From Paracoccaceae bacterium (GTDB taxonomy: Bacteria > Pseudomonadota > Alphaproteobacteria > Rhodobacterales > Rhodobacteraceae), in assembly GCA_009920775.1 (NCBI GenBank), contig RFZI01000009.1, positions 1-33,209 of the forward strand: a DNA stretch of 33,209 bases, written 5' to 3'. The translations under genes and the position numbers were made by a program. Below are positions 1-33,209 of this stretch, in pieces. Under the pieces are notes generated by a model that did not search any database, was not told where the DNA came from, and saw only the letters and a list, made by a program, of their open reading frames with translations. Each line of letters begins with the position of its first letter. Position 1 is the stretch's first letter.

Positions 1-345
1 GCCGATTTCACCCATTGGCCGACCCTCGATCCGGTGATGCCGCAGGGGATCGAATGGATGTGGCTCGGCATGGTCGGCGCGGCCTCGGCTCTGGCGCACC
101 TGCTGATGACCTATGCCCTGCGCTTTGCCCCCTCGACCACGCTCGCGCCGCTGCACTATCTCGAGCTCATCAGCGCTGCGATCCTTGGCTATCTGTTCTT
201 CAGCGATTTCCCGAACTTGCTGACTTGGGCGGGCATCGCGATCATCGCGCTCTCGGGCCTCTACATCGTGCACCGCGAGCGCATCACCGCGCGGCGCGGG
301 TCGGTGGTCATGCCGCAGGTCTCGCCGCCGCGCAGCCCGAACTGA
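1..345 (+). CDS. EamA/DMT-family transporter, C-terminal part (cut by window edge)
   Basis: The reading frame is open from the first base and ends at TGA 343-345, so only the last 114 residues of a longer protein are present. They hold hydrophobic helices and the end-of-repeat pattern of the EamA (drug/metabolite transporter) family: 'AHLLMTYALRFAP', 'LHYLELISA', then a final helix and a basic tail 'HRERITARR'. The same pattern recurs at the end of the next gene ('AHLLMTWSLRFAP', 'MQYLEIPFG'), so the two are tandem paralogues. The family is inner-membrane, usually 10 helices, exporting metabolites or amino acids; the substrate cannot be read from sequence. Only 3 bases separate the stop from the next start, which suggests one transcript. 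Confidence 0.85.
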   Translation, partial: ADFTHWPTLDPVMPQGIEWMWLGMVGAASALAHLLMTYALRFAPSTTLAPLHYLELISAAILGYLFFSDFPNLLTWAGIAIIALSGLYIVHRERITARRGSVVMPQVSPPRSPN

Positions 346-348
346 GCG

Positions 349-1248
349 ATGTCAAAGCACTCTCATCTCGACCGGCCCTTTATCGGCATCCTGTTCATGC
401 TGGGCTTTTGCGTGCTTGCCCCCTTGGGCGATGCGTTGGCCAAGGTCTTGGGCGGGCGGCTCGATCTGGGGATGCTGGTGCTGACCCGCTTTGCGGCGCA
501 AGCGGCGATCCTTCTGCCGATTGCGCTCTGGTCAGGGGCGGCGCTCATGCTGCGCGGGCGGGTGCTGGCGCTTGTGACGACCCGAACGCTCCTGCATATC
601 GCCGGCATCAGCACGATGTTCACCTCGCTGCGCTATCTGCCCTTGGCCGATGCGCTGGCCATCGCCTTCGTGATGCCCTTCGTCATGCTGCTTCTGGGCA
701 AGTTCGTCTTGGGCGAAGAGGTGGGCCCGCACCGGCTTTGGGCTTCGGTCGTGGGCTTTGCCGGGACGCTTCTTGTGATCCAGCCCAATTTCGCCGAGGT
801 CGGCGCGCCTGCCCTTCTGCCGGTTGGCGTGGCCGTGATCTTCGCCCTCTTCATGCTGGTGACGCGCCAGATCGCCAAAGAGATCGATCCCGTCACGCTT
901 CAGGCGGTGAGCGGGCTTCAGGCCAGCGCGATCCTCTTGCCGGTTTTGATTTTCCTGCCCGACCTGCCGGGCAGCGGGTTTGCCGCCTTTGATCTGACGA
1001 CCGGCTGGCTCCTTCTCGCGCTCGGATCAGTCGGCACCGCCGCGCACCTTTTGATGACATGGAGCCTGCGCTTTGCCCCCGCCTCGACGCTTGCACCGAT
1101 GCAATACCTTGAGATCCCCTTCGGCACGGTGATCGGCTGGCTCATCTTCCGCGATCTGCCCAATGGCCTCGCCGCGCTTGGCATCCTCGTGACGATCGGC
1201 GCCGGTCTCTACATCATCCTGCGCGAAAGGCGGCTTGCACGGAGCTGA
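349..1248 (+). CDS. EamA/DMT-family transporter (299 aa)
   Basis: A complete inner-membrane protein of 299 residues with about ten hydrophobic segments arranged as two EamA repeats, the usual size for the family. The second repeat ends with 'LRFAPASTLAP' and 'GLYIILRERR', closely matching the truncated gene upstream. The ATG at 349 directly follows the previous stop and is the first start in frame; there is little room for a separate ribosome binding site, which fits translational coupling. Family members export amino acids, nucleosides or drugs, and the substrate here is unknown. Its last 35 bases overlap the 3' end of the convergent thiamine diphosphokinase gene. Confidence 0.88.
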   Translation: MSKHSHLDRPFIGILFMLGFCVLAPLGDALAKVLGGRLDLGMLVLTRFAAQAAILLPIALWSGAALMLRGRVLALVTTRTLLHIAGISTMFTSLRYLPLADALAIAFVMPFVMLLLGKFVLGEEVGPHRLWASVVGFAGTLLVIQPNFAEVGAPALLPVGVAVIFALFMLVTRQIAKEIDPVTLQAVSGLQASAILLPVLIFLPDLPGSGFAAFDLTTGWLLLALGSVGTAAHLLMTWSLRFAPASTLAPMQYLEIPFGTVIGWLIFRDLPNGLAALGILVTIGAGLYIILRERRLARS

Positions 1249-1876
1249 CGACCACATCGAAGCCTTCGAGAGGCACGGCCATCAGCACCGGCCCTTCGGC
1301 GCGGACCCTGACCTCGCCCGCCACCTCGTTCGAGATCGAGATGAACCCGTCCGGCGCCATATCGGCCCCGTCGACATCCCAACGCAGACCTTCGGTCCAA
1401 AGCCGCGCTGCGCCCATGGGCAGGAGCGATAGACGCATCCCACCCGGCAGCGAAAGGCGCAGACCCATCTCGGGCACCACGCAGCAGACATCCGCGTCGT
1501 TCAAAAGGATCACGGCCCGATCCCGATGCCGCGCCAAGACGTTGAGCGAGGCGAGGCTGTGATCCATACGCCCGCCAAGAAACCCGACCCCGATCACCAA
1601 GGGCGCGGCAATCCGCGTCAGGCATTTCTCGAAGTCGGTCGTTTCCTGCTCTGGGATGTGATACAAGCGGTCTGCGCATGCCGCGCGCGCCGCGGGCGCC
1701 AAACTGTCCATGTCTCCGATGATGGCAACGGGCGAGAGCCCGGCGGCGAGCACATCGTCAGCCCCGCCATCGGCCGCAACGATTCTCGGCGCAACGGCTC
1801 TCGCCAGAGTCAGAAGTTCAGCAACAATCGGGCCGCCGCCAATCAAAGTAACCGCATCTTCGAGATCAACAATCAT
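1214..1876 (-). CDS. thiN: Thiamine diphosphokinase
   Basis: A 220-residue cytosolic enzyme that transfers pyrophosphate from ATP to thiamine to make thiamine diphosphate. The family motifs appear in order: ADGGAD at residues 35-40, GDMDS at 54-58, TDFEK around 80-84 and GGRMDH at 101-106; these form the ATP/Mg and substrate site. The C-terminal half is a beta-rich domain as in other members. Length is normal for bacterial thiamine pyrophosphokinases. The gene is divergent from the acidic-protein gene at 2025 and its 3' end overlaps the EamA gene by 35 bases. Some alphaproteobacteria have this salvage enzyme beside thiamine transporters, but none is seen here. No TPP riboswitch was recognised upstream. 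Confidence 0.9.
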   Translation of the reverse strand: MIVDLEDAVTLIGGGPIVAELLTLARAVAPRIVAADGGADDVLAAGLSPVAIIGDMDSLAPAARAACADRLYHIPEQETTDFEKCLTRIAAPLVIGVGFLGGRMDHSLASLNVLARHRDRAVILLNDADVCCVVPEMGLRLSLPGGMRLSLLPMGAARLWTEGLRWDVDGADMAPDGFISISNEVAGEVRVRAEGPVLMAVPLEGFDVVVSSVQAAFRAG

Positions 1877-1900
1877 GGAGCCTGCCGCCGATTACCTTCA

Positions 1901-1939
1901 TTTTAGGAAACATTCCCTAAAAGTGTCACAAAATGACAC
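1901..1939. promoter_or_regulatory. Two adjacent palindromes in the divergent control region
   Basis: The 148-base gap between the divergent genes at 1876 and 2025 carries two inverted repeats side by side. Bases 1901-1922 form an imperfect 22-base palindrome with arms TTTTAGG and CCTAAAA. Bases 1923-1939 form GTGTCA-CAAAA-TGACAC, a perfect 6-base inverted repeat. Neither is followed by a T-run, so operators are more likely than terminators. The position would suit control of either gene. No regulator gene lies nearby. Confidence 0.5.
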
Positions 1940-2024
1940 CGACCTGATCTCGTTTCCGTTCCGGGTTGCGAACCAATTGGTGATAAACAGACTGACGGTG
2001 GGAATGGCAGAAAGCGAGTAAAGA

Positions 2025-4049
2025 ATGGTTGGATCGAGCAAGATTTTGACCGTCTCCTATGGCACTTTCTCGTGCACGCTCGAAGGTTTCGACGATTCCT
2101 TCGACACGATGAAGGCCATTGCGGAGTATTTCCGCGATCTTGCGGCGGACGACCGCTACTTTGGCGCAGAGCCTCCGACTCCGGATGCCGATATGCTTGC
2201 CCGGATTGCCGAGCGCGAAATCGATCGCCGGGTCGAAGCACGGATGGAGTCGTCAGGAATTGTCCTGCGGGCTGCGATTGCCGACGAAGCGCGGGCCGCT
2301 CCCGCGCCCCAGCCAGTTCGTGCCGAGGCCCAGCCCGCGCCGGAGACCGCCACAGAACCAGCCGCCGAGGAAATCTATGTGCCGCCGATGCCGGCGCCGC
2401 GCGACGAACCGGCCACCGTCGATGCCGAGAGCGTCGCCGCCAAACTCCAGCGCATCCGCGCGGTCGTTGGCCGCTCCGCCACGGCTGGTGCTTCGGAAAG
2501 CTATGTCGAAGACCTTTCCCTTGCCGAGGTTGTGGCCGATCCGGTCGTCGATCAATCCTATGACGACGAAGGTGAAGAGCCGGTCGCAGAGATGATCGCT
2601 GAGCCGGTCGAGGCGTTTGACGAGCCGGTCTTTGAAGAGCTGGCCGTTGCTGACGCCGCGGAGAACTTCGTCGCTGAGCTGGCCCAAGAGGCCGACCTTG
2701 CCGACGAGGATGGCATTGTCGCAACAGAAGAAGTTCTGGCCGAGATCCCCGAGGAAATCCTCGAGGATGAGGTCAGCGAAGAAGACATAGCCGAGCTTGA
2801 GGCGTTGATCGCTGCCGCCGACGACGCTGAAGACCTTTATGAAGAGGACTTCGACGAGGTCTCGGAGGAGGATGAGGCCGCCGTTGCCGAAACCGAAGAA
2901 TTGGACGACGACGAAGACGGCTGGGATGAGGTCGAGAATGATCTTGCCGCCGACGGCACTATCGAAGAACCGATCAGCAGCAAGGTTTTTCAGCTGACCG
3001 AAGCTATGGAAGCCGAGGATGACGCCGAAGAGGCCTATGCCGAGGACGATGCCGACGACGAAGCCGATGTTGACCTGATCGCCGCCGTCGCTGAGGAAGC
3101 GCCGGATCTGGCCGCACTTGACGGTCTGGAAGAACTTGAAGCCTTCAACGAGTTCGACGACGGCGAATTGTCGGAAGAGGACGAAGCGGCCCTGATGCGG
3201 GATCTCGCTTGGGCCGACGAGGACGAGGATGACGACGAAGCCGACGAGATGGCCTTCGACGAAGACGACCTCGATGAAGACCTAGACGAAGAAGACATCA
3301 CACCGGTCGAAAGCGCCCGCGAGATGCTCGGCGCCGAGCCGGACGAGGATGAGGCCGCGATGGCCCGGATCATGTCCCAGACCGATGTCGAGATGGATCA
3401 GCCCGAGAACAAGGTGCGCCGCGACGCGATCGCCCACCTGAAAGCCGCCTATGCGGCAACCGAGGCGGCCCGCGCTCTTGGCGAAACGCCGGGCGACGAC
3501 ACCGAAGTGCGTAGCGCCTTCCGTCAGGATCTCGACACTGTGATCCGACCCGTGCGCCGCGTCCCGCGCCCCGAAAGTGGCGAACATCGTACCGAACGCC
3601 CCGAGCGTCCCGAGCGTCCCCGCGTCGCGCCCCTGCGGCTGGTTGCCTCTCAGCGCGTCGACATAGAGCCGGCGCCGGTGTCGCCCGCGGCAATCTCGCC
3701 CGTGCGCCCGCGCCGGGCCGAGCCGGTCGAGCGCCCACAAGCGGCCACCCCGCGTGGCGCCGGCAGCTTTGCCGACTATGCCGAAGAGGTTGGCGCGACG
3801 AGCCTTGCCGAGCTTCTCGAAGCGGCAGCCGCCTATACCTCTTATGTCGAAGGCGTCGATGAATTCTCGCGCCCGCAGATCATGAAGAAGGTCCGAGACC
3901 TCTCGCCGGACGACTTCAACCGCGAGGACGGGCTGCGCTCTTTCGGGACGCTCCTGCGCCAAGGCCGGATCATGAAGATCCGCAACGGCCGGTTCCAGGT
4001 GTCGGAGCAGACCCGCTTCCGCCCCGAGCCGCGCGCCGCACAGGGCTGA
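2025..4049 (+). CDS. Large acidic protein of unknown function (674 aa)
   Basis: A 674-residue soluble protein with no signal peptide or membrane segment. It has three zones. Residues 1 to about 90 look like an ordered domain containing the phrase 'LTVSYGTFSCTLEGF' and a charged helix. Residues about 90-460 are low-complexity and dominated by Glu, Asp and Ala, with runs such as DEDEDDDEADE, and are probably disordered. The last ~110 residues are again ordered ('SFADYAEEVGATSLAELL', 'RPQIMKKVRDLSP', 'GTLLRQGRIMKI'), preceded by an Arg/Pro-rich linker. From memory, Rhodobacterales homologues are sometimes labelled chemotaxis protein CheA, but I see no histidine kinase or P1 motif, so I do not adopt that name. 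It is monocistronic, with its own upstream palindromes and a terminator at 4069. Confidence 0.8.
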   Translation: MVGSSKILTVSYGTFSCTLEGFDDSFDTMKAIAEYFRDLAADDRYFGAEPPTPDADMLARIAEREIDRRVEARMESSGIVLRAAIADEARAAPAPQPVRAEAQPAPETATEPAAEEIYVPPMPAPRDEPATVDAESVAAKLQRIRAVVGRSATAGASESYVEDLSLAEVVADPVVDQSYDDEGEEPVAEMIAEPVEAFDEPVFEELAVADAAENFVAELAQEADLADEDGIVATEEVLAEIPEEILEDEVSEEDIAELEALIAAADDAEDLYEEDFDEVSEEDEAAVAETEELDDDEDGWDEVENDLAADGTIEEPISSKVFQLTEAMEAEDDAEEAYAEDDADDEADVDLIAAVAEEAPDLAALDGLEELEAFNEFDDGELSEEDEAALMRDLAWADEDEDDDEADEMAFDEDDLDEDLDEEDITPVESAREMLGAEPDEDEAAMARIMSQTDVEMDQPENKVRRDAIAHLKAAYAATEAARALGETPGDDTEVRSAFRQDLDTVIRPVRRVPRPESGEHRTERPERPERPRVAPLRLVASQRVDIEPAPVSPAAISPVRPRRAEPVERPQAATPRGAGSFADYAEEVGATSLAELLEAAAAYTSYVEGVDEFSRPQIMKKVRDLSPDDFNREDGLRSFGTLLRQGRIMKIRNGRFQVSEQTRFRPEPRAAQG

Positions 4050-4068
4050 ACCACCAGACAGAAAGAAG

Positions 4069-4098
4069 AAAAGGCGGAGGAACCCCCTCCGCCTTTTT
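4069..4098. terminator. Bidirectional rho-independent terminator
   Basis: A 10-12 bp stem AAGGCGGAGG (4071-4080) pairs with CCTCCGCCTT (4086-4095) around a 5-base loop. It is flanked by A residues on the left and a T-run on the right (4094-4098). It can end transcripts of the acidic-protein gene on plus and of the purA operon on minus. The T-run touches the stop codon of the minus-strand DUF2842 gene. Confidence 0.9.
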
Positions 4099-4337
4099 CA
4101 TTTTTCGCCGTCGGTCTCTTGCGGCGCGTCGGGATCGGCCTTGCCCACCCCGAGAAAGACAAACCTCAGCGGGAAGGCCCAAGCCACCCCAAGAAAGATA
4201 TAGGTCGGCAGTTCAAGCCAATGCGGCAGGCGGTCCATAGACGACATGATCGTAACTGCCATGACCACATAAGCGGGCAGGCCCACGATCAGGACCAGAA
4301 GCGAAAGCCTGCGGCGGGCCTTATAGCTCAAAGCCAT
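4098..4337 (-). CDS. DUF2842 small membrane protein
   Basis: A 79-residue protein starting 'MALSYKARRRLSLLVL' with two hydrophobic segments: one at about residues 10-32, one at about 44-63 ('PTYIFLGVAWAFPLRFVFLG'). This matches the short DUF2842 inner-membrane family of alphaproteobacteria as I recall it; no function is known. I chose the ATG at 4337 over the longer frame to 4382, because the longer start would lie inside the purA coding region and add an unrelated Ser/Arg-rich stretch. The start lies 4 bases after the purA stop, so the gene is probably co-transcribed and coupled with purA. The shared terminator follows directly. Confidence 0.75.
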   Translation of the reverse strand: MALSYKARRRLSLLVLIVGLPAYVVMAVTIMSSMDRLPHWLELPTYIFLGVAWAFPLRFVFLGVGKADPDAPQETDGEK

Positions 4338-4341
4338 CGGA

Positions 4342-5634
<1,293 letters not shown>

Positions 5635-5769
5635 GATTGGAATCCCTTTGGTGTAAACCCGCGCCCGTATAACGCCGCGCCCCATGAAGCGAAACCTCAA
5701 TTTCGCCGCAGGGCTGGACGGGGCCGCCCGACCGCGCCATGTTTTACCCAAGGACAACCGGAGGCTGAC

Positions 5770-6165
5770 ATGGGCTTTCTCTTGCGCTGGGGCTTTGCCT
5801 TTGCCCTGCTGGCCGCGACCTATAACCCGACCAAGTGGAATTATGCCCACTGGGCCAGCGTGGGTTGGGGCGATCAGATGTCGCTTGTCGTGCTGGCGGG
5901 GCTAGTCCTGTTCATCGGCTATGTCATCTATGTGCGGGCCACGCTGCGGTCGATCGGCGTCTTTGGCATGGTCCTCTTGCTGGCGGTGGCCGGAACCCTC
6001 GTTTGGGTGCTTTACGATTACGACGTGATCGACCTGACCAACCCCACGGTCAACACATGGCTCGGCCTCCTGATCGTTTCGCTGGTGCTGGCGATCGGGC
6101 TTGGATGGTCGATCGTGCGCAGGCGGCTTTCGGGGCAGGCCGATGTCGATGACGTGGACGAATAG
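5770..6165 (+). CDS. Small four-helix membrane protein, DUF6524-like
   Basis: A 131-residue protein beginning '[28 protein letters not shown]'-like (shown in part) with four hydrophobic segments at about residues 3-18, 38-54, 64-82 and 93-115, and an acidic tail ending VDDVDE. It fits a conserved small inner-membrane family that I believe is DUF6524; the name is from memory. The function is unknown. The start at 5770 has the ribosome site CCGGAGG 5-6 bases upstream. It is divergent from purA and lies 84 bases before secG, which has its own promoter. Confidence 0.75.
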
Positions 6166-6187
6166 AGCCCATTCCCCGATTGAGGGC

Positions 6188-6216
6188 TTGCGGCTTGCGT
6201 CCTCACCTTCTAGATA
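6188..6216 (+). promoter_or_regulatory. Probable sigma-70 promoter of secG
   Basis: TTGCGG at 6188-6193 and TAGATA at 6211-6216 are separated by exactly 17 bases. The predicted start of transcription falls about 25 bases before the secG start codon. The TTGCGG form of the -35 box is common in alphaproteobacterial housekeeping promoters. Confidence 0.6.
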
Positions 6217-6249
6217 CCTCCCGGTTATTGCCGTCTAGATGAGACCAAT

Positions 6250-6606
6250 ATGGAAAACGTCGTCCTTGTCATTCACCTGATCCTTGCGCTTTCGCTGATT
6301 GGCGCGGTGCTTTTACAGCGCTCCGAGGGTGGCGGCCTTGGCATGGGTGGCGGCAGCGGCGTCATGTCGGCGCGTGGTGCGGCCACGGCGATGGGCAAGG
6401 TCACTTGGGCTCTGGCCATCGGTTTCATCTGCACCTCGATCGCGCTCACCATCATCGCCGCCGAGAAATCGGCCGGTGTTTCGGTGATCGACCGCCTCGG
6501 CACGGCTCCGGTCGAGGCCCCTGTTTCGACCACGCCGGATCTTGGTTCGGATCTCTTGATGCCGAGCGCGGATGACGGCGCACCGCTGCTTCCAAGCGGC
6601 AACTAA
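6250..6606 (+). CDS. secG: Preprotein translocase subunit SecG
   Basis: A 118-residue inner-membrane subunit of the SecYEG protein-export channel. The N-terminal helix (about residues 3-21) is followed by the family-defining loop 'LLQRSEGGGLGMGGGSG' and a second helix at about 51-69, as in all SecG proteins. The remaining ~48 residues form a Pro/Ser/Asp-rich tail, common in alphaproteobacterial SecG and not conserved. The ATG at 6250 lies downstream of a good promoter. The order secG-pyrG is, to my knowledge, common in alphaproteobacteria. The gap to pyrG holds a separate promoter and a palindrome, so pyrG is probably also transcribed on its own. Confidence 0.95.
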   Translation: MENVVLVIHLILALSLIGAVLLQRSEGGGLGMGGGSGVMSARGAATAMGKVTWALAIGFICTSIALTIIAAEKSAGVSVIDRLGTAPVEAPVSTTPDLGSDLLMPSADDGAPLLPSGN

Positions 6607-6633
6607 CCACTAGCCTTTGCCCCCTTATGGGCA

Positions 6634-6654
6634 TACGCAACATCATGTTGCGTA
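6634..6654. promoter_or_regulatory. Perfect 21-base palindrome upstream of pyrG
   Basis: Arms TACGCAACAT (6634-6643) and ATGTTGCGTA (6645-6654) are exact reverse complements around a single C. A further direct copy of the half-site core GTTGCGT occurs at 6659-6665, 12 bases from the copy at 6647-6653. There is no T-run, so it is not a terminator. It ends 5 bases before the -35 box of the probable pyrG promoter, a classic place for an operator. Confidence 0.6.
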
Positions 6655-6659
6655 ACCGG

Positions 6660-6689
6660 TTGCGTTTGCGGGGCGAATCCGGCTACACT
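6660..6689 (+). promoter_or_regulatory. Probable pyrG promoter
   Basis: TTGCGT at 6660-6665 and TACACT at 6684-6689 with an 18-base spacer resemble a sigma-70 promoter. The predicted 5' leader to the pyrG start is about 80 bases. Confidence 0.45.
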
Positions 6690-6777
6690 GAATTCCCGTG
6701 ATGATGCGATCCTGAAGGATGCCTCGCGGGGCCGCATTTCCTGAAATTTGAAGAGCGAAAAAGGGGACGAGCGGCCC

Positions 6778-8421
6778 ATGGCGAGATATGTTTTCATTAC
6801 CGGCGGCGTGGTCTCCTCGCTGGGCAAAGGCCTTGCTTCGGCGGCACTCGGGGCGCTCCTTCAAGCGCGGGGCTTTTCGGTGCGCCTGAGGAAACTCGAT
6901 CCCTATCTCAACGTCGATCCGGGCACGATGTCGCCTTTCGAGCACGGCGAGGTCTTCGTCACTGACGACGGCGCCGAGACCGACCTCGACCTTGGCCACT
7001 ATGAGCGCTTCACCGGTGTCGCGTGCCGCAAGACCGATTCCGTCTCCTCGGGGCGCATCTATTCCAACGTGCTCGAGAAAGAGCGCCGCGGCGATTACCT
7101 CGGCAAGACCATTCAGGTCATTCCGCACGTGACCAACGAGATCAAGGATTTCCTTCGCGTCGGCGACGAGGAAGTGGATTTCATGCTCTGCGAGATCGGC
7201 GGCACGGTGGGCGATATCGAGGGCCTGCCTTTCTTCGAGGCGATCCGCCAGTTCGCCCATGAAAAGCCGCGCGGCGAGTGTATCTTTATGCACCTCACCC
7301 TCCTGCCCTATCTCGCTGCCTCGGGCGAGTTGAAAACCAAGCCGACCCAGCACTCGGTGAAAGAGCTCCAGTCGATCGGTATCGCACCGGATGTGCTCGT
7401 CTGCCGGTCGGAGCATCCGATCCCTGAGCGCGAGCGTGAGAAGATCGCGCTCTTCTGTAACGTTCGCAAAGAGGCGGTCGTGGCGGCCTATGACCTGAAG
7501 TCGATCTATGAGGCGCCGCTCGCCTATCACCGCGAGGGGCTTGATCAGGCGGTGCTTGATGCCTTCGGTATCTCGCCGGCGCCGCGGCCGAACCTTGAGA
7601 AATGGCTCGACGTGCAGGACCGGATCCACAACACCGACGGAGAGGTGAATGTCGCCATCGTAGGCAAATATATCCAGCTTGAGGATGCCTATAAGTCGAT
7701 CAAGGAAGCCCTGACCCATGGCGGCATGGCCAACCGGGTGAAGGTCAACGTCAATTGGGTCGACGCTGAGGATTTCGACCGCGAGGATGTGGGCGAGCGG
7801 CTTTCCGGCTATCACGCGATCCTCGTGCCGGGCGGCTTCGGTGAGCGCGGCACCGAAGGCAAGATCAAGGCTGCACAATTCGCGCGTGAGCGGAATGTGC
7901 CCTATCTCGGCATCTGTCTGGGGATGCAGATGGCGGTGATCGAGGCGGCACGCAATGTCGCTGGTGTGGCCAAGGCGGGATCGGAAGAGTTTGACCACGA
8001 GAAGGGTGAGAAGCGCTTCGAGCCGGTCGTCTATCACTTGAAAGAATGGGTGCAGGGCAACCACACCGTGAGCCGCAAGGCAGATGACGACAAGGGCGGC
8101 ACGATGCGCCTTGGCGCCTATAGCGCCAACCTCAAGGAAGGCTCGAAGGTGGCGGAGGTTTATGGCGCGACGGCAATCGAAGAGCGGCACCGCCATCGCT
8201 ATGAGGTGGACCTCAAGTACAAGGACAAGCTGGAGAGCTGTGGTCTGGTGTTTTCGGGGATGAGCCCGGACGGGCGGCTGCCGGAGATCGTCGAGTGGAA
8301 GGACCATCCCTGGTTCATCGGCGTGCAGTATCACCCCGAGTTGAAGTCCAAGCCCTTTGCGCCGCATCCTTTGTTTGCCGATTTCATTCGCGCGGCGGTG
8401 GATACCTCGCGGCTCGTGTAA
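6778..8421 (+). CDS. pyrG: CTP synthase
   Basis: A 547-residue cytosolic enzyme that makes CTP from UTP, ATP and glutamine. The N-terminal amidoligase domain (about 1-265) starts with '[15 protein letters not shown]' and holds '[10 protein letters not shown]' and '[12 protein letters not shown]'. The C-terminal glutaminase domain (about 290-540) has the nucleophile in 'GICLGMQ' and the His-Glu pair in 'YHPE'. Length is normal. The start at 6778 (MARYVF) matches the family and has AAGGGG upstream; the 10-residue longer frame has no support. The gene has its own probable promoter and an adjacent 21-base palindrome. A long antisense frame covers the gene, but it is a high-GC artefact. Confidence 0.98.
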
Positions 8422-8470
8422 GAGGGGGCTCTGCCCCCTCCCCTTCGGGGCTCCCCCGGAGTATTTGAGG
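8422..8470. repeat. Palindromic intergenic element with GGAGTATTT tail
   Basis: Directly after the pyrG stop, GAGGGGGC (8422-8429) pairs with GCCCCCTC (8433-8440) around TCT. CCCC-TTC-GGGG (8440-8450) follows as a second hairpin, then CTCCCCCGGAGTATTT. I recognise this pattern (GGGGGCTCTGCCCCC, then CCGGAGTATTT, then a CCAAAAGAAG-like end) as a repeated intergenic element of Rhodobacterales chromosomes. There is no long T-run, so it is not an ordinary terminator, though it may end or stabilise the pyrG message. Confidence 0.55.
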
Positions 8471-8491
8471 CCAAAAGAAGCGGAAGGCGGG

Positions 8492-9286
8492 ATGTTCTCC
8501 TATCAGCACGGCTATCATGCGGGGAATATGGCGGATGTGCACAAGCACGCGCTTTTGGCGTGGATGCTGGGGTATCTGACGCAGAAGGACAAACCGCTGA
8601 GTTATCTGGAGACGCACGCGGGCCGCGGGCTTTACCGGCTGGATGCGCCCGAGGCCATGAAGACCGGCGAGGCGGCGGCGGGGATAGAACGGGTGAAGCA
8701 GCTTGGCTGGTTTGCGGCGGAGCATTCCTATGCAGTTGCGCTGGCGAAAGTGCGGGCCGCGCATGGGGCGGCGGCTTATCCGGGGTCGCCTTTGGTGGCG
8801 GAGGGGTTCCTGCGGGCGGGAGACCGGATGGTGCTTGCCGAGTTGCATCCGCAAGAGCACGCGGCGCTTGCCGGGGTCATAGGCGGGCGGGCGCAGGTTT
8901 TGAAAGAGGACGGGGCGAAGATGGCGCTGCGTCTGGTGCCGCCGGAGCCGAAGCGGGGCTTGATGCTCATTGATCCGAGCTATGAGATCAAGGGCGACTA
9001 TGAGGCGGCGGCCAAGCTCGTGCGGCAGGTGCATGGGCGGTGGGCGGTCGGCGTGATCGTGCTGTGGTATCCGATCCTGACCTCGGGGCTGCATCGGTCG
9101 ATGATTGTCGAGTTGGAGCGGGCTTTGCCGGACGGTGTGCGCCATGAGGTGCGGTTTCCGCCGGCGCGCGAGGGGCACCGGATGGTCGGATCGGGGCTTT
9201 TCGTCGTCAATCCTCCTTTCGGCTTCAGCGCCGAGGCGGCGCGGCTTTCACGGCTCTTTGACGGTCTCACCCCCTTTTCGGGGTGA
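8492..9286 (+). CDS. rlmJ: 23S rRNA (adenine-2030-N6)-methyltransferase RlmJ
   Basis: A 264-residue SAM-dependent methyltransferase that modifies A2030 of 23S rRNA. The N-terminus 'MFSYQHGYHAGNMADVHKH' is the RlmJ signature, followed by 'YLETHAGRGLY' (SAM-binding loop) and the catalytic 'DPSYE' near residue 166. The C-terminal 'GSGLFVVNPPF' also matches. The start at 8492 has GGAAGGCGGG just upstream; a longer frame upstream runs back across the palindromic element and pyrG and is spurious. The gene begins a probable run of three same-strand genes with gaps of 24 and 2 bases. Codon use is G-heavy at third positions compared with pyrG (many ggg, gcg), which is unusual but not proof of transfer. 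Confidence 0.93.
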   Translation: MFSYQHGYHAGNMADVHKHALLAWMLGYLTQKDKPLSYLETHAGRGLYRLDAPEAMKTGEAAAGIERVKQLGWFAAEHSYAVALAKVRAAHGAAAYPGSPLVAEGFLRAGDRMVLAELHPQEHAALAGVIGGRAQVLKEDGAKMALRLVPPEPKRGLMLIDPSYEIKGDYEAAAKLVRQVHGRWAVGVIVLWYPILTSGLHRSMIVELERALPDGVRHEVRFPPAREGHRMVGSGLFVVNPPFGFSAEAARLSRLFDGLTPFSG

Positions 9287-9310
9287 GCGAGGAAGCCTAT
9301 ACCTCTTTCT

Positions 9311-9754
9311 ATGCTTAGCCGTCTTATCCGCCAACTCACTTCGCCCGCCCCTGATCCCCTTGACGGGGCCGATGCCCGTGTGGCGCTTGGCGCACTTCTG
9401 GTGCGGATTGCCAAGGCGGACGGGGACTATTCCGCAGGCGAGATTGCGCGGATCGACCGGGTTCTGGCGAAACGTTACGGGCTCAATGCCGTCGAGGCGG
9501 CGGAGCTGCGGGAGGAGTGCGAGGCCATCGAACACGAGGCGCCGGATACGGTCCGGTTTACACGCGCGATCAAGGCGGCGGTTGATTATGATGATCGGGC
9601 GGGCGTGATCGAGGCGATGTGGTCGGTCGTGCTGGCCGATGGCCAGCGCGAGAGCCACGAGGACGCGCTGATGCGGATGGTGGCGCCGATGCTCGGGCTG
9701 TCGGATCAGGAGAGCAACGCGATCCGGCGCCGGCTGGAGGGACAGGGAGGCTAG
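9311..9754 (+). CDS. TerB-family protein
   Basis: A 147-residue soluble helical protein. The segments 'DARVALGALLVRIAKADGDYSAGEIARIDRVL' (partly shown) and 'MWSVVLADGQRESHEDALMRMVAPMLGLS' are the two metal-binding helix pairs of the TerB fold, with acidic residues in ADGDYS and ADGQRE. The family takes its name from tellurite resistance, but single TerB-like proteins such as this one, away from other ter genes, have no assigned role. There is no ribosome site close to ATG 9311, but an in-frame stop at 9284 leaves no other ATG. It is probably co-transcribed with rlmJ and the next gene. Confidence 0.8.
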   Translation: MLSRLIRQLTSPAPDPLDGADARVALGALLVRIAKADGDYSAGEIARIDRVLAKRYGLNAVEAAELREECEAIEHEAPDTVRFTRAIKAAVDYDDRAGVIEAMWSVVLADGQRESHEDALMRMVAPMLGLSDQESNAIRRRLEGQGG

Positions 9755-9756
9755 CG

Positions 9757-10515
9757 ATGTTCGCCGCTCTGCCCATGTATGACCGGCCCGACAATCGCGC
9801 TGCGCATGACCGGCTTTGGGGGGCGATCCGGGATGGGCTGCGGGCGCGGGGCGTCGAGGCGCCGGAGGCACTTGACCGCGAGACCTTCTACTCAGATTGC
9901 TGGGCGCGGCCTGACCTGACGCTCGGGCAGATCTGCAACCTGCCCTATCGGACGACGTTTGTAGGCAAGGTGACACCCATCGCCGCCTCGGATTATGGGC
10001 TCGAGGGGTGTGAACCGGGCTATTACCGCTCGGTCTTCGTGGTGCGGAAGGAGGATCCGGCCGAACGGCCCGAAGATCTCGTCGGGCGGCCGATGGCCTA
10101 TAGCGATGCGCTGTCGCAGTCGGGCTATGGGGCGGTGGCAAGTTGGGCACGAAAGACCGGCTTTCGGCTGAAACCTGCGCTCAGAACCGGCGCGCATATT
10201 GACTCGCTACGCGCCGTTGCTTCGGGCAAGGCAGATTTCGCCACCATCGACGCGCAGACCCTGCGGGTTCTGACCCCGACCGTGCCCGAGACCCGCGCCC
10301 TCAAGATCATCGGAGCGACGCCGCCGAGCCCGGGGATGACCTTCATTACCGCGCCTGGCAACGATCCGGCGCCGTTCCGCGCGGCCATTGGCGAGGCCAT
10401 CGCCGGCCTCAACCCGGCAGACGCGTCGATTCTCGGGCTTCGCGGGATTGTTGTACTGCCGCCCGAGGCCTATGATCCGGTGCTGCCGCCGCCGCTTTCT
10501 TTCTGGGCAAACTGA
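9757..10515 (+). CDS. PhnD-like substrate-binding-domain protein without signal peptide
   Basis: A 252-residue protein with the fold features of phosphate/phosphonate-type periplasmic binding proteins (PhnD-like family): 'YRSVFVVRKEDPAERPEDLVGRPMAYSDALSQSGYG' (partly shown), then 'SLRAVASGKADFATIDAQT' and 'TPPSPGMTFIT'. The start at 9757 has AGGGAGG upstream and lies 2 bases after the terB stop. The N-terminus 'MFAALPMYDRPDNRAAHDRLW' (split here) has no signal peptide or lipobox, so the protein appears cytoplasmic, unlike transporter partners. No phn permease or ATPase adjoins it; the ABC genes downstream have their own binding protein. It may act as a cytosolic sensor domain. Substrate unknown. 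Confidence 0.75.
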   Translation: MFAALPMYDRPDNRAAHDRLWGAIRDGLRARGVEAPEALDRETFYSDCWARPDLTLGQICNLPYRTTFVGKVTPIAASDYGLEGCEPGYYRSVFVVRKEDPAERPEDLVGRPMAYSDALSQSGYGAVASWARKTGFRLKPALRTGAHIDSLRAVASGKADFATIDAQTLRVLTPTVPETRALKIIGATPPSPGMTFITAPGNDPAPFRAAIGEAIAGLNPADASILGLRGIVVLPPEAYDPVLPPPLSFWAN

Positions 10516-10629
10516 CCAATTCAGTTGCACAAAATGGCAAGTGCGACTAGCCAGCCGCTCAGAAAGGGCGTTGCAAAGGGGCGAAATTTCCGCCCTACTC
10601 CACGCTTGAACAAGGAAGTGCTGCCAACC

Positions 10630-11406
10630 GTGACGACGAAAACCCCGGTCATCGAGATCCGCGATCTCCATAAATCCTATGGGGCTCTGGAAGTCCTCAA
10701 AGGCGTCGATATTACCGCCCCGGCAGGCCATGTGGTCTCGCTCATCGGTTCGTCCGGCTCGGGCAAGTCGACGCTTCTGCGCTGCTGCAACCTTCTGGAA
10801 GACAGCCAGAAGGGCGAGGTGATTTTCAACGGAGAGCCCGTGCGCTGGCGCGGCGAGGGTCTGCACCGACATCCCGCCGACCGCGAACAGATGATCCGCA
10901 TCCGCACCAACCTGTCGATGGTGTTCCAGCAGTTCAATCTCTGGGCGCATATGACGATCCTGCAGAACGTCATGGAAGCGCCTGTTCACGTTCTCAAGCG
11001 CGAAAAGGCCGAGGTCGAGGCCGCGGCGCGGCGCTATCTCGAGAAGGTCGGCATCGGCGATAAATGCGAGGCCTACCCCGCGCAGCTTTCGGGTGGCCAG
11101 CAACAGCGCGCCGCGATTGCGCGCGCCCTCTGCATGGAGCCCAAGGCACTTCTTTTTGACGAGCCGACTTCGGCGCTCGACCCCGAGCTCGAGCAGGAGG
11201 TCGTCAAGGTGATCAAGGATCTTGCCGCCGAGGGGCGTACGATGATCCTCGTGACCCATGACATGCGCCTCGCCAATGATGTAAGTGATCATGTCGTGTT
11301 CCTGCATCAGGGCAGAATCGAAGAAGAAGGCGATCCCAAATCGCTCTTCGGCAGCCCCAAAACCGAACGACTTCAACAGTTCCTGTCGGCCACTGTGTCG
11401 GCGTGA
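10630..11406 (+). CDS. Polar amino acid ABC transporter ATP-binding protein
   Basis: A 258-residue ATPase of the HisP/ArtP/GlnQ type that powers the importer encoded by the next three genes. It shows Walker A 'GSSGSGKST' (about 39-47), the Q-loop 'MVFQQFNLW', signature 'LSGGQQQR', Walker B 'ALLFDEPTSALDPE' and the switch His in 'LVTHDM'. I chose GTG 10630, because AAGGAAG lies 11 bases upstream and it gives the family N-terminus (…VIEIRDLHKSYG). An in-frame ATG at 10534 would add 32 Arg-rich residues not found in the family and has no ribosome site. Gene order ATPase-binding protein-permease-permease is that of E. coli artPIQM. Confidence 0.93.
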   Translation: MTTKTPVIEIRDLHKSYGALEVLKGVDITAPAGHVVSLIGSSGSGKSTLLRCCNLLEDSQKGEVIFNGEPVRWRGEGLHRHPADREQMIRIRTNLSMVFQQFNLWAHMTILQNVMEAPVHVLKREKAEVEAAARRYLEKVGIGDKCEAYPAQLSGGQQQRAAIARALCMEPKALLFDEPTSALDPELEQEVVKVIKDLAAEGRTMILVTHDMRLANDVSDHVVFLHQGRIEEEGDPKSLFGSPKTERLQQFLSATVSA

Positions 11407-11428
11407 AACGCAACCTAGGGAGACCCCA

Positions 11429-12151
11429 ATGAAGAAACTGATCCTGACGACCGCCGTTCTGGCGCTCACCGCTGGCGCGGCCATGGCCGATGTCGTGCGC
11501 ATGGGCACCGAGGGCGCCTACCCTCCGTACAACTACATCGACGATGCCGGTCAGGTTGCCGGCTTCGAGCGCGATCTCGGCGACGAGCTCTGCGCCCGCG
11601 CTGGCCTGACCTGCGAGTGGGTGACCAACGACTGGGATTCGATCATTCCGAACCTCGTGTCGGGCAACTACGACACCATCATCGCCGGCATGTCGATCAC
11701 TGCCGAGCGTGATGAGGTCATCGACTTCACCCAAGACTACTACCCGCCGACCGCGTCGCGCTATGTCGCCGCGTCTGAGGGTGTTGATCTGGCCGGTGGT
11801 GTGATCTCGGCCCAGACCGCGACCATTCAGGCCGCCTATATCGCCGAGTCGGGCGCGACCCTTCTCGAGTTCGCCACCGCTGACGAGACCATCGCCGCCG
11901 TTCAGAACGGCGAGGTTGATGCCGTGTTCGCCGATTACGACTTCCTCCTGCCGGTGGTCGAGGCCTCGGGCGGCGCGCTGATGTTCGTGGGCGAGCCGGT
12001 TGCGCTTGGCGGCGGTGTCGGCATGGGCCTGCGCGAGAGCGACGGCGAGCTGCGCGACAAGTTCAACGCCGCGATCGACTCGATGAAGGCCGATGGCTCG
12101 CTCAACGCGCTTCTCGCCAAGTGGTTCGGCGAAGAAGCTCCGGGCTACTAA
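11429..12151 (+). CDS. Amino acid/amine ABC transporter substrate-binding protein (SBP_bac_3)
   Basis: A 240-residue periplasmic protein. Residues 1-20 (MKKLILTTAVLALTAGAAMA) are a clear Sec signal peptide with cleavage after AMA. The mature part begins 'VVRMGTEGAYPPYNYID', the start of family 3 solute-binding proteins, and continues with 'NDWDSIIPNLVSGNYD', 'AGMSITAERDEVIDFT' and 'QNGEVDAVFADYD'. These resemble lysine/arginine/ornithine- and histidine-type binding proteins; the exact ligand cannot be read. GGGAG precedes ATG 11429. The gene lies 22 bases after the ATPase gene and is followed by an intercistronic hairpin, which would favour higher amounts of this protein than of the permeases. 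Confidence 0.93.
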   Translation: MKKLILTTAVLALTAGAAMADVVRMGTEGAYPPYNYIDDAGQVAGFERDLGDELCARAGLTCEWVTNDWDSIIPNLVSGNYDTIIAGMSITAERDEVIDFTQDYYPPTASRYVAASEGVDLAGGVISAQTATIQAAYIAESGATLLEFATADETIAAVQNGEVDAVFADYDFLLPVVEASGGALMFVGEPVALGGGVGMGLRESDGELRDKFNAAIDSMKADGSLNALLAKWFGEEAPGY

Positions 12152-12162
12152 GACCAATCAGT

Positions 12163-12184
12163 GGCGGCGCCTTCGGGTGCCGCC
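12163..12184 (+). promoter_or_regulatory. Intercistronic hairpin after the binding-protein gene
   Basis: GGCGGCGCC (12163-12171) pairs with GGTGCCGCC (12176-12184, one G-U pair) around a TTCG tetraloop. It lies between the binding-protein stop and the first permease start, with only a weak pyrimidine stretch after it. Such structures commonly protect the upstream message or partly stop transcription, adjusting binding-protein excess. Confidence 0.65.
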
Positions 12185-12208
12185 GCTCCCCTTTCCTCTC
12201 ACGGTCCC

Positions 12209-13114
12209 ATGTTTGAATTTTGCGCCGATCCAGCCAGCCTCGCTGGCATCGAGTGGCTCTCCTGCTACCTGACCACGGGCAAGCACATGGGGCTCTACTG
12301 GGCCGTGGGCACCGTCCTGCTTCTGCTCGCCATCACCGCACCGGCCGCCCTTCTCTTTGGCTTCGGCGGCGCTTCGGCGGCGCGGTCGCATTTCCGACCG
12401 CTCAGCTGGTTTGGCAAAGGCTATATCGCCATTGTCCGCGGTGTGCCGGATATCGCTTTCTTCCTCTTCTTCGTGATCGCGCTCGATCAGGGCTTCGAGT
12501 GGATCCGCCACCAGATCAAATGCCCCGACTGGGATCAACCGATCCGGCAGGGCAATGATTTCATCGTCTGCGCCGCAGCCAAGCTGCCGCTTTCCTCTTC
12601 GCCGCAGGTCTATCACGAGATCTACGGCTTCTTCCTTGCCGTCCTGACCTTCGCGATCGTCTTTGGCGCCTTTGCCGCCAACGTACTTTATGGCGCGATG
12701 CGGGCTGTGCCCCACGCCCAGATGGAAACCGCCGAGGCCTATGGCATGTCCCACCGTCAGGCGTTCTGGCGGATCATGGTGCCGCAGATGTGGGTCTATG
12801 CCCTGCCCGGCCTGTCGAACCTGTGGATGGTCTTGATCAAGGCGACACCGCTTCTTTTCCTCTTGGGCGTCGAGGATATCGTCTATTGGGCGCGCGAGCT
12901 TGGGGGGATGAAAACCCCGCAATTCACCGACTATCCCCACGCCGACTGGCGCGTGTGGTATTTCCTCGCGCTCCTCGTTTTCTATCTGGCGTTCACCCAT
13001 GTCTCTGAGATCGTGCTGGCCAGAATTTCCCGCCGCCTGTCGCATGGGCAAGCAACGCTGGCTGGCGAGAAACAGCGCAAGGGCCCGCGCGGCCGTGGAA
13101 AGGCCGCCGCATGA
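12209..13114 (+). CDS. Amino acid ABC transporter permease 1
   Basis: A 301-residue inner-membrane permease of the HisQ/ArtQ type. It has a periplasmic N-terminal stretch, an early helix ('YWAVGTVLLLLAITAPAALLF', partly shown) and the ATPase-contacting EAA loop 'ETAEAYGMSHRQAFWRIMVPQ' (split) near residues 175-195. An insert rich in Cys/Asp ('KCPDWDQPIRQGNDFIVC') lies between helices, making the protein longer than the usual ~230-240 residues. I took ATG 12209 because the longer frame starts inside the intercistronic hairpin. There is no strong ribosome site; translation may be inefficient. The stop overlaps the next start (ATGA 13111-13114). Confidence 0.9.
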   Translation: MFEFCADPASLAGIEWLSCYLTTGKHMGLYWAVGTVLLLLAITAPAALLFGFGGASAARSHFRPLSWFGKGYIAIVRGVPDIAFFLFFVIALDQGFEWIRHQIKCPDWDQPIRQGNDFIVCAAAKLPLSSSPQVYHEIYGFFLAVLTFAIVFGAFAANVLYGAMRAVPHAQMETAEAYGMSHRQAFWRIMVPQMWVYALPGLSNLWMVLIKATPLLFLLGVEDIVYWARELGGMKTPQFTDYPHADWRVWYFLALLVFYLAFTHVSEIVLARISRRLSHGQATLAGEKQRKGPRGRGKAAA

Positions 13115-13917
13115 GCTGTTGGGATACGATTGCCGATTATGCACTCCGTTCGCAGGGGATCGGCGAGCGGCTTCTGCCGCGCAGTGATTTCACCCTGTGC
13201 CAGCAGTTTACCCTGATCGGCTCGGGGATGATCTGGAATATCTATTTCGGCGTCCTGGCACTGGTTTCCGGCTTTATGCTGGCTACGGGGGTCGCTGTCG
13301 CAAAGGCGCACCATCAGCTCTGGCTTCGCAAGCCGGCCGAGTGGTTTATCTTCGTCTTTCGCGGCTCGCCGCTCTTCATCCAGTTCTTCTTCGCCTACTT
13401 CCTGTTCCAGAGCCTCAAGGCCGGCTATCCCTTCTTCGGCGCTTTCACCGCTGCGTGGTTGGGGGCGCTGCTCGTCCTTTTCCTCAACACTGCCGCCTAT
13501 TCCGCCGAGATCTTCTACGGCGCGCTCATGTCGGTGCCGAAAGGCGACGTGGAAGCCGCTGATGCCTATGGAATGTCGGGCTGGCCCCGCTTTCGGCGGG
13601 TGATCTGGCCGACGATGCTGCGGCTGGCGTGGCCCGCCTATACCAACGAGGCGATTTTCCTCTTCCACGCAACGACACTGGTGTTCTTCTCGGGCTTTCC
13701 AGCCTCTCAGCAGAGGGGCGATGCGCTCTACTACGCCAGCTACTTTGCCGACAAAACGTTCAACCCCTTCATCCCCTATCCGATCCTCGCCTTCTACTTC
13801 ATTTTGCTGACCCTCACGGTGATCGGCCTCTTCGGATTGGTGAACAAGCGGCTGAACCATCACCTGCCGAAAGATCGGCGCGCCAAAATTCGCTTGCGTG
13901 TGAACCTGATCCGGTAG
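13111..13917 (+). CDS. Amino acid ABC transporter permease 2
   Basis: A 268-residue inner-membrane permease of the HisM/ArtM type, partner of permease 1. It contains 'FVFRGSPLFIQFFFAYFLF', the EAA loop 'VEAADAYGMSGWPRFRRVIWP' (both partly shown) and helices at the C-terminus before a basic tail. It also has a longer N-terminus than usual. The start shares ATGA with the previous stop, so translation is coupled. It is the last gene of the importer unit; a 240-base structured gap separates it from the synthetase genes. The location beside gamma-glutamylamine genes suggests an amine or basic amino acid substrate; this is inference. Confidence 0.9.
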   Translation: MSCWDTIADYALRSQGIGERLLPRSDFTLCQQFTLIGSGMIWNIYFGVLALVSGFMLATGVAVAKAHHQLWLRKPAEWFIFVFRGSPLFIQFFFAYFLFQSLKAGYPFFGAFTAAWLGALLVLFLNTAAYSAEIFYGALMSVPKGDVEAADAYGMSGWPRFRRVIWPTMLRLAWPAYTNEAIFLFHATTLVFFSGFPASQQRGDALYYASYFADKTFNPFIPYPILAFYFILLTLTVIGLFGLVNKRLNHHLPKDRRAKIRLRVNLIR

Positions 13918-13926
13918 TATCACACA

Positions 13927-14011
13927 TATGATCAAATTTTCAGGGTGGGTCCGAACGGGACTGATTCCAGTCGTTCGGCTGCTACAACCCTCTACGAGGA
14001 ATTTGATCATA
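13927..14011. repeat. Nested 85-base inverted repeat upstream of the first synthetase gene
   Basis: Outer arms TATGATCAAATT (13927-13938) and AATTTGATCATA (14000-14011) are perfect 12-base reverse complements. Inside, AGGGT (13942-13946) pairs with ACCCT (13987-13991). Inside that, CCGAAC-gg-GACTG (13951-13963) pairs with CAGTC-GTTCGG (13968-13978) around ATTC. It starts 10 bases after the permease stop. The outer arms are AT-rich, unlike the surroundings. It could be an RNA structure, a small mobile palindrome, or a pair of operators 73 bases apart (about seven helical turns). Confidence 0.7.
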
Positions 14012-14048
14012 AAAGCATTAGGCCCAAGGGCATGGACCTCAAATGCGG

Positions 14049-14143
14049 CACCCCGAGCGGGGGTGGCCAGCGGTGTGCAACTGCACGACTGACAGGCAAA
14101 TCCCTGCGGCTCCGCTTCTGAATGTCTAGGCATTGGCGCCAAT
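14049..14143. promoter_or_regulatory. Cluster of short palindromes in front of the first synthetase gene
   Basis: This region holds CACCCC-GAGCG-GGGGTG (14049-14065), GTGCA-AC-TGCAC (14075-14086) and the perfect 12-base palindrome ATTGGCGCCAAT (14132-14143), which ends 14 bases before the ATG at 14158. No clear -35/-10 pair was seen. The last palindrome covers the place of a ribosome site, so it could act on DNA or on RNA. Confidence 0.4.
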
Positions 14144-14157
14144 TATTTGGTGACAAA

Positions 14158-15492
14158 ATGACTAGCTGGCTCGATGAGCACCCCGAAATCCGCAACGTGC
14201 GCGCCGGTGCGGCCGACCTCAATGGACAGGCGCGCGGCAAGCGCGTGCCGATCCGCTTCGCACGCAAACTCGAAGAAGACGGGATGCGCTTCCCGCTTTC
14301 GGTTCTCAACCTCGATATCTGGGGCGAGGACGTCGAGGACAGCCCCCTTGTGTTTGAAATCGGCGACCCCGACGGCGTCCTGATGCCGACCGAGCGCGGC
14401 TATGTTCCGCTGCCGTGGCTCGAGACCCCTTCGGCGTTGCTGCCTTTGTGGATGTACACTGAAGAAGGCGAGCCCTTTGGCGGCGATCCACGTCATGCAC
14501 TGGCCAATGTCCTTGAGCGTTACAAGACGCTCGGGCTGACGCCGGTGGTGGCCACGGAGATGGAATTCTACCTCGTCGACGATTCCGGCATCGAGATCCG
14601 CCAGCCGAAATCCCCGCGCTCGGGCAAACGCCGCCCCGGCGCCGAGATCCTGAGCCTGCGGGCGCTCGATGCTTTCGACGCCTTCTTCAACGATCTCTAT
14701 GACGGCTGCGAGGCCATGGACATTCCCACCGAGGCCGCGACCTCGGAGGTGGGCCTTGGTCAGTTCGAGATCAACCTCGTCCATGTGGACGATGCGCTGA
14801 AAGCGGCGGACGACGCCTATTTCTTCAAGATGCTGGTGCGCGGCCTTGCCCGCAAACACGGCATGGCGGCGAGCTTCATGGCCAAGCCCTATGCCGACTA
14901 TGCCGGCAGCGGGATGCACGTCCATTTCTCGGTGATCGACAAAGACGGCAAGAACGTCTTTGCCAACGATACTTTCGAAGGCACGCCGCTGCTCCAGCAG
15001 GCGATCGCCGGTTGCCTCAAGGGCATTGCCGACCTGACGCTGATCTTTGCGCCCCATGGCAATAGCTATGACCGGCTCGTGCCCGAAAGCCACGCGCCGA
15101 CCGGCATCTGCTGGGCCTATGACAACCGCACCGCCAGCGTCCGCGTGCCGGGCGGCAGCTTCAAGGCGCGCCGGATCGAGCACCGCGTTGCCGGTGGCGA
15201 CGTCAACCCCTACCTCTTCCTTGCCGCTGTTCTCGGCTCGGCCCTGATCGGCATCGAAGACAAGCTCACGCCCCCTGCCCCGATCTCGGGCAACGCCTAT
15301 GAGCAGGACCACCCGCAGATCCCCGACACATGGGAAGCCGCAATCGACCGGTTCGAGGAAAGCGACATCGCCGAGCGGATCTTCTCGCCGTTGCTCATTC
15401 AGAACCTCGTTCTGACCAAGCGGCAAGAGCTGCACTATCTCTCGTCGATGAGCGAGAGCGAAAAACTCGATCTCTATCTCGATACGGTGTGA
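14158..15492 (+). CDS. Glutamine synthetase-family gamma-glutamylamine synthetase (PuuA-like 1)
   Basis: A 444-residue enzyme of the glutamine synthetase superfamily, closest in pattern to PuuA, which joins glutamate to putrescine with ATP. Features: 'DLNGQARGKRVP' (20-31), metal-binding 'EMEFYLV' (E134, E136), 'GLGQFEINL' (199-207), 'GSGMHVHFS' (250-258), 'NRTASVRVP' (323-331), and 'RIEHRVAGGDVNPY'. At 302-306 it reads NSYDR where PuuA and the second paralogue read NSYRR, so substrate handling may differ. I prefer ATG 14158; ATG 14122 is in frame but has no ribosome site and adds 12 residues. It is probably transcribed with the amidotransferase gene, 61 bases away with a hairpin between. It shares the pathway role of the GS gene at 16234 but is clearly divergent. 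Confidence 0.85.
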   Translation: MTSWLDEHPEIRNVRAGAADLNGQARGKRVPIRFARKLEEDGMRFPLSVLNLDIWGEDVEDSPLVFEIGDPDGVLMPTERGYVPLPWLETPSALLPLWMYTEEGEPFGGDPRHALANVLERYKTLGLTPVVATEMEFYLVDDSGIEIRQPKSPRSGKRRPGAEILSLRALDAFDAFFNDLYDGCEAMDIPTEAATSEVGLGQFEINLVHVDDALKAADDAYFFKMLVRGLARKHGMAASFMAKPYADYAGSGMHVHFSVIDKDGKNVFANDTFEGTPLLQQAIAGCLKGIADLTLIFAPHGNSYDRLVPESHAPTGICWAYDNRTASVRVPGGSFKARRIEHRVAGGDVNPYLFLAAVLGSALIGIEDKLTPPAPISGNAYEQDHPQIPDTWEAAIDRFEESDIAERIFSPLLIQNLVLTKRQELHYLSSMSESEKLDLYLDTV

Positions 15493-15512
15493 GATAGGAT
15501 AGACTCAAATCA

Positions 15513-15535
15513 GGCTGCCCCCTGTAGGGGCGGCC
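15513..15535 (+). promoter_or_regulatory. Intercistronic hairpin
   Basis: GGCTGCCCC (15513-15521) pairs with GGGGCGGCC (15527-15535, one G-U pair) around CTGTA. No T-run follows. It sits 18 bases before the amidotransferase start and could attenuate or stabilise the transcript. Confidence 0.55.
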
Positions 15536-15553
15536 ATCCAACTACGGTGATCC

Positions 15554-16237
15554 ATGAAAATCGGTATCCTCCAGACCGGCCACGTCGCAGACAACCTTCA
15601 GGCTGCCAACGGCAACTATCCCGAAATCTTTGCGCGTTTTCTGGGCGCGGAAGGCTTCGAGACAGAGAACTATGCCGTGGTCGACAATGAGTTCCCCGCA
15701 AGCGCCGATGTGGCGGATGGCTGGCTCATTACCGGCTCGCGCCACGGCGTCTATGAGGACCACGACTGGATCAAGCCGCTCGAAGCGCTGATCCGCGAGA
15801 TCTATGGCAAAGGAATTCCCCTGATCGGGGTCTGTTTCGGCCATCAGATCATTGCCCAAGCCCTCGGCGGCAAGGTCGAGAAATTCAAGGACGGCTGGGC
15901 CGTGGGCGCCACCAAATACAAACTCGGCGAGAAGGAACTGACCCTCAACGCCTGGCACCAAGACCAGGTCGTTGAGGTTCCTCCCGATGCGATCGTCGTC
16001 GGCACCAACGATTTTTGCCGGAATGCCGCCCTTCTCTATGGAGACAAGGCGTTCACGGTCCAACCCCACCCAGAAATAGACAAGAGATACATTGGAGACC
16101 TGCTCGAGCATCGCGCCCCCGGCGTTGTCCCCGAGGACATCCGCAGAAGCGCGATCGACCGGCTCGAAGAAGAGACCGACGCGGCGCATGTGGCGCAGAT
16201 GTTCGGCAAGTTCTTCAAGGAAAAGAGGATTTCATGA
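15554..16237 (+). CDS. Class I glutamine amidotransferase-like hydrolase
   Basis: A 227-residue cytosolic protein with the class I glutaminase triad: nucleophile Cys in 'LIGVCFGHQIIAQALGG' near residue 94, and His-Glu in 'VQPHPEI' near residue 174. It is a stand-alone domain of the GMP synthase-like group. In polyamine clusters such as P. aeruginosa spu/pau and E. coli puu, enzymes of this fold (PuuD, PauD) hydrolyse gamma-glutamyl-GABA. Its place between two PuuA-like genes makes the same role plausible here, but this is inference. Its stop overlaps the next start (ATGA, 16234-16237). A ribosome site upstream of ATG 15554 is weak (GGTGATCC). Confidence 0.85.
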   Translation: MKIGILQTGHVADNLQAANGNYPEIFARFLGAEGFETENYAVVDNEFPASADVADGWLITGSRHGVYEDHDWIKPLEALIREIYGKGIPLIGVCFGHQIIAQALGGKVEKFKDGWAVGATKYKLGEKELTLNAWHQDQVVEVPPDAIVVGTNDFCRNAALLYGDKAFTVQPHPEIDKRYIGDLLEHRAPGVVPEDIRRSAIDRLEEETDAAHVAQMFGKFFKEKRIS

Positions 16238-17586
16238 GTAACTGGATTGAACAGATCCCCGCCGCCGCGCGGACCTATATCGAAAACAACCGCCTCGACG
16301 AGGTCGAATGCGTGATCGCCGACCTGCCGGGTATCGCCCGCGGCAAGGCCGTTCCCGCCGCCAAATGGGAGCGCCAGACCTCGTTCCACCTGCCGAACTC
16401 GATCTTCTACCAGACGATCACCGGCGACTGGGGCGAGGCGGCCGAGGATGGCTTTACCGAGCCGGACATGATCCTCAAGCCCGACCTAAACACCACCACC
16501 GCGGCCCCTTGGGCGGCGGACGGCACCTTGCAGGTGATCCACGATGCCTTTGACCTCAAGGGCAAGCCCATTGGCTGCGCCCCCCGCAACGTCCTCAAGC
16601 GCGTCGTTGAGCTTTACAAGAAAGAGGGCTGGACGCCCGTGGTCGCCCCCGAGATGGAATTCTATCTTGTCGGCCGCAACGTCGATCCCGCCAAGCCCAT
16701 TGAACCGATGATGGGCCGCACCGGCCGCCCCGCCGCCGCCCGTCAGGCCTATTCCATGGCCGCGGTCGATGATTATGGCCCGGTGATCGACGATATCTAC
16801 GAATTCTCGGAAATTCAGGGCATCGAGATCGACGGCATCACGCAGGAAGGCGGCGCCGGCCAGCTCGAGATCAACCTGCGCCACGGTGATCCGGTCAAGC
16901 TCGCCGACGAGGTGTTCTACTTCAAACGCCTGATCCGCGAGGCGGCACTCAAGCACGATTGCTTTGCAACCTTCATGGCCAAGCCCATCGAGGGCGAGCC
17001 GGGTTCGGCCATGCACATCCACCATTCGGTGGTCGACGAGAAGGGCAAGAACATCTTCGCCGGCCCCCAAGGCGGCGAAACGGATGCCTTCTTCCACTTC
17101 ATCGGCGGCTTGCAGGAATATATGCCCGCCGTGATCGCGGTGATCGCGCCTTATGTGAACAGCTACCGCCGCTATGTCCGCAACCATGCCGCTCCGATCA
17201 ACCTTGAATGGGGCCGCGACAACCGCACCACCGGCATCCGCATCCCCGTCTCGCCGCCCGAAGCGCGGCGGGTCGAGAACCGCCTCGCGGGTATGGACGG
17301 CAATCCCTATCTGGTGATCGCCGCCTCGCTGGCTTGCGGATATCTCGGCATGAAGAACGAGATCTGGCCCGACAAGCGCTTCCAAGGCGATGCCTACGAG
17401 GCCGAGGATGCGATCCCGCAGGGCCTCAACGCAGCACTCGATCTGTTCGACGAGGCGAAAGAGGTCCACGAGGTTCTCGGGCCCGAGTTTGCCCGCGTCT
17501 ATTCGATCGTGAAGCGGACGGAATACGATGAATTCCTGCAGGTCATCAGCCCGTGGGAACGCGAGCACCTACTCTTGAACGTATGA
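16234..17586 (+). CDS. Glutamine synthetase-family gamma-glutamylamine synthetase (PuuA-like 2)
   Basis: A 450-residue paralogue of the gene at 14158, with the standard residues of the family: 'DLPGIARGKAVP' (30-41), 'EMEFYLV' (E140, E142), 'GAGQLEINL' (207-215), 'GSAMHIHHS' (257-265), 'NSYRR' (309-313) and 'NRTTGIRIP' (330-338). It is predicted to glutamylate a small amine such as putrescine, using ATP. The start is fixed by AGAGGA upstream and the ATGA overlap with the amidotransferase; a longer frame starting at 16015 runs inside that gene. Its own stop overlaps the oxidase start (ATGA, 17583-17586). The tight overlaps suggest that amidotransferase, synthetase 2 and oxidase are made together. 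Confidence 0.88.
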   Translation: MSNWIEQIPAAARTYIENNRLDEVECVIADLPGIARGKAVPAAKWERQTSFHLPNSIFYQTITGDWGEAAEDGFTEPDMILKPDLNTTTAAPWAADGTLQVIHDAFDLKGKPIGCAPRNVLKRVVELYKKEGWTPVVAPEMEFYLVGRNVDPAKPIEPMMGRTGRPAAARQAYSMAAVDDYGPVIDDIYEFSEIQGIEIDGITQEGGAGQLEINLRHGDPVKLADEVFYFKRLIREAALKHDCFATFMAKPIEGEPGSAMHIHHSVVDEKGKNIFAGPQGGETDAFFHFIGGLQEYMPAVIAVIAPYVNSYRRYVRNHAAPINLEWGRDNRTTGIRIPVSPPEARRVENRLAGMDGNPYLVIAASLACGYLGMKNEIWPDKRFQGDAYEAEDAIPQGLNAALDLFDEAKEVHEVLGPEFARVYSIVKRTEYDEFLQVISPWEREHLLLNV

Positions 17587-18890
17587 ACCCGCTCTACCTC
17601 AACGACAAGCCGGGGGAATTTCCCCCGAGCTGGTATGCAGCCTCCTGCCCGCCCCCGCCCGCAGCGCGCCCCGCGCTTGAGGGCGAGTTCACGGCGGATG
17701 TCTGCATCGTAGGCGGTGGCTATACCGGCCTGTCGGCGGCGCTCACCTTGCGCGAGCGCGGGCTCGATGTGGTGCTCCTCGAGGCGCATCGCATCGGCTG
17801 GGGCGCCTCGGGGCGCAACGGCGGGCAGGTCGGCTCGGGCTATAACAAGGGCCAGATCTGGCTGGAAAAGCGGGTGGGCTTGGATACCGCCCGCGCCCTG
17901 TGGGATCTGGCCGAAGAAGCCAAGGCGCTGACGGCCCAATATGCCGCCAAGTTCGCCCCCGATGCTCGTCTGACTCCGGGCGTGGCACATGGGGAATATT
18001 CGGCGGATGAGCTGGCGAGCGTCCGTGCGGAGGCCGAACACCTCTCGCGCGTCTACGGCTATGAAAAGATCACCGTCATGGAGCGGGAGGAGTATGCCGC
18101 CCTCGTCAAATCCCCCCTCTATCGCGGCGGGATGCTGGATCGTGGCGCGGGCCATATCCATCCCTTGCGCTATGTGCTGGGGATCGGTGCTGGTGCTGTA
18201 GCCGCTGGCGTGCGGATCTTCGAGAACTCCGAAGTCACAGGCCTGATCCACGGCGACACGGCGACCGTCGTCACCGCCAAGGGCCGCGTACGGGCCAAGC
18301 ACGTCCTTCTGGCGGGCAACGGCTATCTGCCGATTTTCGAGCCGCGCGTGTCGCGCCGGGTCATGCCGATCAACAGCTTCATCATCGCGACCGAACCCTT
18401 GGGCGAGCGCGTGCGCGATGTGCTGGCCGAGGATATCGCCGCCTGTGACTCGAGCCACGTGGTCAACTATTTCCGCATGAGCGAGGACGGGCGGATGCTA
18501 TTCGGCGGCCGCTCGGCCTATTCCATGAAGTTCCCCCGCGACATATCCAACACGATCCACCGACGGATGGGGCAGATGTTCCCGCAGATCGCCGATGCCC
18601 GCATCGACTATTCCTGGGGCGGAACGGTGGGTATTACCATGACCCGCCTACCGATCATCCGCCGGATTGCACCGAACGTTCTGACCTCTTCCGGATATGC
18701 AGGCCACGGCGTGGCGCTTGCCTCCATCGCCGGCAAGGTCGCGGGCGAGGCCATTGCGGGGCAAGCTTCGCGTTTTGACGCTTTGTCGGCCCTGCCCGTC
18801 CCGCGCCTGCCGTTGGGCACCTATTTCCAGACCCAGACGATGGCCTTAGCGATGGCGTGGTTCGCGTTGCGCGACAGGCTCGGAATCTAA
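17583..18890 (+). CDS. FAD-dependent oxidoreductase, gamma-glutamylputrescine oxidase-like (PuuB/OrdL)
   Basis: A 435-residue flavoprotein of the DAO family. The FAD-binding dinucleotide fold is at about residues 40-75: 'VCIVGGGYTGLSAALTLRERG', then 'VLLEAHRIGWGASGRNGGQV' (partly shown), the PuuB/OrdL pattern. The C-terminus has 'SSGYAGHGVALASIAGKVAGEAI' (partly shown), the second FAD contact. PuuB oxidises gamma-glutamylputrescine to the aldehyde, releasing ammonia and peroxide. The ATG shares ATGA with the synthetase stop; the longer frame to 17553 would lie inside that gene. It is the last gene of the overlapping trio; the matching aldehyde dehydrogenase (PuuC) is not in the window. The exact amine is uncertain. 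Confidence 0.88.
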   Translation: MNPLYLNDKPGEFPPSWYAASCPPPPAARPALEGEFTADVCIVGGGYTGLSAALTLRERGLDVVLLEAHRIGWGASGRNGGQVGSGYNKGQIWLEKRVGLDTARALWDLAEEAKALTAQYAAKFAPDARLTPGVAHGEYSADELASVRAEAEHLSRVYGYEKITVMEREEYAALVKSPLYRGGMLDRGAGHIHPLRYVLGIGAGAVAAGVRIFENSEVTGLIHGDTATVVTAKGRVRAKHVLLAGNGYLPIFEPRVSRRVMPINSFIIATEPLGERVRDVLAEDIAACDSSHVVNYFRMSEDGRMLFGGRSAYSMKFPRDISNTIHRRMGQMFPQIADARIDYSWGGTVGITMTRLPIIRRIAPNVLTSSGYAGHGVALASIAGKVAGEAIAGQASRFDALSALPVPRLPLGTYFQTQTMALAMAWFALRDRLGI

Positions 18891-18930
18891 GCCGCTTGCG
18901 CGGCGCGGCGGCTTGCAGCACGCTTTCCCC

Positions 18931-19335
18931 ATGACAGAACGCGGCGGACATTGCCTGTGCGGGGCCACCCGCTATGCCTTCGATCCCAAAGCCATGACAT
19001 GGCAGGCGATCTGCCATTGCCACGACTGCCAACGCGCGACGGGTGCGCCCTTCGTCGGCTGGCTTGGGGTCAGAAACGGTGGCTGGCGCTGGACGGCGCA
19101 ATCGCCCGGCGCCTTTGTCTCTTCGCCCGGCGTGACGCGCTATTTCTGCACGACCTGCGGTACCTCGCTGGCCTATTACGGCGAGCGCTGGCCGCACGAG
19201 ACCCATTTCCTCGCCGCGACGCTGGACGATCCGCAGGACTATGAGCCGACAGCGCACGTCTACACCGCCGACGCATTGCATTGGGGCGAAGGGCGCGACG
19301 ATCTGCCGAGATTCGAAACTTTGCCGAAAGGCTGA
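18931..19335 (+). CDS. GFA-family zinc-binding protein
   Basis: A 134-residue protein of the glutathione-dependent formaldehyde-activating (GFA/CENP-V) family. Zinc-binding cysteines are visible in 'GHCLCGATRYAF' (Cys 8 and 10), 'CHCHDCQRATGAPF' and 'FCTTCGTSLAYY'. Most members have no proven reaction; some help glutathione capture formaldehyde. I chose ATG 18931, since an upstream TTG in frame has no ribosome site. The gene starts 40 bases after the oxidase. It converges on phaR with 7 bases between the stops and no obvious terminator. Confidence 0.85.
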   Translation: MTERGGHCLCGATRYAFDPKAMTWQAICHCHDCQRATGAPFVGWLGVRNGGWRWTAQSPGAFVSSPGVTRYFCTTCGTSLAYYGERWPHETHFLAATLDDPQDYEPTAHVYTADALHWGEGRDDLPRFETLPKG

Positions 19336-19342
19336 GCGGCCT

Positions 19343-19888
19343 CTAGCGGCTCATACGCGAGAGCTTCTCCTGAAGGGCGGCAAGCTCTTTCTTGATGTCG
19401 TCAAGATCGTCGCTCTGCCCCGCCTCTTCCTTGGCCGGCGCCTTGGCGGCCATCATGCCGCCGGTCATGGCCTTGAAGAAGGCTTCCTGCTGCGCCTGCA
19501 TCGCCTCGAAGCCGGGCATCCGCGCCATTGGATTGGCCTTGGCCATGTTCTCCATCATCTTGGATTGCCCTTCACGGAGCATCTCGAAGGAAGCGGCCAG
19601 AAACTGTGGCACGACCGAACTGGCCTGGCTTGTGTAGCTGCGCACGAGATCGGTCAGCACATCGACCGGTAAGACGCTTTCGCCCTTGCTTTCATGTTCG
19701 GCAATGATCTGAAGGAGATACTGACGGGTCAGATCGTCGCCGGATTTGAGATCGACGATCTGCACCTCGCGGCCCTCGCGGATGAAGGCAGCGATATCCT
19801 CGAGCGTGACATAGTCGCTCGTCTCGGTGTTATAGAGCCTGCGGCTGGCGTAACGCTTGATGAGAAGCGGTTTATCGGTCTCGGCCAC
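19343..19888 (-). CDS. phaR: PHA synthesis repressor PhaR
   Basis: A 181-residue DNA- and PHA-binding regulator. Residues ~7-35 hold the PHB accumulation regulator N-terminal domain 'LIKRYASRRLYNTETSDYV' with 'TLEDIAAFI'; a second helical domain follows ('DLVRSYTSQASSVVPQFL'), then a Met/Ala-rich stretch and a C-terminal coiled coil 'DDIKKELAALQEKL'. PhaR represses phasin genes until polymer granules titrate it. I chose GTG 19888 because GGGGAGGG lies 6 bases upstream and it gives the family N-terminus; the longer frame adds an unrelated 18 residues. It is the last gene in the minus-strand order phaC-phaP-phaR. A terminator at 19985-20013 separates it from phaP. Confidence 0.95.
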   Translation of the reverse strand: MAETDKPLLIKRYASRRLYNTETSDYVTLEDIAAFIREGREVQIVDLKSGDDLTRQYLLQIIAEHESKGESVLPVDVLTDLVRSYTSQASSVVPQFLAASFEMLREGQSKMMENMAKANPMARMPGFEAMQAQQEAFFKAMTGGMMAAKAPAKEEAGQSDDLDDIKKELAALQEKLSRMSR

Positions 19889-19984
19889 GGTTCCCTCCCC
19901 GAACTGGTGCGGCATTGCAGCAAGCCTATGCCGCGTTTGCACGCCTGTGAAGAGGGTAATGCCGGCGCGGCAATGGACCGCAAA

Positions 19985-20013
19985 GAAAAGGCGGGCTGCC
20001 TAGCAACCCGCCT
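19985..20013 (-). terminator. Rho-independent terminator of phaP
   Basis: Read on minus, AGGCGGG (20013-20007) pairs with CCCGCCT (19995-19989), with TTGC/GCAG pairing further inside. It is followed by TTTT CTTT (19989-19982). It lies 40 bases after the phaP stop and supports abundant, separately ended phaP mRNA. Confidence 0.85.
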
Positions 20014-20053
20014 CAGACGACCGATCTCAGGGAGAAAAGATCGGGGTATTCGA

Positions 20054-20497
20054 TTAGTTGGCAGCGGCCTTCTTGGCAGCAGCCGAAACTTCCGCGGTCG
20101 CTTTGGTGGCGGCGGCGGTCATTTCTTCCGACATGTTCTTGCCGGCGTTGAGCAGGATCTCGAGGGTCTCGGTCTGGACCTTCTTGGCGATCTCGGCGAA
20201 GGCGGCCATGTTCTCGGCAGCAACTTCGGCCGAAGCCGAGGCGAAATCAGTCACCGACTTGGCATAGTCGGCCGGCTCGGCCTTGGCTTTCGAAACGGTC
20301 TGCAGCTTGCCGAGGGTGTCAGCGGTCCACTTGGCCGACAGGTCGGTCGACTTGCGGGCGGCGTCGATGGCGACGGCCGACATCTTTTCAGCGAGAGCCG
20401 ACTGGCTCTTGAACATGTTCTCGACAGCTTTGGTGTCGAAGGGCATCGCGCCGAGGAAATCTTTGTAGGCGGCGGTGAAGTCTTGGGTCTTGGCCAT
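20054..20497 (-). CDS. phaP: Phasin, PHA granule-associated protein
   Basis: A 147-residue amphipathic, Ala/Lys/Glu-rich helical protein that coats polyhydroxyalkanoate granules and limits their size. It starts 'MAKTQDFTAAYKDFLG' and carries the phasin core 'FKSQSALAEKMSAVAIDAA' and 'KSVTDFASASAEVAAENM', ending in an Ala/Lys-rich tail. I chose ATG 20497, with AAGG about 9 bases upstream; the 7-residue longer frame at 20518 has no ribosome site. Its promoter (20557-20585) contains a PhaR box in the spacer and another just upstream, so PhaR repression is expected. The upstream neighbour is phaC, whose 3' end lies beyond the promoter boxes. Confidence 0.95.
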   Translation of the reverse strand: MAKTQDFTAAYKDFLGAMPFDTKAVENMFKSQSALAEKMSAVAIDAARKSTDLSAKWTADTLGKLQTVSKAKAEPADYAKSVTDFASASAEVAAENMAAFAEIAKKVQTETLEILLNAGKNMSEEMTAAATKATAEVSAAAKKAAAN

Positions 20498-20556
20498 TGG
20501 AGCAACCTTTCGGGTCATATCGCGGGAGGGAGGGCCCGCTGGAAATTCATGACCCG

Positions 20557-20605
20557 AATATGGATGCTGCGCCGCAGCATTTCAAGTGTTTTTTCTGCAC
20601 TGCAG
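20557..20605 (-). promoter_or_regulatory. phaP promoter with two PhaR boxes
   Basis: On minus, TTGAAA (20585-20580), a 17-base spacer and CATATT (20562-20557) form a good promoter. The spacer contains CTGC-GGC-GCAG (20577-20567 on minus) within a longer palindrome 20564-20580. A second box CTGC-AGT-GCAG (20605-20595 on minus) lies just upstream of -35. Both fit exactly the CTGC-N3-GCAG sequence reported for PhaR of Rhodobacter sphaeroides. Repressor binding at the spacer box would block RNA polymerase. Confidence 0.8.
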
Positions 20606-20630
20606 CAAAATTCTTGCCGCAGCGCAGGAA

Positions 20631-22247
20631 TTATTCGGATTTCGCAGGAATCGCAGTCACATAGGTTCCCGGTGCTGGCGCCAAAGAGGGGTGTTTTGCG
20701 TCCCCTGGCTCCCGCGCAGGCACCATTTCCCCCGATTTTTTGTCGAGCCACTTCTCCCAGCGCGGCCACCAACTGCCATCATGCTTGTCCGCCGTGGCCT
20801 GCCAATCCTCGGACGAAAGATTGTACTCAGGGTTGGTCCAGTGGCCGTATTTGTTCTTCGACGGCGGGTTCACGATCCCTGCGATATGGCCCGACTCAGA
20901 GAGGATGAAGGTCTTGTCCTTCGATCCCATCTGCTGGAACCCAGCATAGGAGGCTTTCCAAGGAGCAATATGGTCGGTCTCGCAGGCGATGGCGCAGAGA
21001 GGCACGCTCACATCCTTGATCTGCACGGTCTCGCCGCAGATCTCGAAGCCGTCTTTGACAAAGTCGTTGGCCTGACACAGCCCGCGCAGATATTCGACCG
21101 ACATCTTGGCCGGCAGGTTTGTCCCGTCGCCGTTCCAATAGAGAAGGTCAAATGCGGGCGGCGTCTGGCCCATCATGTAGCTGCGGATCGCGGGCGCATA
21201 GATCAGGTCGTTCGAGCGCAGGAAGGAGAAGGTGCGCGACATGAAGTATTTGTCGAGCACGCCCTTTTCCTTGACCTCTTCCTCGATCCCGTCAACGAAA
21301 TCGTTGCTGAGGAAGACGCCCACCTCGCCCTGATCGGCGAAATCCGAAAGCGTGGTGAAGAAGGTGGCCGAGCGCACCGACTTGTCCTTGCGCTTTTTCA
21401 AAAGCGCCAAGGTGAGCGACAGGGTCGTGCCGGCGATGCAATAGCCAACAGCGTTGACCTCTTTGGTGCCGCAGATCGCCTTGGCCTCGCGGATCGCGGC
21501 GAGATATCCCTCCTCGACATAGTCCGACATCCCGACCTCGGCATAGCTCGGATCGGGATTGACCCAGCTCACGACGAAGAGCGTATAGCCCTGATCGACG
21601 ATCCATTTGATCAGCGAATTCTGCGCCTTCAGATCGAGGATGTAGAACTTGTTGATCCACGGCGGAAAGATCACCACGGGGATCTCGTGCACCTGCTTGG
21701 TGGTAGGCTTGTATTGGATCAGCTCGATCATCCGGTTGCGATAGACAACCTCGCCCGGCGTGGTCCCGAGGTTTTCGCCTACTTTGAAGGCGTCTTTGTC
21801 CGACAGAGAAACGACCAGATCCCCATCGCCTGCCTCAAGATCGCGCACCAGATTCTCGAGCCCGTCCACAAGGCTCTGGCCCTGCGTCTCGGCCGCGCGC
21901 TCGAGCGCTTCGGGGTTGGTGCCGAGGAAATTCGTCGGGCTGAACATATCGACGATCTGGCGTGTGAAGAAATCGAGCCGCTTGCGGTCGGCATCGTCGA
22001 GCCCGTCGACATCCGTCACCGCCTGATGCACCGCATCGGCGTTCATCAGGTATTGCTGCTTGAGAAAGTTGAAATAGGGGTTGCTGTCCCAGAGGGGATT
22101 GGCAAAGCGCTTGTCCTTGGGGCCGGTATCGTCGGGCGCCTCGAACTTGCCCTGCGCCAGCTTCTGCTGCGCCTCAAGGTAATGCTTAAGCGACTTGCCC
22201 CAATAGCCCACCTGATGCTCGAGAATCTTCGCCGGATTCTGCATCAT
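20631..22247 (-). CDS. phaC: Class I polyhydroxyalkanoate synthase, frame lacking its usual N-terminus
   Basis: A 538-residue frame that polymerises hydroxyacyl-CoA on granule surfaces. It has the lipase-like box 'GYCIAGT' with catalytic Cys 270, the acid in 'ETDHIAPW' and the His in 'SGHIAGIVNPP'. Class I synthases are usually about 590-600 residues and this frame lacks the first ~60. The missing start is visible upstream in another frame (22345-22244), separated by a frame break and a probable loss of some 20-30 codons. The first usable start here is ATG 22247 ('MMQNPAKILEH'), which overlaps the stop of the fragment as ATGA and has no clear ribosome site. The catalytic domain is intact, so re-initiation could give an active truncated enzyme. 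A sequencing error is the main alternative. Confidence 0.85.
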   Translation of the reverse strand: MMQNPAKILEHQVGYWGKSLKHYLEAQQKLAQGKFEAPDDTGPKDKRFANPLWDSNPYFNFLKQQYLMNADAVHQAVTDVDGLDDADRKRLDFFTRQIVDMFSPTNFLGTNPEALERAAETQGQSLVDGLENLVRDLEAGDGDLVVSLSDKDAFKVGENLGTTPGEVVYRNRMIELIQYKPTTKQVHEIPVVIFPPWINKFYILDLKAQNSLIKWIVDQGYTLFVVSWVNPDPSYAEVGMSDYVEEGYLAAIREAKAICGTKEVNAVGYCIAGTTLSLTLALLKKRKDKSVRSATFFTTLSDFADQGEVGVFLSNDFVDGIEEEVKEKGVLDKYFMSRTFSFLRSNDLIYAPAIRSYMMGQTPPAFDLLYWNGDGTNLPAKMSVEYLRGLCQANDFVKDGFEICGETVQIKDVSVPLCAIACETDHIAPWKASYAGFQQMGSKDKTFILSESGHIAGIVNPPSKNKYGHWTNPEYNLSSEDWQATADKHDGSWWPRWEKWLDKKSGEMVPAREPGDAKHPSLAPAPGTYVTAIPAKSE

Positions 22248-22345
22248 CTCGGCCAGATAACCCGCGGCCGCCTTGAGTTCAGCTCTTCGAGCCGCGCGAT
22301 GTTGGCCTCGAGCTTTCCAAGGTCGGCAGGGTTATCTTCATTCAT
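22244..22345 (-). pseudogene. phaC: Out-of-frame N-terminal fragment of phaC
   Basis: From ATG 22345 the minus strand reads 33 codons, beginning MNEDNPADLGKLEANIARL then EEL, then unrelated residues to TGA 22246-22244. The first 22 residues resemble the N-terminus of rhodobacterial PhaC ('…DLGRLNANIAQLEEL' type, from memory). The break is around 22279-22285 at GAGCTGAACTC, where the phaC frame resumes as 'ELKAAAGYLAEMM'. The near repeat GAGCT/GAACT at the join suggests deletion between short similar sequences. The TGA overlaps the ATG of the main phaC frame. Confidence 0.7.
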
Positions 22346-22387
22346 ATTCAAATCTCGAGTTGTAATATAATTTGCTTCGGCCTAGCT

Positions 22388-22399
22388 TTGCACTTGCAG
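22388..22399. promoter_or_regulatory. Candidate PhaR box between phaC and phaZ
   Basis: TTGC-ACTT-GCAG differs by one base from CTGC-N4-GCAG. On minus it overlaps the -35 position (TGCAAA) of a possible phaC promoter, whose -10 TATATT lies 17 bases downstream. It may let PhaR control phaC, phaZ or both. Confidence 0.4.
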
Positions 22400-22461
22400 C
22401 ATTTCCGGTGCCGCACCCGCAAAGTCAATGTGGCAAACGCGCCCCGCAAGGAGACCCGCCC

Positions 22462-23730
22462 TTGAAGTATATGTTGACCTACGACCTTATGGAAACCATG
22501 CGTAACACGAACCAGTGGCTTGGGGCCACGGCGCGTGCCTTCGCGGCCTACCCTGGTATGGCTTCCGCGGCCAATCCCTGGGTCGAATGGCTGGGCGCAT
22601 GGGGCGAAGTTACCGAACGCAGCTTCGAGCGTATGGTCACCAAGCCCGACTGGGGCATCGGAGCGGTCACGACCGAGGATGGCAAGGATCACACGGTTCG
22701 CATCGAAACAGCGGTTAGCAAGGCTTTCGGGGATCTCATCCATTTCCGCGTTCCTGGCCGCAAGCCGCGAAAGCGGCGGGTGATGCTTGTGGCGCCCATG
22801 TCGGGCCATTATGCCACCCTCCTGCGCAAGACCGTCATCAGCCTTTTGCCCGATTGCGATGTCTATGTCACCGACTGGCACAATGCGCGCGACATTCCGG
22901 TGAGCGCCGGCAAGTTCGATGTTGAGGACTATACCCTCTATCTCGTCGAGTTCATGCGCCACCTCGGCCCCGACACCCACGTAATCGCCATTTGCCAGCC
23001 CGCGCCGCTGACACTTGCCGCGACCGCCTATCTCGCCGAGGAAGATCCCGCTGCGCAGCCTCGCTCGCTCACCCTCATCGGCGGGCCAATCGACCCCGAG
23101 GCCAATCACACCGAGGTCACCGATTTTGGCCGCACGGTCACGATGGGCCAGCTTGAACAGACCATGATCCAGCGGGTCGGTTTCAAATACGACGGCGTGG
23201 GCCGTCAGGTCTATCCGGGCCTCCTGCAGCTTGCCTCTTTCATGTCGATGAACGCCGCGACCCACACCCGCGCCTTCTCGGACCAGATCTTCCGCGTCGC
23301 CAAGGGCGAGGCTTCGGACCACGACAAACACAACACCTTCTACGACGAATACCTCGCCGTGATGGACATGACGGCCGAGTTCTATCTCTCGACCGTCGAG
23401 CGCGTCTTCAAGAACCGCGAGATCGCCCGCAATGTCTTTACCGTGGGCGGCCGCCACGTCGATTTCTCGAAGATCACCACGGTGGCGGTAAAGACCGTCG
23501 AAGGGGAAGATGACGATATCTCGGCCCCCGGCCAGTGCAAGGCGGCGCTCGATCTTCTGACCGGCCTGCCCGAGACCAAGAAGGCATGGCACCTCGAGCC
23601 GGGAGCGGGCCATTACGGCATTTTCGCGGGCCGCAGCTGGCGCAACAACATCCGCCCGCTGGTTCTCGATTTCATTGATGCCAATTCGGGCGAGACCAAG
23701 CCGCAGAAGCCCAAGATCGTCGCCGCCTAA
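22462..23730 (+). CDS. phaZ: Intracellular polyhydroxyalkanoate depolymerase
   Basis: A 422-residue enzyme that breaks down stored PHA granules. Like other intracellular depolymerases (PhaZ of Cupriavidus and Paracoccus), it uses a cysteine nucleophile, seen in 'IAICQPAPLTL' (Cys 178), with a C-terminal His in 'EPGAGHYGIFAG'. Other conserved parts are 'NQWLGATARAF', 'VAPMSGHYATLLR' and 'DWHNARDIPV'. I chose TTG 22462, because AAGGAG lies 8 bases upstream and it yields the family start M-K-Y-M; ATG 22471 is too far from that site. It is divergent from phaC and overlaps the convergent hydrolase by 4 bases. The longer frame from 22372 is unsupported. Confidence 0.93.
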   Translation: MKYMLTYDLMETMRNTNQWLGATARAFAAYPGMASAANPWVEWLGAWGEVTERSFERMVTKPDWGIGAVTTEDGKDHTVRIETAVSKAFGDLIHFRVPGRKPRKRRVMLVAPMSGHYATLLRKTVISLLPDCDVYVTDWHNARDIPVSAGKFDVEDYTLYLVEFMRHLGPDTHVIAICQPAPLTLAATAYLAEEDPAAQPRSLTLIGGPIDPEANHTEVTDFGRTVTMGQLEQTMIQRVGFKYDGVGRQVYPGLLQLASFMSMNAATHTRAFSDQIFRVAKGEASDHDKHNTFYDEYLAVMDMTAEFYLSTVERVFKNREIARNVFTVGGRHVDFSKITTVAVKTVEGEDDDISAPGQCKAALDLLTGLPETKKAWHLEPGAGHYGIFAGRSWRNNIRPLVLDFIDANSGETKPQKPKIVAA

Positions 23731-24431
23731 AGCGGCGGCAGGTTCAACCAGCTTCTAAGAGCCGTGGTCACAACCTCGGGCTGCTCGAGCGTTGGAATCA
23801 TCCCGGCACCGTCGATAAGTGCCAGATGCCCTTTCGGCATCAGCTCGGCCAGAAATTCGTGCCGCCGGACAGGTATCGTCGGGTCCGAGGTGCCGCAGAC
23901 GATCAGCGCTGGCACCATGGATTTGCGCAGCATCGCCTGCTGATCCTTGCGCTTTTGCATGAGTCGGGCCTGCCGCAAATAGGCCTCGGCGCCAAGGGTC
24001 CGTCCCATCTCTGTCATCCGCACCACAAGATCGGTCCGGCGGGGCGAGGGATGGAAGAAGGCCGGGGCAAACTCTTCTCTGACGATCTCTCCAAAACGGC
24101 CGGTCTTGGCCGCCACCATCTTGGGTTCGCGCGCGGCGGCCTCGTTCGGGGTATCGGCCTGAGCCGAAGTATTGATCAAGGCGATCTTGCCTATGCGGCT
24201 TGGAGCAAGGCGCAGCATCTCGATGGCGATCACGCCTCCAAGGCCCATGCCACAAAGTGAAACCTTGCCCGGCAGCGCCTCGAGGATTTCGGTCGCCGCT
24301 TCTTCGGCCGTATCACGCCTGCCGGTCGGCAGGATCGTGATCGGCAGATGGCGGGAAAGAGCCGCGATCTGTGGCTCGAATACGCGCGCGTCAGAAAGAA
24401 GCCCCGGAAGGAAGACGAGAGGATCGCTCAT
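23727..24431 (-). CDS. Alpha/beta hydrolase-fold protein with degenerate active site
   Basis: A 234-residue protein with the alpha/beta hydrolase fold: 'PLVFLPGLLSDARVFEPQ', the nucleophile-elbow strand 'VSLCGMGLGGVIAIEML', the acid strand 'LIVCGTSDPTIPV' and 'LIDGAGMIPTLEQPE'. The elbow reads G61-M62-G63-L64-G65, so the expected Ser of GxSxG is Gly. The expected His in the GAGH-type motif is Met 211. Only the acid (Asp 183) remains. It should therefore be catalytically inactive as a serine hydrolase, or use another chemistry. It is convergent with phaZ (4-base overlap). Role unknown; binding or regulation are possible. Confidence 0.85.
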   Translation of the reverse strand: MSDPLVFLPGLLSDARVFEPQIAALSRHLPITILPTGRRDTAEEAATEILEALPGKVSLCGMGLGGVIAIEMLRLAPSRIGKIALINTSAQADTPNEAAAREPKMVAAKTGRFGEIVREEFAPAFFHPSPRRTDLVVRMTEMGRTLGAEAYLRQARLMQKRKDQQAMLRKSMVPALIVCGTSDPTIPVRRHEFLAELMPKGHLALIDGAGMIPTLEQPEVVTTALRSWLNLPPL

Positions 24432-24533
24432 GGACGCGGCTCAGAAACTGAAAACATGATCTGCCTTGGATGAAGCGCGGGTCTTTGCCCGCCTTGTCGC
24501 ACCTTGCCCCAAGCCGCCTGCGACTAGAAGCCC

Positions 24534-25277
24534 TCAAGCGATCCGGTTTGTCACATCGGCAATGCTTTGCGCGATGAGCGCGAGGCAATCGGGGGTCGAG
24601 AAGCGGTGATCGGCGCCTTTGACGATGGTCAGGCGGATGTCGGGGCCGGAGGCGTGGGCGATCAGCCGATGTGCAAAGCCAAGATCGACGTCGGTATCGG
24701 CGGTGCCATGCAGGAAGCGCGCTGGAAACGGCAGGGGCAAGGGCCGGCGCAGAACGAGGCGGTTGCGCCCCTCTTCGATCAGGCGGCGCGAGATGATGTA
24801 AGGATCGCCATAGTCTGAAGGCAGAGCGACAAAGCCGGTCTTTTCCATCTCGGATTTTTGCGCTTCGGAGAATTTCGCGGCCATATCGTCCTCGGTGAAA
24901 TCCGGCGCGGCGGCGATGGTGACAATCCCCGCCACCTTCTCGGGCCTTTCGCGGGCGAGAAGAAGCGTCTGCCAGCCGCCCATGGACGAGCCGACGAGGA
25001 TCACCTTGCCGTCGATCAGGTCAATCGCGGCGCAGGCATCCTCGAACCAGTCGCCAATCGCGCCTTCCTCAAAAGTGCCACTGCTGACGCCATGCCCCGA
25101 ATAGTCGAACCGCAGGAAGGGGCGCCCTTCGTTCTCGGCCCAGTCCTCGAGGAAGATGGCCTTTGTGCCTTCCATGTCGGACTTGAGCCCGCCGAGGAAC
25201 ACCACCGGGACCCCCTGCCCTTCGGTCAGGTTATAGGCGATTTTCCGGCCCTGCGGCGTGCTGAGGTATTCGGTCAT
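24534..25277 (-). CDS. Alpha/beta hydrolase, ABHD10-like
   Basis: A 247-residue cytosolic serine hydrolase with an intact triad: Ser 98 in 'LVGSSMGGW', an acid in '[10 protein letters not shown]' (Asp 194 or 196) and His 224 in 'KGADHRFS'. The N-terminal '[14 protein letters not shown]' and '[12 protein letters not shown]' resemble ABHD10-type thioesterases/esterases. The natural substrate is unknown. ATG 25277 is preceded by GGGGAG at a good distance; the longer frame to 25379 adds an Arg/Pro-rich stretch and is rejected. It is divergent from thrS with 157 bases between. The 102 bases before the next hydrolase gene hold nothing I recognise. Confidence 0.85.
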
Positions 25278-25434
25278 AGGCGCTCCCCTGTGTCTTGCCC
25301 GCCACCTTCGCGCCGGGGGCGCGGGAAGGCAAGGCGAAGGGCTTGACCCCGCGCCGCAAAAGCGGCACCTAGCCCCCACACATAACCCGCAACCGGGCGT
25401 TCCGTGGGCGCCAAACCGACGAGGAGCTAGGCCA

Positions 25435-27381
25435 ATGAGCCAGATTTCCCTGACATTCCCCGATGGTAATTCGCGCAGCTATGAGGCTGGCGTGACCCCT
25501 GCCGAGGTCGCCGCCTCGATCGCGACCTCGCTGGCCAAGAAGGCCATCTCGGCGCAGGTGAACGGCAAGCACTGGGATCTCCAGTGGCCGATCAACACGG
25601 ACGCCACCATCGCCATCAACACGATGAAGGACGAGGCCCCCGCGCTCGAGTTGGTGCGTCACGACCTCGCCCATATCATGGCCCGCGCGGTGCAAGAGAT
25701 CTGGCCCGATGTGAAGGTCACCATCGGGCCTGTCATCGAGAACGGCTGGTATTACGATTTCGACCGCTCCGAGCCCTTCACGCCCGAAGACCTTGGCGCC
25801 ATCGAAAAAAAGATGCGCGAGATAATCAACCGCCGCGATCCGGTGACCACCGAGGTCTGGGATCGTGCCCGCGCGGTCAAATTCTACGAGGCGAATAACG
25901 AGCCCTACAAGGTCGAGCTGATCGACGCCATTCCAGGCGACGAGCCCCTGCGCATGTATTGGCACGGCCATTGGCAGGATCTCTGCCGCGGCCCGCATTT
26001 GCAGAACACGGGCCAAGTTCCGGCCGATGCCTTCAAGCTGATGAGCGTGGCCGGTGCCTACTGGCGCGGCGACTCGAACCGCGCCCAGCTTCAGCGCATC
26101 TATGGCGCGGCCTTCCTCAATAAAGAAGACCTCAAGGCCTATCTCCACCGCCTCGAAGAGGCCGCCAAGCGCGACCACCGCAAGCTGGGCAAGGAAATGG
26201 AGCTCTTCCATATGCAGGAAGAGGCGCCCGGTCAGGTCTTCTGGCATCCGAACGGCTGGACGATCTACACCCAGCTTCAGGACTATATGCGCCGCCAGCA
26301 GACGCGCGGCGGCTATGTCGAGGTCAACACGCCGCAGGTCGTCAACCGCCACCTGTGGGAAAAGTCGGGCCACTGGGCCAACTATCAGGAAAATATGTTC
26401 ATCGTCGAAGTTGACGAGGAACACGCCCGCGAAAAGACGATCAATGCGCTGAAGCCGATGAACTGCCCCTGCCACGTGCAGGTGTTCAACGTGGGCCTCA
26501 AGTCCTACCGCGATCTGCCCCTGCGCATGGCCGAATTCGGCTCTTGCGCCCGCTACGAGCCTTCGGGCGCGTTGCACGGCATCATGCGGGTGCGCGGCTT
26601 TACGCAGGACGATGCCCATATCTTCTGCGAGGAAAGCCAGATCGAGAGCGAAACCAAGCGGTTCATCGAGTTTCTCTCGAGGATCTATCGCGATCTTGGG
26701 TTTGAGAGCTTCAAGGTCAAATTCTCGACCCGCCCTGAAAAGCGCGCCGGAAGCGACGAGACTTGGGACCGCGCCGAAGGGGCGCTCGCCAATGCCACTT
26801 CGGCTGCTGGCTATGCCTATGAGGTGAACCCCGGCGAAGGCGCCTTCTATGGGCCGAAGCTCGAGTTCGTCCTGACCGACGCGATCGGCCGCGATTGGCA
26901 GTGCGGCACGCTGCAGGTGGATTTCGTCCTGCCCGAGCGGCTCGATGCGACTTACATCGGCGCGGATGGGGCAAAGCACCGCCCCGTCATGCTCCACCGT
27001 GCGACGCTCGGTTCGTTCGAGCGGTTCATCGGCATCCTGATCGAGGAACACGCCGGCAAGCTGCCGTTCTGGCTCGCGCCGCGGCAGGTTGTCGTGGCCT
27101 CGATTGTCTCGGACGCCGATGCCTACGTCGACGACGTGGTTGCCGCCTTGCGAGCCGCAGGCGTCCGGGCCGAGGCCGACAAGCGCAACGAGAAGATCAA
27201 TTACAAGGTCCGCGAGCATTCGCTCGGCAAGGTGCCGGTGATCCTCGCCGTGGGCGCACGCGAGGTTGAAGAGCGCACCGTTTCCGTCCGCCGCCTTGGC
27301 GAGACGCAAACTTCGGTCACGAGCCTGAAAGAAATCGTGAGCACGCTGGCCAAAGACGCGACCCCGCCCGACCTTCTGTAA
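25435..27381 (+). CDS. thrS: Threonyl-tRNA synthetase
   Basis: A 648-residue class II synthetase that charges tRNA-Thr. Domains in order: N-terminal TGS (about 1-65), editing domain with '[10 protein letters not shown]' and 'DLCRGPHL', catalytic core with '[10 protein letters not shown]' (zinc Cys), motif 2 '[21 protein letters not shown]' (split) and motif 3 '[14 protein letters not shown]', and a C-terminal anticodon-binding domain ('[22 protein letters not shown]', partly shown). Length is normal. The start at 25435 has GAGGAG upstream and gives the family N-terminus '[11 protein letters not shown]'. No leader attenuator was recognised. A strong terminator follows 25 bases downstream. The long antisense frame over this gene is an artefact. 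Confidence 0.98.
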
Positions 27382-27406
27382 CATTTCCCCGCGCTTCGCG
27401 AGGGCA

Positions 27407-27443
27407 AGGCCCGCCGGACACCCTCCGGCGGGCCTATTGTTTT
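27407..27443 (+). terminator. Rho-independent terminator of thrS
   Basis: AGGCCCGCCGG (27407-27417) pairs perfectly with CCGGCGGGCCT (27425-27435) around a 7-base loop and is followed by ATTGTTTT. It insulates thrS from the bufferin-type cluster. The remaining bases to 27612 contain no promoter I can name. Confidence 0.92.
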
Positions 27444-27612
27444 CAGCGGGTTAAACCCCGCCCCATGAGCCGTTCCCGCAGCGCGGCATCACCGGTTCTC
27501 ACTCACCTGCGAGCCACGCGGCCGTGAATTCCCTGTGTGCGGCCCCTTTCCCTAGGCTTGCGCTATCGCCGCAACCCGCGGCGCTGCTCGAAAGCCCAAG
27601 GAAAGGGAAATT

Positions 27613-27963
27613 ATGTCGAAAACCTCGAAAACCATTTTTGTCGCCTCTGCCGTCGCTACGGCCATTACCTCGCTTGCCCACACCGCCGGTGCCGCCGGTG
27701 AAGAAAAGTGCTATGGCGTTGCTCTCGCCGGCGAAAACGATTGCGCCGCGGGCCCCGGCACCACCTGTGCCGGTTCCTCCACCGTCGATTATCAGGGCAA
27801 CGCCTGGAGCCTCGTGCCCGAGGGCACCTGCGAGACAATGATGCTTCCCGATGGCCGCCACGGCGCTCTGGCTTCCGCCCTTGAGGAAGAAGGCTTCTTC
27901 GGCCTTGCCCGCGACCTTCCCGAAGGCACCGCGACCGACGGGCTCAAGCCCGTCGAAATGTAA
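27613..27963 (+). CDS. bufA: DUF2282 bufferin-type metallophore precursor (BufA1/GigP-like)
   Basis: A 116-residue small secreted protein. Residues 1 to about 28 are a Sec signal peptide ending 'HTAGAA'. The mature part has exactly four cysteines (33, 44, 52, 73) in the DUF2282 pattern: '[19 protein letters not shown]', '[13 protein letters not shown]', 'VPEGTC'. In the bufferin family a DUF692 enzyme converts core cysteines to thiooxazole-type groups that bind copper, and the product protects the periplasm from metal stress. Unusually, the C-terminus continues for ~43 residues after the last Cys with an acidic helix-rich tail. ATG 27613 has AAGGGAAA upstream. The modifying enzyme gene starts 58 bases downstream. 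The function is from family knowledge. Confidence 0.88.
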
Positions 27964-28021
27964 GCCGTCCTTATGGCCGGGGCCGGCTTTGACCGGCCCC
28001 GAACTCACAACGGAGACTCCG

Positions 28022-28876
28022 ATGTTCGATGCGAGCCCCGAGCGCGGCCTGCCCAACTTGCCCGGTGTTGGCTACAAGCCGCAGCATTTCGCTGATATCT
28101 TCACCGATCCCGCGCCGGTCGGCTGGTTTGAAATCCACGCCGAGAACTACATGGGCGATGGCGGGCGGCCTTTGGCCCAGTTGAACGCGCTGGCAAAGCG
28201 GTTTCCAATCTCGGTGCATGGCGTTGGCCTCTCCATCGGCGGCGAGGGGCGGCTTGACCGCGATCACCTTGCGCGGCTGAAGCGCCTTGTCGGTTGGCTG
28301 GAGCCTGCGAGTTTCTCCGAACACCTGGCTTGGTCGAGCCACGGGGGCGCCTATTTCAACGATCTTCTGCCGCTCCCCTATACCGAGGCCACGCTGGCCC
28401 GCGTCTGCGACCACATCGACGAAGTGCAAGAGGCGCTCGGGCGGCAGATGCTTTTGGAAAACCCCTCCTCCTATCTCGCCTTCACCGAAAGCACGATGCG
28501 CGAGACCGAGTTTTTGCGGGCCGTGTCGGACCGGACGGGTTGTGGCCTTCTTCTCGATATCAACAACGTCTTTGTATCCGCCACCAACCTGCATACCGAC
28601 CCCCGCGCCTATATCGACGCCTTCCCCTTGGACCGCGTGCAAGAGATGCACCTTGGCGGGCATGAGGCGGATCAGGATGAGGATGGCACGCTCCTCCTGA
28701 TCGACAGCCACGGCGCGCCGATGGCCGATCCGGTCTGGGCGCTTCTTGACTATACCCTCGCCCGCTCTGGCCCGCGCCCCCTGCTGATCGAGTGGGACAA
28801 TGACGTGCCCGAATGGCCTGCCTTGGCCGATGAGGCCCGCAAAGCCGCCGCCGCCCTTGAAAGGATCCCCGCATGA
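28022..28876 (+). CDS. bufB: DUF692 multinuclear non-heme iron oxidase (BufB/GigA-like)
   Basis: A 284-residue TIM-barrel enzyme of the MNIO family (MbnB, TglH, ChrH, BufB), which uses two or three iron atoms to oxidise cysteines of a precursor peptide. Candidate metal ligands are His 66 (VHGVG), Glu 100/His 101 (SEHLAW), Glu 146 (LENPSSY), Asp 179 (LLDINN), His 210 and His 214 (MHLGGHEAD), Asp 228/His 230 (DSHGA) and Glu 257 (IEWDND). The family start '[14 protein letters not shown]' is present. GGAGA precedes ATG 28022; the longer frame from 27851 overlaps the precursor and is rejected. Its stop overlaps the partner gene (ATGA), which matches BufB-BufC complexes. Confidence 0.92.
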
Positions 28877-29616
28877 GTGACGCCGCCTTCAGCGCCGCAC
28901 TTCTCGACCCCGAGCGCCCTGTGCCGGAGGGGCTCGTCACACCTGACGGCGCCCCCGCCACCCGCCGCTATGCGATCTATCGCAACAATGTCACCGTGGG
29001 CCTGACAGAGGCCTTGGAGGCGGGGTTTCCCGTGATCCGCAAGATCGTGGGCGAGCGGTTCTTTCAGGCCATGGCCGTGGTCTTTGTTCGCAACCATCCA
29101 CCAACCTCGCCGATTCTCGCGGGCTATGGGGCCGAAATGCCGGGCTTTCTGCGCGGGTTCGAACCGGTGGCGCTTCTGAAATACCTCCCCGATGTGGCGC
29201 GGCTCGAGCTGGCCCTGCGCCGCGCCTATCACGCGGGCGATGCAGCGCCGATTGCGGCGGAGGCACTTGGCGCAATCCCGCCCGACCGCCTGATGCGGGC
29301 GCGGTTCGGCTTTGCGCCGGCGGTGCAGCTGCTCTCCTCGCGCTTCCCGATCCACGACATCTGGACGTTCAACATGGCCGAAGGTGCCCCCCGCCCCAGC
29401 GGCCGCGGTCAGGACGTTCTGATCACCCGGCCCGGTCTGACACCGATCCCCACCTTGCTGGATCGGGCCGGGGCGGAATTCGTCGCGGCGCTTTTGGCGG
29501 GCAAGACCTTCGGCGCGGCCATCGCCGCCGGCGGGTCTAGCCTCGATCTTTCCGGCACTATTGGCCTCTTGCTTGGACAGGCGGCCATCACATCCATCGA
29601 CGAGGGCACCACATGA
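28873..29616 (+). CDS. bufC: DUF2063 partner protein (BufC/GigB-like)
   Basis: A 247-residue protein. The N-terminal DUF2063 domain spans about residues 1-95 and has the typical '[25 protein letters not shown]' (partly shown) and '[23 protein letters not shown]' (partly shown) segments. The C-terminal domain resembles RiPP recognition-like partner regions. In bufferin and methanobactin-like systems this protein binds the precursor and presents it to the MNIO enzyme. The ATGA overlaps at both ends (28873-28876 and 29613-29616) show tight coupling with the oxidase and the DoxX gene. Direct biochemistry of this homologue is not known to me. Confidence 0.88.
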
Positions 29617-30191
29617 CCGCACTCCTTGCTTTCTGCTCCCGTAGCGCCCTCTGGTTCGATCGCATGGCCCCCCTTGTCTTGCCGACGCTCGCGCGGTTTG
29701 TCTTTGCCGCCGTTCTACTCGTCTATTTTTGGGGCTCGGCGCTGACCAAACTGGGCGACGGCCCCTTGGGCCTCTTCCGCCCTTCTTCGGGCGCCTATGT
29801 GCAGATCTTCCCCAAGGCGATGGAGGCGGTGGGGTATGACACCTCGGCGCTCGGCCTCTGGCACTGGGCGGTTGTGGTCGCAGGCACTTCGGCGGAGTTT
29901 CTCCTGCCCGCCCTCCTCCTCATCGGCCTCTGCACCCGCCTCGCCGCCCTTGGAATGCTCGGGTTCATCGCGGTTCAAACCCTGACCGACCTCTACGGCC
30001 ACGGCGCGATCCATCAGGCGGCGACGGTGGGGGCGTGGTTTGATCGCGCCTCAGGGTCGCTCATCCTCGATCAGCGGGCGTTCTGGGTCGTGGGGCTGAT
30101 GGCGCTGGTGATGCTCGGCGGCGGGCCTTTGTCGGCCGACCGCGCCCTTAGAAATGCGCCTTGGGCTCGTCCGGCTTTCCCGCAGCGATAG
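29613..30191 (+). CDS. DoxX-family membrane protein (BufD/GigT-like)
   Basis: A 192-residue inner-membrane protein with about four hydrophobic segments ('LARFVFAAVLLVYFWGSAL' and 'AEFLLPALLLIGLCTRLAAL' among them), typical of the DoxX family. DoxX proteins accompany many DUF2282/DUF692/DUF2063 clusters (gigT in the gold-induced gig operon), perhaps linking the pathway to the quinone pool or metal handling; the mechanism is not settled. Translation is coupled to bufC by ATGA. Its 3' end overlaps the convergent minus-strand gene by 44 bases. Confidence 0.85.
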   Translation: MTALLAFCSRSALWFDRMAPLVLPTLARFVFAAVLLVYFWGSALTKLGDGPLGLFRPSSGAYVQIFPKAMEAVGYDTSALGLWHWAVVVAGTSAEFLLPALLLIGLCTRLAALGMLGFIAVQTLTDLYGHGAIHQAATVGAWFDRASGSLILDQRAFWVVGLMALVMLGGGPLSADRALRNAPWARPAFPQR

Positions 30192-30516
30192 CGAGGATGC
30201 CGCCCAGCGCGGCAAAGCCGATGGGGAACATTGTGCCCACGTTAAAGCCGAAGGCATTGTAGAAGAGGAACGCCGCCACGAGCATCAGGACGCCGCCCCA
30301 AAGCGCGCGGACCTTGGCCATGGCCCCGCCCGCCAGCGCCAGAAGCGGGCCGAAAAAGCTCGCAAACCGGATCAGCGCGGGGTTTTCGAGGAAACCGAAC
30401 GCGCGGCCCACCCCTTCGTGGGTCTCGGTCACCTCGGCATAGCCATAGCCGACGAGGCCGACGATCATGCCGATGAGGCCAGCGATGATGCCGAGGATAA
30501 GGGCTGCGTTGCGCAT
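30148..30516 (-). CDS. Small four-helix membrane protein of unknown function
   Basis: A 122-residue protein starting 'MRNAALILGIIAGLIGMIVG' with four hydrophobic segments and a short polar tail. The pattern resembles DUF4064-type membrane proteins, but I am not sure of the family. ATG 30516 is preceded by GGAGACC at a suitable distance. It lies 49 bases downstream of the ArsC-like gene on the same strand and may share its transcript. It overlaps the end of the DoxX gene by 44 bases on the other strand. Confidence 0.7.
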   Translation of the reverse strand: MRNAALILGIIAGLIGMIVGLVGYGYAEVTETHEGVGRAFGFLENPALIRFASFFGPLLALAGGAMAKVRALWGGVLMLVAAFLFYNAFGFNVGTMFPIGFAALGGILAIAAGKPDEPKAHF

Positions 30517-30564
30517 TATGGTCTCCGTTCCTGCCTTTGCTGTCAGATAGGCGATCTTGGCGGG

Positions 30565-30891
30565 CTATCCAATAACCTTGGCCTGAACATCTGCTTTCCA
30601 CCCCAAGAGCCAACCGCCCGCCGCCTCGATCGCGGGGCGTTTGAGGAGCGTTGGGTGCGCCGCCAAAAGCGCGGCGGGGGCCTCTGCCTTCTCGGCTTCG
30701 GAAAGCCCGCGCCATGTGGTCGAGGCGCGGTTGATCGCGGCCTCGCCGTGGGCGGCAAGGATCGCGGCGATGTCGTCTGCCGCGATGCCATCGGCGCGGA
30801 CATCGCGCAGATCATAGGCGATCCCGGCGGCGTCGAGCGCCTTCAGCGCCTTGCGGCAGGTGTCACAGGTTTTCAGGCAATAGATGGGCAT
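30565..30891 (-). CDS. ArsC/Spx-family (YffB-like) thioredoxin-fold protein
   Basis: A 108-residue protein with the start 'MPIYCLKTCDTCRKALKAL', a thioredoxin-fold ArsC/Spx pattern with Cys 9 in the catalytic place and a CxxC (Cys 9, Cys 12). 'TTWRGLSEAEKA' and 'PTLLKRPAIEAAGGWLLGW' follow, the latter carrying the conserved Lys-Arg-Pro. This matches YffB-like proteins rather than true arsenate reductases; glutathione-dependent thiol chemistry is likely, the target unknown. GGAGG precedes ATG 30891; the 15-residue longer frame is rejected. No ars genes adjoin it. It is divergent from the cold-shock gene. Confidence 0.85.
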   Translation of the reverse strand: MPIYCLKTCDTCRKALKALDAAGIAYDLRDVRADGIAADDIAAILAAHGEAAINRASTTWRGLSEAEKAEAPAALLAAHPTLLKRPAIEAAGGWLLGWKADVQAKVIG

Positions 30892-31070
30892 ATCCCCTCC
30901 GGTTTTGCCCGCATCTGACCCAGCCAAACGGGGCAATACAAGGTTAACGCTTGATTTTCTGAAATCCGTGGTAAGGTGCCGCGCACAAGGCTTACGGACG
31001 ACCGCCTCTGTCGCGGGGCGCCCAAGACCTGCCCCGGCCCCCTTCGGGCCAAAGACAACAGGAGACGGAT

Positions 31071-31277
31071 ATGCCCAAAGGCACCGTAAAATGGTTTAAT
31101 ACAACAAAGGGTTACGGGTTTATTGCGCCCGAAGACGGCGGCAAGGACATTTTCGTCCATATCTCGGCCGTCGAGCAATCGGGCCTGACCGGCCTCGCCG
31201 ATAACCAGCCCGTCGAGTTCGACCTCATCGAAGGCCGCGACGGCCGCCAGATGGCCGGGAATATCAAGAAAGGCTGA
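31071..31277 (+). CDS. Cold-shock domain protein (CspA family)
   Basis: A 68-residue single cold-shock domain that binds single-stranded RNA and DNA. RNP1 'KGYGFIAP' and RNP2 'DIFVHIS' are both present in the usual order, and the length is standard. CAGGAGACGG precedes ATG 31071. The 179-base region to the divergent ArsC-like gene probably gives a long 5' leader with short GC hairpins (for example GGCCC-CCTTC-GGGCC). Long leaders are typical of csp genes, where they control translation with temperature; this is inference. The 119 bases from the stop to 31396 hold no gene I can support. Confidence 0.95.
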   Translation: MPKGTVKWFNTTKGYGFIAPEDGGKDIFVHISAVEQSGLTGLADNQPVEFDLIEGRDGRQMAGNIKKG

Positions 31278-31396
31278 GTGTCGGATGAGGAAAGGTCCGG
31301 TGGACCATTCCCCGACACGAACGACGCGACGCAAGGAGCGGCGGCCGCAACGGTGGGGCCGCGGGGCTATGCGGCAGGTTTCAGTTCGCCAAGCCG

Positions 31397-31456
31397 CGTA
31401 GGGCGGGGTTCACCCCGCCACGCCGCGGGGTTTGGTGGGGTGAACCCCACCCTACG
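31397..31456. repeat. Bimeric REP-like palindromic element
   Basis: Two copies of a 23-base unit lie in inverted order with 14 bases between. The left copy (31397-31419) starts CGTAGGGCGGGG and the right copy (31434-31456, read on minus) starts CGTAGGGTGGGG; they differ at 2 of 23 positions. Each copy folds alone (GGCGGGGT-TC-ACCCCGCC and GGTGGGGT-GA-ACCCCACC), and the pair can fold as one long hairpin. This is the form of bacterial REP/BIME elements. It ends 5 bases from the stop of the low-GC gene. Confidence 0.8.
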
Positions 31457-31460
31457 GGAG

Positions 31461-32303
31461 CTAGTCAGCCAGCCGATCAATGGCTTCGAACGCGCTATTT
31501 GTTGCCTCAAAGATCTCGCGCTTTGGACCGGTCGCTCGAAGTAGGTCAAGGCTCTCAAGCTCTTCGATAGCACCTTCCCACTTCGCAATTTCACGGCGTG
31601 AGTTGTCGTGAGTAATAGGCGTACTACCAGCTTGAAAGGTGGTTCCTCCCAAGTGTCTCAGCATCAAGACTCTTCCGTCCGCAACGATCGCCGATTGAAG
31701 CAATTTAAGCGCCGCATCACTAATCTGAACCTCTGCTGTGTCTTGCGAAATCTGAGCATCAAGATCAGACTGTGGAACATGCCCAATTCCCAATTCATCG
31801 GCGTCGTTCATTGTTAGGGCAAGGTCTTTTCGGAACAGTTCCTCAAACTCCACCAAGTCCTCGTATTCCCCGATTATGCCCTCGGCCTTGCACCATTCCT
31901 TGAATTCAATGACTCGACCGTACTGGTCGTGATCGTTGCTATTCTTTACGACCGGCTTGGTGCAAAAATAGACCATCGCCAGCTTTCCGGCCTCTACGTG
32001 TTTCTTGATTTCTTCGACCGTACCACTTTCATACTCGCCGGTCGGACTTCCGAGACGAGTCCAAAATACCCCAACCAGTAGATCACACTTCTTGAGAAGC
32101 TTTGAGTTAATGATCTCTTGCGCACGCCCCCTTAGCCTTGGAGAAGCGTGGGTTTCCCATCCCACAGGGGCAAGCACCGCTTTACGGATTTCCGAATTCA
32201 CTGCATTCCATTCGTGAAGTAGTTTGCGAACCAAACCCCGCTCTTCCTGAGCATCTCCGGGAGACGCAATCATCGTTGGAATAACAGTGGCCGAATACGG
32301 CAT
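31461..32303 (-). CDS. DUF4062/TIR-like N-domain protein with C-terminal winged-helix-like region
   Basis: A 280-residue soluble protein. Residues 1 to about 115 resemble DUF4062: 'TVIPTMIASPGDAQEERGLV', 'CDLLVGVFWTRLGSPTGEYE' and 'SGTVEEI', a Rossmann-like TIR/nucleoside-deoxyribosyltransferase fold with a Glu in the usual active position. Residues about 190-280 ('SDAALKLLQSAIVADGRVL', 'KWEGAIEELESLDLLRATG') look like a winged helix. Such domains occur in defence and signalling proteins; no function is proven. Base composition is much lower in GC than the neighbours (31/60 in 31621-31680). The start is ATG 32303, overlapping the thyX stop as TAATG; the frame to 32333 lies inside thyX. A recent gain is likely. 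Confidence 0.8.
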   Translation of the reverse strand: MPYSATVIPTMIASPGDAQEERGLVRKLLHEWNAVNSEIRKAVLAPVGWETHASPRLRGRAQEIINSKLLKKCDLLVGVFWTRLGSPTGEYESGTVEEIKKHVEAGKLAMVYFCTKPVVKNSNDHDQYGRVIEFKEWCKAEGIIGEYEDLVEFEELFRKDLALTMNDADELGIGHVPQSDLDAQISQDTAEVQISDAALKLLQSAIVADGRVLMLRHLGGTTFQAGSTPITHDNSRREIAKWEGAIEELESLDLLRATGPKREIFEATNSAFEAIDRLAD

Positions 32304-33208
32304 TACCCAATCACCCCCTCGAACTCCCGCCATTCGCCCTTGCTCATGCCGGAGGTTTCCTGAGTCACCTGCTCACCTTTGAGCATACGCCGCACGCAAT
32401 CCAAAGCCTTCCCAGAAAGTGTCGCGCCGCCCATGCGGTAGTCTTCGAAGGCGCCGTAGGCCGCGGGGACCCAGTCGGCCACGAGCCGGCAGATCTCTTC
32501 GGCGTAGACGCGGATTTCGTATTGGGCGTGGGCGTCGGCGCGTAGGCGGAGAAAGTGGAAGAGGTTGTGCAGGTCGACCTTCCAATACCACTGGGTATAG
32601 ATATTGGCCGGAAGGTTCATGCGGGCAAGCTCGCGGGCGAGGCCCTGCTGGCCCTCTTGCCCGATCATCTCCTCATAGTGGTCATAGCAGCGGGCGGCGT
32701 CGCCCTTGAGGTATTCGAGCACGCGGGCGGCCTCTTCGGCGGAGAGGGTCTCGCCGCGGCCCTGATTGTTGATGACCGATTGCGCGGCCAACTGTTCGGG
32801 CGCGGGGATATAGAACTCGCGGTCGAGGATCGAATAGCGGGCCGAGTATTCATTCACATTGGCGGTGCGGTGGCGGATCCACTGGCGGGCGACGAAGACC
32901 GGCAGCTTCACATGCAGCTTGATCTCGCACATCTCAAACGGCGTCGAATGCCAGTGGCGCATGAGATAGCGGATCAGCCCCTCGTCGTTCTGCACCGATT
33001 TGGTGCCCTTGCCATAGGACACGCGGGCGGCCTGACAGATGGCGGCATCGTCGCCCATATAGTCGATCACCCGGACAAAGCCGTGGTCGAGCACGGGATT
33101 GACCTTGTAGAGATGCGCCTCCATCCCCTCGGACACAGCCCGCAGCGTGGGGCGCGGGTTGGCCCGCAGCTCGGCGATTTCGGCCTCTTGTTCGGGGGTG
33201 ACGGGCAT
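32303..33208 (-). CDS. thyX: FAD-dependent thymidylate synthase
   Basis: A 301-residue flavoenzyme that methylates dUMP to dTMP using methylene-tetrahydrofolate, FAD and NADPH. The ThyX motif '[15 protein letters not shown]' is present around residues 117-131, with '[14 protein letters not shown]' and '[23 protein letters not shown]' (split) on either side. The length is typical of alphaproteobacterial ThyX. ATG 33208 lies at the window edge, so the upstream site cannot be judged, but '[11 protein letters not shown]' resembles family starts. Its TAA overlaps the ATG of the next gene (TAATG). Confidence 0.96.
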
Positions 33209-33209
33209 T

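Follow-up and report, generated by a model that had tools for sequence, protein, structure and literature searches.

Our results indicate that positions 27613 to 30191 of the window (the whole 33,209-nucleotide stretch of DNA analysed here) carry a Buf1-type bufferin operon, bufA-bufB-bufC-doxX, whose precursor has a variant tail and whose promoter has a predicted double operator through which it would be co-regulated with oxidative-damage repair. Taken as a whole, we regard this explanation as very probable. The operon is a further example of a known bufferin type, ordinary for a marine bacterium, and adds one cluster to a family in which most sampled genomes have one. Its tail is a minor feature; the operator is the new element of this locus.

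Gene content of the operon

The window comes from contig 298 of a 2.44 Mb draft genome that is 82.58% complete. As judged by BufB, the closest named relatives are an uncultured Rhodobacteraceae MAG (95%) and a Marivivens MAG (89%). The following features were assigned.

27499 to 27512, plus strand: predicted operator unit 1, TCACTCACCTGCGA, one mismatch to TCAC-N6-GTGA; de novo motif
27514 to 27527, plus strand: predicted operator unit 2, CCACGCGGCCGTGA, one mismatch, 15 bp from unit 1; de novo motif
27553 to 27558, plus strand: predicted -10-like element TAGGCT, 20 bases past the end of the motif (a conserved distance); placed by sequence
27613 to 27963, plus strand: bufA, predicted secreted bufferin precursor of the Buf1 type (DUF2282, four Cys), 116 aa; PF10048, 87 bits
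27832 to 27960, plus strand: BufA C-terminal tail, 43 residues; R-D-L-P at residues 100 to 103, lineage-specific extra residues on both sides
28022 to 28876, plus strand: bufB, MNIO (multinuclear non-haem iron enzyme), bufferin maturase, 284 aa; NF050167, PF05114, 3bww
28873 to 29616, plus strand: bufC, DUF2063 and RRE-fold partner protein, 247 aa; PF09836 and fold matches
29613 to 30191, plus strand: doxX, DoxX-family membrane protein, 192 aa; PF07681, 27.0 bits

A preliminary description of this DNA had proposed a precursor, a DUF692 enzyme, a DUF2063 partner and a DoxX protein in this order, and all four families were recovered above their Pfam cut-offs: DUF2282 with 87 bits (cut-off 22.4), MbnB_TglH_ChrH with 353.8 (25), DUF2063 with 89.7 (27.2) and, only slightly above its threshold, DoxX with 27.0 (23.6). 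The ATGA overlaps that it described among the last three genes are present at the bufB/bufC and bufC/doxX junctions. The start of bufB at 28022 was picked by a GGAG ribosome site and homology. The bufferin assignment has become firmer than first proposed, with BufB scoring 379.6 bits against the NCBIfam equivalog model MNIO_BufB (NF050167, cut-off 310). The assignment of the region as a Buf1-type operon is supported by these sequence-family matches.

The nearest solved structure to BufB by sequence is 3bww (E 2.2e-42). Of its thirteen metal-ligand-like positions, twelve (H66, H101, E146, N147, D179, N181, N182, H210, D228, H230, E257 and D259) do not vary across 110 aligned rows, and H214, the thirteenth, is the same in 108 of them. 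This set contains a copy of the window (L003) as well as near-identical pairs, and one fragment, L070, was excluded. Neither of the two sequence results that the preliminary description had named as refuting it, a precursor outside DUF2282 and lost iron ligands in the DUF692 protein, was seen. Apart from N182, D228 and H230, the positions would have the ligand roles usual in the MNIO family. In our reading of the 3bww alignment, those three residues would correspond to N175, D242 and H244 of HvfB, the replacement of which abolished activity according to an excerpt of PMC13419390.

BufC was modelled with AlphaFold from the window protein and 69 of 74 extracted relatives, five having been dropped for odd lengths or starts, and the model reached a mean pLDDT of 94.8. 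Its best fold matches were chain A of 8hci and of 8hi7, both TglHI entries, followed by NGO1945 (3dee, E 1.3e-3); MbnC (E 0.9) and a lasso RRE (E 2.4) matched more weakly. We take chain A to be the partner TglI because the MNIO chain is D. A phmmer search of BufC against solved structures gave no match, these relatives coming from the fold search. The modelled fold agrees with the partner-protein architecture of bufferin clusters as set out in PMC12452194. Against the NCBIfam models, BufC scored 46.6 bits with HvfC (below the cut-off of 142) and the DoxX protein 20.2 bits with HvfX (below the cut-off of 80).

Distribution and genomic context

Within the family Rhodobacteraceae, 212 of 295 genomes have a precursor match, and across the class a DUF2282 match was found in 100 of 289. 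Of the 80 loci found with BufB, 77 have the four genes in this order and on a single strand; the arrangement is therefore not a matter of chance. In the window, the operon is preceded by thrS and followed by a convergent ORF without a family above cut-off and by an ArsC-family gene, and no metal exporter or regulator gene adjoins it. The absence of such genes had been pointed out in the preliminary description and is real, but it is not peculiar to this locus: the survey of the 80 loci shows the usual gene surroundings, and the missing neighbours are a feature of the family. An upstream thrS in the same orientation is present in 71 of these loci, at a distance of less than 400 bp in 52. According to excerpts of PMC12452194, MNIO genes often have DUF2282, DUF2063, DoxX, sigma factor and NrsF genes beside them.

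The Buf1 cluster CC3254-CC3257 of Caulobacter has the same DUF2282 precursor, DUF692 MNIO, DUF2063 partner and DoxX protein in the same order (PMC3511200, excerpt), whereas the window has no adjacent sigF-nrsF and carries the double palindrome upstream. The oxazolin operon hvfABCX of Haemophilus influenzae likewise encodes an MNIO, a DUF2063 partner and a DoxX-like protein and is co-regulated with a methionine sulfoxide reductase (PMC7907618, excerpt). It differs in having an EGKCG-type precursor (PMC12668002, in part) and ECF sigma control, the window having a DUF2282 precursor, with no EGKCG repeats in the BufA sequence, and a palindromic operator.

The gold-induced gig operons resemble the window operon through their published description as bufferin clusters, with a role against gold not yet shown (PMC12452194, excerpt). 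Together with the response of the Caulobacter sigma-F clusters to dichromate and cadmium (PMC3511200, excerpt), they raise the alternative that the cluster responds to or binds another metal, such as gold, cadmium or chromium, and that copper is not the main one. We consider this quite unlikely, as copper binding and better growth in excess copper are what has been reported for the characterised bufferins (PMC12452194, in part). Copper remains the metal of our preferred reading.

The BufA precursor and its tail

Inspected by eye, BufA begins like a signal peptide, with K3 and K6, a hydrophobic stretch and an AGA-A site. Its four cysteines, C33, C44, C52 and C73, are invariant in 83 aligned sequences. 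Exactly 43 residues follow C73, in agreement with the length of about 43 given in the preliminary description, which had called the precursor long-tailed. The tail is real, but it is a variant of a family-wide segment found in other genera too.

Every one of 119 family precursor rows has an R-D-L-P-like motif (R/K-D-L/I/M-P/A) after the last Cys; these rows (113 distinct) come from loci L001 to L112, L111 contributing none, and are a subset of the 212 precursor-matching genomes. Within the alignment of 83 rows, R100 and D101 never vary. Tail lengths fall into two classes, of 22-31 and 43-54 residues (119 rows), and by hand count 4 of 82 distinct precursors in BufB-derived loci (L033, L034, L035 and L073) have long ones. 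Compared with 22-residue tails, that of the window has about nine extra residues before R-D-L-P and about twelve after it, so that the motif stands mid-tail. In the other families of the class (29 loci) tails measure 11-27 residues, and an R-D-L-P-like motif is found in 4. A quickly built BufB tree calls for 8 changes of the long-tail label, against a mean of 16.9 in shuffles, and well-supported branches force at least 2, so that long tails may have arisen once or several times. We considered the tail as a unique invention and rejected this, because several genera have long tails that align with short ones through the R-D-L-P-like motif. From these alignments, we read the long tail as a conserved C-terminal segment whose length probably varies by lineage. 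Buf1 precursors span 30 to 835 residues in a published survey (PMC12452194, in part), and the 116-aa BufA is therefore within known sizes.

The operon could still be a bufferin operon in which the long tail alters function, as a site for an extra partner or a metal, or as a follower peptide that BufC reads. The constancy of the motif and of R100 and D101 is in favour of such a role, as is the common pattern of the long tails of several genera, with RDLP mid-tail. However, the window's tail adds no Cys and contains a single His, and the same operon is retained in relatives whose tails are short (22-31 residues). In the AlphaFold model of BufA, which is poor overall (mean pLDDT 49.7), the structure of the tail is not predicted with confidence (block means 35-43), and preliminary results reported by the authors of PMC12452194 (excerpt) assign the signal peptide to the recognition sequence. 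We judge a change of function to be unlikely and keep to the length variant.

A double palindrome upstream of bufA

A de novo motif search in 77 upstream regions yielded CT.ACG....CGTGA..CACG..CCCGTGA.TGG, which consists of two TCAC-N6-GTGA-type palindromes spaced by 15 bp. The motif scores above 15 in 66 of the 77 regions, beginning 104-148 bp before bufA, and 61 dereplicated upstream regions share a conserved CTA...T twenty bases beyond it, which fits a -10 element. Each of the 77 regions contains the palindrome at no more than one mismatch, 4 of them exactly.

Within the family, the motif is a common feature of the region before bufA. When both strands of 851,019 bases were scanned, 68 matches scored above 14, of which 67 lie 60-160 bp before a bufA and the last 46 bp ahead of a mis-called bufA start; of the 81 sources (the 80 loci and the window), 66 have a match of this strength upstream of bufA. 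Among random windows from the same loci, 2 of 389 exceeded 15, with a maximum of 27.0; we take both to overlap bufA promoters, because the full scan gave no other place above 14. Both units in the window have one mismatch, and a model rebuilt on 56 sites, with the window's clade excluded, still scored 14.9 at 27492, the next best score in the window being 1.6 on either strand.

Of 100 whole genomes, a strict pattern of the double site matched 26 and its reversed control none. All 26 loci have the site beside bufA, once on the opposite strand and once between bufA and bufB (L142). A second pattern matched 37 genomes, with one control match, and 29 of the 30 loci taken from it hold bufA and bufB; in the thirtieth (L172), and at a further place in another genome (G062), the site precedes an MsrA gene. 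One more place matched by this pattern (G094:C1:807517) adjoins no bufA, msrA or osmC. Outside the family, 28 bufA upstream regions from other families of the class contained no double site (best score 6.9), and an exact single palindrome was found in 6.

The same palindrome before msrA and osmC genes

In relatives, the palindrome is also found before two repair-type genes. TCAC-N6-GTGA is exact in 23 of 31 msrA upstream regions and present at no more than one mismatch in 30. The second gene, whose upstream regions were taken by protein similarity, encodes a protein of about 403 residues in which Pfam recognises an alpha/beta hydrolase and an OsmC domain; the corresponding numbers are 22 and 29 of 30. 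Leaving out three loci that had entered these sets through pattern matches (L198, L228 and L268) gives 21 of 29 exact sites for each gene. Control rates were far lower, with 23 exact and 55 one-mismatch sites in 600 random windows, 0 and 1 in 67 thrS upstream regions, and 4% and 9% in random windows of the msrA loci.

Among exact matches upstream of msrA, the 6-base gap alone stands out. At one mismatch, reverse arrangements are enriched as well (GTGA-N7-TCAC 52%, GTGA-N2-TCAC 42% and GTGA-N9-TCAC 39%, against 5-10% in controls), and the exact site before msrA is therefore tentative. A longer pattern, TCACC-N4-CGTGA-N17-TTG, matched 44 times in 100 genomes against once for the reversed control; 18 matches precede msrA, 20 precede osmC and 6 are elsewhere. 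Single sites were seen before rpoH-like, SCO1/SenC and other genes; these are single cases about which we make no claim.

The bufA double site (36 of 100 genomes) and the longer pattern before msrA or osmC (32 of 100) overlap in 21 genomes (Fisher 4e-5, a value that ignores kinship, the genomes of one family being related and the counts not independent events). Since relatives carry this palindrome ahead of their msrA and osmC genes, a single regulator probably controls bufferin jointly with oxidative-damage repair. We favour, as the likelier state of affairs in Rhodobacteraceae, a palindrome-binding regulator with a small regulon made up of the copper-chelating bufferin, an MsrA that is probably secreted (as its N-terminus suggests by eye) and the alpha/beta-hydrolase-OsmC protein, with bufferin acting in the envelope oxidant response. 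Among the neighbours of msrA and osmC, judged by eye, no regulator gene was recognised. Among the open-access papers searched, none joins bufferins with methionine sulfoxide reductase or such a regulon; one may exist in subscription journals.

Relation to sigma factors and NrsF

NrsF (PF06532) is found in 14 of 100 family genomes; it has no match in the 82.58% complete genome of the window and none adjoining the cluster. The strict bufA double site and the longer msrA/osmC pattern are both absent from all 14 genomes, and by hand tally the strict double site occurs in 0 of 11 bufA genomes with NrsF against 36 of 60 without it. In three NrsF genomes inspected closely, an ECF-like gene (recognised by eye) adjoins bufA, and a palindrome with 0, 1 and 1 mismatches, respectively, precedes a sigma-F-like element; for comparison, about 9% of random windows contain a one-mismatch palindrome. 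Relative to GTAACC-N16-CGAA, a sequence taken from an excerpt of PMC3511200, these elements have 1, 1 and 2 mismatches and spacings of 16, 15 and 15. A clean mutual exclusion of operator and NrsF was considered and rejected, as these three genomes retain one palindrome-like site. Eleven msrA/osmC stretches from NrsF genomes, some with poorly placed gene starts, contained 2 exact palindromes and 5 at no more than one mismatch.

The occurrence of the palindrome near sigma-F-like elements, in relatives where NrsF and an ECF-like gene adjoin bufA, allows the palindromes to be seen as part of a sigma-factor promoter or as an RNA feature. We think this very unlikely, as the elements are palindromic with a 6-base gap, stand before three unrelated genes and are followed by distinct -35/-10-like elements; the palindrome of the three closely inspected NrsF genomes likewise stands 19-20 bases before the sigma-F-like element. 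A regulator-binding site remains our preferred reading, and the palindrome may outlast a change of sigma factor.

Elsewhere, MNIO peptide clusters are controlled jointly with sulfoxide reductases; one of these enzymes, YedY, we take to be MsrP. In excerpts of PMC3511200, sigma-F of Caulobacter controls two DUF2282 clusters and, partly, YedY, and no change with sigma-F was seen for the msrA homologues. RpoE2 of Haemophilus influenzae controls msrAB and a DoxX/COG3220/DUF2063 cluster under hypochlorite, and SigE of Neisseria meningitidis controls msrAB and a similar DoxX cluster (PMC7907618, in part). The palindrome would be a further and apparently independent way to the same pairing of an MNIO cluster with a sulfoxide reductase.

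Proposed mechanism

From characterised relatives, we infer the chemistry, export and copper binding of the window's BufA. BufA would be made with a Sec signal peptide, and a cytoplasmic BufB-BufC complex would oxidise the central cysteines C44 and C52 to 5-thiooxazoles, a modification for which PMC13419390 gives a mass loss of about 4 Da per Cys. The modified protein would then be exported, the outer cysteines C33 and C73 would pair with each other, and the mature peptide of about 88 residues would bind excess copper in the periplasm. DoxX would have some role in the same envelope stress response.

Transcription would start from a promoter with the double palindromic operator of the TCAC-N6-GTGA type, and one dimeric regulator would switch on the operon together with oxidative-damage repair. 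We infer the existence of this regulator and the activation from the position of the sites; it is likely an activator, because the operator lies directly upstream of the -35 region. Copper, hypochlorite or peroxide may be the signal.

The operator offers a concrete DNA target for finding the stress sensor, and it predicts that marine roseobacters use bufferin in oxidative-damage repair, beyond metal chelation. If this is true, bufferin belongs to an envelope oxidant response (hypochlorite, peroxide or copper-driven), and its pairing with sulfoxide repair arises under different regulators in Caulobacter, Haemophilus and Neisseria.

The palindrome in the lineage of the window

Within the window's genus, the operator evidence is that of bufA itself, and the putative shared msrA/osmC regulon is seen in relatives. 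At the cut-offs used, the 82.58% complete genome of the window has no msrA or osmC match. We limit the claim of a shared regulon to the relatives because in this genome (1 match at one mismatch against 1) and in a genus mate (G129, 1 against 2) the msrA/osmC-type pattern does not outnumber its control. In G163, a long-tailed sister of the window's clade in the BufB tree, one of two matches lies directly before osmC, where the site carries one mismatch, and the control gave none.

Variant arrangements around bufA

In one family genome (L142, 1100-1900; L-numbers denote loci fetched from related genomes), the double-palindrome operator sits between bufA and bufB, where it is preceded by a hairpin judged by eye to be terminator-like, a position from which it may drive bufBC-doxX without bufA. 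Two bufA genes are found in tandem ahead of bufB in Shimia and its close relatives:

about 4200-4990 in L043, L045, L048, L051, L061 and L075: tandem bufA pair, Shimia and near kin

In L321, L322 and L323, three relatives bearing NrsF, a palindrome-like site lies 19-20 bases 5' of the sigma-F-like element ahead of bufA. The longer single-palindrome pattern TCACC-N4-CGTGA-N17-TTG precedes, in a single case each, an rpoH-like sigma factor gene (L256, 1501) and a SCO1/SenC gene (L259, 1501).

Genes downstream of doxX

Two minus-strand reading frames of the window lie here:

30148-30516 (-): ORF of 122 aa, convergent with doxX
31461-32333 (-): 290-aa protein with a sub-threshold match to DUF4062

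The 122-aa ORF overlaps the 3' end of doxX by 44 bases; a Pfam search with it returned no family above the cut-off, and similar sequence is present in 35 of the 80 related loci found with BufB. The gene for the 290-aa protein adjoins a Thy1 (thyX) gene.
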